From positions 496,001 to 560,000 of the forward strand of contig NZ_LQBN01000001.1 of NCBI RefSeq assembly GCF_001507535.1: a DNA stretch of 64,000 nucleotides, in the 5' to 3' direction. The position numbers were made by a program, and so were the translations under genes. How positions within the stretch are numbered: the first letter of the stretch is position 1; each line of letters begins with the position of its first letter. Below, one piece after another: positions 1-64,000 of the stretch. The notes below the pieces were generated by a model. The model was not told where the DNA came from. It saw nothing but the letters and a program-made list of their open reading frames with translations, and made no database searches. Origin of the DNA: Thiomicrospira sp. WB1 (GTDB lineage: Bacteria; Pseudomonadota; Gammaproteobacteria; Thiomicrospirales; Thiomicrospiraceae).

Positions 1-2
1 AG

Positions 3-77
3 GACGGTCAACAGGAACTGATGATTACCGATGATCAGATCCAGCGGGTGCGTAAAGCCTTGATGACCACAGGGTAA
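3..77 (+). CDS. C-terminal end of an unidentified gene (truncated by window)
   Basis: Reading from base 3 there is an open frame that ends in TAA at 75-77; the other two forward frames stop early. It would give the last 24 residues of a protein, ending in RKALMTTG. In many gammaproteobacteria the gene before argB is a phosphomannomutase or dut-type gene, but this short tail is not enough to name it. Strand and frame are inferred only from the open frame and from the same-strand argB downstream. Confidence 0.35.
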   Translation, partial: DGQQELMITDDQIQRVRKALMTTG

Positions 78-108
78 TGCTCGTACGGCATGGCTTGACC
101 CAGTTTTG

Positions 109-120
109 ACCAGGCCTGGT
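109..120. repeat. ACCAGGCCTGGT palindrome, copy 1
   Basis: Exact 12-mer between the upstream gene tail and argB. The flanks TTTTG and CAAAA extend it to a perfect 22-bp inverted repeat (104-125), one of the two longest in the window. Confidence 0.95.
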
Positions 121-176
121 CAAAAGCGGGTGGTTGCGCTCACAAATGGCTCGCATGCTAGAATAGCGTTTTTTGA

Positions 177-1106
<930 letters not shown>

Positions 1107-1171
1107 TGCGGATGGCGTTTGTTGTATTTTTGCAACACTCTAAAATTTTGTGCTTTTTTTTAAAAAAACGC

Positions 1172-1200
1172 TTGCGCCGGTTTTTTAAACTCAATATAGT
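1172..1200 (+). promoter_or_regulatory. Sigma-70 type promoter for the porin gene
   Basis: TTGCGC at 1172-1177 and TATAGT at 1195-1200 are separated by 17 bp, in an AT-rich stretch about 70 bp ahead of the porin start. This fits a strong vegetative promoter for a highly expressed outer-membrane protein. Predicted from sequence only. Confidence 0.55.
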
Positions 1201-1268
1201 TGCTCTCAAGTTCACGCAGGTGGACGTATAGTCACAACACAACGTTTTTAATCAAAAGGAACGATTAC

Positions 1269-2291
1269 ATGAAAAAGAATATCGTAGCTCTAGCAGTTGC
1301 TTCTGCAATCGCCGCGCCTGTTGCAATGGCCGATGCGCCTACTGTATACGGTCAGGTGAACCAAGCTCTTGAGCAGCGTTCTGCTGACAATTTTGCTGGT
1401 GATAAAGTTGAAGCTTCTTCCGGTACATACGTTGACAACCGCGCTTCTCGTTTGGGTGTAAAGGGTTCTTCTGATCTTGGCAACGGCATGAAAGCTGTAT
1501 ACAAGGTTGAATTCTCTCTTGGCATGAATGGCGGCGGCGTTGGTGATCGTAACCAATACGTTGGCCTGGCCGGTGGATTTGGTACTGTATTGATGGGTCG
1601 TCACGATACGCCAACCAAAATGATTCAGGCTAAAGATCTGTTCAACGATGCTCGTTTGTCAGATAACCGTCGTATCGGTGGTGAGCTGGGTGCCTTTGGT
1701 CGCAGCATGGAAAATCGTGTCAATAACGTTTTGGCATACGTTTCTCCTTCTTTTGGTGGTGTTAAGCTGATTGCTGCTACATCCCCTTCTGAAACATCAG
1801 TTGATGGTGATGAGTCTTCAATTTCTGACTTGTACTCTGTTGCCGTTGCTTACGGTTCTAAGAAAGAAGGTTTGTATTTGGCCGCTGGTATGGATAGTGC
1901 CAACGAAAACACAACTGGTGTAGCTGATACAGAAGCTCAGCACACTCGCGTAGTAGCTCAGTACGCAACCGGTGGTTTGATCGCTAACGCTATGTATCAA
2001 GATTTCGGTGGTGATGCCATTGAAGATACTGTTCGTGAAGGTTCAAACATCATGGCAAACGTTGGCTATAAGTTTGGTAAAATCATGCCAAAAGTTAAAG
2101 TTTCCATGGTTGATCGTGTGAACGATTTTGAAGATTCAACCAACTATGCTGTTGGTGTGAACTACTCTATGGGCAAGAAAACCACAGCTTATGCTGAATT
2201 TGCAAAAACAGAGCACATTGGTGGCAACGCTGCTGACGGTTCTGACGCAGAAGAATCAGCATTCTCTGTAGGTCTGCTGCACAAGTTCTAA
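1269..2291 (+). CDS. Outer-membrane porin (OmpC/Porin_4-like)
   Basis: A general diffusion porin of 340 residues. It opens with a signal peptide (MKKNIVALAVASAIAAPVAMA) followed by the typical mature start DAPTVYGQVNQALE. The body is rich in alternating beta strands and glycines, with porin phrases such as SRLGVKGSSDLGNGMKAVYKVE, and ends in aromatic KF as expected for BAM-assembled barrels. ATG 1269 follows a good AAGGA site; the frame is open further upstream but lacks a better start. Codon use is AT-richer and more uniform than in neighbours, consistent with high expression. It is a single-gene unit with its own promoter and terminator. Substrate specificity cannot be told from the sequence. 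Confidence 0.9.
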   Translation: MKKNIVALAVASAIAAPVAMADAPTVYGQVNQALEQRSADNFAGDKVEASSGTYVDNRASRLGVKGSSDLGNGMKAVYKVEFSLGMNGGGVGDRNQYVGLAGGFGTVLMGRHDTPTKMIQAKDLFNDARLSDNRRIGGELGAFGRSMENRVNNVLAYVSPSFGGVKLIAATSPSETSVDGDESSISDLYSVAVAYGSKKEGLYLAAGMDSANENTTGVADTEAQHTRVVAQYATGGLIANAMYQDFGGDAIEDTVREGSNIMANVGYKFGKIMPKVKVSMVDRVNDFEDSTNYAVGVNYSMGKKTTAYAEFAKTEHIGGNAADGSDAEESAFSVGLLHKF

Positions 2292-2329
2292 TCAACCGCG
2301 GGCTTAAGCTCGCAAGTTGAACAGACTTG

Positions 2330-2363
2330 AACCCCGGTTGGCTTTGGTCTTCCGGGGTTTTTT
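2330..2363 (+). terminator. Rho-independent terminator after the porin
   Basis: AACCCCGG (2330-2337) pairs with CCGGGGTT (2352-2359), followed by a run of T residues to 2363. Confidence 0.85.
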
Positions 2364-2386
2364 ATTATCTGAACCCTGTCAAATTC

Positions 2387-2398
2387 ACCAGGCCTGGT
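2387..2398. repeat. ACCAGGCCTGGT palindrome, copy 2
   Basis: Exact copy between the porin terminator and the chemoreceptor gene. The inverted repeat extends to 16 bp (TC...GA). Confidence 0.95.
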
Positions 2399-2483
2399 GA
2401 TTTTTAACGTTTCTTTTCGAATTTATTGGTCAGCTGGTAAGTCTTTTGCTTTGTCCTGCCCAGTGCAATAAAAGGATGACGCA

Positions 2484-3680
2484 ATGGTTTCCTGGAATTT
2501 TAAGCAACCGAGTATTTTGCGAAACATGCTCCTGGCTTTTTTAGGCTTTGGGTTGGGTATGGGGCTGATTTTTCCCCTGTTTGCCAATCTGTTTGTCAAT
2601 TGGAAGCCGGGTATGCTGGGCTGGTTTGTGGTGGCCTGCATTCTGGCTGGGGTCAGTATCGGGGTATTTAATTACTGGTTGCTTAAAAAAATGTTGCTTC
2701 AGCGCTTGCATCGAATCGGTGAGGTGGCCAATGCCATCAGTCACAATGACATTTCCAAGCAATGCACGCTCGAGAGCCATGATTTCATCGGTGAAATGGC
2801 CAATAGTTTTAACCACATGACCGCCAATTTGTGCGGGATGGTCAAGCGTATTGCGGGGGTCTCGGAGCAACTGAATCAGGCGACGGATCAGATGACCGGC
2901 GTGATCGAACAAACCGAAAGCGGGGTCACCGAACAGCAAAGCGGGTCGGATCGACTGGTGCAGGCCATTGCGGACCTGAATCAATCGGCGGCGCAAACGG
3001 CCGAGCATACGGATCAGGCGCTGTCGGCGGCAAAATCCGCCGAGTCGGCGACCCAATCCGGCAATCGTGAGGTCCAGGGCACCGTGACCGCCATCACTCA
3101 GTTGGCGGATGAGGTGGAAGCGACCGCGAAAGTCATTCAACGATTACACAAAGACACCGAAGGCATTGGCACCGTTCTGGATGTGATCAAGGACATTGCC
3201 GAGCAAACCAATTTGCTTGCCTTGAACGCCGCGATTGAGGCCGCACGGGCGGGTGAAAATGGACGCGGCTTTGCCGTGGTGGCGGATCAGGTGCGTGTTT
3301 TGGCAAGCAAGACGCAGGATTCGACGTCTGAAATTGAAGGCATGATCGCCCGATTGCAGGAGGGCTCGGTGAAAGCGGTCAAGGTAATGGAGCAGGGGCA
3401 GGCTCAAGCCCATGACAGTGTGAATCAAGCCCAAGAAGCGGGCGCGGCACTGCATGCCATTGCCGAAGCGGTCACCACCATTACCCAGCGTAACCAGCAG
3501 ATTGCGCAGTCGGCGCAGACCCAAAGCCAGCAAACGTCGGACATGAAAGATCAGGTGGCCGCCATCGGTCACATTGCACAAACCGTTGCCGACGGCGCGC
3601 ATCAGACCAAGCTGACCAATCGCTCCGTGGACGAGCATGCCGAGGCACTGCAAACGTTGATTCGCGAATTCCGTTTTTAG
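2484..3680 (+). CDS. Methyl-accepting chemotaxis protein without a periplasmic sensor domain
   Basis: A 398-residue chemoreceptor. Two hydrophobic segments (about 12-36 and 44-66) are separated by only a few residues, so no periplasmic ligand-binding domain is present. A HAMP linker follows (about 67-120), then a cytoplasmic signalling helical hairpin whose tip contains the conserved [32 protein letters not shown]. It should signal through CheW/CheA to the flagellar motor. The stimulus may be sensed by the membrane segments or HAMP, or through a partner protein; that is inference. ATG 2484 has an AAAGGA site. It is monocistronic, with no che genes nearby. Confidence 0.92.
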
Positions 3681-3769
3681 CGGGGCCCTGCTGGCTGAGC
3701 TATCTGCAAAGACGGTGTGATCTGCGCGATCATCCTTTATACTAAGATTTTTGATAAGGGTGGCTTTGT

Positions 3770-4657
3770 ATGCGAATTGCTCTGGTGTTGGGCAGTGGCG
3801 GGGCGCGTGGGTTGGCCCACATAGGTGTGATCCGCTGGTTGGAAGAACAAAACATCGAAATCGGTGCCGTGTCCGGTGCTTCCATTGGTGCGTTGGTCGG
3901 GGGGGCGTATGCCGCCGGACGTTTGGACCAGCTCGAAGCGTGGGGCAAGGATCTGGACAAACTGGCCTTGCTCAAACTGCTTGATATTTCCTGGCAGAAA
4001 AACGGGCTGGTCAAGGGGCGTAAGTTACTCAAAACCCTCAAAAAGCTGCTGGGCGATGTTCAGATCGAAGATCTGCCGATTGCCTACACCGCGGTGGCCA
4101 CTGACATTGAACAGCAAAAAGAGATCTGGCTGCGCAAAGGCGGTCTGGCTCCGGCGATTCGCGCCTCCATTTCATTGCCTCTTTTCTTTACCCCTTATGC
4201 ATTAAATCGAAAAGCGCTGGTGGATGGCGGCGTGTTGAACCCAGTGCCGATCGCGCCGGTTTTTGGTGAGAGCTGTGATCGAATCGTGGCGGTCAGTTTG
4301 AGCGGTGAATCGCAATCTCAGGCACGCCATCATCCGGTGGAGGAAGCAGCCAAGCCCAAAAAGCAGGAAGACTGGGTCTCTGCGATTTACAGCAAAGTAC
4401 GGGGTTTTTTTAACGCGGGCGATCAAACCGCAGGACCTGAATGGGGGCCGTATGAAATTGCGGACCTGGCGTTTGACAGCATGCAGAACACCATTGCCCG
4501 CCAGAAACTCGCGGCCTATCCACCGGATGACAAGCTGGAAATCGCCAGTGATGTCTGTGGCATGTTGGAGTTCGACCGGGCCGAGGAAATGATTCACTAC
4601 GGTTATGAGCAGGCGGCTCATCAATTGGCGCATTTGGTTGATCAGGCCAACGCCTGA
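3770..4657 (+). CDS. Patatin-like phospholipase (RssA/YchK type)
   Basis: A 295-residue patatin-family serine lipid hydrolase, predicted cytoplasmic or membrane-peripheral. It begins with the oxyanion loop GSGGARG, then the nucleophile motif G-A-S-I-G with Ser38, and the second dyad residue in DGG at Asp152, at the spacing typical of bacterial patatins. No signal peptide or transmembrane helix is evident. ATG 3770 follows an AAGGG site. The natural substrate is unknown; the family contains phospholipases and acyl hydrolases. It stands alone between a chemoreceptor and a rhodanese. Confidence 0.9.
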   Translation: MRIALVLGSGGARGLAHIGVIRWLEEQNIEIGAVSGASIGALVGGAYAAGRLDQLEAWGKDLDKLALLKLLDISWQKNGLVKGRKLLKTLKKLLGDVQIEDLPIAYTAVATDIEQQKEIWLRKGGLAPAIRASISLPLFFTPYALNRKALVDGGVLNPVPIAPVFGESCDRIVAVSLSGESQSQARHHPVEEAAKPKKQEDWVSAIYSKVRGFFNAGDQTAGPEWGPYEIADLAFDSMQNTIARQKLAAYPPDDKLEIASDVCGMLEFDRAEEMIHYGYEQAAHQLAHLVDQANA

Positions 4658-4758
4658 ATAAAATCCCTTGATGTTTGCATATCAGTCATTAATATTAGCA
4701 AAACCTTATATGAAAAGGTAAGCTTGTTCTGATTCAAAGCAAACTCAAGAGGAAAACG

Positions 4759-5367
4759 ATGAAAGCACTACTCAAGCAAAGCGTGATCGCAGCCGCTCTG
4801 GCGACCCTAACGGCCACCGCCAGCGCTGCGCCGGAACCCCAAGATCCGTCACGCCAGACGCCGCAAGGGCTGTATGTGACCGCCACGGAAGCCTGGGACA
4901 TGATGCAGAAGAACGATTCCGTGATTTTAGTGGATGTGCGTACCCCGGAAGAATGGCAGTTTGTGGGTTACACCAAAGAGGCTGACATCATGCTGCCGGC
5001 GGTGATGTTTGATTATTCGCAAATGGACACCAAGCAAAACAAGGCACGCTACATGCCAGTGCAAAACAGCAAATGGATTTCTCAGTTCGAGGAGATCATT
5101 TTTGACAAAGGCTATGATGGCGACAATACCTACATCATTATGTGTCGTTCCGGTGCCACGCGTGCGGCGCCAGTGGCGAAGATGCTGGACCAATATGGTT
5201 TTAAAAACGTTTATACCATGACCGATGGTTTTCAGGGCGGTCGCTTGAAAGAGGGCGAAAACAAGGGCCGTCGCATGAAAGCGGGCTGGATAAATGCCGG
5301 TTTGCCGTGGACGCATAAAATTGACGCGGACAAGGTTTATTTCAAAGCGTACGGCGTTAATTATTGA
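4759..5367 (+). CDS. Periplasmic rhodanese-domain sulfurtransferase
   Basis: A 202-residue single-domain rhodanese. A Sec signal peptide (cleavage near ASA-APEP, residue 24) directs it to the periplasm. The rhodanese fold is marked by VILVDVRTPEEW and an active-site loop C-R-S-G-A-T with Cys129. The final third is extended relative to a bare rhodanese domain. It probably moves sulfane sulfur between thiosulfate, polysulfide or protein thiols; the substrate is unknown. Placement outside the cytoplasm fits a sulfur-metabolising organism. AGAGGA precedes the ATG, and a strong terminator follows at 5426. Confidence 0.88.
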   Translation: MKALLKQSVIAAALATLTATASAAPEPQDPSRQTPQGLYVTATEAWDMMQKNDSVILVDVRTPEEWQFVGYTKEADIMLPAVMFDYSQMDTKQNKARYMPVQNSKWISQFEEIIFDKGYDGDNTYIIMCRSGATRAAPVAKMLDQYGFKNVYTMTDGFQGGRLKEGENKGRRMKAGWINAGLPWTHKIDADKVYFKAYGVNY

Positions 5368-5396
5368 TCGCGGTTTTGTTACCCGGTCCGGTTTTG

Positions 5397-5408
5397 ACCA
5401 GGCCTGGT
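5397..5408. repeat. ACCAGGCCTGGT palindrome, copy 3
   Basis: Exact copy between the rhodanese gene and its terminator; flanks TTTTG and AAATA. Confidence 0.95.
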
Positions 5409-5425
5409 AAATATAGGTTCAAATC

Positions 5426-5446
5426 AGGCGCTTCGGCGCCTTTTTT
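5426..5446 (+). terminator. Rho-independent terminator after the rhodanese gene
   Basis: Perfect stem AGGCGC/GCGCCT closed by a TTCG tetraloop and followed by six T residues. Confidence 0.9.
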
Positions 5447-5481
5447 ATTGCCCCAGGGCTTAAAATCATGCGTGAGGGTGT

Positions 5482-5510
5482 TTGACTTTGCGCTGAAAAG
5501 AATGGATAAT
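5482..5510 (+). promoter_or_regulatory. Sigma-70 promoter for rpsT
   Basis: TTGACT at 5482-5487 and GATAAT at 5505-5510 with a 17-bp spacer, near consensus, about 120 bp before the rpsT start. The long leader leaves room for the S20 translational autocontrol known in Enterobacteria, but no structure was identified here. Confidence 0.7.
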
Positions 5511-5630
5511 TCGCCAATCCTTTCAAACAGTTATCGTGACCGAATGAAAGATTTAGCCCTTTCGATTCGGTTTGCGTTCGGTGCGTACCGATTTTAAGTT
5601 TTTGAAAATAAAGAATTTTGGAGTAGTAAC

Positions 5631-5894
5631 ATGGCAAATTCAAAACAAGCCGCTAAACGTGCACGTCAGGCGGAGAAACACCGCCAGCACAACGCCAGCA
5701 TGCGTGCCGCAATGCGTACCACCATCAAAAAAGTGGACGCGGCCATTCAGGCGGGTGACAAAGACGCAGCCACTGCGGCATTCAAAGTGGCACAGTCCAG
5801 CATCGATAACCTTTCCAACAAAGGTTTGATGCCAAAGAACAAAGCGGCGCGTGACAAGAGCCGTTTGAACGCGCGCGTCAAAGCAATGGCCTGA
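5631..5894 (+). CDS. rpsT: 30S ribosomal protein S20
   Basis: An 87-residue, lysine/arginine/alanine-rich primary 16S rRNA-binding protein. [21 protein letters not shown] and the C-terminal [11 protein letters not shown] are diagnostic of S20. GGAG lies just before ATG 5631. It is monocistronic with its own promoter and terminator, and lies beside murJ as in many gammaproteobacteria. Confidence 0.98.
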
Positions 5895-5925
5895 TATCGG
5901 TCAGCGATCAATGTTTTCGTTCCAA

Positions 5926-5950
5926 AAGCCGGGCACTGCCCGGTTTTTTT
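5926..5950 (+). terminator. Terminator after rpsT
   Basis: A short CCGG/CCGG stem (5930-5933 with 5940-5943), extended by G-U and A-U pairs, followed by seven T residues. The stem is weaker than the other terminators in the window. Confidence 0.55.
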
Positions 5951-6009
5951 GTGTCAGAAAAACCGGTGATACGGGTAAAATGTCTGACAGATTGCAATGA
6001 GGAGTGAGC

Positions 6010-7551
6010 GTGACCAGAATTCTTAAAGCCACCGCCACCGTCGGGGGAATGACCATGATTTCCCGCGTGCTGGGCTTTGTGCGCGACATGGTGATCGCGC
6101 GGTTGTTTGGCGCCACGGCCGGGGCGGATGCGTTTTTTGTGGCGTTTAAGATTCCCAATTTTTTTCGCCGCTTGTTTGCCGAAGGGGCGTTTTCTCAAGC
6201 TTTTGTGCCGGTGCTGGCCGACACCAAAGAAAACCGGGGCAAAGCGGCGGTCAAAGCGTTGGTGGATGCGTTGTTTTTGCGCTTGGGCGGGGTGTTGTTG
6301 CTGCTGACCGCGTTCGGGGTATTCGGTTCCGGGCTGTGGATGCTGGTGTTTGCGCCGGGGTTTGCGGATGACCCTGAAAAGTTCGCGCTGGCCACGGATA
6401 TGCTCGCCATTACGTTTCCTTATCTGCTGCTGATTTCATTGGTGGCGTTTTCTTCGGCGATTATGAATACCTACAACCAGTTTGCGGTGCCGGCGTTTAC
6501 GCCGGTTTGGCTGAACGCAGTCTTGATCGGGTTTGCGATTTGGGTGTCGCCTTATCTTGAGGTGCCGGTGATGGCCCTGGCCTGGGGGGTGCTGGCCGCC
6601 GGGGTGCTGCAACTGCTATTTCATGTGCCGTTTCTGATCCGTCTGGGGCTGCTGCCGCGCCCACGTGCCAAGTCGGATCCAGGGGTGAGCGAAGTCAAAC
6701 GTTTGATGCTGCCGGCGCTGTTTGGGGTATCGGTGGCACAGATTAATTTGTTGGTGGACACCATTCTAGCCTCGTTTCTGGTGACCGGTTCGGTGTCCTG
6801 GCTGTATTACTCGGATCGGTTGATGGAATTTCCGCTGGGTGTGTTCGGGGTGGCGCTGGCAACCGTGGTGCTGCCCGGCTTGTCGAAAAAAGCGGCCAAT
6901 GCGGATTGGGTCGGCTTTCAGCAAGATCTGGATTTTGCCCTGCGCCTGGTCTTTTTGATTGGGGTGCCTGCGATGCTGGGCTTGCTGTTGTTGGCCGAAC
7001 CGATGGTGACCACGCTGTTTTATTACGGTGCGTTCACGCAACAGGACGTGAGCATGGCCGGGGCCAGTCTGATGGCCTACTCATTGGGTCTGGTTGGGTT
7101 TATCCTGGTCAAGGTGCTGGCGCCGGCGTTTTATGCACGCAAAGACATGAAGACCCCGGTGCGCATTGCGGTGGTCGCATTACTGGCCAATGTGGTATTG
7201 AACCTGGCGTTGATCGGCCCGCTGGCGCATGTGGGGCTGGCGCTGGCCACCAGTTTGTCGGCGTTTGTCAACGCGGGACTCTTGGCGTGGTTTCTGTGGC
7301 AAAGGCAAGTGTACCGGCCTCTGGCAGGTTGGCGAAAACTGGTGATGCAAGGGGGGCTTGCCAACCTGACCTGGGTGGCGATGATCCTCTATTGGGCGCC
7401 GGACTCGGATCAATGGCTGATGATGTCGGGTTGGGAGCGTGTCGGTCTGTTGAGTCTGATGGTGGTGGCGGTTTTGGGCGTGTATGCATTGGTTTTGACG
7501 GCGACAGGCTTTCGCTGGCGCGGTTTTCTGCGCACAACCCCTGCTGAGTGA
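6010..7551 (+). CDS. murJ: Lipid II flippase MurJ
   Basis: An inner-membrane MOP-superfamily transporter that flips lipid II to the periplasm for peptidoglycan synthesis. The 513 residues form about 14 hydrophobic segments. The N-terminal ISRVLGFVRDMVIARLFGA and FVAFKIPNFFRRLFAEGAFSQAFVPVL are the family signature and contain essential arginines of the central cavity. I prefer GTG 6010 because GAGG sits seven bases ahead; GTG 6004 would add two residues. It is followed on the same strand by ribF, as in many relatives. Confidence 0.96.
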   Translation: MTRILKATATVGGMTMISRVLGFVRDMVIARLFGATAGADAFFVAFKIPNFFRRLFAEGAFSQAFVPVLADTKENRGKAAVKALVDALFLRLGGVLLLLTAFGVFGSGLWMLVFAPGFADDPEKFALATDMLAITFPYLLLISLVAFSSAIMNTYNQFAVPAFTPVWLNAVLIGFAIWVSPYLEVPVMALAWGVLAAGVLQLLFHVPFLIRLGLLPRPRAKSDPGVSEVKRLMLPALFGVSVAQINLLVDTILASFLVTGSVSWLYYSDRLMEFPLGVFGVALATVVLPGLSKKAANADWVGFQQDLDFALRLVFLIGVPAMLGLLLLAEPMVTTLFYYGAFTQQDVSMAGASLMAYSLGLVGFILVKVLAPAFYARKDMKTPVRIAVVALLANVVLNLALIGPLAHVGLALATSLSAFVNAGLLAWFLWQRQVYRPLAGWRKLVMQGGLANLTWVAMILYWAPDSDQWLMMSGWERVGLLSLMVVAVLGVYALVLTATGFRWRGFLRTTPAE

Positions 7552-7565
7552 GGGGGTATTTGCGT

Positions 7566-7571
7566 TATAAT
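7566..7571 (+). promoter_or_regulatory. Possible -10 element before ribF
   Basis: A perfect TATAAT 36 bp ahead of the ribF start, with no good -35 at the right distance. It may give ribF and ileS a promoter of their own. Confidence 0.3.
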
Positions 7572-7606
7572 GCGTTCAGTTTTTTTATTGTTTGTTCTGG
7601 AGCCTT

Positions 7607-8557
7607 ATGCAGCTGATTTTGGGCCGCCACAATCTGACTTGTCCGCCCCCTGAATTGCAACAGGCTCTGGCTGATGGGTCGGTGGTGACCATTGGCAATT
7701 TTGATGGCATCCATCTGGGGCATCAGGCGATTCTGGATCAGGTTGCGGCGCTGGCCAAATCGTCCGGGCTGCCTAGCGTGGTGATGGTATTTGAGCCATT
7801 GCCTGCGGAGTTTTTTGCGCCTGAGTCCGCTCCGGTGCGGCTGATGAACCTGCGTGAGAAGGTGCGGGCCTTTCAGCGCACCGACATTGACTATGTGCTG
7901 GTGATTCGGTTTGATGCCGCCTTTGCCGCGCTCCGTGCTCAGACGTTCGTCGACACCATTTTGCATCGTCAGTTGAATGTGCGCCATCTGGTGGTGGGCG
8001 ATGATTTTCGTTTCGGCGCCGAGCGCAAAGGGGATTTTAATTTCCTGACGCTTCAAGGGCGGGCGCTGGGCTTTTCGGTGTCGGAAATGACCACCTATGA
8101 GTTGCACGGTCGTCGCGTGAGCAGCACACTGGTGCGTCAGGCGCTGGAAGACAATAACCTCACGCTGGCCCGCGAGCTGTTGGGCGGGGCGTTTTGTTTT
8201 CATGGCCGGGTGATCCACGGCAAAAAGCTGGGGCGGCAACTGGGCTTTCGTACCCTCAACCTGAACCCCAAGCGCATGCGCATGCCGTTGATCGGCGTTT
8301 ACACCGTTTATGTGCATGGGTTGAGCAATGGACCGCAACCGGGCATTGCCAACATTGGCATTCGGCCCACGGTCAAGGGCGAGCGCCCGTCAATTGAGGT
8401 GCACCTGTTTGACTGGGATCGTGACGTTTATGGCGCGCACGTGCGGGTGGAAATCGACCAGTTTGTCCGTGCCGAACAGGCGTTTGCGTCCTTGGATGCC
8501 CTCAAACAGCAAATTACCCAGGATGTCGCGCGGGCACGACGCCTGTTGGCGTTGTAA
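7607..8557 (+). CDS. ribF: Bifunctional riboflavin kinase / FAD synthetase
   Basis: Converts riboflavin to FMN and then FAD. The N-terminal adenylyltransferase domain shows GNFDGIHLGHQ and the later VSSTLVRQALEDN; the C-terminal flavokinase domain shows GRVIHGKKLGRQLGFRTLNL and GVYTVYV. The 316-residue length is typical. ATG 7607 has GGAG close upstream; in-frame codons further upstream are less likely. No FMN riboswitch was recognised. The order murJ-ribF-ileS is the usual gammaproteobacterial arrangement. Confidence 0.96.
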   Translation: MQLILGRHNLTCPPPELQQALADGSVVTIGNFDGIHLGHQAILDQVAALAKSSGLPSVVMVFEPLPAEFFAPESAPVRLMNLREKVRAFQRTDIDYVLVIRFDAAFAALRAQTFVDTILHRQLNVRHLVVGDDFRFGAERKGDFNFLTLQGRALGFSVSEMTTYELHGRRVSSTLVRQALEDNNLTLARELLGGAFCFHGRVIHGKKLGRQLGFRTLNLNPKRMRMPLIGVYTVYVHGLSNGPQPGIANIGIRPTVKGERPSIEVHLFDWDRDVYGAHVRVEIDQFVRAEQAFASLDALKQQITQDVARARRLLAL

Positions 8558-8666
8558 GGCCCACCCGATTTCAGGCCCCATATTCGGCGCAGTATTTACT
8601 ATCGGCGGGGGGTCTGTCAAAATAACCGTTTTCCCTCAACCGACTGTCAATTGAGATCTCAGACGC

Positions 8667-11498
8667 ATGACTAAAGATTACAAACCCACCCTGAACCTGC
8701 CTAAAACCGACTTTCCCATGCGTGGCAACCTGCCGAACCGTGAACCCGAACGGGTTAAGCAATGGCAGAGTCAAAATCTCTATGAACGCATCCGCAAAGC
8801 CAAATCCGGTTGCCCCAAGTTTGTGTTGCATGACGGGCCGCCGTATGCCAATGGCGACATTCATATCGGGCATGCGGTCAACAAAGTGCTTAAGGACATG
8901 ATCGTCAAAGCCAAAGGCTTGAGCGGGTTTGATGCGCCCTATGTCCCGGGCTGGGATTGTCACGGTCTGCCGATTGAACTCAATGTGGAAAAGAAACACG
9001 GCAAGGTGGGTCAAAAAATTCAGGCACGGGAATTTCGCCAGGCCTGCCGCGATTACGCGCAGAAACAGGTCGACAAGCAAATGGCCGATTTTCAGCGTCT
9101 GGGCGTGACCGGAGACTGGGAAAACCCTTATCTGACTAAGGATTTCAAGTTTGAAGCCGACGAAATCCGGGCACTGGCCAAGATGATCGAAAACGGGCAT
9201 CTGGAAAAAGGCACCAAGCCGGTTTACTGGAGTGTTGGCGGCCATTCGGCGCTGGCTGAAGCCGAGGTGGAATACGAAATGAAGCGTTCGCATGCGATTG
9301 ATGTGCGCTTTGCGGTGCAGGACGAGGACGCCTTTTTCAAACGCTGTCACCACATTGAAGACCACAAAGGCGAAGGCCCTTTGTCGGTGGTGATCTGGAC
9401 CACCACGCCCTGGACCCTGCCTGCCAACCAGGCGGTGGCCATCCATCCGGAACTGGAATACGCCATGGTGCAGGTGGACGGTGAAAACGGCCCGGAGCGG
9501 TTGTTTGTGGCCGAAGCGCTGGTCAAAGACACGATGGATCGGTGGGGCTTTGACCAATACCGCGTGCTGGCTTATGGACGCGGCGATCAGTTTGAATTCA
9601 TTCGCCTTCGCCATCCGTTTTATGCGCGCACGGTGCCGTTGATTCTGGGGGATCATGTGACCACGGATGCCGGGACTGGCTGTGTGCACACGGCACCGGC
9701 ACACGGTCAGGAAGATTTCGAGGTGGGAAAACAGTATGACTTGCCGGTGGACTGTCCGGTGGACGGTCGTGGCAATTACGTGCCCGGGACTGAAATTTTC
9801 GAAGGCGAAAACGTGCTCAAGGTGGATGACCATGTGATCGAGGTGTTGCAGCAACATCAGGCACTGGTGCATCACGAAGCGATTGAGCACAGCTACCCAC
9901 ACTGCTGGCGCACCAAAACTCCGTTGATTTTCCGTGCGACCCCGCAATGGTTCATTTCCATGGACAAAGGCGGGTTGCGTGACAAGGCGATGCAGGCCAT
10001 CCCATCCGTGCAGTGGGTGCCCGACTGGGGGCAGGCGCGGATCGAAGGCATGCTGGAATCCCGACCGGACTGGTGTATTTCCCGTCAGCGTTTTTGGGGC
10101 GTGCCCATTCCGATTTTTGTGCACACTGCCACCGGCGAGATGCACCCGGACACCCTTGAGTTGATGGAGCAGATTGCCCAGCGGGTAGAAAAGCATTCCA
10201 TCGATGCCTGGTATGAGCTGGACCTCAAAGAAGTGCTGGGGGAGGAAGCGGATCAGTACGAGCCGGTGACCGACATTCTCGATGTCTGGTTTGATTCCGG
10301 CGTCACCCATCAGGCAGTGCTGAAAGAGCGCGAAGCGCTGACTTTTCCGGCGGACTTGTATCTGGAAGGCTCGGATCAGCACCGTGGCTGGTTCCAGTCG
10401 TCGCTACTGACGGCGCTGGCCACCGACGGCCAGGCGCCCTATAAGCAGGTGCTGACCCATGGCTTCACCGTGGATAAGGACGGCAAGAAAATGTCCAAGT
10501 CCAAAGGCAATGTGGTGGCCCCGCAGGACATCGCCAAAAAATACGGTGCGGACATTCTGCGTCTGTGGATTGCCGGTTCGGATTACCGTTATGAAATGAC
10601 CGTGTCCGACGAAATCATTGCCCGCACCGCCGATGCCTATCGACGCATTCGCAACACGGCGCGCTTTTTACTGGCGAATTTGAATGGCTTTGATCCGGCC
10701 AAGGACGTGTTGGCTTATGACAATATGCTGCCGTTGGATCAATGGGCGGTCGGCATGGCCGATCAGGTGCAGAACACGGTGATTGAGGCCTATGACCAAT
10801 ATCAGTTTCACAGCATCTATCAGGCCGTCACCCATTTCTGTTCGATTGAGCTGGGCGCGTTTTATCTGGACGTGATCAAAGACCGTCAGTACACCACCCA
10901 GGCGGACAGCCAGGCGCGCCGTTCCGCACAGACCGCTTTGTATCACATCATTGAAGCGCTCACCCGTTGGATTGCGCCAATTCTGAGCTTCACCGCTGAG
11001 GAAATCTGGCAGTCGATCCCGGGCGAACGCAGTGCGTCTGTGTTTACCGAAAACTGGTACGACGGCTTGCAGCCGTTGGATGAATCCGCACCCATGAACA
11101 GCGATTACTGGGCACGCCTGATTCAGGTGCGCTCGGCCGTGGCCAAACAACTCGAAACCCTGCGCAACGACGGTCAGATCAAAAACTCACTGACGGCTGA
11201 AGTGACGCTTTATGCCGACGGCGATCTGTACCGCGATCTGACGGCGCTGGGCGATGAGTTGCGTTTTGTGCTGATCACCTCTGAAGCGTGTGTGCAGCCG
11301 CTGTCAGACAAAACGGACCCTGCTCAGGCCACGGACGTTGAGGGGCTTTGGGTGGCGCCGGTGGCGACTCAGCACCCTAAGTGCGCGCGCTGTTGGCATC
11401 ACCGCGCCGATGTGGGCACCCATAACGAAGACCCGGATCTGTGTCAGCGCTGTGTGGACAATGTGCATGGGCAGGGTGAGGAACGTCGTTTTGCGTAG
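8667..11498 (+). CDS. ileS: Isoleucyl-tRNA synthetase
   Basis: A class I aminoacyl-tRNA synthetase of 943 residues. It has HIGH in [12 protein letters not shown], the editing domain with [12 protein letters not shown], the KMSKS loop in [11 protein letters not shown], an anticodon-binding region, and a C-terminal zinc finger with paired cysteines (CARCW and CQRC). This domain order is the bacterial short form. The signal peptidase gene lspA, which commonly follows ileS in this group, is absent here; lptE follows instead. Confidence 0.97.
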
Positions 11499-11523
11499 CC
11501 ATGCCATGTGCACGGGCGCATTG

Positions 11524-12126
11524 ATGGTCCGGTCCAAAAATGACCAGGCCTGGTGGGTTTTGAGTCGTTTTGCACCCCTTTTATTGGCGGTGTTGCTGCT
11601 GACGGGCTGTGGGTTTCAGCTCAAAGGCGTCGGCAGCGCGACCGTGACGTTTCAGAGTGCTTATGTGCAGGCCGATGGCGCGCGCGCTGACGTCACACGA
11701 GCCTTGAACAACATGCTTGAGGCATCCAGTGTCCAGCGGGTCAATCGTCTGGCCGATGCCGAGGTGGCCATCCGACTGGGCCCGACGCAGTACAAAACCA
11801 CACGCACCAGTATTTCCGGCAGCGGGGACACCGGTTCCGAATTGATTACCATGACCCAACCGTTTTCGGCCGATCAGGTGATGACGGCGCAGGCGCTGGT
11901 GCAGGGCGAGGCCATCAGTTACCGCGACCGTCGGATTGAAACCGGCGGGCTGGCGGCCGCTGCGCAGGAGCTGGAGAGCTTGCGCACACAAATGGCCAAC
12001 GAATTGGCCATGCAGATTCTGGATCGGGTTCAACGTGCCTATGAAGCACAACGGCCCAAGCCATTACCTTCTGAGACCCTCGCGCCAATCGGTGATGCAG
12101 CGAAGAAGGGCGGAACCACGCCATGA
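11524..12126 (+). CDS. lptE: LPS-assembly lipoprotein LptE
   Basis: An outer-membrane lipoprotein that plugs and supports the LptD barrel for LPS insertion. The lipobox LLTGC is followed by GFQLKG, the hallmark of LptE. The mature part contains ARADVTRALNNML and a C-terminal helix ELESLRTQMANELAMQILDRVQ. The start is uncertain: ATG 11524 or 11506 would put a polar segment with QAWW, encoded by the palindrome at 11543, ahead of the signal helix, whereas a TTG just after the palindrome would give a compact signal peptide. The gene overlaps holA by four bases, as in other gammaproteobacteria. Confidence 0.88.
   Translation: MVRSKNDQAWWVLSRFAPLLLAVLLLTGCGFQLKGVGSATVTFQSAYVQADGARADVTRALNNMLEASSVQRVNRLADAEVAIRLGPTQYKTTRTSISGSGDTGSELITMTQPFSADQVMTAQALVQGEAISYRDRRIETGGLAAAAQELESLRTQMANELAMQILDRVQRAYEAQRPKPLPSETLAPIGDAAKKGGTTP
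11543..11554. repeat. ACCAGGCCTGGT palindrome, copy 4
   Basis: Exact copy at the 5' edge of lptE, just before the signal-peptide codons. If translated it reads DQAW. Confidence 0.95.
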
Positions 12127-13160
12127 TGACTGCACCGGCCCTGTTGAAACAGTTTAGCCAAGGCACGTTTCAGCCAGTGCCGCTGCTACTGATTTTTGGG
12201 GAAGAGCCTTTGTATCTGCGGCGGGTACAGGATGCCTGGCGGGCGACGATGCGCTCACTCGGCTATCTGCAACGCGAACGCTATGAAATGGATGCCAACG
12301 CCGCCTGCTGGCAGGATCTGCAGATGGAAACCCAGGCTGGCAGTCTGTTTTCTGAGCAGCGTCTGATTGAACTGGACTTGCCCAAAGGGTCACCCGGAAA
12401 GGATGGCGGCGCCTTTCTGCAAAAATGGTTTGAGCAGGCACCGGTGGATCCGCAGACCGGTCACCCGGAAATCTGCTTGCTGCTGCGCTGTGAAAAGCTG
12501 GACTGGCGTCAGCAGAAAGCCAAATGGTTTCAGACGATTGAGCGCCATGGCGTGGCCGCCCAATCCAAACCGATTGAAGGTCAGGCTCTGACGCGCTGGT
12601 GTGCCGACCGGGCCCGAGAGTCGGGGCTGGAAATGGAGCCGGAGGCGGCGGCCATGCTGGCCGAACGTGTGGAAGGCAACCTGCTTGCCGCCGATCAAGA
12701 GGTGGAAAAACTGGCCCTGTTTTTTGAACCGGGGCATCGTTTGAGCGTGGCCGACATTGAAACCAAAGTGGCCGATCAGGCGCATTATCAGTTGTTTGCG
12801 CTCAGCACCGCCGCCCTCAAAGGGCAAAGCGATTACGCGCTTCAGATTCTGCACCGTCTGCGCCAGGAAGGACTGGAAGCGCCGATCGTCCTGTGGTTGC
12901 TGGCCAAAGAGCTGCGCTCGCTGGCCGCATTGTCCCAGCTTCAGGCCAGCATGTCGTTGGGGCAGGCATTCAAACAAATGAAAATCTGGTCGTCGCGTCA
13001 GGCGGAATTCAAAGCGGCTCTGAGCCGTCATTCTCACCAGGCCTGGTCGGCGATGACGCAGCAGGCGCTGGCGATTGATTTGAGCATCAAAGGCCAAACA
13101 TCCAAGGACCCGTGGCTGGGCCTGTCACAATTGGTGGCCCAGTTGGCGGGACGAGAGTGA
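12123..13160 (+). CDS. holA: DNA polymerase III subunit delta
   Basis: The subunit of the clamp loader that opens the beta sliding clamp. The 345 residues show the usual beginning [23 protein letters not shown], the middle region [19 protein letters not shown], and [17 protein letters not shown]. Start ATG 12123 overlaps the lptE stop (ATGA), which suggests translational coupling. A palindrome copy lies in the C-terminal domain, where it encodes HQAWS. Confidence 0.95.
13036..13047. repeat. ACCAGGCCTGGT palindrome, copy 5
   Basis: Exact copy inside holA, read as HQAW. Confidence 0.95.
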
Positions 13161-13167
13161 GGACATT

Positions 13168-14439
13168 ATGACCCAAAACAACACATCCGTTGAGACATTG
13201 ATGCAACAGCTCGGGCAGGCCGCCCGTGAGGCATCCCGTACTTTGGTTGTGGCCGATACGGCCCAGAAAAATGCGGCGTTGGTCGCCATTGCCGAGCAGA
13301 TTGAACAGCAGCGCGCACGGCTGCAGTCGGAAAACGCCAAGGATCTGGAAGCCGGTCGGGCCAACGGCCTGGATGCGGCCATGCTGGATCGTCTGACTTT
13401 GAGCGATCAGGCGTTGGACGGCATGATCACCGGCCTGCGTCAGATTGCCGCCCTCAAGGACCCGATTGGGGAAATCAGTCAGATGGCGCCCCTGCCTTCC
13501 GGCATCGAGGTGGGCAAAATGCGCGTGCCCCTGGGGGTGGTGGGCATCATTTATGAATCACGTCCCAATGTCACCATTGATGCGGCGGCCCTGTGTCTGA
13601 AGTCGGGCAACGCAGCGATTCTGCGTGGCGGGTCGGAAGCCAGTCATTCCAATCAGGCTTTGGCGCAATGCATACAGGCCGGTCTCAAAGCCGCCGATTT
13701 GCCCGAGGCGGCTGTGCAGGTGGTGCCTACTACTGACCGCGCGGCCGTGGGGGCATTGATTACGATGCCTGAGTTTGTGGACGTCATCATTCCGCGAGGC
13801 GGTAAAGGTCTGATCGAGCGCATCAGTGCCGAGGCGCGAGTGCCGGTGATCAAACATCTGGATGGTATTTGTCATGTTTACATTGATGACGCCGCTGACG
13901 CGGACAAAGCCTACCGGGTCGCACTCAATGCCAAAACCCATCGTTATGGGGTCTGCAATGCCATGGAAACGTTGTTGGTAGCCGATTCGCGGGCGCTGGA
14001 AATTTTGCCAGGCCTGGTGAAGGCATTTGTCGACAAAGGCGTGGAGCTGCGCGGCTGTGAGCGCACACGCGAAATCATCGCTGACATGCCAGCCGCCACC
14101 GACGAAGATTGGGCCACGGAATATCTGGCCCCGATCCTGTCGATCAAAGTGGTGCCCGACGCGCAAGCAGCCATGGCGCACATTGCGCGCTACAGCTCCG
14201 GGCACACGGAGGCCATCATCACCGAAAACCTGACCACGGCGCGCCGCTTTCTGGCGCAGGTCGATTCCAGCTCGGTCATGGTTAATGCCTCCACCCGCTT
14301 TGCCGATGGCTTTGAGTATGGTCTGGGCGCGGAAATCGGCATCAGCACCGACAAATTCCACGCTCGCGGCCCGGTGGGACTCGAAGGCCTGAGCTCGCAG
14401 AAATACATTGTGTTTGGCGACGGCACCATTCGTGAATAA
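13168..14439 (+). CDS. proA: Gamma-glutamyl phosphate reductase
   Basis: NADPH-dependent reduction of gamma-glutamyl phosphate to glutamate semialdehyde in proline synthesis. The 423 residues contain [22 protein letters not shown], the glycine-rich [12 protein letters not shown], and the catalytic region [15 protein letters not shown] with Cys263. The start is seven bases after the holA stop, so it probably belongs to the lptE-holA unit. The C-terminal [10 protein letters not shown]-type motif is also present. A one-mismatch palindrome copy encodes LPGLV in the middle of the protein. Confidence 0.97.
14007..14018. repeat. Palindrome variant GCCAGGCCTGGT
   Basis: One mismatch (first base) to the 12-mer, inside proA, read as PGLV. 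Could be chance on its own. Confidence 0.55.
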
Positions 14440-14476
14440 CCCCGTCTTTGAACGGTTTGCGTGTCCTTCGCCAGGC

Positions 14477-14514
14477 GGGGGCATGCGCTGACCGCATCCC
14501 TCTCTCTTTTTTTT
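14477..14514 (+). terminator. Probable terminator after proA
   Basis: ATGCG (14483-14487) pairs with CGCAT (14493-14497), followed by a pyrimidine tract ending in eight T residues. Confidence 0.5.
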
Positions 14515-14515
14515 G

Positions 14516-14527
14516 ACCAGGTCTGGT
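14516..14527. repeat. Palindrome variant ACCAGGTCTGGT
   Basis: One central mismatch; intergenic, immediately after the proA terminator T-run, with TTTTG before and CACGA after. The preserved AT-type left flank suggests a decayed member of the family. Confidence 0.7.
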
Positions 14528-14710
14528 CACGATGGCTTCACATTCGCCCATTTTTCGAACCTGCGTTGTCTTTCAGGCAAAAGTGGTATCTTGGTGCCAA
14601 GACGAGTATGATTTGATTCATCTGCCTGGCGTTACGTCAAAATACGTTGGCGAATCAATCAGCATGAACGGGGCCACGCTTGAACGCGGTCGCCGACCTG
14701 AGGAGTGAGC

Positions 14711-15163
14711 ATGAAGCGTTTTTTGTTAATCAGCGTGTTGTGTGGGGTGTCTCTGCCGCTCTGGGCGATGGGAGAAGGGATGACCCGGGTGCAAAGTGCC
14801 TTTTCCGTCACGGAGACGCTCGACCGGCTGGAAGGCGTGCTGCAACGCAATGGCCTCACGGTGTTTGCCCGCATTGATCATCGCGCCGGGGCCGAGCGCG
14901 TCGATTTGTCGATCCCGGACACTCAGGTGCTGGTGTTTGGTAATCCCAGAGTCGGCACCCGGCTGATGCAGTGTGCGCCGAGCGTGGCGATTGATTTGCC
15001 GCTTAAAGCCTTGAGCTGGCAGGATCCGGCCGGTCAGGTCTGGCTGGCTTACAACACCTCGGCCTATCTCAAACAGCGCCACCGTATCAAGGGGTGCGAT
15101 TCAATCCTGTCAAACATGACCCAGGGGCTGCGGACATGGGCGACCAAGGCGGTGACGCCATGA
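14711..15163 (+). CDS. Periplasmic DUF302 protein
   Basis: A 150-residue protein with an N-terminal signal peptide (cleavage near LWA-MGEG) and a DUF302 (TT1751-like) domain, recognised by the pattern SVTETLDRLEGVLQRNGLTVFARIDHRAGA followed by LVFGNPRVGTRLMQCAPSVAIDLPLKAL. The function of the domain is unknown. AGGAG precedes ATG 14711. The two downstream genes are on the same strand at short spacing, so it may be the first gene of a signalling operon with the solute-binding lipoprotein and the GGDEF-EAL protein. Confidence 0.8.
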   Translation: MKRFLLISVLCGVSLPLWAMGEGMTRVQSAFSVTETLDRLEGVLQRNGLTVFARIDHRAGAERVDLSIPDTQVLVFGNPRVGTRLMQCAPSVAIDLPLKALSWQDPAGQVWLAYNTSAYLKQRHRIKGCDSILSNMTQGLRTWATKAVTP

Positions 15164-15224
15164 CCCGGTTTGCGAAGCCGTGTTGGGCCGGGTGCCCATG
15201 CGTTGATCGAGGGAGGAGGGCGTG

Positions 15225-16199
15225 ATGCGTCAGGTTCGAGGCTGGATCGCGGCGTGTATCACCGTGGCTTTGTCGGCCTGGTTGTTGACGGCTTGCAGCA
15301 AACCGCCTCAGGAGCTTCGCATCAGTTCTCTGCTGTGGCCCGGTTACGAACCCTTGGTTCTTGCCGAAAAATTGGGCTATTTGGATGAGGCCCCCATCCG
15401 TATCCTGGATTATCTTTCCAATACCGACGCCATCGCCGCGTTTAAAAACCACCGTTTGGAAGCCGGCGCCTTCACCCTGGACGAAACCTTGCAATTGCTG
15501 GCCGATGGCGTTGACCTGCAGGTGGTGTTGATTCTGGATACCTCGCACGGGGGGGATGTGATCCTCGCCAACCCGGACATCGCCAATGTGAAGGCGCTCA
15601 AAGGCAAGTCCGTGGCCGTCGAGCGTTCGGCGGTGGGGGCGTATCTGTTGCAGCGTGCGCTGGACTTGAACGGTTTAACGCTGGACGACATCACCGTACA
15701 GACCACTCATGCGATGGAGCAGAAACAGGCGTTTGAGGCAGGTCGGATTGACGCGGCCGTCACGTTCGATCCCTATCGCACACAGCTGCTTGAAGCCGGC
15801 AAGCATCCGGTCTTTGATTCCACTCAGATTCCCGATGAAATTCTGGATGTGCTCGTGGTGCGGCGGGATGTGATGGCGCAGTCGCCGGAACTGGTGCAAA
15901 CCCTGGTGACGGCCTGGTTTAAAGCCCTGGATTATCAATCGCGCCACCCCAGGAAAGCGGCCGGTTTTGCCTTGCCACGCTATAAAGTGTCCCTGGAAAC
16001 CTATATGGATTCGCTGTCGGGGTTGCGTTTCACCTCCCTGGCTCGTAACCAAGCGCTGCTGGGGCCAGACAGTCCGTTGCATGCGTTGGAACCTCGGTTA
16101 AAAGAGGCGCTCGGCAAGCTTGACCTGATTGATGAGGCCGCCCAGACAAAACCGCTGCTAAAGGGGCATTTGAACGATGCTTTTTTACCGACTCCTTAA
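15225..16199 (+). CDS. Orphan NMT1/SsuA-like solute-binding lipoprotein
   Basis: A 324-residue periplasmic binding protein of the NMT1/TauA/SsuA group. It has a lipobox LLTAC, then the typical opening RISSLLWPGYEPLVLAEKLGYL and the hinge-containing stretch LKGKSVAVERSAVGAYLLQRAL. No permease or ATPase gene is adjacent. Instead the 3' end overlaps the next gene, a membrane GGDEF-EAL protein, by 23 bases. The likely role, by inference, is as a ligand-loaded periplasmic co-sensor for that enzyme rather than as part of a transporter. A GAGGAG site precedes ATG 15225; GTG 15222 is an alternative start. Confidence 0.82.
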   Translation: MRQVRGWIAACITVALSAWLLTACSKPPQELRISSLLWPGYEPLVLAEKLGYLDEAPIRILDYLSNTDAIAAFKNHRLEAGAFTLDETLQLLADGVDLQVVLILDTSHGGDVILANPDIANVKALKGKSVAVERSAVGAYLLQRALDLNGLTLDDITVQTTHAMEQKQAFEAGRIDAAVTFDPYRTQLLEAGKHPVFDSTQIPDEILDVLVVRRDVMAQSPELVQTLVTAWFKALDYQSRHPRKAAGFALPRYKVSLETYMDSLSGLRFTSLARNQALLGPDSPLHALEPRLKEALGKLDLIDEAAQTKPLLKGHLNDAFLPTP

Positions 16200-18252
16200 T
16201 CTGGCCAAAATGCCGGTGGCCCTGGCGTTTTTGGTGGTCATGGTGATCACCGCGCTTTTGGCGGGGGCGCTGGGCTATGGGGTGAGCTATCTGGGGCAAA
16301 AAGCCTTGCTGGTGGACACGCGTGTGGAAACCGCGCAGCAGCGCCTGGTCGAATTGCAGGGGACCGTCAACGATTTTAACCGGCGTGGCAATGTCCATGC
16401 GGTCACGCGCGAAGTGTCACGATTGACTTCCAATCGGCACCTTAAACGGGTGGCGATTGTGGGCGCAGACGGGGAAATTTATCACGCATCCAGGGCGGAA
16501 ATGCGCTCGATGCCCGTGTCGCGGTTTCCTCAGATCGAATCGGTTTTGCGTCAGTTTGACATCGCTGCAGACACGCGAGTACAGGTTCATGTGTCCGAGG
16601 ATGGGCAGTCGCTGATAGGGGTACTGCCTCTTGAACCTCTGTCTCAGGCGACCAGGGCCCGTCTTTTTCAAAACGCTTATCTGTATGCCGAATTTGATCT
16701 GAATGGGGATTTACAGCAGCTGCGCTATCATCATCAGAGCAGTCTGGTCTACATCGGTCTGGCGGTGTTGTTGCTGCTGAGTTTGAGTTTTACCCTTCTT
16801 TACTGGGGGATCAAACACTCGATTGAAAAAATCCTGACGGGCACGCGACGACTGGCCCAAGGCGAATACGACTACCGCATCCGTTTGAATGAACCCAATG
16901 AGTTCGGGCAGATTGCCGAGGCCATTGATCGGATGGCCGAGTCGCTGGCGGTTAATCATCGGGAATTGACCTATCTGGCGGAGCGTGATCTATTGACGGG
17001 GCTGACCAATCGCTACAAGCTGTACCAGCTGTTGGAAAAGCGCATTGAAGAAGCCCCGGAACGCCCGTTTGCGTTGCTTTTCATTGATCTGGATCGTTTT
17101 AAAATCATTAACGATACACTGGGGCACCAGAACGGCGATGCCTACCTCAAAGTGATTGCCGAGCGTTTGCAGGCCGGCTTGTCCTCACGTGACATTGTGG
17201 CTCGGTTTGGGGGCGATGAATTTCTGGTGATGCTGGATTCCGCGGATCGGGACGAAATTCATGCGACCACCAACCGATTGATCAAAGCCTTGTCTGAAAG
17301 TGTGGTGATCCGAGATCAGAAACTGTTTACCTCGTCCAGCGTCGGGATCGCACTCTATCCAAGTGATGGCGACAGCATCCATGAACTGATCAAAGCCGCC
17401 GACATTGCCATGTATCAGGTGAAGTCGGATGATTCCCTGCGTTGGAGTTATTATCACGAATCGTTTGATAACAACAGCATCAATTACCTGGCGTTTCGCA
17501 CCTACATCAAACAGGCGATCGAAGCCGGGCTGGTGGTCCCGGTTTTTCAGCCTCAGGTTGACGCCCGCACGCATGAAGTGGTCGGTTACGAAGCGCTGGC
17601 ACGCATGCAGGATGAGCGGGGGCAATGGATCAGCCCGGTCCAGTTTTTGCCCGTAATTGAAGAAAACGGCTGGATGGTGGAATTTTCCAACGTCATGTAT
17701 ACCAATGCCATGATGACGTTTGAGCAGTGGTTGTATCAGGCTCCGCTCACGGGGCGTCCGACCTTATCGCTTAATTTGGCCACCATGCAATTGAACCATA
17801 ATGAGTTTTTGGAGGATCTGGATCGATTGCTCAATGCATTTCCTCAGACCGCCAAGCTGCTGGAGCTTGAAATCACCGAAGGCATTTTCATCGGTAACAT
17901 CGCGACCAAACTGCCGGTGTTGCATGCGATTAAGCGTCGTGGCATTGACATTGCCATCGACGATTTCGGTACTGGCTATTCGTCCTTGGCCTACCTGAAA
18001 AAACTGCCGCTGGACCGGCTCAAAATCGACAAATCGTTTGTTCAGGACATTGGTGTGGACCTCAATGACAATGCCATCATTGAGACCATCATCGCCATGG
18101 CCTCCAAATTAGGATTGTCTGTGGTGTCAGAAGGGGTGGAAACCGAAGCGCAGTTGGCGTTTTTGCAGGCGAAAGACTGTCATATTATCCAAGGCTACCT
18201 GACCGGGCGCCCCGGGTCTTTGCCAGATTGGCCGGCCGAAAACCCCTCTTAG
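16177..18252 (+). CDS. Membrane GGDEF-EAL c-di-GMP enzyme
   Basis: A 691-residue bifunctional candidate. A transmembrane helix (about 12-37) is followed by a periplasmic domain (38-187), a second helix (188-212), a HAMP linker, a GGDEF domain with intact G345-G346-D347-E348-F349 and an EAL domain with intact E472-A473-L474. The EAL domain also has LELEITEG, DDFGTGYSSLAYLKKLPLDRLKIDKSF and VSEGVETE, so both cyclase and phosphodiesterase activities are possible. Translation probably depends on the upstream lipoprotein, whose end it overlaps. The net direction of c-di-GMP change cannot be told from the sequence. Confidence 0.93.
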   Translation: MLFYRLLNLAKMPVALAFLVVMVITALLAGALGYGVSYLGQKALLVDTRVETAQQRLVELQGTVNDFNRRGNVHAVTREVSRLTSNRHLKRVAIVGADGEIYHASRAEMRSMPVSRFPQIESVLRQFDIAADTRVQVHVSEDGQSLIGVLPLEPLSQATRARLFQNAYLYAEFDLNGDLQQLRYHHQSSLVYIGLAVLLLLSLSFTLLYWGIKHSIEKILTGTRRLAQGEYDYRIRLNEPNEFGQIAEAIDRMAESLAVNHRELTYLAERDLLTGLTNRYKLYQLLEKRIEEAPERPFALLFIDLDRFKIINDTLGHQNGDAYLKVIAERLQAGLSSRDIVARFGGDEFLVMLDSADRDEIHATTNRLIKALSESVVIRDQKLFTSSSVGIALYPSDGDSIHELIKAADIAMYQVKSDDSLRWSYYHESFDNNSINYLAFRTYIKQAIEAGLVVPVFQPQVDARTHEVVGYEALARMQDERGQWISPVQFLPVIEENGWMVEFSNVMYTNAMMTFEQWLYQAPLTGRPTLSLNLATMQLNHNEFLEDLDRLLNAFPQTAKLLELEITEGIFIGNIATKLPVLHAIKRRGIDIAIDDFGTGYSSLAYLKKLPLDRLKIDKSFVQDIGVDLNDNAIIETIIAMASKLGLSVVSEGVETEAQLAFLQAKDCHIIQGYLTGRPGSLPDWPAENPS

Positions 18253-18261
18253 CGTTTCATG

Positions 18262-19032
18262 TCAGGGTTGGTCGGTTTTTTCGGCGAGACGCTTAACCTG
18301 ATCTTTCAGCGCTTGCTGGCGTTGGCGTTTGCCAAAATCAACGTTGTTGCAGCTGTAACACTCTTCCCTGAAAATCCCGAGCTTGGCCAGAAGCCAGTGG
18401 AATTTGCAGCCCCAGCACAGACCAAATGCGGCTTCCGACAGCATAAACAACAGACACACATACACCAGGAGCGGAATCCAGTCGGGCATGAAGTTTTCGT
18501 CCGTGGGCAAAAGTGTGCTTGCGGTCACGCCGTTGACAAAGCGGGCAAAACTGTCCGGGTTGAAGAACAGCAGGCAGCTGATGATCATGACAGTGCCGAT
18601 GGCCCAGGCAAAACGCTTGGGTTTGAGCGGTTCCCATTTGGGTTCGTCATGGCGGGTCAAAAACGCCGTCAGATGAATCGTGGGCGACAGGTAGGAAGTG
18701 CGAACCCACATGCCGGCCAGCATCTCAAACAAGCCGTAGAACAACACCAGCGATGGGATGGTAAAGTCGTAAACCGTGCGGTACGCCAGTACCTCGTAGA
18801 GAACATTGAAGTTTTCGGTCATCTCGAACGTTTCTTGCGGAATCTGGCCCGACCAGACCTGCCAGCTAGGACTCAGGACGGTGGTGTAGAGCACATACAC
18901 CATATAGACGGGGATCATCAGCAGCAGAGTGGCGCGCATTTGCACCGCCCGGCCATTGATGAAAACCATGTCTTCTTTGGGGTCGCGAAACCAGAGCGTT
19001 TGTAGGTGATGTTTGAGATAATAACGCCACAT
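18262..19032 (-). CDS. Multi-pass membrane protein with C-terminal CxxC motifs (possibly DUF4395-like)
   Basis: A 256-residue inner-membrane protein with about four to five hydrophobic segments. Near the C-terminus FGLCWGC is followed by EECYSC, two CxxC pairs that could bind metal or act in thiol chemistry. The GLCWGC phrase recalls DUF4395 proteins, but I cannot confirm membership. The start at 19032 is supported by a strong GGGGGAGG site; a longer frame begins at 19074. It is convergent with the GGDEF-EAL gene, ten bases away. No function is assigned. Confidence 0.7.
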   Translation of the reverse strand: MWRYYLKHHLQTLWFRDPKEDMVFINGRAVQMRATLLLMIPVYMVYVLYTTVLSPSWQVWSGQIPQETFEMTENFNVLYEVLAYRTVYDFTIPSLVLFYGLFEMLAGMWVRTSYLSPTIHLTAFLTRHDEPKWEPLKPKRFAWAIGTVMIISCLLFFNPDSFARFVNGVTASTLLPTDENFMPDWIPLLVYVCLLFMLSEAAFGLCWGCKFHWLLAKLGIFREECYSCNNVDFGKRQRQQALKDQVKRLAEKTDQP

Positions 19033-19169
19033 GTTTTTTCCTCCCCCAACACGGTTGTGACTGCTTTGTAACATTTATTGTACCCCGAGGCGCAACAAAG
19101 AAAAGGGATTGTTCGCGCAAACGCGTCGGTTCCATGATTGCTGCAACATTGTGGGGCTTATTGCGAAGC

Positions 19170-19862
19170 CTATTGTGAAGCGCGTCTGCTCAGGTACCAG
19201 AAGTAATGCAGTCCCAGACCCAGGTTGAGAAAGGCTGGCAGGATCAGTGCGTAAAGCTCGGTGTGCGGCCAGAGTAGCAGGCCGATGAGTCCGCCTAAAA
19301 TAAACCCGGTCAGAAGCGTTGCCAACAGGAGCGCTTGCCACGGGAGCCGGCGTTTGTGTTTGAAACGTTGCGCCAAAAACACACCTATGTCGGTGGCAAT
19401 GCCGGTGACATGCGTGGTTCGGATCTGAAGACCTTTGTAGCTGGCCACCATGGCATTCTGCAGGCCGCAGGCCATGGCGGTGATCCAGACCGCAGCGATG
19501 GGTTCGAAAAAGCTCATCAGAGCCGCCAGGAATAAGACGCCGGCATTGGTCAATAGCGCCAAGCCATAACTTTTGTCTTCAAAATAATCCGCGTGCCCAA
19601 TCAGCCAGCCTGAGACAAACGCCCCGAAAATGAACGCCAGCAGAATGCCTGTGGCTTGAATGAGGTCAAGGCCCTGCCAGGCATAAATGGAATCGCTGAT
19701 GTGCGTGGCCACACCGGTCATTTGGCTGACCGGTAACCCAAAGGCCACAAAGATGACGCTGTTGATCAGTCCCGCCATGGCAGACATGGCCAGCGCAATC
19801 AGCATGACGCCGGATCTGGAATAATTGTCGTTTCGTGTGGGATAAGGCATACGATAAAGCAT
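19170..19862 (-). CDS. DUF1275 (YoaK-type) membrane protein
   Basis: A 230-residue inner-membrane protein of about six to seven helices. The family pattern is clear: MSAMAGLINSVIFVAFGLPVSQMTG in the first third, and CGLQNAMVASYKGLQIRTTHVTGIATDIG in the middle. The function of DUF1275 is unknown. It is divergent from the LysE-type exporter across 55 bp containing two direct repeats, so the two may be co-regulated. The start codon at 19862 lacks a clear ribosome site; 19850 is an alternative. Confidence 0.85.
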   Translation of the reverse strand: MLYRMPYPTRNDNYSRSGVMLIALAMSAMAGLINSVIFVAFGLPVSQMTGVATHISDSIYAWQGLDLIQATGILLAFIFGAFVSGWLIGHADYFEDKSYGLALLTNAGVLFLAALMSFFEPIAAVWITAMACGLQNAMVASYKGLQIRTTHVTGIATDIGVFLAQRFKHKRRLPWQALLLATLLTGFILGGLIGLLLWPHTELYALILPAFLNLGLGLHYFWYLSRRASQ

Positions 19863-19907
19863 AGATTTTTATTAAAATAAAATCAATAATGCATAGTTTT
19901 TATTAAA
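19859..19907. promoter_or_regulatory. Pair of direct repeats between divergent DUF1275 and LysE genes
   Basis: GCATAG followed by an AT tract ending ATTAAA occurs at 19859-19876 and again at 19891-19907, one base shorter. The copies start 32 bp apart, about three helical turns, in a very AT-rich 55-bp divergent gap. This looks like a tandem operator for a shared regulator. Confidence 0.45.
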
Positions 19908-19917
19908 TGGTTCGAGT

Positions 19918-20559
19918 ATGGATGGATATGGATTATTTTTTGTCACCACGCTCATGTTGATTATGGTGCCGGGCCCCTCAGCCATGGTGGTAGCCGCTCA
20001 GGCCGCACGCCATAGCCCGCATGATCAAGCGCATCGAGCGTTTCTGGGGGTGGTGGGCATTGCGTCGGCCGATGGTTTGTTCTTTGCGCTGTCAGCCACC
20101 GGGATCGCCTCATTGATTGTCGCCAGCGCCACGCTGTTCGGCATCATTAAGTGGTTGGGGGTCGGGTTTCTGTTATATCTGGGCTTGTCGGCTCTGCTGA
20201 GCGCCCGCGGTGCGATTCGGCTGGACGCGCAACCGGTGAGCAGAACGGCCTTGCCTTCCAGCTCAAAACTGTTTCAGCAGGGCGCGTTGATTCAACTGGC
20301 CAATCCCAAGGCGCTGATGTATTTCACTGCGCTTTTGCCGCAATTCATTGACCCCGGACAGCCTCTGGCGCTGCAGCTATTCTGGATGGGCGCGACCGTC
20401 TTTGTGGCGGACCTGATCGTTTACAGCCTGTATGGCTGGTTGGGTGCCCATTTGGCGAATCAGCGTCTTCAGGGCGGTTGGGTCACGCTGATCAACAAAG
20501 CCGCCGGCAGTCTTCTGATTTATACCGGGATCAAAATGGCATTGATTGATCGTCAGTGA
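19918..20559 (+). CDS. LysE/RhtB family amino-acid exporter
   Basis: A 213-residue, six-helix inner-membrane exporter. The N-terminal FVTTLMLIMVPGPSAMVVAAQAARH is the LysE/RhtB signature (P-G-P), followed by GIASADGLFFALSATG and ANPKALMYFTALLPQFIDP. It likely exports an amino acid or derivative; the substrate cannot be inferred. It runs divergently from DUF1275 and convergently with rsmJ, with ten bases between their ends. Confidence 0.93.
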   Translation: MDGYGLFFVTTLMLIMVPGPSAMVVAAQAARHSPHDQAHRAFLGVVGIASADGLFFALSATGIASLIVASATLFGIIKWLGVGFLLYLGLSALLSARGAIRLDAQPVSRTALPSSSKLFQQGALIQLANPKALMYFTALLPQFIDPGQPLALQLFWMGATVFVADLIVYSLYGWLGAHLANQRLQGGWVTLINKAAGSLLIYTGIKMALIDRQ

Positions 20560-20568
20560 TCCAAGGCA

Positions 20569-21396
20569 TTAGGGTGTCATCGCCTGGATGCTGTAAAGGT
20601 CGTAACGGGTGTTGGGGCTTTTGATGGCGGCATGCGGGGCAGGGCCCGCCAGGGGCGGGGCGCCTTTGGGGCGTTTGACCACCACCCGATGGGTCGCCGT
20701 TTGCAGGGCGGCGCTGAGCAACTGGTCGCTGTCTTGATCCGGTCCGGCGAGGCGCTGCAGAATTTGCATGCCTTTTTTGGCTGCGGCGCGTTTGTTGGTG
20801 TGCGGGTACATGGGATCGAGGTAGACCACATCAAAGGCGGCCGGGTGCGCGTGCATCCAAGCCGCCGCATCGGCTTCAATGACCCTGATACGCTGGCAGA
20901 CCTCGGCCGAATCGGGTGCAACGTCTTCCAGACGGCGCACGCGCTGGAGGCCGTTGTCAATCAGGGCGGCCATCACCGGGAGCCGTTCCATCAGGGTGAC
21001 CTCGCAACCGAGTTGTGCGATGACGTAACCATCATTGGCCAGTCCGGCGGTGGCATCCAGCACTCTGGGCAAGTGGCTTGGGTGTTTTCCCAGAATCGCT
21101 CGGGCCAGCGGTTGGCCTTTGCCGCCACCAAAACGCTGGCGGTGCGCTTTTTGCCCGGCGGTGAAGTCGATCCAGAAAGGTTTATCGCCTAGCAGCGGGT
21201 CATTCCGGCAGGTCAGCGCCAGGATCAGGTCCTCGCAGTGGCTGTCTGGTCCGGGCGTGAGCCAATGCAGTTGTACACCTGGGTGTGTCTCATCCAGTTG
21301 GGTTTGCAACGACTGCCATAATGACCAGGCCTGGTCACAATGGGTTTGCAACCAGGTTTGATCCAAGGCTTCTGGGGTATCAGCGCGCCGGGCCAA
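20569..21396 (-). CDS. rsmJ: 16S rRNA (guanine-1516-N2)-methyltransferase
   Basis: SAM-dependent methylation of G1516 in 16S rRNA. Diagnostic stretches are WIDFTAGQKAHRQRFGGGKGQ, the SAM site VLDATAGLANDGYVIAQLGC, and VYLDPMYPHTNKRAAAKKGMQ. The 275-residue length is somewhat longer than usual at the N-terminus, where a palindrome copy encodes DQAWS (residues 21-25). The start given is a TTG at 21396, two bases from the trpB stop, and is uncertain; a TTG at residue 16 is another option. It probably forms an operon with trpB. Confidence 0.9.
   Translation of the reverse strand: MARRADTPEALDQTWLQTHCDQAWSLWQSLQTQLDETHPGVQLHWLTPGPDSHCEDLILALTCRNDPLLGDKPFWIDFTAGQKAHRQRFGGGKGQPLARAILGKHPSHLPRVLDATAGLANDGYVIAQLGCEVTLMERLPVMAALIDNGLQRVRRLEDVAPDSAEVCQRIRVIEADAAAWMHAHPAAFDVVYLDPMYPHTNKRAAAKKGMQILQRLAGPDQDSDQLLSAALQTATHRVVVKRPKGAPPLAGPAPHAAIKSPNTRYDLYSIQAMTP
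21324..21335. repeat. ACCAGGCCTGGT palindrome, copy 6
   Basis: Exact copy near the 5' end of rsmJ, read as DQAW on the minus strand; AT-rich flanks (ATAATG and CACAAT). Confidence 0.95.
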
Positions 21397-21398
21397 GA

Positions 21399-22625
21399 TC
21401 AGGCCGGCGCTGAGGTGTCATCGGCGAGGGTTTCACCAAAGCCGAAGTGCTCGGTGACGTAATCGATGTCCTTGTCGCCACGCCCGGACAAGTTGATCAA
21501 AATGGTGCTGCCGGGGTGGTCCTGGCCGTACTTCATGGCCCAGGCCACCGCATGAGCACTTTCCAGCGCCGGGATGATGCCTTCGCTGCTGGAGAGTTTG
21601 TAAAAAGCGGCCAGGGTTTCGTCGTCGGTGACGCCCTCGTAGTTGACGCGTCCCGAGGTTTTCAGATAGGAGTGCTCGGGGCCGACGCCGGGATAGTCCA
21701 AGCCGGAGGCGATGGAGTGCACCGGCGCCGGGTTGCCTTCGTCATCGGCCAGTAACATGCATTTGAAGCCATGAATCATGCCGGGTTTGCCGTAGGTCAT
21801 GGTCGCCGAATGCTGACCGATTTCGGTGCCTTTGCCCAAAGGCTCGATGCCGTTCAAGCCGACCTGCTCGTCTTCCATGAACCCGGCAAACATGCCCAGG
21901 GCATTGGAGCCGCCACCGACGCAGGCACCGACTTGATCGGGCAGCTCGCCCACCATTTCCAGAAACTGTTCGCGGGCTTCATAACCGACCACGGACTGGA
22001 AGTTGCGCACCATCATCGGGAACGGATGCGGCCCCACCACTGAGCCGATGGCAAAGATGGCGTTTTCGGTCTGCCCCAGGTAGGATTCAAAGGCCGAGTC
22101 CACGGCTTCTTTGAGGCTGCGGCCTCCGAAACTGACCGGGACGACCTGCGCGCCGAGCAGTTTCATACGGGTGACATTGGGGGCTTCCTTGGCGATGTCG
22201 ATTTCGCCCATGTGGATTTCGCAATCCATGCCAAAATAAGCCGCCGCTGTGGCCAGGGCAACCCCGTGCTGACCGGCGCCGGTTTCGGCAATCAGTTTGG
22301 TTTTGCCCATGTGCTTGGCCAGCAGCGCTTCCGCCATGCAGTGATTGAGTTTGTGCGCCCCGGAATGGTTGAGGTCTTCGCGCTTGAGGTAGATGTGCGC
22401 GCCGACTTCTCGACTCAGATTGTGCGCGTAGTACACGGGCGTGGGGCGTCCCTGATAGTGTTTGCGAATGTATTTGAGTTCGTTGATGAAATCAGCGGAG
22501 CGACTCAGGCGTTGGTAGGCTTTTTCGATTTCGGCAAAATGCGGTACCAACTCGGGCGGCAGAAAGGCGCCACCAAATTCTCCGAAATAGCCTTCCTGAT
22601 TGGGATACGTTTTTAAATAACTCAT
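21399..22625 (-). CDS. trpB: Tryptophan synthase beta chain (TrpB or TrpB-like paralogue)
   Basis: A PLP enzyme of 408 residues that condenses indole with serine. The PLP lysine is Lys92 in [26 protein letters not shown] and [14 protein letters not shown] are all present. There are differences from the standard trpAB-operon enzyme: the segment after the GAGQHG loop reads [17 protein letters not shown], and no trpA or trpF is nearby. It may be a solitary TrpB paralogue that uses free indole rather than channelled indole; that is inference. An AGGAG site six bases before ATG 22625 fixes the start. Confidence 0.88.
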
Positions 22626-22735
22626 CTTCGCTCCTGTGCTTGTTTTTGCCGATGACATTGGCGCTATTTTAATGGAAAATGCTCGCTATGGATATCAACC
22701 GTCATCGACAAACGAAACGCGTGTGTTCGGATTTC

Positions 22736-22747
22736 ACCAGGCCTGGT
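22736..22747. repeat. ACCAGGCCTGGT palindrome, copy 7
   Basis: Exact copy five bases ahead of the likely priA start, in the place where a ribosome binding site would be; right flank CAAAAA. Confidence 0.95.
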
Positions 22748-22752
22748 CAAAA

Positions 22753-25008
22753 ATGATGCCTACCATTGTCAAAGTGGCGGTGCCCGGGCCGTTTTTAAGC
22801 CCCATGGATTATGACTGGCCTGCTGATACGGCGAGTAATGCCGTGCAGCCGGGCATGCGGGTGCGGGTGCCGTTTCGCAATCGCACTCAGGTCGGGCTGG
22901 TGATGGCGCTGACCGAGCACAGCGATGTGCCCGCGCACAAACGCAAAGCGGTCGTGAGCGTGTTGGATGAGGCCCCGATTTTGTCGGATCTGGACCGGCG
23001 TTTCTGGCAATGGTTGAGCCGTTATTACCATCAGCCCATCGGCGAGGTGGTGGCCACGGCCTTGCCCAAACGTCTGCGCCAGGGCGAGCCAGCCATCGCA
23101 CCCGGTGAGCCTGCCTGGCGACTGTCTGAAACAGGGCGTTCGGCAGAAAGCAAAATCCCGCAACGCGCCCATCAACAACGCGCATTGTGGCAGGCATTGC
23201 TGCACGCCGGCGATACTCCTGTGCCTCAGCAGACGTTGAATGCGCAATTGACGCAGTGGCGACCAGCGCTCAAACGCTTTCAGGAGAAGGGTTGGGTCAC
23301 GGCCCACTCGATGTCCTGCGCGTTAGCGCGCGCTGTTTCAGCTGAGTCGGCGTCTCAAAAGGCCCCAAATCCGGTGTTGAGTGCAGAGCAGCAGGCAGCG
23401 GTGGACGCCGTGTCCGGTTGTGACGGGTTCGGCGCATTTTTGTTGGATGGGATCACCGGCAGCGGCAAAACCGAAGCCTATCTGGGCATGATTGAAACCG
23501 TGATCGAGCGAGGTCAGCAGGCGTTGGTGCTGGTACCGGAAATCGGCCTCACCCCGCAAACCGTGGCGCGTTTTGAAGCGTATCTGGGTCAACCGGTGGC
23601 AGTGATGCATTCGGGGCTGAATGACACCGAGCGACACTGTGCCTGGTCCGCTATTCGCCAGGGCGAGGTGTCTGTGCTGTTGGGCACGCGTTCGGCGCTG
23701 TTTACCCCGTTTGCCAACCTGGGGTTATGCGTGCTGGACGAAGAGCACGACCTGTCATTCAAACAGCAGGATGGGGTGCGGTATTCAGCACGCGATGCAC
23801 TGGTTCGCCGCGCTCAGTTTGAGCAGGTGCCTGTGGTGCTGGGCTCGGCCACGCCTTCGCTGGAAAGCCTGCGCAATGCCTCCCTGGGGCGTTATCAGGC
23901 CTTGCATCTGACTCAACGCGCCGCCGGGGCGCAACTGCCGGAATTGAAATTGCTGGATGTGCGCGGTCAGCCGGAGATTGCGGGCGTCAGTGAGGCTTTG
24001 TTGACCGCGATGGCCGTGCATTTAAGTCAAGGGCATCAGGTGCTGCTGTTTCTGAACCGGCGCGGTTATGCGCCCGTGTTGATGTGTCATGATTGTGGCT
24101 GGCAGGCTCACTGCGCCGATTGCGATGCCAATCTGACCTGGCACGCCGCCAGTCGGATGCTCAAATGCCATCATTGCAATGCTCAGGCTGCGGCGCCCTC
24201 GGTCTGTCCCCAGTGTGGCGGCACGCATTTCATGCCGGTGGGTCAGGGCACGGAGCAACTGGAGGGGGCGATGCGAGAACGCTTTCCCGATAAGCGTCTG
24301 CTGCGGATTGATCGCGATACCACTCGACAGAAAGGGCAGATGGCGGCCCTGACCGATCAGGCTCGGTCCGGTGAGGCCGACATTCTGATTGGCACCCAGA
24401 TGCTGGCCAAAGGTCATCATTTCCCCAAGGTCACTCTGGTGGGCATGATTGATCTGGATCAGGGGTTGTTCAGTTGCGATTATCGGGCGGCCGAGCGCAT
24501 GGCACAGCTGGTCATTCAGGTTGCCGGACGGGCCGGGCGAGGTGAACAGGCTGGCGAGGTGCTGATTCAGACCCATCATCCGCAACATCCGTTGTTGACC
24601 CGATTGGTCGAGCAAGGCTATGGTGCCTTTGCGCAATCGGCGCTTCAGGAGCGTGAGGCCGCGCGTTTGCCACCGTTTTCGTATCAAGTGATGATTCGCG
24701 CCGAGTCGGTGGAGGCGGGGGCTGCCGAGGCGTTTTTAAAGGCGGTTAAAAACGGTTTGAACTCTGCTAGAATGCAAAAAGGAGCGGCGGCGTTTGAGGC
24801 GACTCAACCCTCTCTGACGGTGGCCGGTCCGGTGGTGGCGCCCATGATGCGACGACAGAAACGCTGGCGTTTTCAGCTGTTGCTTCAGGGGACGCACCGT
24901 GGTCACCTGCACAACTGGCTGGCTCAGATTGAGTCCCAATGTTATGCCCACCCACTGGCGCGCAAAGTGCGCTGGTCAATTGATGTGGACCCGCAGGAAA
25001 TGGTTTGA
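22753..25008 (+). CDS. priA: Primosomal replication helicase PriA
   Basis: A 3'-5' helicase that restarts stalled replication forks. It has Walker A ITGSGKTEAY, Walker B LDEEHDLSFKQQDGVRYSARD, a zinc-binding region with four CxxC pairs (beginning CHDCGWQAHCADC), and the helicase C-terminal motif GRAGRGEQAGEV. The 751 residues fit the family. I start at the tandem ATGs at 22753/22756 because MMPTIVKVAVPGP matches PriA N-termini. No Shine-Dalgarno is visible; the palindrome occupies that position. The gene is divergent from trpB. Confidence 0.95.
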   Translation: MMPTIVKVAVPGPFLSPMDYDWPADTASNAVQPGMRVRVPFRNRTQVGLVMALTEHSDVPAHKRKAVVSVLDEAPILSDLDRRFWQWLSRYYHQPIGEVVATALPKRLRQGEPAIAPGEPAWRLSETGRSAESKIPQRAHQQRALWQALLHAGDTPVPQQTLNAQLTQWRPALKRFQEKGWVTAHSMSCALARAVSAESASQKAPNPVLSAEQQAAVDAVSGCDGFGAFLLDGITGSGKTEAYLGMIETVIERGQQALVLVPEIGLTPQTVARFEAYLGQPVAVMHSGLNDTERHCAWSAIRQGEVSVLLGTRSALFTPFANLGLCVLDEEHDLSFKQQDGVRYSARDALVRRAQFEQVPVVLGSATPSLESLRNASLGRYQALHLTQRAAGAQLPELKLLDVRGQPEIAGVSEALLTAMAVHLSQGHQVLLFLNRRGYAPVLMCHDCGWQAHCADCDANLTWHAASRMLKCHHCNAQAAAPSVCPQCGGTHFMPVGQGTEQLEGAMRERFPDKRLLRIDRDTTRQKGQMAALTDQARSGEADILIGTQMLAKGHHFPKVTLVGMIDLDQGLFSCDYRAAERMAQLVIQVAGRAGRGEQAGEVLIQTHHPQHPLLTRLVEQGYGAFAQSALQEREAARLPPFSYQVMIRAESVEAGAAEAFLKAVKNGLNSARMQKGAAAFEATQPSLTVAGPVVAPMMRRQKRWRFQLLLQGTHRGHLHNWLAQIESQCYAHPLARKVRWSIDVDPQEMV

Positions 25009-25033
25009 TTCCCAAACCCTCAGGAGACAAGAC

Positions 25034-25537
25034 ATGCCACTGTTCATCAAATTTTTCAAGGCGCTCAATGCCAACCAATACCCCGGGCAAATCGCGCTGT
25101 CGTTTGTGCTGGGGATGATACTGGGCCTTACCCCGTTGTTGTTTGCGCACAACCTATTGATTGTGTTGCTGATATTTTTGCTGCGGGTCAATGTGTCGGC
25201 CGTGTTGGTGTCGTTTGCGTTTTTCACGGCCCTGGCGTATCTGTTTGACCCGCTGTTCGATCGCTTCGGCTACTGGTTGCTGACGCTGGAAAGTCTCCAG
25301 CCGCTTTGGACTCATTTCTATAACCAGACGTTCTGGCAGGTGTTGTCGTTTAACAACACGGTGGTGATCGGCAGTGTGGTCTTCTCATTGTTGATCAGCC
25401 TGCCGGCGTTTGTCGCCTTCCTGTGGCTGGTGCGCCAATATCGCCATCGTTTTATGGCCTGGGCTCAGCGCTTTAAGCTGGTTCGCATGCTGCAAGGCGC
25501 CGAAGGCGCCAATGTGCTAGGGGGGATGCTCAAATGA
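25034..25537 (+). CDS. TIGR03546-type small membrane protein
   Basis: A 167-residue inner-membrane protein with about three hydrophobic segments, opening with PGQIALSFVLGMILGLTPLLFAHN, which matches the TIGR03546 family as I know it. AGGAG precedes ATG 25034. It overlaps the next gene, a TIGR03545 member, by four bases; these two families are known to occur as a pair, so a joint envelope role is likely but uncharacterised. Confidence 0.75.
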   Translation: MPLFIKFFKALNANQYPGQIALSFVLGMILGLTPLLFAHNLLIVLLIFLLRVNVSAVLVSFAFFTALAYLFDPLFDRFGYWLLTLESLQPLWTHFYNQTFWQVLSFNNTVVIGSVVFSLLISLPAFVAFLWLVRQYRHRFMAWAQRFKLVRMLQGAEGANVLGGMLK

Positions 25538-27444
25538 ATACGATGAACACAACGGATTCAACCCAGTCCAATGCACCCGAACCGCAAGGCAAGGCGCCCA
25601 AAGGCTGGGTCCGCTGGTCGGGTCTGATGTGGTTTGCGCTGATTTTTGCGCTGGTGTTTACTTTGATTTACTGGATCGGCACCTGGGCGCTGAAAGATCA
25701 GCTGGAAGACTATGCTTCCAAAGCCTGGGGGGCCAAAGTGGAAATTGGGGATGTGGACATTGGCGTCGCCCCGATTCGTTTGGGACTGGATGACCTGCAG
25801 GTCACCGACCCCGACAAACCCATGGAAAACCTGCTGGAACTGGCGCGTATCAGTGCCTCTTTGAACCTGTTTCATCTGGTGGAAGGGCGCACGGTGATTG
25901 AAGAACTGGTCTTGACAGAGCTAGGGCTGCATCAGCCGCGCAAGACCTCCGGCGCACTTGAAGACACCACCCCGGTTACGACGGAAGCGGCGATCCGCAA
26001 GTCGGCTTCTGAGCCGTCCGACAAAGGCTTTGCCATGCCGGATATGGCCTTGCCGGACCCGCAGGCCATTCTGGCGCGTGAATCGCTGCAAACCATGGAA
26101 AAAGCCAAAGAGATCGAGCAAGGCATTCAGGATTTGAAGCAGGCCTGGTCAAATGTGCAGAAAGAGCTGCCGTCTTCCGACGGCATTGACCAGTATCAGG
26201 CGCAGTTTGAACAATTGTCTCAGGCCAAAGTGTCGTCGCCGGCCGACATTCAAAAACGCCTGGCTGAGTTTCAAACCCTGAAAAAAGAACTCGAAAGTAA
26301 GCGGGAAACCCTGAAAAAGGCACGTGATTTGCTAAGAGAACGCTTGCCGAAGCTGAAGGCCGACTTGGCTGAGCTCAAGGCCATGCCGCAGCAGGATTTA
26401 AACCGTTTGATGAGTAAGTATTCTCTGGACGGTCAGGGGCTGTCGAATGTGACCTATTTGCTGTTCGGGCCGCAAATCCGTCAATACACCCAGACAGCGC
26501 TGGACTGGTATCAGAAGGCGCAACCGTTTTTGGCGCGTTTGACTCAAATGCTGGAGGAGCGCGAAGCTCAGGCGGCCGAAGCCAAACCTGAGCGTTTGCT
26601 GGGACGTGTTGTGGATTTTCCTCTCAAGGACCCACAACCTGAATTTATCATCAAACGTATCACCGCCTCGGCCAATATTGACTGGGGGCGTGTGGTGGCG
26701 CAGGTCAAGCAGGTGACATTTGATCATCCCACCACAAAACTGCCGGTGACGTTTGAGGTGGCGGCCACCCCCGCTTCTCAGAGTAGCGCACTGAAAATTA
26801 CCGGCACCAGCAGCTTTGTGAACCCGGATTCACCGGTGAATCAGGCGCAGTTTGATTGGCCCGGTTATGAACTGTCGGACTGGCAACTGGCCAAAGATGA
26901 CACCCTGCCGGTGGTGATGAAAAAAGCCCTGGCCACGGTGCATGGCAAGGTGAGCTTGACCGGAATGACCGACCTGGATGCGGCGATTTCACTGGCCTAT
27001 GACCAGGTGGATTTCGACCTGAGTCAAACCCAGTCCAAACAAGTGGCGCGCTATATCGCGCCGTTGTTTGAGAAGGTATCGGCTTTTACGGTGGATACGG
27101 ACATTGAAGGCAGTGTGTTCGCGCCGTCTCTGTCTGCCAAGTCGGATCTGGACCGGGTGCTGTCGGGTGCTTTTAAACAGGTCTTTCAGCAGGAAATGGC
27201 GCAAGCCAAAGGCCAGTTAAAAGAACAGCTTCAGGCAAAAATGCAGGGGCAACTCGGTCCATTGCAGGATCAATTGGGTGGCTTGCTTGATTCGCAGTCT
27301 GCTGTGAACGGTGATTTTCAGGATGTGGAATCGATCATGCAGGCCAATCTGGAAAAACAATTGCAAGGTCAGTTAAAGCAAGGCGCACAAAAGGCGATCG
27401 AAGACAAGGTCGGGGATCAACTGAAAGGCTTGTTTGGGCGTTAA
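25534..27444 (+). CDS. TIGR03545-type envelope protein with AsmA-like N-terminus and coiled coil
   Basis: A 636-residue protein anchored by one N-terminal helix (about residues 28-48), with the rest predicted periplasmic. Just after the helix lies an AsmA-like stretch ([32 protein letters not shown]). A long coiled coil follows (about 190-300, including [21 protein letters not shown]), then beta-rich sequence and a Gln/Leu-rich C-terminal helix. It overlaps the TIGR03546 gene (ATGA), indicating coupled translation. Function unknown; a role in envelope lipid or protein transport is only a guess from the AsmA resemblance. A one-mismatch palindrome encodes KQAWS at 26138. Confidence 0.75.
26138..26149. 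repeat. Palindrome variant AGCAGGCCTGGT
   Basis: One mismatch at the second base, inside the TIGR03545 gene, read as KQAW; right flank CAAAT. May be a decayed copy or chance. Confidence 0.5.
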
Positions 27445-27472
27445 GACCACGTTTATTAACGAAGGAAAGATT

Positions 27473-30340
27473 ATGTCGGATTCATCGTTTGTCACTCAGA
27501 AGCAGCACCCGATTCCAGACGGCGATGTGCTGGTTTCGGAGACAGACCTGAACGGACACATTACCTATGCCAATCAGGCCTTTATCGATGCCAGCGGGCA
27601 CGCCTGGGACGAACTGAACGGCGCCCCGCATAACATCGTGCGCCATCCCGATGTGCCAGCAGCGGTTTATAAGGACCTGTGGGAAACCATTCTCTCAGGC
27701 AAGCCTTGGCATCAGTATGTCAAAAACCGTTGTGCCAATGGCGATCACTACTGGGTCGAGGCCAATGTGGCGCCTGTGGTCGATCAGGGAAAAACCGTGG
27801 GCTTTAAGTCGGTGCGCAACCCGATTGGTGCGGAGCAGATTGCCGCGGCGGAAAAGGCTTATGCTGACATTCGTTCCGGGCGTAAGGTGATTCAGAATGG
27901 GGCCTTGCGTTCTCCCTGGTCGATGCGTCTGGCCAAATGGAGTCCCTTGCCGCAGAAATCGATTATGGGCAAGATGATTCTGCCTTTGATCGTGATGGCG
28001 ATTGTCTGGAGCGTGGTGCTGCAGATGTATCTGCAGACGGTGGCCGACAACCTGTATGAAGGGGCAATGCAGGATCGGCGGGACTTGCTGGTTAAAAACC
28101 TGCAATCGGAAGTCGACAGCCGCAGTCAGATTGCTCTGACCAATGCGGTGGGGATTGCCGGCAACTCGGCGGTGATTTACGGGCTGTATGACAATCAGGA
28201 AACCGTGCTCTGGCAGATCGTCAACGTGAACTATGAGCAGTACGTTGAACGTGCCAACATGGCGGGCATTGGCATTGCCATTTTTGATGGCAACCTCAAG
28301 CAGGTCGCCGCCAGTGGCGTGCCCATTACGCTGGATGCCATGCCGAAAGACCCGCTGACCCGGATTGAATTTCAAAGCGAAGGCAGTTATCTGCAGGCGG
28401 TCGTGCCGGTGCCTTATGGCGAGAAAACCATCGGGGCGGTGGTGGTGAGTTTGCCCATGACGCAACTGGCGGACGTGGAAGCGGGCAACAGCCACGGTTA
28501 TATGGTGTTGCAAAAAAACAGCGACGGCTTCGCAGTGATGCCCGGCTTTGAAAATGATCCGTTGTCCCAGCGCTTGCAGCGCATGGACCTGTCCCGTCTT
28601 CTGAAGACAGGGCTGGCCGATTTGGATGATCAGATTGTGGCGGCTCAGCCCATTCGCGATGTCAGCGGTGAACGGGTGTTGGGCATGCATTTGATTTCCG
28701 AGCCCAAAGACATTCTCGAGCAGCTTTTGAGCGACACCTATTTTATGATTTATGTGGCTCAGGGAGCGATGGCGCTCGGCTTTTTCCTTTTACTGGTACA
28801 GGTCTACTGGCGCGCGCACATGTTTGTACTGGGGCCATTGCGCGCCTTTACCCGCAAGCTGGCCATTGCCGCGGATGAAGGCAGTATGTCCGCACGGGTG
28901 GATGTGGTGAGTGAAGACGAAATCGGCACCATGGGTCAGAGTTTCAACAAATACCTCACCTCGGTACAACACCTGATGATTTCGGTATCAGACATGATTG
29001 ATGGAATGTCGCACGGCAATCTTCAAAACCGTATCGTGGCCGATGCGCGCGGTGATCTGGGAACCGTCAAGCACCAGGTGAACGCTTCGGCCGACAGCAT
29101 TCAGGGCATTATTCAGGAGATTGAGAAAGCGATCAAGGCCATCAATGCGGCGCAGTATGATTTCCGTTCCGATGCAAAATTTGAAGGTGATTTCGGCGAG
29201 ATGATGACGGATCTTCAGGCGGCCATGCGCAGCACGCACCAGGCTGTGACCGGCATCAATCAAACCATGCAGGCCCTGGCACAGGGGGACTTCAGTACTC
29301 GTTTGGATATGGACCTGCAAGGAGAGCTATCGGGGTTGAAAGACAATGTCAACGCCTCGCTCAGCCAGCTTGAAGCTGGGGTGAACTCGGCGGTGGATGT
29401 ATTGGTAGCGCAGTCCCAAGGGGACTTGTCTCAACGAATGCAGGGGCATTATGAAGGCAAACTGGCCACCATGCAGTCGTCCATGAATCAGTCGCTGGAT
29501 AAAATGAGTGCGGTCATTGATGAGCTGATGCTGGCGTCCAATACGGTCAATGAAGCGGCCAACCAGATTGCTCAGGGCAGTCAGACTTTGACGCATCAGG
29601 AGCAGGCGCAGGCCGAGACGTTGCAGGAAATGGTCACATCCATGGATCAGGTGACTGAAACCGTGCGTCACAATGCCGGTACCGCCGGTCAAGCCTCTCA
29701 GTTGGCGGATTCGGCTAAAAAGCAGGTCGACGATGGGGCCGCGGTCATGCGTGAAACCAGTGGCGCGGTGAAAGAACTGGCAGACTCCAGTCATAAAATT
29801 TCCGACATTACGGGCTTGATTGATTCGATCGCCTTCCAGACCAATCTATTGGCGCTGAATGCGGCGGTGGAAGCCGCGCGTGCGGGTGAGGCCGGACGCG
29901 GGTTTGCCGTGGTGGCGGGCGAAGTACGCTCTTTGGCCGGCAAATCCAGTGAAGCGGCCAAAGACATCCGTCAGCTGATTGAAACCAGTGTGGAGCAGGT
30001 GACGCAAAGTGAAAAACTGGTCAAGCAGACGGAAGAAGCGTTTGAGTCGATCCGCAACGTCATTGTGGACATGCATCAGTTCATTCAGGATTTTGCCACC
30101 GCCAATAACGAACAGACGGCCAGTGTGGAGAAAATTAATCAGACCATCGACGGCGTGGGCCAGACCACGGCACGCAATGTTCAAAGTGTGGAAGAGGCGG
30201 CCGAAGCCGCCCAGACGCTTCGCCATGAAGCTGAAAACATGCAGCAACAGGTCAGTTTCTTTCGCACCCAGGGAACCGGTGCCCGTGCTTTGAGCCCCCG
30301 GGTTGCCTACTCGGCCGATAAAAAGGATGACCCTGCGTGA
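27473..30340 (+). CDS. Aer-like PAS methyl-accepting chemotaxis protein
   Basis: A 955-residue receptor. The N-terminal PAS domain (about 10-120) closely resembles Aer, including [18 protein letters not shown] and [17 protein letters not shown], so FAD binding and redox or oxygen sensing are likely. A first transmembrane helix lies at about 168-190, then a roughly 230-residue periplasmic domain, a second helix (424-446), HAMP and HAMP-like repeats, and the signalling hairpin whose tip includes [32 protein letters not shown] (about 785-830). It may therefore sense one cytoplasmic and one periplasmic cue. AAGGA precedes ATG 27473. The stop overlaps the next lipoprotein start. Confidence 0.93.
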
Positions 30341-31416
30341 ACCAACATGATTTGGTTGGGGTTTTGTCGCTTATTTTGACCAGGCCTGGTCAAAAAAGGG
30401 GATTGACCTGGTTCTGGGCTGTGGGGCTGGTTGCGATGCTCTCAGGCTGTGGGCGCAGTGTCAGTATTCAGGTGCTGGAGCCGGCCAAGGTCACACAGGC
30501 CGAGCAAATCCGTCAGATTGCCGTGATGCCGCTTGAGCAGGATCGCATCGGCCTGACCGAGCGGTTGGAAACCGCTTTGGCGCAGAGCCGAGTGGATGGG
30601 GCGCGTTATTTTACGCTGGTGAACCGGCGTGATCAGGAACAGGTCTTGGCGGAGCAGCGCTTTCAGCACAGCGGTCTGCTGGCGTCGGACAAACTGGTAG
30701 AACTGGGCGAGTTGCTCGGCGCCAGCGGGTTGGTGTCGGGTCGGATCAATCAGGCCGAGAGCGATGACGAGCGCTATTATGAAGAGCGCATTCGCTGTCG
30801 GGATAAAAAATGCGAGCAGACCTACCTGGCTCGGGTCTGGTGTACGGCTCGCCATATGAGTCTGAGCGCCAGCCTGCGTGTGACCGACGTGGCCAAAGCC
30901 GAAATTTTGCATGCGCAAACCTATCAGACCCGTCGCGAATGGCATCACTGTCGTGACAGTGCCAATACCCTGCCCACTCGTGGACAAGGCTTGCAACAGT
31001 TGGCCGATGAGTTGGCGCAGCGATTTGTTCGGGATATGACCCCGCATTACCGCTCAGTGTCGATCGAGCTTCTGTCGGACCCGGCAATGGATTATTCCTC
31101 AAAACAAAGTGAACAACTGGATCGGGCCCTGGCGTTTATGGAAGCGGGTCGATTTGACCGCGCCCAGACCATTTTGACAACGTTGTTGCAAAGCACCCAT
31201 CAACAGTCTTATGTGGCGGCCTACAATCTGGGCGTGGCGCATGAAGCACAAGGCGACCTCAAAGCGGCTCAGGCGCTGTATCAAATGGCGGATGGCCGCC
31301 TGGCTGAACCGGATGAGGTTGTCAACGCGGCCCTGATCCGCATCGATCTGGCCATTGAAAAACAGGCGCTGGCCCAGCGGCAGTTGCAAGATGATTCGGC
31401 TGAGACCACGCCTTAA
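30337..31416 (+). CDS. CsgG/FlgO-like lipoprotein with TPR tail
   Basis: A lipoprotein with lipobox MLSGC near residue 37 of the longest frame. The mature N-terminal half has a CsgG-type pattern (IAVMPL, a helix, then [17 protein letters not shown]), and the C-terminal third contains TPR-like helices ([43 protein letters not shown]). GTG 30337 overlaps the receptor stop, but it would place a palindrome copy inside the leader (read as TRPG). A TTG further in would give a normal signal peptide. It is probably an outer-membrane or periplasmic assembly factor; the partner is the next lipoprotein. Function not established. Confidence 0.7.
30379..30390. repeat. ACCAGGCCTGGT palindrome, copy 8
   Basis: Exact copy just before the signal-peptide codons of the CsgG-like lipoprotein. 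With flanks TTTTG and CAAAA it forms the same 22-bp perfect inverted repeat as copy 1. Confidence 0.95.
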
Positions 31417-32482
31417 TTCAGTGTCTCGATGGTCCGGGCGACTGGCGTTGGGCGCCGCGCTTGGGATTTGGCTCAGCGCCTGTCAACACTCGCCTGAACT
31501 CAAACCTGCCTCCGGCCCGGACACCGTTTCCTTGCCAGTGGATGCGCCGGACTGGCTATCGCAACCACCTGACGACACCCCACGTTATTTTTATGCCACC
31601 GCCGTCAAAGCGGACCGAACCCAAGCTCTGGAACATGCCCTGGCAAGGATCGCTCGCAACGTCGCGGTCACCGTGACTTCGCGGTTTGAATCCCATCAGG
31701 AAGTCTGGCGCGGTGCCTTTGACTGGCAACGCCACCACAGTCAGCAGACACTGACACTGGATACTCCGCCGCTGACCGTGACCGGTCATAAGGTGCGCGC
31801 CACCCAGCGCCTGGCCGATGGTCGCTTGGCACTGTTGTTGGCGGTGGACCGAGAACAATGGTATCAATCCTTGTCGGCGGAACATGAGCGCAAACGGCAA
31901 GTCTGGTTGCAATCGGTGCGTGCGACCGATCGCATTCATTCACGTGACGACTGGCTGAGACAAGTCTGGATTCGGTTGTCTTTACAAGCTGACTGGTCGC
32001 ACTGGTGGCAAACCGCACGCTGGCTTCAGGCCATTGACCCCACGCACGATCTTGCCGCGGATCGGGCTCAGTTAGAAGGCTGGCGCGAAGCGACGCAAAC
32101 GTTGTTAACGCAGCGTTCTGTCTCCATTTTTTCATCGAGCACCTTGTGCGGCACCACCGGTGGTCGAACCGCGCTGGAACAGGCTTTTTCTCAGTTGGGG
32201 CTGACCTCGGTCTGGCCCCCCTTTCAAGCGGAGGGCGCGGGGCTGACGATTCAAACCAGTCTGAACCGTCGCCAGGCCCACGGGTTTGAAATTCTGACCT
32301 GTCAGATGCAACTGGATTGGCGCACCGCAGAACAAACCTTGGCCACCTGGTCTTTTCAACGTCAGGGACGCGGGCTGGTCGGGCAGGATCAGGCGCTGCC
32401 CGCTTTGCAGCAGGCTCTGAAGACGGCACTGACTCAGGCACCGCCTTTGTCACCTCTTTGGTCTGCGTCTTTTGAGGATTAA
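31391..32482 (+). CDS. LPP20-like lipoprotein
   Basis: A 363-residue lipoprotein with lipobox WLSAC. After it, PDWLSQPPDDTPRYFYATAVKADRTQALEHALARIARNVAVTVTSRF resembles the LPP20/FlgP-type lipoprotein domain: an aromatic-Ala-Thr strand followed by an Ala-rich helix and a V-x-V-x-S strand. The C-terminal half is not recognised. ATG 31391 lies within the end of the preceding gene, so translation is coupled. Together with the CsgG-like lipoprotein it resembles FlgO/FlgP-type pairs, but no flagellar gene is close, so that role is speculative. Confidence 0.65.
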   Translation: MIRLRPRLNSVSRWSGRLALGAALGIWLSACQHSPELKPASGPDTVSLPVDAPDWLSQPPDDTPRYFYATAVKADRTQALEHALARIARNVAVTVTSRFESHQEVWRGAFDWQRHHSQQTLTLDTPPLTVTGHKVRATQRLADGRLALLLAVDREQWYQSLSAEHERKRQVWLQSVRATDRIHSRDDWLRQVWIRLSLQADWSHWWQTARWLQAIDPTHDLAADRAQLEGWREATQTLLTQRSVSIFSSSTLCGTTGGRTALEQAFSQLGLTSVWPPFQAEGAGLTIQTSLNRRQAHGFEILTCQMQLDWRTAEQTLATWSFQRQGRGLVGQDQALPALQQALKTALTQAPPLSPLWSASFED

Positions 32483-32549
32483 GCGCTTGTGGTAGGATGA
32501 AATAGAGTTGCATGCACTGGACTCCATGTCATTCAATCAATGAGGCATC

Positions 32550-34721
32550 ATGAAACAACTGTATTTGGTGTTGATGAGTGTTCACGGTCTGATTCGTGGA
32601 CGTGATCTGGAATTGGGGCGCGATGCCGACACAGGCGGACAGACCTTGTATGTGCTGGAGCTGGCTCAGGCTCTGTCCGAGCGCCCGGAGGTGGCGCGGG
32701 TGGATTTGATGACCCGGCGGGTGGTGGATCCGGACGTATCCGATGACTACGCCCAGCCGATTGAGCGAGTCTCTGACCAATTCAATATTGTGCGCATTGA
32801 TGCCGGCCCGGAAGAATACTTGCCCAAAGAACAGCTTTGGGATCATCTGGACGCCTTCGTCGACAATGCCTTTTCCCATCTCAAACAGCAGTCGTTTTAC
32901 CCGCATTTAATCCATTCACATTATGCCGACGCGGGCTATGTCGGCGAGCATCTGTCCAGCCAATTAGGCGTGCCATTGATTCATACCGGGCATTCACTGG
33001 GACGCGTCAAACGGGCCCGCTTGCTCGCCAGCGGTCTGAGCGCGCCACAGATTGAAGAAACCTACAACATGTCCCGGCGGATTGAAGCCGAAGAAATGAC
33101 GCTGGCAGTGGCTGAGCGGGTGATTACCAGCACCCGTCAGGAAATTGAAGAGCAATACGCGCTCTATGACTATTACCAGCCCAATCAGATGCGGGTGTTG
33201 CCGCCGGGCACAAACCTGGAAGATTTTCACCCGGTGCGATCGGGGGATCCCATCGATGCCGAATTGCGCACGTATCTGACCCGATCATTGGTGGCACCTG
33301 AGCGGCCGATGATTCTGGCGTTGTCACGCCCGGATCGACGTAAAAACATCGTTTCATTGGTCGAAGCCTATGGACAGTCCGAATGGCTTCAATCCCATGC
33401 CAATCTGGTGATCATTGCGGGCAACCGCGACGATCTGGAAGAAATGGACGATGCCACCGAACAGGTCTTCACCGAACTGTTTCTGGCCATGGATCGTTAC
33501 GACCTCTACGGCAAGGTGGCGTTGCCCAAGCATCATCAGCGTGACCAGGTTCCGGAAATTTATCGCATTGCCGCGGCCTCAAACGGCGTGTTTGTCAATC
33601 CGGCCCTGACCGAGCCTTTTGGTCTGACGTTGATTGAAGCGGCGGCCAGCGGGTTGCCTCTGGTCGCGACCGAAGATGGCGGGCCGCGTGACATTTTGGA
33701 CAACTGTCACAACGGCTACCTGATTAATCCGTTGGCGCCGGAAACCATTGCCCGCGCGATTGAAAAGCTGCTCAAAGACCCGGCATTGTATGCCGACAAA
33801 GTGTCTCAGGGGCTGGCCGGGGTGACGGAGCATTATTCATGGCAGGCGCACGCCGAAAGCTATATGCAGCTGATCGAGCCGCTGGTCAAAAACAATCAAC
33901 GCCTGGAACGGCCGCCGATTGTGCGACGTCAGGGCCTTTATCACGAGCGGGCGTTTGTCACCAGCCTGGATCAGAATCTGGTCGGGGATCGCGAGGCGAT
34001 CAAAACACTGATGCAGCGTTTGAAAACGCATCGTCAGAGTACCCTCTATGTGGTGGCCACCAGCCGTCGTTATGATTCGGCGCTGCAGTTGATGAAAACC
34101 TATGGCATGAGTGAGCCGGATGTGTTGATCAGCAGTGGCGGCACCGACATTCGTTATGCCCCCAACCTGACGCGCGACCAGGCCTGGCTGGCGCATATTG
34201 ATTATCAGTGGACCCCGCATCGGGTGCGGGCTGTGATGCAAGAATTACCAGGCCTGGTGCGCCAGCCCCGACTGGAACAGAGTCACTTCAAACTCAGTTA
34301 TTACGTTGATCTGAGCAAGATTTCGCTCGATCAGATCAAAAAAGCCTTGTACGAAGCGGAGCAGTCGGTGCATGTGCAGTTGTCATTTGATCATTACATC
34401 GACATTCTGCCGATTCGTGCCTCCAAAGGGCTGGCACTGCGCTATGTGATGGACCGTTGGCAGGTGCCGCTGGCCAAAACCTTTGTTGCCGGCGGCGCCG
34501 GGGCGGATGAAGATATGATGCGCGGCAACCCGCTTGCGGCCGTAGTGGCCAACCGTCACCATGAAGAACTGTCCAATCTGGCCGAAATCGATCGTATTTA
34601 CTACGCTGAGTCGGCCTTTGAGCAAGGCATTCTGGAGGCTCTGGATTATTATGATTTCTTTGGGGCCTGTATGGACCCAAAAGAAGCCGATGAAGCGTCA
34701 ACCGAAGGACACCCGGCATGA
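32550..34721 (+). CDS. sps: Sucrose-phosphate synthase
   Basis: Transfers glucose from a nucleotide sugar to fructose-6-phosphate. The 723 residues contain a GT-B glycosyltransferase (GGQTLYVLELAQAL, HSHYADAGYVG, HTGHSLGRVKR, LSRPDRRKN, NPALTEPFGLTLIEAAASGLPLVATEDGGP) and, from about 465, a C-terminal HAD domain like sucrose-phosphate phosphatase. In that domain the nucleophile motif reads SLDQN, with Ser472 where the catalytic Asp should be, so it is probably catalytically dead, as reported for other bacterial SPS enzymes. A separate phosphatase gene follows, overlapping by four bases. Two palindrome copies lie in the HAD part. Confidence 0.92.
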   Translation: MKQLYLVLMSVHGLIRGRDLELGRDADTGGQTLYVLELAQALSERPEVARVDLMTRRVVDPDVSDDYAQPIERVSDQFNIVRIDAGPEEYLPKEQLWDHLDAFVDNAFSHLKQQSFYPHLIHSHYADAGYVGEHLSSQLGVPLIHTGHSLGRVKRARLLASGLSAPQIEETYNMSRRIEAEEMTLAVAERVITSTRQEIEEQYALYDYYQPNQMRVLPPGTNLEDFHPVRSGDPIDAELRTYLTRSLVAPERPMILALSRPDRRKNIVSLVEAYGQSEWLQSHANLVIIAGNRDDLEEMDDATEQVFTELFLAMDRYDLYGKVALPKHHQRDQVPEIYRIAAASNGVFVNPALTEPFGLTLIEAAASGLPLVATEDGGPRDILDNCHNGYLINPLAPETIARAIEKLLKDPALYADKVSQGLAGVTEHYSWQAHAESYMQLIEPLVKNNQRLERPPIVRRQGLYHERAFVTSLDQNLVGDREAIKTLMQRLKTHRQSTLYVVATSRRYDSALQLMKTYGMSEPDVLISSGGTDIRYAPNLTRDQAWLAHIDYQWTPHRVRAVMQELPGLVRQPRLEQSHFKLSYYVDLSKISLDQIKKALYEAEQSVHVQLSFDHYIDILPIRASKGLALRYVMDRWQVPLAKTFVAGGAGADEDMMRGNPLAAVVANRHHEELSNLAEIDRIYYAESAFEQGILEALDYYDFFGACMDPKEADEASTEGHPA
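34177..34188. repeat. Palindrome variant ACCAGGCCTGGC
   Basis: One mismatch at the last base; inside the sucrose-phosphate synthase gene, read as DQAWL, 70 bp before an exact copy. Confidence 0.6.
34247..34258. repeat. ACCAGGCCTGGT palindrome, copy 9
   Basis: Exact copy inside the sucrose-phosphate synthase gene (HAD domain), read as PGLV. Confidence 0.95.
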
Positions 34722-35656
34722 GCATCTGGGAGCTGTTGCTGGCGTGCGACATGGACCAGACGGTGATCCCCAACGGCCAGGTCGTGGAAGCGACGGGCGC
34801 CCGTGAACGGTTTCAGGTGTTTTGTGACGATGCACGGGTGCAATTGGTTTATGTGACCGGGCGTGACATCGGATTGGTGGAAGCGGCCATCGCCCAATAT
34901 CATCTGCCTTTGCCGGATTTTGTGATCACCGATGTGGGCGCTCAAATGTACGCTTATGATGCCAAGACGGGGCCTCGTATTTTGGCCGACTGGCACGCAC
35001 ATTTGGCCCAAAGCTGCCCACCGGAGGCGTTTGCGCGCATTGATCAGCATTTAAAAGCCTGGACGCGACTGGTCCCTCAGGAAGCCGCGCGCCAGAAGAC
35101 ATTCAAGCACAGCTACTATGTGGCCGCCGACGCCGACATGCCGCCACTGGTGCAGGAAATCAAAAACCATTTGGCGCATTTGGGCTTGGCCGTCAGCGTG
35201 ATCTGGAGTTTTGATCATGAAAAGGACGTCTGGCTGCTGGACATTCTCGCGCGTGAAGCCAATAAGCTGGATGCATTGCTGTTTTTGTGTGAGCGTCAGG
35301 GCATCGGCCAATCGGAACGGGTGTTTGCCGGGGATTCCGGCAATGATCTGGCCGTGATGGAAAGCGACATCCCATCCGTGCTGGTGGCCAACGCATCGGA
35401 ATCGGTCCGCGCCGAGGCAGCACGACTGGCGGCCAGAACCCGGCGCCAGGCGCAGCTGTATCTGGCCGAGTCCCAATGTTCGCACGCGCTGGACCACCGT
35501 TGCGGGTATTATGCCGATGGGGTGCTGCAGGGCGTCTGGCATTTTGTGCCCGCGGCGCATGACGCGCTTAAGCGGGCCGGGGCTGATTTTTCAGAGATGA
35601 CCGGGTCATCCGGGATGCAAACGAAGGGGGCGCATCATGGTAAGCGCACACAGTGA
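34718..35656 (+). CDS. spp: Sucrose-6-phosphate phosphatase (HAD)
   Basis: Hydrolyses sucrose-6-phosphate to sucrose. The HAD nucleophile motif D-M-D-Q-T (Asp11, Asp13) is intact; VYVTGRD (motif II) and the C-terminal FAGDSGNDLAVME (motif IV) are present, with the sucrose-binding-type cap between them. The length (312 residues) is slightly longer than typical. It overlaps sucrose-phosphate synthase by four bases and fructokinase by 20 bases, so the three are one operon. Related phosphatases act on mannosyl-3-phosphoglycerate, but the neighbouring synthase favours sucrose phosphate. Confidence 0.88.
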   Translation: MSIWELLLACDMDQTVIPNGQVVEATGARERFQVFCDDARVQLVYVTGRDIGLVEAAIAQYHLPLPDFVITDVGAQMYAYDAKTGPRILADWHAHLAQSCPPEAFARIDQHLKAWTRLVPQEAARQKTFKHSYYVAADADMPPLVQEIKNHLAHLGLAVSVIWSFDHEKDVWLLDILAREANKLDALLFLCERQGIGQSERVFAGDSGNDLAVMESDIPSVLVANASESVRAEAARLAARTRRQAQLYLAESQCSHALDHRCGYYADGVLQGVWHFVPAAHDALKRAGADFSEMTGSSGMQTKGAHHGKRTQ

Positions 35657-36569
35657 CGACCAGGCACTGGTGATATTTGGAGAAGTGTTGTTTGACTGTC
35701 TGCCGGACGGACAGACGCTGCTGGGCGGTGCGCCCTTTAATGTGGCCTGGCATACTCAGGCGTTGGGGCTGCATCCACGCTTTGTCAGCGCCATCGGTCA
35801 GGACGCGATGGGGGAGCAGGTTCGCCATGCCATGCATGAATGGTCGTTGTCGCAGACGGCGGTGACCACCCATGACGATTTGCCCACCGGGCGAGTGGAG
35901 GTGACCCTCGATCAGGGCCAACCTCACTATGAGATCATGCATCCGGTGGCCTATGACCGCATTGAGCCGGTGGATGTAACCGCACTGCTGAACCAGGCGG
36001 TGCACAGTCCGCATCCGGGCATTTTGTATCATGGCACCCTGGCGTTGCGCGATGCGCCGTCGCGTCATGCGTTGGAACGGCTGAAAGCGGCGGGGGATTT
36101 TGATATTTTTGTGGATGTGAACCTGCGCGCGCCCTGGTATGATCCGGCGCTGGTTCGGGGCTGGCTCAAGGATGCGGATTGGGTCAAGCTCAATGACGAG
36201 GAATTCATCGAGCTGGGCGGCGAGTCCGAATGGCTCACACAGGACCCGGCAACGGCGCTGGGCGACTTCAAACAGCGTTTTGGCCTTAAAGGCGTGATTG
36301 TCACCCTGGGCGCCGATGGGGCGCTGGGCATGGATGAAAGCGGCCAGCTCAGCCGGGTCACGCCCGAGCCGTTGCCGAGTGAGAAAATTCAGGACACCAT
36401 CGGTGCCGGGGATGCGTTTACCTCGGTGGTCCTGCTTGGGTTGCTGGAAGAATGGCCCTGGATGCAGACGTTGCAGCGAGCGCAACAATTTGCCAGTCAG
36501 GTCGTGCAAATCCAGGGCGCGCTCAGTCACGATCCGCGCTTTTACCAGGCCTGGTTAAAAAACCATTGA
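35637..36569 (+). CDS. Fructokinase (PfkB family)
   Basis: Phosphorylates fructose, so the operon can recycle fructose released from sucrose. The 310-residue ribokinase-fold protein begins with VIFGEVLFDCLPDGQTLLGGAPFNVAWHTQALG and carries the PfkB signature DTIGAGDAF with catalytic Asp259. Its last residues, YQAWLKNH, are encoded by a palindrome copy at the very 3' end, suggesting the element extended or replaced the native C-terminus. It is coupled to the phosphatase gene by overlap. A hairpin separates it from amylosucrase. Confidence 0.92.
   Translation: MVSAHSDDQALVIFGEVLFDCLPDGQTLLGGAPFNVAWHTQALGLHPRFVSAIGQDAMGEQVRHAMHEWSLSQTAVTTHDDLPTGRVEVTLDQGQPHYEIMHPVAYDRIEPVDVTALLNQAVHSPHPGILYHGTLALRDAPSRHALERLKAAGDFDIFVDVNLRAPWYDPALVRGWLKDADWVKLNDEEFIELGGESEWLTQDPATALGDFKQRFGLKGVIVTLGADGALGMDESGQLSRVTPEPLPSEKIQDTIGAGDAFTSVVLLGLLEEWPWMQTLQRAQQFASQVVQIQGALSHDPRFYQAWLKNH
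36544..36555. repeat. ACCAGGCCTGGT palindrome, copy 10
   Basis: Exact copy in the last codons of fructokinase, read as YQAWL; AT-rich flanks (CTTTT and TAAAA). Confidence 0.95.
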
Positions 36570-36608
36570 ACGGATGCTTTTCGTCGGTCCATAACGCCAA
36601 ATAAAACG

Positions 36609-36632
36609 AGCCCTTTGTTTGTTTAAAGGGCT
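36609..36632 (+). promoter_or_regulatory. Hairpin in the leader of amylosucrase
   Basis: A perfect AGCCCTTT/AAAGGGCT stem with an eight-base loop, ending 18 bases before the amylosucrase start and without a following T-run. It could stabilise or process the mRNA, or partly reduce read-through from fructokinase. Confidence 0.5.
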
Positions 36633-36650
36633 TAAAACATAGGAATCACT

Positions 36651-38612
36651 ATGTACGAACCGGTTGCACACTCACTGCTTAACGACATTCTCAATCGCAT
36701 TCGCCCCGAAATTTACAAGGAAGATTTGCGCCATTTTTATACCCGTCTGGGGGCCAATTTTTATGCGATCCATTCATTGTTTTATCGGCTCTACGGTCAT
36801 CGCAAGGATTTTGAGGGACAGGCACAGAAATTGGTTGAAACCATGGCCTGTCAGTACATTGAACGCCCGGAAGCCTTGCGTGAAAGTGACATCGAGCGCG
36901 AAGACAATCATAACTGGTTCCTGAGCCAGAAGTGGGTGGGCATGGCGCTCTATGCACACGGTTTTGCCGATGATCTGAACGGCGTGCGCGAGCATTTGCC
37001 CTACCTGGAGTCACTGGGGGTGAATCTGCTGCATGTCATGCCGATCATGCAATGCCCGCAAGGAAGCAGTGACGGGGGCTACGCGGTCAGTGACTTTCGT
37101 GAGATTGACCCGCGCGTGGGCACGCTCGATGACCTGGCGCATTTGAGTTATGAGATGCGCCAAAACGACATGCTACTGACCCTGGATGTGGTGCTCAATC
37201 ACACCTCGGACGAGCATGAATGGGCGCAGAAAGCCAAAGCCGGTGACCCGGTGTATCAGGATTATTATTACACCTTCTCCAACCGCAATGTCCCGGACAT
37301 GTTCGAGCAGAGTCTGCCGGAGATTTTTCCCGAAACCGCGCCCGGCAATTTTACCTGGGATGAAGACATGCAGCGCTGGGTGATGACGGTCTTTAACGAC
37401 TATCAGTGGGACTTGAATTACGCCAACCCGGCGGTGTTCATCGAAATGCTGGATGTGATTCTGTACTGGGCCAATAAAGGCGCGGACATCGTGCGACTGG
37501 ATGCGGTGGCGTTTTTATGGAAAAAAATCGGCACGGCGTCGCAGAATGAGCGTGAAGCGCATTTGATTTTGCAGCTGTTGAAAGACTGTTGTCAGGTCAC
37601 CGCTCCAGGCGTGTTATTCATCGCTGAGGCCATTGTCGCGCCGGGTGAAGTGGCAAAATATTTCGGCGAGGATGCGGTGATCGCCAAAGAATGCGAAATT
37701 GCCTACAACGCGACGTTTATGGCACTGATGTGGGATGCAGTCGCCACCAAAAATGCGCGACTGCTCAATCAGGGCATGAAAAGTCTGCCCTCCAAGCTGG
37801 ACCGGGCCACCTGGCTCAACTATGTGCGTTGTCATGATGACATTGGCCTGGGCTTTGATGACAGTGACATCGCTGCAGTGGGATATGATCCCAGCGGACA
37901 CCGTCGTTTTCTGGTGGATTATTTCACCGGCCGGTTCGACCACTCTCATGCGCGCGGGCTGCCGTTCGGGCAAAATGCCAAAACCGGTGATACCCGAATT
38001 TCCGGGTCGCTGGCCAGTCTGGTCGGGTTGCAGTATGCGCTGGAACAGCAGGACCCCAAGGCGATTGAGGACGCGATTGCGCAGATTTTACTTCTGCATG
38101 GTTTGACCCTGTCTTATGGGGGGCTTCCGCTGCTTTATTACGGCGATGAAGTGGGCACGCTGAATGACGATGCCTATCTTCAGGACCCTTATAAAATGGA
38201 AGACAATCGTTGGGTGCATCGTCCCATCATCGACTGGCAGAAGCTGGAACGGCGCTTTGAGACCGGTACGGTCGAAAACCGTATTTTTGAAGGGCTGAGA
38301 CATCTGATTTCGGTGCGCAAAGAGATCGATGTGTTTGCCGATTTCAATAACCGCTCTCTGATCGAAACCGACAACCCGCATCTGTTTGTGTTCGAACGCT
38401 ATGACTTGGACCAAAACCGACACAGCGTGTTGGTGGTGGCTAACTTTCATCCCGAGCCGCAGCATCTGGACATGAGTCAAGTGGGGCCGCACTGGCAGTT
38501 GGATGGCTATCAGCGTATTGAAGATCAGATCAGTGGGCATCAGCCGGACGTGTTCAGTGATAATCTGATCATTCCCGGTTTCAGCCACTATTGGTTGACA
38601 CGCATCGGTTAA
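36651..38612 (+). CDS. Amylosucrase (GH13)
   Basis: Transfers the glucosyl unit of sucrose to an alpha-glucan, releasing fructose. The 653-residue protein has the amylosucrase N-terminal helical domain and a GH13 barrel. The nucleophile is Asp284 in VRLDAVAFLWK, the acid/base Glu326 in FIAEAIV, and the transition-state Asp396 in CHDDIG, almost the same positions as in the Neisseria enzyme. No signal peptide is seen, so it acts in the cytoplasm on internally made sucrose. AGGAA precedes ATG 36651. With the three genes upstream it allows synthesis, storage as glucan, and recycling of sucrose. Confidence 0.94.
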   Translation: MYEPVAHSLLNDILNRIRPEIYKEDLRHFYTRLGANFYAIHSLFYRLYGHRKDFEGQAQKLVETMACQYIERPEALRESDIEREDNHNWFLSQKWVGMALYAHGFADDLNGVREHLPYLESLGVNLLHVMPIMQCPQGSSDGGYAVSDFREIDPRVGTLDDLAHLSYEMRQNDMLLTLDVVLNHTSDEHEWAQKAKAGDPVYQDYYYTFSNRNVPDMFEQSLPEIFPETAPGNFTWDEDMQRWVMTVFNDYQWDLNYANPAVFIEMLDVILYWANKGADIVRLDAVAFLWKKIGTASQNEREAHLILQLLKDCCQVTAPGVLFIAEAIVAPGEVAKYFGEDAVIAKECEIAYNATFMALMWDAVATKNARLLNQGMKSLPSKLDRATWLNYVRCHDDIGLGFDDSDIAAVGYDPSGHRRFLVDYFTGRFDHSHARGLPFGQNAKTGDTRISGSLASLVGLQYALEQQDPKAIEDAIAQILLLHGLTLSYGGLPLLYYGDEVGTLNDDAYLQDPYKMEDNRWVHRPIIDWQKLERRFETGTVENRIFEGLRHLISVRKEIDVFADFNNRSLIETDNPHLFVFERYDLDQNRHSVLVVANFHPEPQHLDMSQVGPHWQLDGYQRIEDQISGHQPDVFSDNLIIPGFSHYWLTRIG

Positions 38613-38957
38613 AGGTCCTATCGGTCGTGCCTCGCTCGCCCTGTGTGAGCTGAGACGACGGGTGCCAACAGATAGAAATACGAGAATCGTTACTCAAAAT
38701 GTTTCACTGCCTTGGCAACAGTGCACCTTTCTGGCTGGTTTTGTGGTCAATGTCATCCAATGGTATGACTTTGTGTCGTATGGTCACCAAGCCTATTTTC
38801 CGTCCTAACGCTTTTTAGACTCCCTCTCTCTTTGTGTTTCTGTTCATTTAAGTCCTGTTGTTCTGGTTTGCGCAACGGTTAATTGCACTGTGGCCGGTAT
38901 GTGCGGCCAGTCGATTGAACTAAGCTTATGGCTAGGTCGTCACGAGGGTCTGTTGAC
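38613..38957. other. Intergenic region with a decayed transporter fragment
   Basis: 345 bases with no intact gene. The only recognisable content is a short remnant resembling the first helix of an MFS/MHS transporter (38692-38808). No clear terminator, promoter or RNA gene was found. Confidence 0.6.
38692..38808 (+). pseudogene. Remnant of an MFS (MHS-type) transporter N-terminus
   Basis: In one frame this stretch reads FLAGFVVNVIQWYDFVSYGHQAYF before a stop at 38806. The N-V-I-x-W-Y-D-F-x-x-Y-G pattern is the first-helix signature of metabolite:H+ symporters such as ProP or ShiA. There is no convincing start codon and nothing transporter-like afterwards, so this appears to be the eroded end of a deleted gene. 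The match is short and judged by eye. Confidence 0.45.
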
Positions 38958-39515
38958 ATGTCGTTACAAAATTCGTCTCACCATTATGGCTGGTTGACCA
39001 TTGCATTGCACTGGGTGATCGCTTTGGGTGTGTTGAGCGTTTTCTTTCTGGGGCTGTGGATGGTGACCCTTGATTATTATTCCACTTGGTATCACCAAGC
39101 GCCCTGGGTGCATAAATCATTGGGGGTGGTGTTGGTCGGGTTGATGGTTGTTCGCTGGATCTGGCACCGAATCTCCTGTGTGCCCAAGCGATTTGAAAAT
39201 CTGCCGGCAGCATGGATGCACGCGGCGGTGCATGCCAGCCATCTTATGATGTATGGGCTGGTATTGTTGATCGGGCTGACGGGGTATTTGATCTCGACCG
39301 CGGAAGGCAAGCCTGTGTCGGTGTTTGATTGGTTTCATATTGCCGCGCTGCCCTGGCAGTTTGAGCAACAAGCCGATTGGGCGGGTTGGTGGCACCAGTG
39401 GCTTGCCTATGGGTTATTAGCACTGGTCGTTATGCACGCTGTGGCGGCGCTGAAACATCATTTTGTGGACAAAGACTGTACGTTGAAACGCATGTTGAAC
39501 ACTCAACCTTATTGA
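38958..39515 (+). CDS. Cytochrome b561-family membrane protein
   Basis: A 185-residue, four-helix di-heme b-type cytochrome candidate. Histidines in HYGWLTIALHWVIA, HKSLG, HASHLMMYG and VVMHAVAALKHHFVD occupy the usual heme-ligand places. It probably passes electrons from the quinone pool to a periplasmic acceptor. ATG 38958 follows GAGGG; an upstream in-frame start at 38928 adds ten residues. The next gene encodes a YceI protein; cytochrome b561-YceI pairs are common, YceI being an isoprenoid-quinone-binding lipocalin-like protein. Confidence 0.92.
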   Translation: MSLQNSSHHYGWLTIALHWVIALGVLSVFFLGLWMVTLDYYSTWYHQAPWVHKSLGVVLVGLMVVRWIWHRISCVPKRFENLPAAWMHAAVHASHLMMYGLVLLIGLTGYLISTAEGKPVSVFDWFHIAALPWQFEQQADWAGWWHQWLAYGLLALVVMHAVAALKHHFVDKDCTLKRMLNTQPY

Positions 39516-39545
39516 TCCATTTTCACCAAAGCAAGGAGTTGAATG

Positions 39546-40121
39546 ATGAAACGTTTACAAACAATGGCTCTGGCCGCCGGAATGACTGTGGCCGCTGTTT
39601 CCCAGGCCGACCCGGTTACTTATCAGATCGACACCCAAGGCATGCATGCCTCCATCAATTTTAAGATTCAGCATCTGGGTTACAGTTGGCTGACGGGGCG
39701 GTTTGATGAGTTTGAAGGCACCTATGTGTACGACAAAGATAAGCTCTCCAACAGTCGGGTCGAAGTGAGCATCGACACCGCCAGTGTGAACAGTAATCAT
39801 GCGGAACGTGACAAACACTTACGCAGTGATGACTTTCTGAGTGTGGCCGATCACCCTAAAGCTGTATTTGAAAGCACGGCGATCAGCGGAACTGGTAAAG
39901 AGATGACCATTGAGGGCAATTTGACTTTGAATGGCGTGACCCGTGCCATTGTGATTGACGCTCAGAAAGTGGGCGAAGGCAAAGATCCCTGGGGTGGTTA
40001 TCGCAGTGGTTTCAAAGGTAGCACGACCCTGAAACTGGCGGATTTTGACATCACAAAAGATCTGGGACCCGCTTCCACCGAAGTCCATTTAATGTTGCAC
40101 GTGGAAGGGGTGCGCCAGTAA
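39546..40121 (+). CDS. YceI-family periplasmic lipid-binding protein
   Basis: A 191-residue periplasmic beta-barrel protein. The signal peptide ends near [11 protein letters not shown]. The domain shows [31 protein letters not shown] and [26 protein letters not shown], typical of YceI. It is likely to bind a polyisoprenoid, perhaps ubiquinone, and to work with the cytochrome b561 upstream. AAGGAG lies seven bases before ATG 39546; ATG 39543 is adjacent. A strong terminator follows. Confidence 0.93.
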
Positions 40122-40147
40122 TAGCGCTTTCAATGAATTCTGTGACC

Positions 40148-40174
40148 AAAAACCCGGCTAATGCCGGGTTTTTT
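40148..40174 (+). terminator. Rho-independent terminator after yceI
   Basis: AACCCGGC pairs with GCCGGGTT across a TAAT loop, with A residues before and a run of T residues after; possibly bidirectional. Confidence 0.88.
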
Positions 40175-40246
40175 GGTTGACCAGAACAGGCGTTAATAAT
40201 GCGGTGCTTCGCAGAGTCATTTGACCGAATGGTGGTGATCAAAACA

Positions 40247-40258
40247 ACCAGGCCTGGT
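40247..40258. repeat. ACCAGGCCTGGT palindrome, copy 11
   Basis: Exact copy between the yceI terminator and the anti-sigma gene end; extends to 14 bp (A...T). Confidence 0.95.
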
Positions 40259-40317
40259 TAGTTTGTGGCAAAACCCGGCACGCCTTGACGCCCGTCCATT
40301 GCGCCGTATAACTGTGG

Positions 40318-41025
40318 TCAGAACTTGTAGTAGGACCAGCCTTGTTGCATTTGATGGACGATTTCATCAATCGCCGGTTTATCCGCTTTCACTCCATCAA
40401 TCAGTTTGATGGATTCGCCCTTGGCCGCACGGCGTTCCAAAGCGCGCTGACAAGCAATCAGTTTCAGGTTGTCATATTGCGCCAATAAACCAATGATGGC
40501 TTCCCGGTTCTGGTTGTCCTGTTCGAACAAATCCACCCCTTTGTCATTGGCAACGATTTCAATCTGTATTGGCGGCACGTCCTCGTTCGTTTTGTTTGCT
40601 TGCAAAAGTGTACTGGCTTTTTGCAAGAGGGCTTGGGTTCTGTCCGGTTGATTGGAATCAATGTGCAACAAAATCCGAGAGTTGGATGCGTCAGTCTTCA
40701 CCAAAGAAGAGCCGCTGAACTCATGACCGGATGTGGGTGCATTCGCCCACCAGACCCCTCCAAGTGTGACTGCGATTAGCACCGAAGCGGCCGTTGCCCA
40801 ATAAGACACTCTGTAAGGCTTTTTTGAGCGCGCACTCGGCGGCACCGGCACTTGGCGGTAGTGCTCCAGCATCTGCTGTTTGATTTTTCGAAGCTCGCAG
40901 ACTTCTGCTCGCAGAGCGGGATCCAGCGCCATGTTTTTCTCAAAACGCTGGCGCTCATGCGACGAGAGTTCTCCATCTAAATACGCATGAATTTCCTGCG
41001 ATGTCGTTTTCTGTTTTTCTGTCAT
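40318..41025 (-). CDS. Anti-sigma factor with periplasmic DsrE-like sensor domain
   Basis: A 235-residue membrane protein. The cytoplasmic N-terminus (EIHAYLDGELSSHERQRFEKNMALDPALRAEVCELRKIKQQ) has the form of an anti-sigma/zinc-finger-like domain, but without the HxxxCxxC zinc ligands. A single helix spans 74-94. The periplasmic part (about 115-235) matches DsrE-family proteins: QIEIVANDKGVDLF, LKLIACQRAL with Cys192, and LIDGVKAD...GWSYYK. It aligns by eye over its length with the secreted DsrE protein at 41813, including the single Cys. It overlaps the sigma gene by four bases. A DsrE-type sensing domain on an anti-sigma factor is unusual. Confidence 0.8.
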   Translation of the reverse strand: MTEKQKTTSQEIHAYLDGELSSHERQRFEKNMALDPALRAEVCELRKIKQQMLEHYRQVPVPPSARSKKPYRVSYWATAASVLIAVTLGGVWWANAPTSGHEFSGSSLVKTDASNSRILLHIDSNQPDRTQALLQKASTLLQANKTNEDVPPIQIEIVANDKGVDLFEQDNQNREAIIGLLAQYDNLKLIACQRALERRAAKGESIKLIDGVKADKPAIDEIVHQMQQGWSYYKF

Positions 41026-41603
41026 TTCGTGCGACTCTTTTTTAAAACGACCACGTTGTCTTGATACTTGGGCTGTGACCCCTCGTTGGTCACCAGTTTT
41101 TTCAGTTTCTCCCGGCCGCGAGACAGTCGACTCATGACCGTTCCGGCGGGCACATCGATGATGTCCGCGACTTCCTGGTATGAAAAGCCTTGCAGATCAA
41201 CCAGAGCGATCACCTCCCGTTGGTCAACAGGCAGGTTTCCCATGGCATCGTGAATGGTTTCAACAGCCTGCTTACGAATGTATTGTGATTCCAATGATTC
41301 CGTTTTCATCTGATGTTCGGCTACCTCGGCAACCGTCACATGTTGCCAGCGGGCATTATGCCGACAATTATCATAAAACAGATTATGCATGATTTTGCAT
41401 AACCAACGGTCAACGCTGTTAAAGCAGGTCAGTTGATCGGCTTTCTGCAATGACTTCACCATTGTGTCTTGTACCAAATCTTGTGCCAAAGACTCATCTC
41501 GACTCCAAGCGTAAGCAATACGGTAAAGGTCAGCATAATGCGATTCAAGCACAGCATTCAATTTGACTTGGTTGGTTTTTAACTTTACCCAGTGGCTAAT
41601 CAT
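41022..41603 (-). CDS. ECF-type RNA polymerase sigma factor
   Basis: A 193-residue sigma-70 family protein with region 2 (LYRIAYAWSRDESLAQDLVQDTMVKSLQ; CKIMHNLFYDNCR) and region 4 (LPVDQREVIALVDLQGFSYQEVADIIDVPAGTVMSRLSRGREKLKKL). It should direct polymerase to promoters for an envelope or sulfur-related response. A strong GGAGGGG site precedes ATG 41603. It is co-transcribed with its presumed anti-sigma factor downstream, and is divergent from the DsrE-porin genes, which are the obvious candidate targets. Confidence 0.95.
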   Translation of the reverse strand: MISHWVKLKTNQVKLNAVLESHYADLYRIAYAWSRDESLAQDLVQDTMVKSLQKADQLTCFNSVDRWLCKIMHNLFYDNCRHNARWQHVTVAEVAEHQMKTESLESQYIRKQAVETIHDAMGNLPVDQREVIALVDLQGFSYQEVADIIDVPAGTVMSRLSRGREKLKKLVTNEGSQPKYQDNVVVLKKSRTK

Positions 41604-41735
41604 TTACCCCTCCTTTTTTCATCATAGGAGAAAGACCAACCCGCCACAAGTGCTTGTTTTGTCTATAAGAATATAATTGTTTTATGAAATAAACAGGCGT
41701 TATTTACTCATAGAAATAATCATGCAAGAAAGTTG

Positions 41736-41761
41736 GAATAAAGTCGTGTTGATTTGCGTTG
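41736..41761 (+). promoter_or_regulatory. Possible ECF-type promoter before the DsrE gene
   Basis: GGAAT (41736-41740), a 17-bp spacer, then CGTT (41758-41761), resembling the GGAAC/CGTT form of several ECF promoters, 51 bp before the DsrE start. The same 209-bp divergent gap has an inverted repeat AAATAA/TTATTT (41687-41692, 41701-41706). Tentative. Confidence 0.3.
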
Positions 41762-41812
41762 TTGGGGGGAGTGCTGTTGATAGCCTCATATCAAAACTGG
41801 AGGAAATAAAAC

Positions 41813-42274
41813 GTGTTCAAACAGAAAGTAAACCTGTTCATTTTGAGTTGGCTCGCGACACTGCTGTTCTCAGCCAATGTCGTGGCGGCCGCTCAAGAAC
41901 CCCCGTTGCCGGAGACTTTTGCAACCCACAAGGTCGTCCTGCAAATCAGTGATCCTAACCCGTTCAAGCAGACGTTGGTGTTGAACGTGGCCAACAACCT
42001 GATGAAGCACTATGACGCAGGTGATTTAGATTTGGAAATCGTCGCGTTCGGACCGGGTTTGCGATTGATGTTGGAAGGCAATGCCAACACGGCTCGCATT
42101 CAATCGCTCATGGACGTCGGGGTTCGTTTCAGTGGTTGTGCCAATACGCACAAGCATTTTACCAAAATTCTGGGAAGCAAGCCTCCTCTGATCGAAGGGG
42201 TGAGCGTGGTGCCCGCTGGCGCCGCACGTATTTTGCAACTGAATGCAGCGGGCTATCAGATATTGAAACCCTAA
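41813..42274 (+). CDS. Secreted DsrE-family protein
   Basis: A 153-residue protein. A signal peptide (cleavage near VAA-AQEP) is followed by one DsrE/DsrF-like domain: THKVVLQISDPNPFKQTLVLNVANNLMKHY, LDLEIVAFGPGLRLML, FSGCANT with Cys109, and LIEGVSVVPAGAARI. Members bind or relay sulfur, or act as small thiol-linked sensors; the exact role here is unknown. GTG 41813 is supported by GGAGG nine bases upstream. The porin gene follows 63 bases later. Resemblance to the anti-sigma sensor domain suggests the two interact or respond to the same signal. Confidence 0.85.
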   Translation: MFKQKVNLFILSWLATLLFSANVVAAAQEPPLPETFATHKVVLQISDPNPFKQTLVLNVANNLMKHYDAGDLDLEIVAFGPGLRLMLEGNANTARIQSLMDVGVRFSGCANTHKHFTKILGSKPPLIEGVSVVPAGAARILQLNAAGYQILKP

Positions 42275-42337
42275 AACCGCTCAGGCTGGAAGCCACAGGA
42301 TTTAAAAAAGACAACATAACGATTAGAGAAGAGGCTT

Positions 42338-43651
42338 ATGAAGAAACAATTTTTGACCAAAGTACTCCCCGCTGCTGTCATGGCGGCTTGCTTTACGTCG
42401 CCAGCTCAGGCCACCAACTGGTTGATGCTGCAGGGCACTGAACGGGCCGATCAAGCGCCAAGGGCCAAACTATGGGGATTTGTGCAACTGGATTATCAAC
42501 AGACCGATGACACCAAGCTGAAAGCCGGGCCTTATGCCGGGAAGTCTGCCGCTTTTAACCAAATGGCCCCGCAGTTGGATACGCCCAGCGGTTTCAATGT
42601 CAAACGTGCCCGAATCGGGGTGCGGGGGAATAATCTGCCATTAGACAAAAAGGTTAATTATTTTCTGCTGGCAGAAATGGGCAACAATGGCGTCACGACC
42701 GGTGAAGGTGCTTCGCAGGGGCAATTGACGGACGCCAGTGTGACCTTGAATCATATTCCCGGTGCGCGTGTGCGCGTTGGCCTGTTCAAAACCCCAGGGT
42801 CAGAAGAAGGGTTGCAGGCCGCGTTTGTTGCCAACTATAACAACTTTTCCAATGCGACCAACCGCCTGTTGTTGGAAAGAACGTTCGATTATCAAAGTGG
42901 CAATACCGGGCGAAACGGGCCGGTCGGCGCCTTTCGGGATACCGGGGTGCAGGTTTTTGATACATTCAATCTTGGGGGATGGGAGACCAGTTACGCGGTC
43001 ATGATCGGAAACGGGGCCGGTTTGGCGTATACGGATAACGATCAAAATCGTGACACCTATCTCTATGCCTCCACCGAAAAAGTTTTTGGCAGCTCCAAAG
43101 GGCCTCGTCGACATGGGTTTAAGCTTTATGCCTGGAATCAAGCCGGTCAACGCAGTTACAACGACGGTACCCCCAGTTCGTCTGGCGCGGACACCGACGA
43201 GGATCGTACACGTCGGGGTGTAGGGACCACTTATTTTGACGGTACCTACCGACTGGGAGCTGAGTACATGACGGCCGACGGAATGATCTATGGGGGGACG
43301 ACCGGTGCCGGGACGCCCGACGATGGAGCGACGTTTACCGTGTTGCCGGATCAAAAAGCCGACGGTTATTACGTCAGCCTGGGGTATCGCCCGATGTCCA
43401 ATGTGGAGCTGGATGTGCGTTACGATCGACTCAACAGCGGTACGGACAAAAACGGCACGGGTGGAGCGGGTGCGAAACGCGTGTTTGAAACCACCACGCT
43501 CGGCGCACAGTACTTCTTTAATAAAAAGACTACCCTCAAAGCCAACTATGAAATCCGCAGTATTGACGCCCCCAACTCAAATGACACGGTCAATCGAATT
43601 TTGGACTCGATTGATGATCGTATCTCATTACAGTTGACAGCCGTTTTCTAA
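42338..43651 (+). CDS. Phosphate-selective porin O/P-type outer-membrane protein
   Basis: A 437-residue outer-membrane barrel. The signal peptide MKKQFLTKVLPAAVMAACFTSPAQA precedes a mature part with AKLWGFVQLDYQQTDD, GFNVKRARIGVRGNNLP, VRVGLFKTPGSEEGLQ and a C-terminal QLTAVF, features of the porin O/P family. The substrate is unconfirmed; many members carry other anions. AGAGG precedes ATG 42338. It is likely co-transcribed with the DsrE gene, under the divergent ECF sigma factor. Confidence 0.88.
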   Translation: MKKQFLTKVLPAAVMAACFTSPAQATNWLMLQGTERADQAPRAKLWGFVQLDYQQTDDTKLKAGPYAGKSAAFNQMAPQLDTPSGFNVKRARIGVRGNNLPLDKKVNYFLLAEMGNNGVTTGEGASQGQLTDASVTLNHIPGARVRVGLFKTPGSEEGLQAAFVANYNNFSNATNRLLLERTFDYQSGNTGRNGPVGAFRDTGVQVFDTFNLGGWETSYAVMIGNGAGLAYTDNDQNRDTYLYASTEKVFGSSKGPRRHGFKLYAWNQAGQRSYNDGTPSSSGADTDEDRTRRGVGTTYFDGTYRLGAEYMTADGMIYGGTTGAGTPDDGATFTVLPDQKADGYYVSLGYRPMSNVELDVRYDRLNSGTDKNGTGGAGAKRVFETTTLGAQYFFNKKTTLKANYEIRSIDAPNSNDTVNRILDSIDDRISLQLTAVF

Positions 43652-43675
43652 GTGGTTGGTTTGTTTTGCGTTCAT

Positions 43676-43700
43676 GGCCTGCTTTTGCAGGCCTTTTTTT
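43676..43700 (+). terminator. Rho-independent terminator after the O/P porin
   Basis: GGCCTGC pairs with GCAGGCC across a TTTT loop, followed by seven T residues. Confidence 0.92.
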
Positions 43701-43727
43701 GTCCATCAATGGTGGAAGGCGCTTGGT

Positions 43728-45380
43728 TTATTTGCCTCGCCAGGCGATGATCGCACCCACGGCGATCAGGGTCCAATGCAACCACTCGCTTTGGGTGTAG
43801 GCACTGGGTTGTAGTTGATGTCCGAATAAGATCGGGATCAAACCGGCCAGGATCAGGGCGCTGGCGAACCAGCGGTGGCGTTGTTGGTGGGCTTGTCTCG
43901 CCAGTTGGCGTTCCAGATCGGCCAGTCGTTGGGATTGCCCGGCAAAATCGGCGTGCGACAGGGCCTGCAGACTGCTGTGCACCAGGCCTGGTAAATTTGG
44001 GGCCTGCTCAATCCAGAAAGGCAGGTTGCGACGACTGTTTTTGACCAGGCTTTTCAGGCCCACGCGTTCCTGCATCCAGTCTTCCAGAAAGGGCTTGGCG
44101 GTGTCCCACAGATCCAGTTCGTCGTCCAGTTGGCGCCCCAGCCCTTCGATGTTGAGCAGGGTTTTTTGCAGCAACACCAGTTGCGGTTGGACTTCCATGC
44201 CGAAACGTCGCGCCGTCTGAAAGAGGCGCATCAGAAACAAGCCGAATGAAATGTCTTTCAACGGGCGGTCCCAGATGGGTTCGCACACAGAGCGGATCGC
44301 CGATTCCAGTTCATTAACACGGGTATCGGCCGGCACCCAGCCTGATTCGATGTGCAGCTCGGAGACTTTCAGATAATCGCGGTTGAAAAAGGCCAGAAAG
44401 TTTTCCGCCAGGTAACGCTGATCTTCGGGGTTAAGCGTGCCCATGATGCCAAAATCAATCGCGGCATAACGGCCATCGGGCAGGACAAAAATATTGCCCG
44501 GGTGCATGTCGGCATGAAAAAAGTTGTGTTTGAACACCTGCGTGAAAAAGATGGTCACGCCTTTGGCCGACAGCTCGGTCAGGTCAATGCCGGCGGCTTC
44601 CAGTTGATCGGTCTCGCTGATGCGAATGCCGTGAATGCGCTCCATGGTTAGAATATGGTCATGCGTGTGTGACCAGTAGATTTCCGGGACGTAGAGCAGG
44701 TCAGAGCCGTCGAAGTTGCGTTTGAGCTGGGCGGCATTGGCGGCTTCGCGCATCATGTCCAATTCATCCAGAATGGTTTTTTCAAACTCTTCCACCACTT
44801 CGACCGGATGCAGACGGCGACTGTCCTTGATGGCCGCCTGAAGCAGACCGGCCAGGGTTTTCATAATTGCCACATCCTGTCGAATCACCGGCAGAATGTC
44901 GGGGCGCACCACTTTGACCACCACATCAGCCCCGTCAGGCAAGGTGGCCGCATGCACCTGAGCGATGGAAGCCGAGGCCATGGGCACGGGGTTGAGGCTG
45001 GCGAAGGCGGTTTCGATCGGTTCGTTGAGCCCGTCTTCAATGATTTTCAGCGAGGTCTGTTCGTCAAACGGCGGGCAGTCGTCTTGCAGTTTGCGCAATT
45101 CGGTGGCGATGTCATCGGGCAATAAATCTTTGCGGGTGGACAAGGCCTGGCCCAGTTTGATGAAAATTGGGCCCAGTGCTTCCAGCGCCAGACGAATACG
45201 CTCGCCACGACCGCCGGAATGCGTCGCCCGCCAGTTCCAGGGCAGGAGCTTGTTAAGCCAGAGCAGCCAGGCGTACTTGGTATGCGCCAGAATCAGACGA
45301 TCAATCTGGTAATGGGTCAGCACCTGATTGATGCGGATCATGCGGTGAAATTGATGCAGGCGTTGCTTAAGTGCGTTCAT
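43728..45380 (-). CDS. ubiB: Ubiquinone biosynthesis kinase-like protein UbiB
   Basis: An atypical protein-kinase-like ATPase required for ubiquinone synthesis, probably by mobilising lipid intermediates. The 550 residues show the KxGQ motif (LGPIFIKLGQALSTRKDLLP), the Ala-rich nucleotide loop (ASASIAQVHAA), VVVKVVRPDI, the FFHADMHPGNIFV catalytic loop and AIDFGIMG, and two C-terminal hydrophobic helices. A palindrome copy encodes PGLV near residue 465. It lies downstream of ubiJ and ubiE on the same strand, as in other gammaproteobacteria, though in the order ubiE-ubiJ-ubiB. Confidence 0.96.
   Translation of the reverse strand: MNALKQRLHQFHRMIRINQVLTHYQIDRLILAHTKYAWLLWLNKLLPWNWRATHSGGRGERIRLALEALGPIFIKLGQALSTRKDLLPDDIATELRKLQDDCPPFDEQTSLKIIEDGLNEPIETAFASLNPVPMASASIAQVHAATLPDGADVVVKVVRPDILPVIRQDVAIMKTLAGLLQAAIKDSRRLHPVEVVEEFEKTILDELDMMREAANAAQLKRNFDGSDLLYVPEIYWSHTHDHILTMERIHGIRISETDQLEAAGIDLTELSAKGVTIFFTQVFKHNFFHADMHPGNIFVLPDGRYAAIDFGIMGTLNPEDQRYLAENFLAFFNRDYLKVSELHIESGWVPADTRVNELESAIRSVCEPIWDRPLKDISFGLFLMRLFQTARRFGMEVQPQLVLLQKTLLNIEGLGRQLDDELDLWDTAKPFLEDWMQERVGLKSLVKNSRRNLPFWIEQAPNLPGLVHSSLQALSHADFAGQSQRLADLERQLARQAHQQRHRWFASALILAGLIPILFGHQLQPSAYTQSEWLHWTLIAVGAIIAWRGK
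43981..43992. repeat. ACCAGGCCTGGT palindrome, copy 12
   Basis: Exact copy inside ubiB, read as PGLV on the minus strand. Confidence 0.95.
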
Positions 45381-45433
45381 GAAAGACCGGTGTTGAAATA
45401 AGTGAGTCGGTTTCCGGGCGCCATCACTGGCCC

Positions 45434-46108
45434 TCAGGGTTGAATGTGGGGTTGCATTTGATCGGCCATCAACGCTTCCACGCGATGGGTGAGCGCATCG
45501 ACGCGCTGAGCCAGTTCGTTGACGTCTGTTTCAAATTGCGTCACTTCATGCGGCAGCGGTAATAGCTTGAGTTCAAATTGCAGGTATTCGCGCAATGTGG
45601 TCCAGGCCTTTTCCTGAAGGGAGCGGGTCTGTTCGCGTGCACCGCGCACGGCTTCGCCCGCCTGATGCGCGATTAAATCGCCGGTTAAATGTGAGAGTTG
45701 CTCTTCCCAGTCGATCGACAGTCCGCCAAGGGCAGTGAGAAACTGCCGGGCCAGTGCCTTATCACCCAACAGGGTTTGTGTCGACGTCCCTTGCTCCGGG
45801 CCTTTTTTGAGCCAGCTTAAAAAGTCGGTCTGGATGTGGGCATCGGCCTCACCCATCAAATGCGTCTGCACCACAAATTCTCCGGCCGGATTCTGATCGG
45901 GGACATGATCCGGGTTGGGGTGAAACGTCCAGAACACGGAGAGGCCCAGATCACGAAAAGAGGTTTGCACCACTTTTTCCGCACAGGGCAAAAAGGCTTC
46001 GCCCTGAAGGGTGTCCCAGGCAATGGCCTGATTGATCAGGGGTTGAAGCACCTCCGCCAAAGCTGTTTTGACTAGGCCTGGTGAAAATTGAGGGTCGGTC
46101 GGTGTCAT
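45434..46108 (-). CDS. ubiJ: Ubiquinone biosynthesis accessory factor UbiJ
   Basis: A 224-residue SCP2-like lipid-binding accessory protein of the Ubi metabolon. The central region (VVQTHLMGEADAHIQTDFLSWL, then SIDWEEQLSHLTGDLIAHQAGEAVRG) and the C-terminal helix (VTQFETDVNELAQRVDALTHRVEAL) are typical. An AAGGAG site fixes ATG 46108. A one-mismatch palindrome encodes PGLV at residues 10-13, close to the N-terminus. Flanked by ubiE and ubiB. Confidence 0.9.
   Translation of the reverse strand: MTPTDPQFSPGLVKTALAEVLQPLINQAIAWDTLQGEAFLPCAEKVVQTSFRDLGLSVFWTFHPNPDHVPDQNPAGEFVVQTHLMGEADAHIQTDFLSWLKKGPEQGTSTQTLLGDKALARQFLTALGGLSIDWEEQLSHLTGDLIAHQAGEAVRGAREQTRSLQEKAWTTLREYLQFELKLLPLPHEVTQFETDVNELAQRVDALTHRVEALMADQMQPHIQP
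46071..46082. repeat. Palindrome variant ACTAGGCCTGGT
   Basis: One mismatch at the third base, near the 5' end of ubiJ, read as SPGLV; AT-type flanks TTTTG and GAAAA match the family pattern. Confidence 0.75.
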
Positions 46109-46133
46109 TGCGCTCTCCTTGCCATGCAGGTGA

Positions 46134-46886
46134 TCAGTATTTCCAGCCACGGTGCAAGGCGACGATGCCTTGCGACATGTTCAGATAGTCAGCCTTGTCA
46201 AATCCGGCGTCCAGCATCATCTGCTTGAGGGTTTCCTGATCCGGGTGCATGCGGATGGACTCGGCCAGGTAGCGATAACTGTCTTCGTCGTTGGCGATCC
46301 ATTTGCCCATTTTGGGCAACAGATTGAACGAGTAAAAATCATAGGCTTTGGCCATCAGCGGTTGTGAGACTTTGGAAAATTCCAGAATCATGGCCATGCC
46401 GCCGGGTTTAAGCACGCGCGCCATTTCCGCCAGCGCCTGATCCTTGTTGGTGACGTTGCGCAGGCCAAACGAAATGGTGACCAGGTCAAAGGTGTTGTCG
46501 GGAAAGGTCAGGGCTTCGGCATTGGCCAGAGTGTAGTCGACATTGCCCACGACTCCGGCATCCGTCAGGCGCTCGCGGCCGACGCGCACCATGTTTTCGT
46601 TGATGTCGGCCAGCACCACTTGGCCGCTTGGCCCCACGCGTTTGGCAAAGGCACGGGTCAGGTCGCCGGTGCCACCGGCCAGATCCAGCACCTTGTGGCC
46701 GGGACGGATGCCCGAAAGTTCGATGGCGTGGCGTTTCCACAGGCGGTGAATGCCCAGCGACATCACATCGTTCATCCTGTCATAGTTGGTTGCGACGGAG
46801 TCGAACACGCCTTTGACTCGTTTGACTTTCTCTTCCAGCGGGACTTTGTTAAAGCCAAAATCGGTGGTGCGGTTGTCTGTGTTCAT
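46134..46886 (-). CDS. ubiE: Ubiquinone/menaquinone C-methyltransferase UbiE
   Basis: SAM-dependent C-methylation in quinone synthesis. The 250 residues show [26 protein letters not shown], the SAM motif [15 protein letters not shown], and [26 protein letters not shown]. The start at 46886 has no clear ribosome binding site; a palindrome copy lies eight bases upstream and also borders the stop of the preceding DUF971 gene. It leads the ubiE-ubiJ-ubiB cluster. Confidence 0.97.
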
Positions 46887-46893
46887 AAAAATT

Positions 46894-46905
46894 ACCAGGC
46901 CTGGT
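46894..46905. repeat. ACCAGGCCTGGT palindrome, copy 13
   Basis: Exact copy filling the short gap between the DUF971 gene stop and the ubiE start; flanks AAATT and TAAAT. Confidence 0.95.
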
Positions 46906-47291
46906 TAAATCAGCTGTTGGGGATCGGTTTGAATGTCGGGATGTTTGTGACCGGCTTTGAGCAGGCGATTCAGGTAGTCCTGCCAATAGGCATCGTAATG
47001 TTTGCCCAGGTCATAAAGGCGCTCCCAGGTGTAAATGCCGGTGTCGTGACCGTCGTCAAAATGCAGCTTGACCGCGTAGTTGCCGACGGGCGTGATCTCG
47101 TCGATATTGACTTGCTGTTTGCCGGTCTGCAACACTTCCTGGCCCGGCCCGTGCCCGGTGACTTCGGCCGATTGGGAGTAAACCCGCAGGTATTCACACG
47201 GCAGCTCAAAGGTTTCGCCCGTGTCAAAGGCAATCGCCAGCAATCGCGATTTCCGGCGTAATTTGATGTCGGTTGGTTGTGGTTGTGGCAT
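46905..47291 (-). CDS. DUF971 (gamma-butyrobetaine hydroxylase-like N-domain) protein
   Basis: A 128-residue protein with the DUF971 pattern: IKLRRKSRLLAIAFDTGETFELPCEYLRVYS, then VGNYAVKLHFDDGHDTGIYTWERLYDLG. The function is uncertain; family members have been linked to iron-sulfur protein assembly. It starts at ATG 47291 or GTG 47300. It sits between hslU and ubiE on the same strand, a common place for this gene near hslVU and ubi genes. Confidence 0.88.
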   Translation of the reverse strand: MPQPQPTDIKLRRKSRLLAIAFDTGETFELPCEYLRVYSQSAEVTGHGPGQEVLQTGKQQVNIDEITPVGNYAVKLHFDDGHDTGIYTWERLYDLGKHYDAYWQDYLNRLLKAGHKHPDIQTDPQQLI

Positions 47292-47303
47292 GGCAGTCAC
47301 CGT

Positions 47304-48635
47304 TTACAAAATGTATTGCGACAAATCCTGATCCTGTGCCAGATCGCCCAGACGGTCGTTGACGAATTCGGCATCAATGGTCACCGTCTCACCGTGACGG
47401 TCGGGTGCGCTGTAGGAAATGTCTTCCAGCAGGTGCTCCATCACTGTGTGCAGGCGACGTGCGCCGATGTTTTCGGTGGCTTCGTTCACGTCAAAGGCGA
47501 TTTCAGCCAGGCGTTTGATGCCGTCGTCGGTAAAGCTTAGGGTGACGCCTTCGGTGGCCAGCAGCGCCGTGGCCTGTTTGGTCAGTGCGGCTTTGGGTTC
47601 GGTTAGAATGCGCACAAAATCGTCCACTACCAGTGACTTCAATTCCACGCGGATGGGCAGGCGCCCCTGCAACTCGGGAATCAGGTCCGACGGTTTGGAC
47701 AGATGAAAGGCGCCGGACGCCACAAACAGGATGTGATCGGTTTTGATCATGCCGTGCTTGGTGGACACACTGGAGCCTTCGATCAACGGCAAGAGGTCAC
47801 GTTGCACGCCTTCGCGGGAGACATCTCCGCCGCCGGCATCCTGACGCTTGGCCACCTTGTCGATCTCGTCAATAAAGACAATGCCGTTTTGCTCTACGCT
47901 TTCGATGGCTTTGGCCTTGAGATCTTCCTGATCAATCAACCGCTGGGCTTCTTCTTCCACCAGGTGTTTGAACGCCTGTTTGATTGGCAGTTTGCGTTTG
48001 TTCTTTTTGCCGCGGCTCAGGCCTTCGAACATGTCCTGCAACTGATTGGTCATCTCCTCCATGCCCGGGGCGCCCATGATTTCCACATTTGGCGGAGCGG
48101 CGGAGAGTTCGATTTCAATTTCCTTGTCGTCCAGGTCGCCTTCACGCAAGCGCTTGCGAAATTTCTGGCGCGTTTCCGACATGCTGTCGTGGCTTTGCTC
48201 TTCGTAACCGCGAGCCGGCGGCAATAAAATGTCCAAGATCTTTTCTTCGGCCGCGTCTTCAGCCTGGCGCTGAACCGATTCCATTGCCTGTTCGCGGTGC
48301 ATTTTGATCGCGTTTTCGGCCAGGTCCTTGATGATCGAGTCCACTTCGCGTCCCACGTAACCGACTTCGGTGTATTTGGTGGCCTCAACTTTAATGAAAG
48401 GCGCGTTGGCGAGTTTGGCCAGTCTGCGCGCGATTTCGGTTTTGCCCACCCCGGTGGGGCCGATCATCAGGATGTTTTTGGGGGTGACTTCCTGTCGGAG
48501 GTCGTCACCCAGTTGCGCACGTCGCCAGCGATTACGCAGGGCAATGGCGACCGATTTTTTGGCCTCAGCCTGGCCGACGATGTAGTTGTCGAGTTCGTGT
48601 ACGATTTCTTTGGGCGTCATTATCGACTTGCTCAT
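47304..48635 (-). CDS. hslU: HslUV protease ATPase subunit HslU
   Basis: The AAA+ unfoldase of the HslUV protease. The 443 residues begin [22 protein letters not shown] and contain Walker A GPTGVGKT, Walker B VFIDEIDK, the pore loop GYVG and the arginine-rich C-domain, ending in the family C-terminus LSQYIL that docks into HslV. AAGGAA precedes ATG 48635; a longer frame reaches 48839. Its partner hslV is 2.8 kb away on the other strand (51412), not adjacent as usual. Confidence 0.97.
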
Positions 48636-48764
48636 GCGGTTCCTTTTGCCGTTTGTCGAAAAAGACCTCTGATTAGGTGCCGTGACCATGGGGTGGTAAC
48701 GGTGGACGTGTCCGTCCATTCGACGAAAGTGTTCGCTTGGCACGCGTTCGCCGGGTTCAGAGGT

Positions 48765-48794
48765 TTTCCAATCATGAATTTGGTTTATTATAAT
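48765..48794 (+). promoter_or_regulatory. Probable promoter for dapF
   Basis: A perfect TATAAT at 48789-48794 with TTTCCA 18 bp upstream, in the divergent gap between hslU and dapF. Confidence 0.45.
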
Positions 48795-48829
48795 GGACTT
48801 TGCTGTCAAAGAATATGAATAGGAGCCCC

Positions 48830-49732
48830 ATGTTGCCAACCCTTTCCACTGCCGGAGAGTCGCTGTCGTTTCGAAAAATGCAGGGGCTGGGCAATGATTT
48901 TATGGTGATTGACGCCACCGAATCCAACCCCCATTTGACCCCGGAAGAGATTCAGGCCTGGTCCGATCGCCATTTCGGTGTGGGCTTTGACCAATTGTTG
49001 ATGGTTGAAACCACGCAAACCGCTGGGGTCGATTTTCGTTATCGGATTTTCAATGCCGATGGCTCCGAAGTGGCGCAATGTGGCAATGGCGCACGCTGTT
49101 TCGCGCGGTTTGTGGTGGACAAGGGGCTCACAGACAAGCGTGAAATCACCGTGGAAACCGCCTCGGGCGTGATTGTGCTCTATGTGCGCGAGGACGGTTG
49201 GGTGCGGGTCAATATGGGGCACCCGCGTTTCGCCCCCGCGGACTTACCCTTTAAAGCTGATGGCGTCCAGCCAAACTATGAACTGGCGCTGGAAGAGCAA
49301 ACGGTGTCAATCGGGGCGGTTTCCATGGGTAATCCGCATGCGCTGGTTCTGGTGGACGACGTTGAGAGCGCGCCTGTCGCCAGTTGGGGCCCGCAGATTG
49401 AGGCGCACGGACGGTTTCCCGAACGGGTGAATGTGGGCTTTGCCGAAGTGCTCGGTGATGAGGCCATTCGTTTGCGCGTGTATGAGCGCGGTGCGGGTGA
49501 AACGCTGGCCTGTGGCACCGGGGCCTGTGCGGCCATGGTGATTCTCAGGCAATGGGGGCAGGTGGGTGCCCAAGTCAGGGTCGAACTCAAAGGTGGCCCT
49601 TTGCAGATCGAATGGTCGGGTGAGGAAACGGACCCTGTGTGGATGACGGGGCCGGCAGAAACCGTGTTCGACGGCGAAATCCCGAGGTCAGTCAAGCCAG
49701 CGGCGGAGGGCGGTCATGTCGAGTCTGATTAA
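48830..49732 (+). CDS. dapF: Diaminopimelate epimerase
   Basis: Converts LL- to meso-diaminopimelate for lysine and peptidoglycan. The two catalytic cysteines are Cys84 in QCGNGARC and Cys228 in ACGTGACA. The 300-residue length is slightly above the usual 275, because of an N-terminal extension before [16 protein letters not shown] precedes ATG 48830; ATG 48815 is another in-frame choice. It overlaps the DUF484 gene by 17 bases in the classical dapF-DUF484-xerC order. Confidence 0.96.
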
Positions 49733-50393
49733 CGATTTGCACGCCGAAGACGTGGCGGAATACCTCAATCACAACCGTCAGTTTTTTCATGTGTTTCCAA
49801 GCCTGTTGGGTGAACTGAGCATTCCACACCCAAAGACGGGGGAAGAAATTTCCCTTTTGGAACGCCAGGTGCATCAGCTGCGACAGCAACGTGATCAGTT
49901 GCAGACCGAAGTCGATACCCTCAAAGACGTGGTAGGCGAAAACGGCCAGTTGTTGCATAAGGTGTATGCCATGGCCTACCGTTTGTTGGCGGCGCAAACC
50001 AATGACGCAGCGGTGGCCGAGATTTATCAGACCATGGACAGAGTGTTTGAGGTGGAGGCCATGACCCTCGTGACCTGGGAAATGCCGAGTGAATCGGTGC
50101 CCGGCTTGCATCAGCTGGGCTTGTCGCAGCAATGGTCACAAAGTTTGAAGAATGCATTAGAACCGGGGGAGCCGCGTTGTGGGTTTCTGGAACCGGGCTG
50201 GCAGGACGGTTTGTTTCAAACCCAGGCGGCCATGCAAACCGTGTGTGTGATGCCGCTGGGTGAGCAACGTGTGTGGGGCGCCTTGGCTTTGGGCGCCAGC
50301 AGCGACCGCTTTCATCCGGATTTGGGCACGTATTTTTTGACGGTGATGGGCCAGATGATCTCTGCCCGGTTGGCAAGGTTGTTTGATGCATGA
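49716..50393 (+). CDS. DUF484 protein
   Basis: A 225-residue cytoplasmic protein. The N-terminus [40 protein letters not shown] is the DUF484 signature; a coiled coil follows, then a GAF-like domain to the end. Function unknown, though it is conserved between dapF and xerC across gammaproteobacteria. It overlaps both neighbours, so translation is coupled. Confidence 0.92.
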
Positions 50394-51394
50394 AGCGAAT
50401 GGCGGATAGGGGCACAGATCACGCAATCCATCTCTGGAGGGCCTTTGAAGCCCTCAGTGTCCGCAAAGGTCAATCGGCGCTGACGCGTCAGAATTACGCC
50501 CGCGATGTGAGCGCGTTCGTTTGGTTTTTTCTGACCTACCACGGACAGACACGGTCGCAAGCGCCTTCTGAAAAGACCCTATCACAAAACAACCAGGCCT
50601 GGTTATTGCAGTCCTTTGAGAAGTGGGCCGATGTGCAAGCCTCCGATGTGCAGGCATTTTTGGCCGAACGCATGAGTCAGGGCATCAGCGCGCGCACCGT
50701 GGCGCGTCAGTTGTCGGCCCTGCGCAGTTTTTATCGATTCTTGCTTGAACAGGGGCAGGTGTCTCACAACCCCGCGGCCGACGTCAAAGCGCCCAAACAA
50801 CCCAAGCCCCTGCCCAAAAGCCTGGATGTGGATCGCACCAGCCAATTGCTGGATCAACCGCTGGAAACCTGGCAGGACGTGCGCAATCAGGCCATTTTCG
50901 AGCTGCTCTATTCTTCTGGATTGCGTCTGGCCGAGTGTGCCGCGCTGGATGTTCGTCAGGGGTTGGACAAGTTGCGGGAAGGGTGGCTGGAGGTGATCGC
51001 GGGCAAGGGCAATAAAGACCGTTTGGTGCCCGTCGGTGAAAAAGCCCAGGCTGCGCTCACAGATTGGTTGTCGATTCGATCTGAGCACAGTGCTGCTGAT
51101 GAAACCGCCTTGTTTGTCAACCGACAGGGACGTCGGCTCAGTGCTCGCGCCATCCAGCAACAACTCAAGCAACGAGCGCAGAAAGCCGGGCTGCCCATGT
51201 CGGTCTCGCCCCATCGATTGCGCCATGCCTGTGCCACCCATGTGTTAGAATCCAGTGGCGATTTGCGCGCGGTGCAGGATCTGTTGGGGCACGCCAATTT
51301 GAGCACCACACAAATCTACACTCACCTGGATATGCAACATCTGGCCCAGGTCTATGATCAGACGCATCCGCGCAGCAAAAAACCGAACGACTAG
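50390..51394 (+). CDS. xerC: Tyrosine recombinase XerC
   Basis: Resolves chromosome dimers at dif together with XerD. The catalytic set is visible: Arg in [13 protein letters not shown], Lys in [25 protein letters not shown] and the tyrosine in IYTHLD. At 334 residues it is longer than the usual 300; the extra length includes a stretch in the N-terminal core-binding domain (about residues 52-75) in which a palindrome copy encodes NQAWL. This looks like an in-frame insertion. The start overlaps the DUF484 stop. Confidence 0.94.
50592..50603. repeat. ACCAGGCCTGGT palindrome, copy 14
   Basis: Exact copy within the extra N-terminal segment of xerC, read as NQAWL; flanks AAACA and TATTG. Confidence 0.95.
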
Positions 51395-51411
51395 CAGCAA
51401 ACGAGGCAATT

Positions 51412-51981
51412 ATGAGCGAGCACACGGACGCGAGCACCTTTTACGGCACCACGATACTATGCGCCAAACGAGGCAATCAAATGGTCATCGGCGGCGATGG
51501 GCAGGTCACACTCGGGCATGTGGTGATGAAAGGCAATGCGCGCAAAGTGCGCCGTTTGTACCATGGGAAAATTCTCGCGGGGTTTGCCGGAGCCACCGCG
51601 GATGCGTTTACGTTGTTTGAGCGCTTTGAAGGCAAATTGCAATCGCACAACGGCCAATTGATGCGCGCCGCCGTGGAAATGGCCAAAGACTGGCGCACCG
51701 ACCGCGCCCTGCGTAAGCTCGAAGCCATGATGCTGGTGGCCGATAACGACAATATGTTGTTGATTTCCGGCACGGGCGATGTGATCGAACCGGCGCATGA
51801 CTTTATTGCCATCGGCTCCGGCGGCAGCTACGCCCATTCCGCCGCTCAGGCCCTGATGGACAACACGGATTTGTCGGCCAAAGACGTGGTGGAAAAAGCC
51901 CTCAACATTGCCGGCGATTTGTGCATTTACACCAACCATAATCTGACCATCGAAGTACTGGATGGCGAGTCATCAGCGTGA
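51412..51981 (+). CDS. hslV: HslUV protease proteolytic subunit HslV
   Basis: The N-terminal-nucleophile protease of HslUV. The catalytic threonine is expected to be Thr13, in G-T-T-I-L-C, after removal of a 12-residue propeptide; that propeptide is longer than the single Met of the E. coli protein. [26 protein letters not shown] and [17 protein letters not shown] are typical. It follows xerC directly, the normal order, but hslU does not follow it. Confidence 0.96.
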
Positions 51982-51997
51982 AACACGGGAGTAAACC

Positions 51998-52585
51998 ATG
52001 GCTGCAGAATCTGAAAACAACCCCTTGTTGACCGACAGCGAATCGAGTGTCTGTGACCGTGAACGCAGCCGCACCGAGAAAGGCTTTGAAGGCGTATTGT
52101 GGAACAGCCGTTTTGTGGTTCTACTGGCGGTGATTGCCAGTCTGATCATGGCCTTTGGCATTTTTTATCTGACCACGATTGATGTGTACTACACCATCGC
52201 TCATCTCTCACACTACCACGAACTGGCAGACGCCGACCGAGCCGAACTCAAGGCACAGACGGTCGCCCACGTGGTTGCTGCCGTCGATGGTTTTCTGCTC
52301 GGCACCATTATGCTGATCTTTGCGCTCGGGCTGTATGAGCTGTTTATCAACAAAATACAGGCCGCCGAAGGCAAACAAAGCGCAAGTCAGATACTGATCA
52401 TCAACAGCCTGGATGACCTCAAAAACAAACTCGCCAAAGTGATTCTGCTGATTTTGATCGTCATGTTTTTCGAGCAGGCGCTGTTTCTCAAACCCACCAC
52501 CCCGCTGGAACTGCTCTACTACTCATTGGCGATCGTGCTGGTCGCGTTAGCCCTATACTTCTCGCAAAAAGCCTACAGCAAATAG
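51998..52585 (+). CDS. YqhA/UPF0114-family membrane protein
   Basis: A 195-residue inner-membrane protein with about four helices. FEGVLWNSRFVVLLAVIASLIMAFGIFYLTTIDV and AAVDGFLLGTIMLIFALGLYELFINKI are characteristic of UPF0114. Function unknown. GGAG lies before ATG 51998. It is separated from hslV by only 16 bases and is probably the last gene of the dapF operon. Confidence 0.85.
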   Translation: MAAESENNPLLTDSESSVCDRERSRTEKGFEGVLWNSRFVVLLAVIASLIMAFGIFYLTTIDVYYTIAHLSHYHELADADRAELKAQTVAHVVAAVDGFLLGTIMLIFALGLYELFINKIQAAEGKQSASQILIINSLDDLKNKLAKVILLILIVMFFEQALFLKPTTPLELLYYSLAIVLVALALYFSQKAYSK

Positions 52586-52608
52586 AGCGAAAATCAGCTC
52601 CATTTTTC

Positions 52609-52620
52609 ACCAGGCCTGGT
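52609..52620. repeat. ACCAGGCCTGGT palindrome, copy 15
   Basis: Exact copy between convergent yqhA and DUF2189 genes, next to the minus-strand terminator; flanks TTTTC and AAAAA. Confidence 0.95.
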
Positions 52621-52648
52621 AAAAAAAGCCCCGGGCTTGGACCGGGGC
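52621..52648 (-). terminator. Terminator of the DUF2189 gene
   Basis: GCCCCGG pairs with CCGGGGC (52628-52634, 52642-52648). On the minus strand the hairpin is followed by seven T residues, which run straight into palindrome copy 15. Confidence 0.85.
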
Positions 52649-52683
52649 GAATGAGGAAATAGGTATGTTGAAGGTTTGGTGAT

Positions 52684-53502
52684 TTACTCTGCCTGATCTT
52701 CAAATTCGATCAGGTCATTAAAGGCGTGCCAGCTGGCGTAGCCCAGCAACGGCATGATCACCACCATGAGCAGGCCGACGGTGACCAATCCCAGTATGAC
52801 CATTGCCCCGATGGTGATGGCCCAAGCGGTCATGACGGCTTTGTTTTCCATGACCACCTGATAGCTCAAAATCATGGCGGAAATGGCGCTGACCTTTGGG
52901 TCTTTCAGCATCAGCGGAATGGTGACCACACTGATGGCAAAGGCAAACGCGGCAGCAATCAACACTAACAGGGCAAAGTAGGCCATAAACGCCCAGCCAG
53001 CTTGAGAGCTTATAAAGCCCATAATGCCTTCCCCGGTTTCAACGATCATCAGATTGTCAGACTGAGCAACGGCGGTAATCATGGGCAGGAAATTGACCGA
53101 CACGAGCACAATCACACCGAGTGACAGGGCATAGAGTACAAAATTAGCCGTGTTATGCCGCCAGACGGTCATGGATTGCCACAGGTCAGGCTTTTTGCCT
53201 TGTTGCATTTGCTGAGAGATGGCGTACAGACCCGTTGCGAGAAACGGTGACAGCATGACAAAGAAGGTGGCTGTTTTGAAAATCATGATGGGTTCGGCTT
53301 GATAGGCACCATACACCAGCATCACGGCCAGGGTCATGATCAGCCCGTAGAAGAGCGATGCCAATGGTGCGTTGGCCATGTCCATCCAGCCTTGTTTGAG
53401 CCAGTGGCCAATGTCGCGCATTTGCCGATCCTTGGATACCAAGTGCTCACCGTTCTCCGTCACATGGTGGTGAATGCTTGAGCGAGAAATGGCATGTTCC
53501 AT
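52684..53502 (-). CDS. DUF2189 membrane protein
   Basis: A 272-residue inner-membrane protein with about six helices. The short cytoplasmic N-terminus leads to GHWLKQGWMDMANAPLASLFYGLIMTL, the usual start of DUF2189, and the C-terminus ends with PLLGYASWHAFNDLI. The function is unknown, though members are often near respiratory genes. AAGGAGG gives a strong ribosome site at 53502. Monocistronic with its own terminator. Confidence 0.88.
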   Translation of the reverse strand: MEHAISRSSIHHHVTENGEHLVSKDRQMRDIGHWLKQGWMDMANAPLASLFYGLIMTLAVMLVYGAYQAEPIMIFKTATFFVMLSPFLATGLYAISQQMQQGKKPDLWQSMTVWRHNTANFVLYALSLGVIVLVSVNFLPMITAVAQSDNLMIVETGEGIMGFISSQAGWAFMAYFALLVLIAAAFAFAISVVTIPLMLKDPKVSAISAMILSYQVVMENKAVMTAWAITIGAMVILGLVTVGLLMVVIMPLLGYASWHAFNDLIEFEDQAE

Positions 53503-53734
53503 CGTAACCTCCTTGCCTTGTTCAGGCGTTAAAAGACCGAATTATTCAGAAAAACAAGTGGTTAATTTCTGAGTGGCCAATAAGGTTACTTTCATTTGTA
53601 CGGATTTTTGAGTTGCTTTTAAAATTAAATTTGTTAATTATTTATTACTGTTGTTTATAAAGCTGGTCTTTTGGGGTCATTGAGAAATAAGACTTTCCTA
53701 ATATTAGAAGTTGGTTTTCAACTTGTTGTTTTAA

Positions 53735-53763
53735 TTGGTTTGCTCGAAACTGTTTGGTATTAT
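53735..53763 (+). promoter_or_regulatory. Probable promoter of the FecR/Slam/cyclase operon
   Basis: TTGGTT (53735-53740) and TATTAT (53758-53763) with 17-bp spacing, 27 bp before the first start codon. The 288-bp gap from 53503 is markedly AT-rich and otherwise empty. Confidence 0.45.
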
Positions 53764-53790
53764 TTCCAGTCATAGATAAGGGAATTGATT

Positions 53791-56721
<2,931 letters not shown>

Positions 56722-56723
56722 CT

Positions 56724-58136
56724 ATGGCAAGTCTCAATGCACAAGCTTTTATTGATATCAGACTACGGCTGCTTTCCTTCCTATTGGTTTGCATAACGGT
56801 GGCGCCCGTTAGCGCGCAAACCGTTCAATCTGATCGATCCACGGATCAAGCGGGTCAGGTTGATCAGATTAAACATTTGTACCGACAGGCCAAAAAAGCT
56901 TTTGAAGCAAAAGAGCATGAGAAAGCACATTCGCTTTTTACTGCTTTGGTCCAGAAGGCACCACAAAGCCGAACGTTTAATTTTTACTTGGGCCGCTCAG
57001 CCTTTGAGATATCCCGCTACGAGGACGCCATCGTTGCTTTTGATCGTGTGCTGATGCTAGAACCAAATCACTTAAGAACACGTCTTGAAATGGCGCGTGT
57101 TTATTTTGCTCTGAAGCAATATGAAATGGCGTTATTGGAAGTCAAGGCCGTTTTGGCCAACCCTGACGCAGTGCCGCCCAATGTTCAAAAAAATGCAAAA
57201 CGTTTTGTTGCAGTGATTAATTCAGAGATGGATTACAGCCCACATTCGCATTCATTTACCTTGGTATTGGGTGGCGAATACGACAGTAACGTTAACAACG
57301 ACTTGGGAAGTTCAGGGAGTTTTGAGTTGCCGGGGTTGAACGACTTGGTTCTGGAAGGGCGCAAGGAGGTTGAGGATTATGCCCTGAGCCAAACATTTTT
57401 ATATGACTACGGTTATGATTTTGGTGAGCGTAAAGGTTGGCATTGGCAAACAAAAGTACTGGGCTTGAATAAAAATCATCGAGAAACCTCGCAAAATGAT
57501 TTGCAATACTTATCGATTGAAACAGGCTTAGGTTTAAAACAATCAAATGGACGTTGGTTGTTTCCCTTGACGCTGGATCGTGTCTATTTGGATGGAGAAA
57601 CTTACGTCTCGAATGTTGCTTTGGGCATTGAGTATGAGCGTGCGGTCACATCAAAATTATTCTGGACGGCCGGTTATACAGGAAGGGTCAGTGAATACGA
57701 ATCCAATAATAAAGCGCGTAATGCCCTTTCGCATTTGGTCTCATTATCAACCCAAAAAATCTCAGAAGGTGAGACCCCGTGGGTATTAGGTTTGGAGGCG
57801 AAAGGCGAGTCACGGCGTCAACGAGAGACCCATCCCACCGATCCAGCGTCGATGCAAGAGTACAGATTGCGTGCGTCGGTGACGAAAGTCATTGATTCGG
57901 ATTGGCGAGTGAACAGTGGGTTTATGCGCCGATGGACGAATTATGACTTTAAGAGCGCACTGTTTGAAAATCAACGGGCGGACCGGGTCAATCGTTTTAA
58001 CCTAGGTGTCACTTATCAGATGGCAAAAACATCCCAGCTTTCTTTTAATGTTTCTCGCGCGATCCATGATTCGAATCAGGGTCTTTATCACTATGACAAA
58101 GATCGTGCCGCCTTGCGCTATATCCTCCAGTTTTAG
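56724..58136 (+). CDS. Slam/DUF560-like outer-membrane protein (predicted type XI secretion translocon)
   Basis: A 470-residue outer-membrane protein. A signal peptide (cleavage near VSA-QTVQ) is followed by a TPR-like periplasmic domain (about 50-150: AKKAFEAKEHEKAHSLFTALVQKAPQSRTFNFYLG; RLEMARVYFALKQYEMALLEV). From about 173 to the end there is a beta barrel starting HSFTLVLGGEYDSNVNND and ending ALRYILQF. The TPR-plus-14-strand layout and the DSNVN motif fit DUF560/Slam proteins, which move TbpB-type barrel cargo across the outer membrane. The adjacent cargo-like gene supports this. A generic TPR porin is the alternative. Confidence 0.68.
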   Translation: MASLNAQAFIDIRLRLLSFLLVCITVAPVSAQTVQSDRSTDQAGQVDQIKHLYRQAKKAFEAKEHEKAHSLFTALVQKAPQSRTFNFYLGRSAFEISRYEDAIVAFDRVLMLEPNHLRTRLEMARVYFALKQYEMALLEVKAVLANPDAVPPNVQKNAKRFVAVINSEMDYSPHSHSFTLVLGGEYDSNVNNDLGSSGSFELPGLNDLVLEGRKEVEDYALSQTFLYDYGYDFGERKGWHWQTKVLGLNKNHRETSQNDLQYLSIETGLGLKQSNGRWLFPLTLDRVYLDGETYVSNVALGIEYERAVTSKLFWTAGYTGRVSEYESNNKARNALSHLVSLSTQKISEGETPWVLGLEAKGESRRQRETHPTDPASMQEYRLRASVTKVIDSDWRVNSGFMRRWTNYDFKSALFENQRADRVNRFNLGVTYQMAKTSQLSFNVSRAIHDSNQGLYHYDKDRAALRYILQF

Positions 58137-58144
58137 GTGTTTGT

Positions 58145-60304
58145 GTGTCACGGCGAACGCTTCAGGCCACTCTGACCCTACTGTTGATCGCGCTCAGCCT
58201 GTTGTTGTTGATCACGCAAAAAGACTGGTATCAGCCCTTTGAAAACAAGTTGAATGACCAACTATTGGTGCTGAGGGGGGTACAACCGGTTGACCCCAAT
58301 ATCGTTATTGTCGACATTGATGAAAAAAGCTTGAAAGCAAGGGGCCAGTGGCCCTGGCCTCGCGATCAAGTGGCTGAGCTGTTGCGAAAACTGACTGGCC
58401 TTGGCGCGGGCATGATAGGCCTGGACATGGTGTTTGCCGAATCGGACAATAGCTCACCAAAGCGTGTGTTTGAACGTTTAGGTCGAGAAACGGATGGGCT
58501 GCCGGATTACGATCAGCGTCTGGCCGAAGCCATTGCGGAGACGCCAACGATTACAGGCTATGTCTTCATACAAAATCCAGATGGCATTGACCCGGGACGG
58601 TTGCCGACCAGTCGAGCCATGATCCTAGAACGAGACAAACCTGCTCAGAGCTATCTTTTTCAGCCGTATCGAGCGGTGCTGAACTTGCCCATTCTGCAGG
58701 AAAGTGCATATGCCAGCGGCTACTTCAATTCGGTGCCTGATGCGGATGGGGTTGTGCGCAGTGTGCCTTTGGTGATGCAGTATGAGCAAATGCTTTTCCC
58801 CGCATTGAGCTTGGAAATGTTACGAGTGATCTCTGGACAGCGGCGCATCGAGGTTCAGTATGAGCACCAGGGCGTCAATTCCGTATCAATGGGGCCTTTG
58901 CATGTCCCGACCGATGCCAACGGTCAAATGCGGCTTAATTTTCGTGGTCCGGCTTTTTCCTATCCTTATGTTTCGGCTGTGGACGTGCTGGAGGGTGAGG
59001 TGGTGCCTGCTGATCTGGCAGGCAAAATCGTTTTGCTGGGCACCTCAGCCTCTGGTTTGATGGATTTGAGAGCGACGCCGCTCGACAGTGTTTATCCGGG
59101 GGTGGAGGTCCATGCGACCGCCATTGATAACATGCTCAATCAAGATTTTCTGGCTCAGCCGATGTGGACGCTGGGGGCGGATGTGGTCACGCTGCTGGTG
59201 GGGTTGATGCTGATTGGGCTGGCATTGATGTTCACGGGGTCGGTCCTCAGTTTTGTGGTAGCTTTGACTTTGATTGCGGGTCTGGTGGTAGCTCATTACT
59301 ATCTGCTGGTTTCACAAGGACTGATTTTTAACACCGTCGTGCCTTGGGCGGCGTTTGTGATGTTGTTCGGGTTGGGCACGGTGATCAACTACTTCTTTGA
59401 AAGCCGCCAGAAAGCCAAGATACGCAAACGCTTTGCGCAAAAGGTATCGCCGGCGGTGGTGGAGGAACTGATTAATCATGCGGATGATGTGTCTCTGGAA
59501 GGAAAAGAGCAGGAAGTGACCCTCTTTTTTAGCGACATCCGAAGCTTTACGACCATGTCTGAAAAAATGGGTTCTGCGCGTGCATTGATCACTTTGCTGA
59601 ACCGTTATATGACCCCGATGGTGGAGGTTATAACGAAACGTCAAGGCACCGTGGACAAGTTCATTGGTGATGCCATTATGGCTTATTGGAACGCACCGAT
59701 TGAGGTTGAGCAGCATGCGGACGAAGCGCTGACCGCTTCGGTTGAGCAGATTCTGGCGCTAGAGGATTTAAACCAAACACTGGCTCAGGACGAATTGCCT
59801 CGGATCGACATAGGCATTGGATTAAACACTGGCGTGGTTGTGGTTGGCGAAATGGGATCTGTGGGGCGTTCAGATTATACCTGTATTGGCGACGCGGTGA
59901 ATTTGGCGTCTCGGGCCGAAGGTTTGTGCAAACCTTACAGCGCCAAAATTGTTTTGACTGAATTCACCGTGTCGGCTTTGGCGCATCCCGACCGGTTTCA
60001 GATGCGTTTTCTGGACAAGGTCCGGGTCAAAGGCAAAAGTGAGCCAGTGTCGATTTATGAGTGTCTGGGCTTTGCTCAAAATGACCAGGCCTGGTATACA
60101 ATGGCGCAAGAAGAACGCACTTTGTTTGATCAAGCGCAAATGGATTACCATGAAGGGCGCTTTTCAAAAGCGCTAGAGGGCTTTCGACAGCTACAGACAC
60201 GCTGGCCTCAGCCTTTGTATGACATGTATCAATCTCGATGTAAACATTATGTGAAGCATCCACCCGAGTCGTTTGATGGGGTCTTTACGCTTGAAAGCAA
60301 ATAA
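58145..60304 (+). CDS. CHASE2-domain adenylate cyclase (class III)
   Basis: A 719-residue membrane enzyme. An N-terminal helix (about 8-27) leads to a periplasmic CHASE2 domain (about 30-330, with VDIDEKSLKARGQWPWPRDQVAELLRKL and YASGYFNSVPDADGVVRSVPLV). Three helices (about 340-420) follow, then a class III catalytic domain. Metal ligands are Asp464 (SDIRSFT) and Asp509; the purine-selecting residues are Lys505 and Asp577, so the product should be cAMP rather than cGMP. NLASR supplies the transition-state Asn/Arg. The GTG start is eight bases after the Slam-like gene. Palindrome copy 16 encodes DQAW in the C-terminal tail, after the catalytic domain. Confidence 0.93.
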   Translation: MSRRTLQATLTLLLIALSLLLLITQKDWYQPFENKLNDQLLVLRGVQPVDPNIVIVDIDEKSLKARGQWPWPRDQVAELLRKLTGLGAGMIGLDMVFAESDNSSPKRVFERLGRETDGLPDYDQRLAEAIAETPTITGYVFIQNPDGIDPGRLPTSRAMILERDKPAQSYLFQPYRAVLNLPILQESAYASGYFNSVPDADGVVRSVPLVMQYEQMLFPALSLEMLRVISGQRRIEVQYEHQGVNSVSMGPLHVPTDANGQMRLNFRGPAFSYPYVSAVDVLEGEVVPADLAGKIVLLGTSASGLMDLRATPLDSVYPGVEVHATAIDNMLNQDFLAQPMWTLGADVVTLLVGLMLIGLALMFTGSVLSFVVALTLIAGLVVAHYYLLVSQGLIFNTVVPWAAFVMLFGLGTVINYFFESRQKAKIRKRFAQKVSPAVVEELINHADDVSLEGKEQEVTLFFSDIRSFTTMSEKMGSARALITLLNRYMTPMVEVITKRQGTVDKFIGDAIMAYWNAPIEVEQHADEALTASVEQILALEDLNQTLAQDELPRIDIGIGLNTGVVVVGEMGSVGRSDYTCIGDAVNLASRAEGLCKPYSAKIVLTEFTVSALAHPDRFQMRFLDKVRVKGKSEPVSIYECLGFAQNDQAWYTMAQEERTLFDQAQMDYHEGRFSKALEGFRQLQTRWPQPLYDMYQSRCKHYVKHPPESFDGVFTLESK
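60084..60095. repeat. ACCAGGCCTGGT palindrome, copy 16
   Basis: Exact copy in the tail of the adenylate cyclase gene, read as DQAWY; AT-rich flanks AAATG and ATACA. Confidence 0.95.
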
Positions 60305-60322
60305 TCAGCAGGAGAAACGCGC

Positions 60323-62740
60323 ATGAGTCGGATTCGATTTTTGGGTGCGCACGGTGGACGCGCGCAATCAGCGAAAACCACCTGTTTGCAGGTCACGCCC
60401 ACAACGCTGATTGATGCTGGTCACATTATGGGAGGACTGACTGAAGCAGAGGCGTTGTCCATTGAGCGTATTTTTTTGACCCATGCCCACCTGGATCACA
60501 TTCTCGACATTGCGTTTTTTATTGACCATTTTTTTGCCAGGCGGCAGTTTCCGCTCAAAATTTATGGGTTGCCTGATACGCTTGCGGCATTGCGGCAGCA
60601 TTTTTTCAATGAGGCCATCTGGCCGGATTTTACGCTGATCGACTTGCCCGGGCTGAATAATCGAGCGATTGAACTGGTCGAGCTCAGCATGGACGTGCCC
60701 GTGGACGTGGATCAGGGTATTTGTCTGACGCCGATCCCGAGTCATCACACGGTTGCCTGTTGCGGCTATGTGATTGAAAGCTCGGCCGGGGCCATGGTGT
60801 TTGGGGGCGATGGTTGGAAGAACCCGGCACTGTGGCAACGGGTCAATGCCGACCCTGCGATCCATTCTGTGGTGATTGATGTTTCTTTCCCTGATCGTTT
60901 GCGTTCGGTGGCGGAGAAAAGCCGACATCTGACCCCAACGCTTCTGGTGGAAGACATGAAAGCGTTAACGCGCTCAGATGTGTCTGTGTATGCGTGGCAC
61001 ATCAAACCGGCGTTTGCGGACGAAATTTTTCAGGAATGGACTGGTTTGGGGTTGTCGGCGTCTCATCTTTTGACCGAAGGGGATGAGCTGGACCTGGCCT
61101 CCGGGCAAAAGTTGGCCGCAGCTTCCGCTGGACAGAGCCATGGTTCGGTCGATGGAATGGACCGGGTCGCGCGGCTTAACCAGATTGGCGTGGCACTTTC
61201 GGCGGAAAAGGATTTGGCCGTTCTACTGGAAAATATTTTGGCCGAAGCAAAAAATCTGACGCACGCAGACGGCGGTACCCTGTATTTATTGGAAGACGAT
61301 GCTCTGCATTTTACCGTGGCGCAGACAGATTCGCTGGGGATTCGAATGGGCGGCACCAGTGAACCGATCAGTTGGGAACCTCTGCCATTGAAGCTGGCGG
61401 ATGGGGCGCCGAATAAAAAAATGGTGGCGGCCACCAGTGCACTGGAGAACCGCGTGATTAATATTGAAGATGTCTATCACGCAGATGGTTTTTCGTTTGA
61501 GGGGGCAAAAAAATTCGACGAGGCGATGGGTTATCGCTCCAAGTCAATGCTGGTGATCCCGCTTCGCAACTACGAGGAAACCGTCATCGGTGTGTTGCAA
61601 TTGCTGAACCGTCAGGACGCCAACGGCCAAACCTGCGCGTTTGGAAAAGAGGATGAGCAGATTACCCTTTCTCTAGCATCTCAGGCGGCTGTGGCCTTGA
61701 CCAATGCGCGCCTGATCGATGATCTTGAAAATCTGCTCGAGTCTTTTTTGGGCAGCATTATTTATATGATGGGGCGTAAGTCCGAGTACACGGCGGGTCA
61801 CATTAATCGCATGGTGGCGTTAAGCGAAATGTTTGCAGATGCCATTCATAAGGATGCGACGTTCTTCCCAGATAAATTCTACTCCAAAGAAGACGCTCAC
61901 ATGATCCGGATGGCCGCGCTGATGCATGACATTGGCAAGCTGGCTACGCCTGAAACCGTTATGGACAAAGCCACCAAGCTGGATGGGCATTTTGATCGAA
62001 TTGAATTGGTGGAACAGCGCGCCCAGACCGTTCGGGCCAACCTGCACAATGCACGTCTAGTTCAGGCGTTGGACCAGAAGAATGATCGTGCGGACTCGCA
62101 GGCCGAAAAAATCGACTGGGACGCTGAGCTACGCCGGCTGGATGAAGGGATGGCGCTGGTTCGAAAAAGTAACGAAGGGGGGGAGTTTTTGCCGGATGAG
62201 CAGTCACGCGCCATTCAGGCACTGGCCGAGACGCCCTTTCCCGTCCAGACGGGACCGAAAACGCTTTTAACCCAGGAAGAAGCCGATTATCTGAAAGTTC
62301 AAAAAGGCACTTTGACTGAGGCCGAGCGTCAAATCATTATGGAGCATGCGCAGATTGGTTTGGACGTGCTTGAGCAATTGCCGTTCCCTGAAAAATACAA
62401 AAACATCCCGCATGTGGCGGGGGCACACCATGAAAAACTCAATGGCAAGGGTTATCCATTGGGATTGAAGGCGGAAGAGATTTCATTTGATGCACGCATT
62501 CTGGCGATTGCGGACATTTTTGAAGCCCTGACCGCCTTTGACCGTCCTTACAAAAAAGCCAATCCGTTATCGGTGGCGATGAAGATCATGGGCTTTATGG
62601 TCAAAGATGGGGAGCTGGATCCGAAGTTGGTTCGTTTTTTCATTGAGTCCGGCTTGTATCAACAATACGCCGAGCGTTACCTGCCTGAATCGTCCAGAGA
62701 TGACATCGATGTGGATTTCAGTGAGTGGCCGGAGGGGTAA
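60323..62740 (+). CDS. Class-II cAMP-phosphodiesterase-like MBL + GAF + HD-GYP fusion
   Basis: An 805-residue cytoplasmic protein. The N-terminal metallo-beta-lactamase-fold domain (1-265) has T-H-A-H-L-D-H (His54, His56, Asp58, His59) and QHFFNEAIWPDF, which resemble class-II cyclic-nucleotide phosphodiesterases. A GAF domain (about 290-440) follows. The HD-GYP domain has His535-Asp536 (MHDIGKLATPE), HHE at 702-704 and NGKGYP at 707-712, so c-di-GMP hydrolysis is likely. Unusually, about 105 residues with helical, charged sequence are inserted between the HD motif and the rest of the HD-GYP domain. It follows the cyclase by 18 bases with a good AGGAG site. Confidence 0.85.
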   Translation: MSRIRFLGAHGGRAQSAKTTCLQVTPTTLIDAGHIMGGLTEAEALSIERIFLTHAHLDHILDIAFFIDHFFARRQFPLKIYGLPDTLAALRQHFFNEAIWPDFTLIDLPGLNNRAIELVELSMDVPVDVDQGICLTPIPSHHTVACCGYVIESSAGAMVFGGDGWKNPALWQRVNADPAIHSVVIDVSFPDRLRSVAEKSRHLTPTLLVEDMKALTRSDVSVYAWHIKPAFADEIFQEWTGLGLSASHLLTEGDELDLASGQKLAAASAGQSHGSVDGMDRVARLNQIGVALSAEKDLAVLLENILAEAKNLTHADGGTLYLLEDDALHFTVAQTDSLGIRMGGTSEPISWEPLPLKLADGAPNKKMVAATSALENRVINIEDVYHADGFSFEGAKKFDEAMGYRSKSMLVIPLRNYEETVIGVLQLLNRQDANGQTCAFGKEDEQITLSLASQAAVALTNARLIDDLENLLESFLGSIIYMMGRKSEYTAGHINRMVALSEMFADAIHKDATFFPDKFYSKEDAHMIRMAALMHDIGKLATPETVMDKATKLDGHFDRIELVEQRAQTVRANLHNARLVQALDQKNDRADSQAEKIDWDAELRRLDEGMALVRKSNEGGEFLPDEQSRAIQALAETPFPVQTGPKTLLTQEEADYLKVQKGTLTEAERQIIMEHAQIGLDVLEQLPFPEKYKNIPHVAGAHHEKLNGKGYPLGLKAEEISFDARILAIADIFEALTAFDRPYKKANPLSVAMKIMGFMVKDGELDPKLVRFFIESGLYQQYAERYLPESSRDDIDVDFSEWPEG

Positions 62741-62744
62741 ATCA

Positions 62745-62756
62745 ACCAGGCCTGGT
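62745..62756. repeat. ACCAGGCCTGGT palindrome, copy 17
   Basis: Exact copy in the 15-bp gap between convergent stops, overlapping the stop codon of the minus-strand gene; extends to 14 bp (A...T) and is followed by ATTTTT. Confidence 0.95.
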
Positions 62757-63561
62757 TATTTTTGACGTTTTTCTGGCGCAGGGAACCAGCTGGCAGATCG
62801 ATCGGTCAGATAATAGGCCGTGAGTCCGAGCCATTCACGCCAGGCGGTTTCTAACATGTCCAAGTGGCCGCTGAATTTAAAATTGGCTTGCCGGTAAGGG
62901 CCTTGCGCGCTTTTGTAATCGGTGGGCCAGGGGATCACATTCACGCCGGTCTGACGGGCAATGCCGACGGCGCGGGGCATGTGAAACGCTGAGGTGACAA
63001 GGAGGTAGCGACCGTTTGGGTTCGGCAATAAGGGTCGAATGGCAATAAAGTTTTCGTAGGTGTTGCGCGAATCCGATTCGATGATCAGCCGGGAAGGCGC
63101 AATACCGATCCTGGTCAGCAGCGTGCGTGCAAAATGCCCTTCGCCTTGCGTGTCCTGCAGTTGCAGGGAGCCGTAAAGAGCACAGGTGTGTCGGGGTAAT
63201 GCCCGGCCAGATAGCGCGCATCGGTATAACGGTCGCCGCCGCTGCCCAATTGAGGCAGTTGCCAGCTCAGGCTGGCGCGTAAATCTTCCCCTCCCCCCAG
63301 CATTAAAATCCCGTCAATGTTTTTGGGCAGTGTGACCGGTCGTTCAAAGCGTTTTTCCAGTGGGGTGATTAGCCAATCGCCCACCGGATAAATTAACAGG
63401 GTCAGACCGGCCGCGCTCAGAAGCGTCATCAGCCCTCCGGCCAGGCGACGGCGCCCGAACCAGAGTAACAAGGTGGCGATCACCAGAAGAACGATCATCA
63501 GATTGCCCGGTGTCAAAAACAACCAGGCCACTTTGGAGAGGGTAAAAAAGTTGGTGTCCAT
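62756..63561 (-). pseudogene. YdcF/ElyC-like DUF218 protein, frameshifted
   Basis: The first half (from 63561) has two transmembrane helices and IDGILMLGGGEDLRASL, then runs off frame after VLFTAP. The other half is intact in a second frame: SLQLQDTQGEGHFARTLL, SDSRNTYENF and YLLVTSAFHMPRAVGI, all typical of DUF218. A single-base loss near 63170-63175 (an ACGG that would need one more G) explains the break. DUF218 proteins such as ElyC act on envelope polymer metabolism. This is either a real pseudogene or a sequencing error. Confidence 0.85.
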
Positions 63562-63571
63562 AGCGATCTGT

Positions 63572-64000
63572 TCAGTCAGTCTGAGAAGCGTTGCTGGAAA
63601 CCGGGGCTATGACCGTTTGGTTGCGCCCACGTTCTTTGGCCATGTAAGCTGCAGCGTCGGCGTGTTTGAGCAAGGCGTCGAGTTGGTAGCCATGCGGGCC
63701 AAGGCAGCTGACACCAATGCTCAATGTCAGGGGGTCAATGCCGTAGTCGGCCTGCCAGTCGATTTGCGCAAAACGCTCATGCAAATATTGCGCTTTTTTC
63801 AGAGCCGCCGCCTCTGAAAGACCATAAAGCAGGATGACAAACTCTTCACCGCCCCAACGGTAAATCCGGTCGTTTTTAGTCAGTGACGCTGATAGCAGTT
63901 CGGCGCCGTGCTTGAGTACCTTATCGCCGGTCTGATGACCAAACAGATCATTAATGCGTTTGAAGTCATCAAAATCAATGACCAGCAGGCAGGCCCCTTC
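63572..64000 (-). CDS. GGDEF-domain diguanylate cyclase (5' part outside window)
   Basis: The last 142 residues of a protein that continues beyond the window edge. LLVIDFDDFKRINDLFGHQTGDKVLKHGAELL is followed by the intact active-site loop GGEEF (in YRWGGEEFVILLYG) and the C-terminal ADAAAYMAKERGRNQ, the standard end of a GGDEF domain, so cyclase activity is expected. No inhibitory RxxD site appears at its usual place; NDRIYR precedes the loop. The sensor part is not visible. It is another c-di-GMP enzyme close to the HD-GYP fusion. Confidence 0.93.
   Translation of the reverse strand, partial: EGACLLVIDFDDFKRINDLFGHQTGDKVLKHGAELLSASLTKNDRIYRWGGEEFVILLYGLSEAAALKKAQYLHERFAQIDWQADYGIDPLTLSIGVSCLGPHGYQLDALLKHADAAAYMAKERGRNQTVIAPVSSNASQTD

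Follow-up and report, generated by a model that had tools for sequence, protein, structure and literature searches.

The window analysed here, a stretch of 64,000 nt, carries two divergently oriented gene pairs. On the minus strand lie the gene of an ECF σ factor (41022..41603; 193 aa, with regions 2 and 4 assigned by Pfam and NCBIfam) and, overlapping its 3′ end by ATGA, the gene of a 235-aa anti-σ factor (40318..41025). The plus strand encodes a secreted DsrE protein (DsrE1; 41813..42274), which consists of a signal peptide and a DsrE domain with a single cysteine (Cys109, codon at 42137–42139), and an outer-membrane porin (42338..43651) distantly related to the OprP/OprO (Porin_O_P) family. 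The dsrE1 gene has a GTG start preceded by GGAGG. A predicted ECF promoter that is conserved across relatives, GGAATAAA-N14-CGTT (41735..41760, plus strand), is located upstream, its CGTT starting 56 nt ahead of the GTG, and a likely intrinsic terminator, GGCCTGCTTTTGCAGGCC-T7 (43676..43700, plus strand), follows the porin gene. The same locus is present in another genome of the genus (G001, contig 2). In the window's species dsrE1 and the porin gene are separated by 63 bp (42275–42337), whereas six other genomes of the genus have a further gene for a secreted DsrE protein, dsrE2, at this place. The anti-σ gene is adjoined by a cytochrome b561-like and then a YceI-like gene (38928–40121; names assigned by eye); nothing related to either turned up in the loci of relatives. 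A search for defence systems returned no match, and inspection by eye recognised no sulfite oxidase gene beside the window's σ gene.

The σ protein matches the Pfam models Sigma70_r2 (1e-11) and r4_2 (2e-16) and scores 94.4 bits against the sigma70-ECF model TIGR02937, whose cut-off is 42.9. With regions 2 and 4 and a length of about 190 aa it thus has the make-up of an ECF (group 4) σ factor. Residues 13–85 of its neighbour match NCBIfam models of anti-σ N-terminal domains, none of which reaches its full-length cut-off. This domain, the adjacent σ gene and a single membrane helix (residues ~73–95; 40741..40809, minus strand) are the hallmarks of a membrane-bound anti-σ factor of the class I type, and the protein is predicted to bind and inhibit its cognate σ factor. 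The helix was placed by hydropathy and its orientation by the count of lysines and arginines: eight basic residues and one acidic residue occur in the 29-residue inner flank. With the basic side inward, the anti-σ part would be cytoplasmic and the C-terminal part would sit in the periplasm. Among 61 anti-σ sequences compared, Asp17, Cys192 and Trp230 are invariant, and none contains the zinc anti-σ (ZAS) motif HxxxCxxC.

According to the initial annotation, the periplasmic portion of the anti-σ factor is a DsrE domain that aligns along its length with the secreted DsrE protein encoded on the other side of the σ gene and shares one cysteine with it. All of this was borne out. The domain covers residues ~113–235 (40321..40689, minus strand). 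When residues 110–235 were scanned alone, with a start methionine added, PF02635 was matched with E=5e-6 (27.1 bits; cut-off 22.7), while a Pfam scan of the whole protein reported no DsrE match at E<=10. A profile search of the PDB with this domain retrieved 1l1s (E=2e-17) and 2pd2 (E=3e-10). The window's secreted protein remains below the PF02635 cut-off of 22.7 bits (E=0.0029, 18.2 bits), and 27 of 42 members of its family match the model (best 1.8e-12). In sequence searches of the PDB both window proteins hit MTH1491 (1l1s), and the two family profiles recovered MTH1491 and ST0148 from the solved structures, aligned over the whole domain and with the cysteine retained. Sequence match and conserved cysteine place both domains in the DsrE/DsrF-like family (PF02635), and a DsrE fold is predicted from the profile homology to 1l1s. 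A pairwise BLASTP comparison of the two proteins aligns only 65 residues (E=7e-4), so that profiles were needed to establish homology over the full length. Comparison of the two family profiles with hhalign covers 119 columns with 99.5% probability (E=9.5e-23) and places Cys192 on Cys109; by this measure the homology is correctly claimed and well beyond chance. The DsrE domains of the anti-σ factors form one clade separate from the secreted ones (support 0.87), and the fusion to the anti-σ part therefore probably arose once.

Cys192 (codon at 40450..40452, minus strand) is the sole periplasmic cysteine of the anti-σ factor. It was conserved in all 28 sequences of a first set and in all 61 of a larger one, and each of these 61 proteins has exactly one cysteine in its last 122 residues. 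Likewise, the DsrE domain contains exactly one cysteine in 97 of 97 secreted proteins. With a single cysteine, a sensor domain cannot form an internal disulfide, and the candidate states of Cys192, which is likely to be the sensing thiol, are a persulfide, some other adduct of one thiol, or a bond to a second molecule. Beside the invariant cysteine and tryptophan, the DsrE domain of the anti-σ factors has a near-invariant glycine and a near-invariant tyrosine.

In an evenly drawn sample of 369 gammaproteobacterial genomes, 66 encode a full-length fusion of an anti-σ part and a DsrE domain. They belong to 40 GTDB families, which consist mostly of uncultured bacteria, and a phylum-wide search recovered full-length fusions only from Gammaproteobacteria. 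Most carriers that have a name are sulfur oxidizers, among them Hydrogenovibrio, Thiomicrorhabdus, Sulfurivirga, Halothiobacillus, Sedimenticola and Thiolapillus; Hydrogenovibrio is a genus of chemolithoautotrophic sulfur oxidizers. To survey neighbourhoods, 80 named loci were collected with the DsrE1 alignment as query; a direct contig search with the anti-σ protein gave no match. A porin gene is present in 78 of these loci and a fusion with its σ gene in 60 (54 of the 63 loci whose upstream sequence spans at least 2.5 kb). The gene order anti-σ/σ//dsrE/porin is kept in most loci, and a survey seeded with the fusion showed the same arrangement in most of the additional loci, which came from other families.

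The genes that most often accompany the fusion are those of secreted DsrE proteins. Several fusions, such as those at L054 and L057, have a porin gene and no recognised dsrE alongside, which makes the porin a core partner. What the initial annotation said of the sensor, the shared cysteine, the release of σ to express dsrE-porin and the sulfur context is supported, but the two DsrE domains do not make up the core by themselves, since the porin equals the secreted DsrE protein in conservation as a partner. Half of 16 sampled porins match Porin_O_P, a family of phosphate and polyphosphate channels (best E=1.3e-12), and the window's own porin gave no match to this model; the relationship suits an anionic substrate without proving one. 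Variant arrangements were also seen. Two loci (L141:4069–6472 and L175:3560–5895) contain tandem fusion/σ pairs, each with its own DsrE-anti-σ protein, adjoining dsrE and porin genes. At L291:2942–4392, the promoter motif described below precedes dsrE beside another σ gene and a gene for a 94-aa protein, which may be an anti-σ factor and perhaps represents a split form of the system.

A promoter near 41736 from which the released σ factor would express the dsrE-porin operon had been postulated, and sequence conservation agrees with both parts of this proposal. GGAATA was found in 21 of 21 intergenic regions of the first relatives; 14 of them contain GGAAT-N17-CGTT, and three more have CGTC at equal spacing when read by eye. 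Among the 63 named loci, GGAATA-N16-CGT is directed toward dsrE in 33 and toward the σ gene in 20, compared with a mean of 0.08 and a maximum of 1 match in dinucleotide shuffles; a strict match is missing from about half of the loci. It is therefore very likely that the σ factor acts on the dsrE operon, and in many relatives the σ operon is probably self-activated. Positive autoregulation is not general, however, because the σ gene in the window's genus has no ECF-type promoter of its own.

The genome to which the window belongs contains three perfect promoter matches, one of them at 41735–41760. The other two were dismissed as chance occurrences: one is located inside the fliQ/fliR region and one is antisense to an ABC ATPase gene. 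As both lie inside unrelated genes, the predicted regulon is local and would comprise dsrE and the porin gene but not sox. No promoter match, allowing up to one mismatch, was detected near the sox genes of this genome (C1:951811, C3:152422). This genome has a second dsrE1-porin pair (C1 ~300885–302728; L169:2386–4229, minus strand), whose dsrE gene is interrupted in frame by a TGA following 'KIL'; upstream of it no GGAATAAA site was seen. In other genomes (G112, G188 and G276) the motif also precedes unlinked secreted dsrE genes. Several genomes have matches that read GGAATATATCG...; these resemble coding sequence of a queC-like gene and were left uncounted.

The sulfur context suggested by the initial annotation found support in a near-total co-occurrence with soxB and in the same promoter ahead of sox operons of relatives. 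Since no promoter match lies near the sox genes in the window's genome, this link comes from relatives. soxB is present in 65 of 66 fusion genomes versus 86 of 303 genomes without fusion (Fisher p ~1e-28, a descriptive figure that ignores phylogeny and is inflated by phylogenetic clustering). The strict motif GGAATAWW-N14-CGTCT was found in 44 of 66 fusion genomes versus 10 of 66 soxB genomes without fusion, and of the matches in the latter that could be compared, none is located near the soxB gene listed. In five fusion genomes the motif is located directly upstream of sox genes, with six matches against 0.08 expected. It precedes soxX-soxA-soxB in G112, soxX-soxZ-soxA-soxB-dsrE in G199, soxB in G294, a soxX-Z-A-B operon in G364 and both of two separate units, soxX-Z-A and soxB, in G183; a gene at the soxY position counts only as a putative soxY. 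The sox operon, dsrE, the fusion-σ pair and the divergent dsrE-porin genes of G199 all lie within 14 kb. In a further genome, G298, soxX, soxA and soxB immediately follow the fusion gene in the same orientation, and the porin gene is divergent. Sox proteins were identified by NCBIfam cut-offs in G112, G199, G294 and G298 and by BLAST to those proteins in G183 and G364. A motif match near soxX of G131 has the wrong orientation and was not counted.

The motif also occurs between the σ gene and a divergent gene for a secreted SoxB-related protein (genomes G115, G126 and G131; loci L130:1–1362, L148:4494–6626 and L153:1786–3960). The best model for the proteins facing the σ gene in three relatives is TIGR04486 (SoxB), yet they score far below its equivalog cut-off and hence are not called SoxB. 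At L305:1745–5084, the motif precedes two co-oriented genes, one for a SoxA-like protein and one for a member of the same porin family. Taken at the level of sequence, the sulfur context and the target genes of the switch are well supported, and control of sox is predicted from the promoters in five relatives, not from the window's genome.

That an ECF σ/anti-σ pair with a periplasmic DsrE sensor acts on the dsrE-porin operon is likewise well supported by these comparisons. We consider it reasonably probable that the system is a transmembrane switch for reduced sulfur. In our model, the N-terminus of the anti-σ factor would hold the σ factor in the cytoplasm while the periplasmic DsrE domain reports the state of the periplasmic sulfur pool. 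The most likely trigger would be uptake by Cys192 of sulfane sulfur, as a persulfide from thiosulfate or polysulfide turnover, or a bond between Cys192 and the single cysteine of secreted DsrE. The anti-σ factor would then be inactivated, with proteolysis and a conformational change as alternatives, and the freed σ factor would transcribe dsrE and the porin gene from the GGAATAAA-N14-CGTT promoter. The porin may admit anionic sulfur compounds, and the secreted DsrE protein may bind or pass on sulfane sulfur and feed back on the sensor. In distant relatives the switch would also drive sox operons and further dsrE genes. In a bolder version of this model, which we regard as tentative and on balance rather unlikely, the DsrE domain of the anti-σ factor and one or two secreted paralogues would form a membrane-tethered hetero-oligomer like DsrEFH or TusBCD, in which a persulfide passes from the periplasmic pool via secreted DsrE to Cys192.

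Alternative readings differ in what they take to be the signal. DsrE-fold proteins form oligomers, and the anti-σ domain might bind its secreted partner instead of sulfur, with sulfur-loaded DsrE serving as input or free DsrE re-arming the anti-σ factor as feedback. The frequency with which secreted dsrE genes accompany the fusion, their placement under the same promoter even when unlinked, and the single cysteine per partner, which allows a mixed disulfide or a one-step transfer, would all fit such contact; the fusions that have a porin and no recognised neighbouring dsrE (L054, L057) speak against it, and we judge this reading unlikely. A lone conserved cysteine would also suit as a generic redox or metal site, and Cys192 could report periplasmic oxidants, electrophiles or thiophilic metals such as arsenite, with the porin and DsrE protecting the envelope. 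In Thioalkalivibrio, arsenite affects DsrE/F-like genes and a porin that may or may not belong to the present family (PMC6620896). However, the occurrence of the system's promoter ahead of sox operons and the close association with soxB genomes point to sulfur compounds, and a thiol-stress sensor therefore appears improbable to us.

Least probable, and by our estimate highly so, is a classical envelope-stress switch in which the DsrE domain is a structural platform only and misassembled porin provides the signal, in the manner of RseA. A single-pass anti-σ factor encoded next to a porin gene and weak matches of two family members to RseA_N are compatible with it. A mere platform, by contrast, hardly accounts for the invariant and near-invariant residues of the DsrE domain, and the predicted regulon consists of sox and dsrE, not of chaperones and proteases.

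The reduced-sulfur switch proposed here is a concrete and testable candidate for the way in which sulfur-oxidizing Gammaproteobacteria detect thiosulfate and other reduced sulfur beyond the cytoplasm and turn on Sox. It combines one σ factor, an anti-σ factor whose periplasmic part has a single cysteine, and a short promoter motif; sox, secreted DsrE proteins and a porin of the anion type are among its predicted targets. Through it the DsrE fold would acquire a function in signalling, and a sulfur sensor suited to transfer would be at hand. If the hetero-oligomer relay were true, an enzymatic sulfur relay would have been turned into a transmembrane transcription switch governing sulfur oxidation across Gammaproteobacteria.

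Parts of this design recur in known systems. DsrEFH and TusBCD are cytoplasmic sulfurtransferases. They share with the present proteins, as does the MTH1491/ST0148 group, a DsrE-family domain with a conserved cysteine. Whereas DsrEFH and TusBCD are cytoplasmic hetero-oligomers acting with DsrC or TusE, one DsrE domain is here fused to an anti-σ factor across the membrane and the others are secreted. SoxR and SqrR, ArsR-type cytoplasmic repressors of sox and sqr genes that respond to sulfane sulfur, likewise use cysteines (more than one) for sulfur sensing in the control of sulfur oxidation, but they are not σ/anti-σ systems and have no periplasmic sensor. Cell-surface signalling of the FecI/FecR type also combines an ECF σ factor, a single-pass anti-σ factor and control of an outer-membrane protein gene. 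The outer-membrane protein here is, by contrast, a Porin_O_P-like channel, and neither a FecR domain nor a TonB-dependent receptor was matched.

ECF σ factors have been connected with inorganic sulfur before. In Sinorhizobium meliloti, the ECF26 σ factors RpoE1 and RpoE4 and their anti-σ factors mediate a response to sulfite and thiosulfate (PMC3511301; PMC6527743). These pairs control a sulfur-oxidizing enzyme and their own operon, and they resemble the proposed switch in being ECF σ/anti-σ pairs that respond to inorganic sulfur compounds. RpoE4 differs in that its target is a sulfite dehydrogenase operon and that it belongs to a different bacterial class, and text searches of these papers found no DsrE domain described in the anti-σ factor (PMC3511301; PMC6527743). 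In Arcobacter butzleri, the ECF systems of σ2 and σ7 participate in sox regulation, altering sox expression as proposed here; a text search of that paper (PMC3445524) found no mention of DsrE. The initial annotation knew of no ECF system of the present design, and the openly licensed literature, from which the main ECF reclassification paper is left out, yielded neither an ECF system with a DsrE sensor nor an anti-σ factor with a DsrE domain. Judged on that literature, the DsrE-sensor system is likely to be novel: most likely an ordinary ECF/anti-σ chassis to which a sensor domain not described before and a regulon of sulfur genes have been added.
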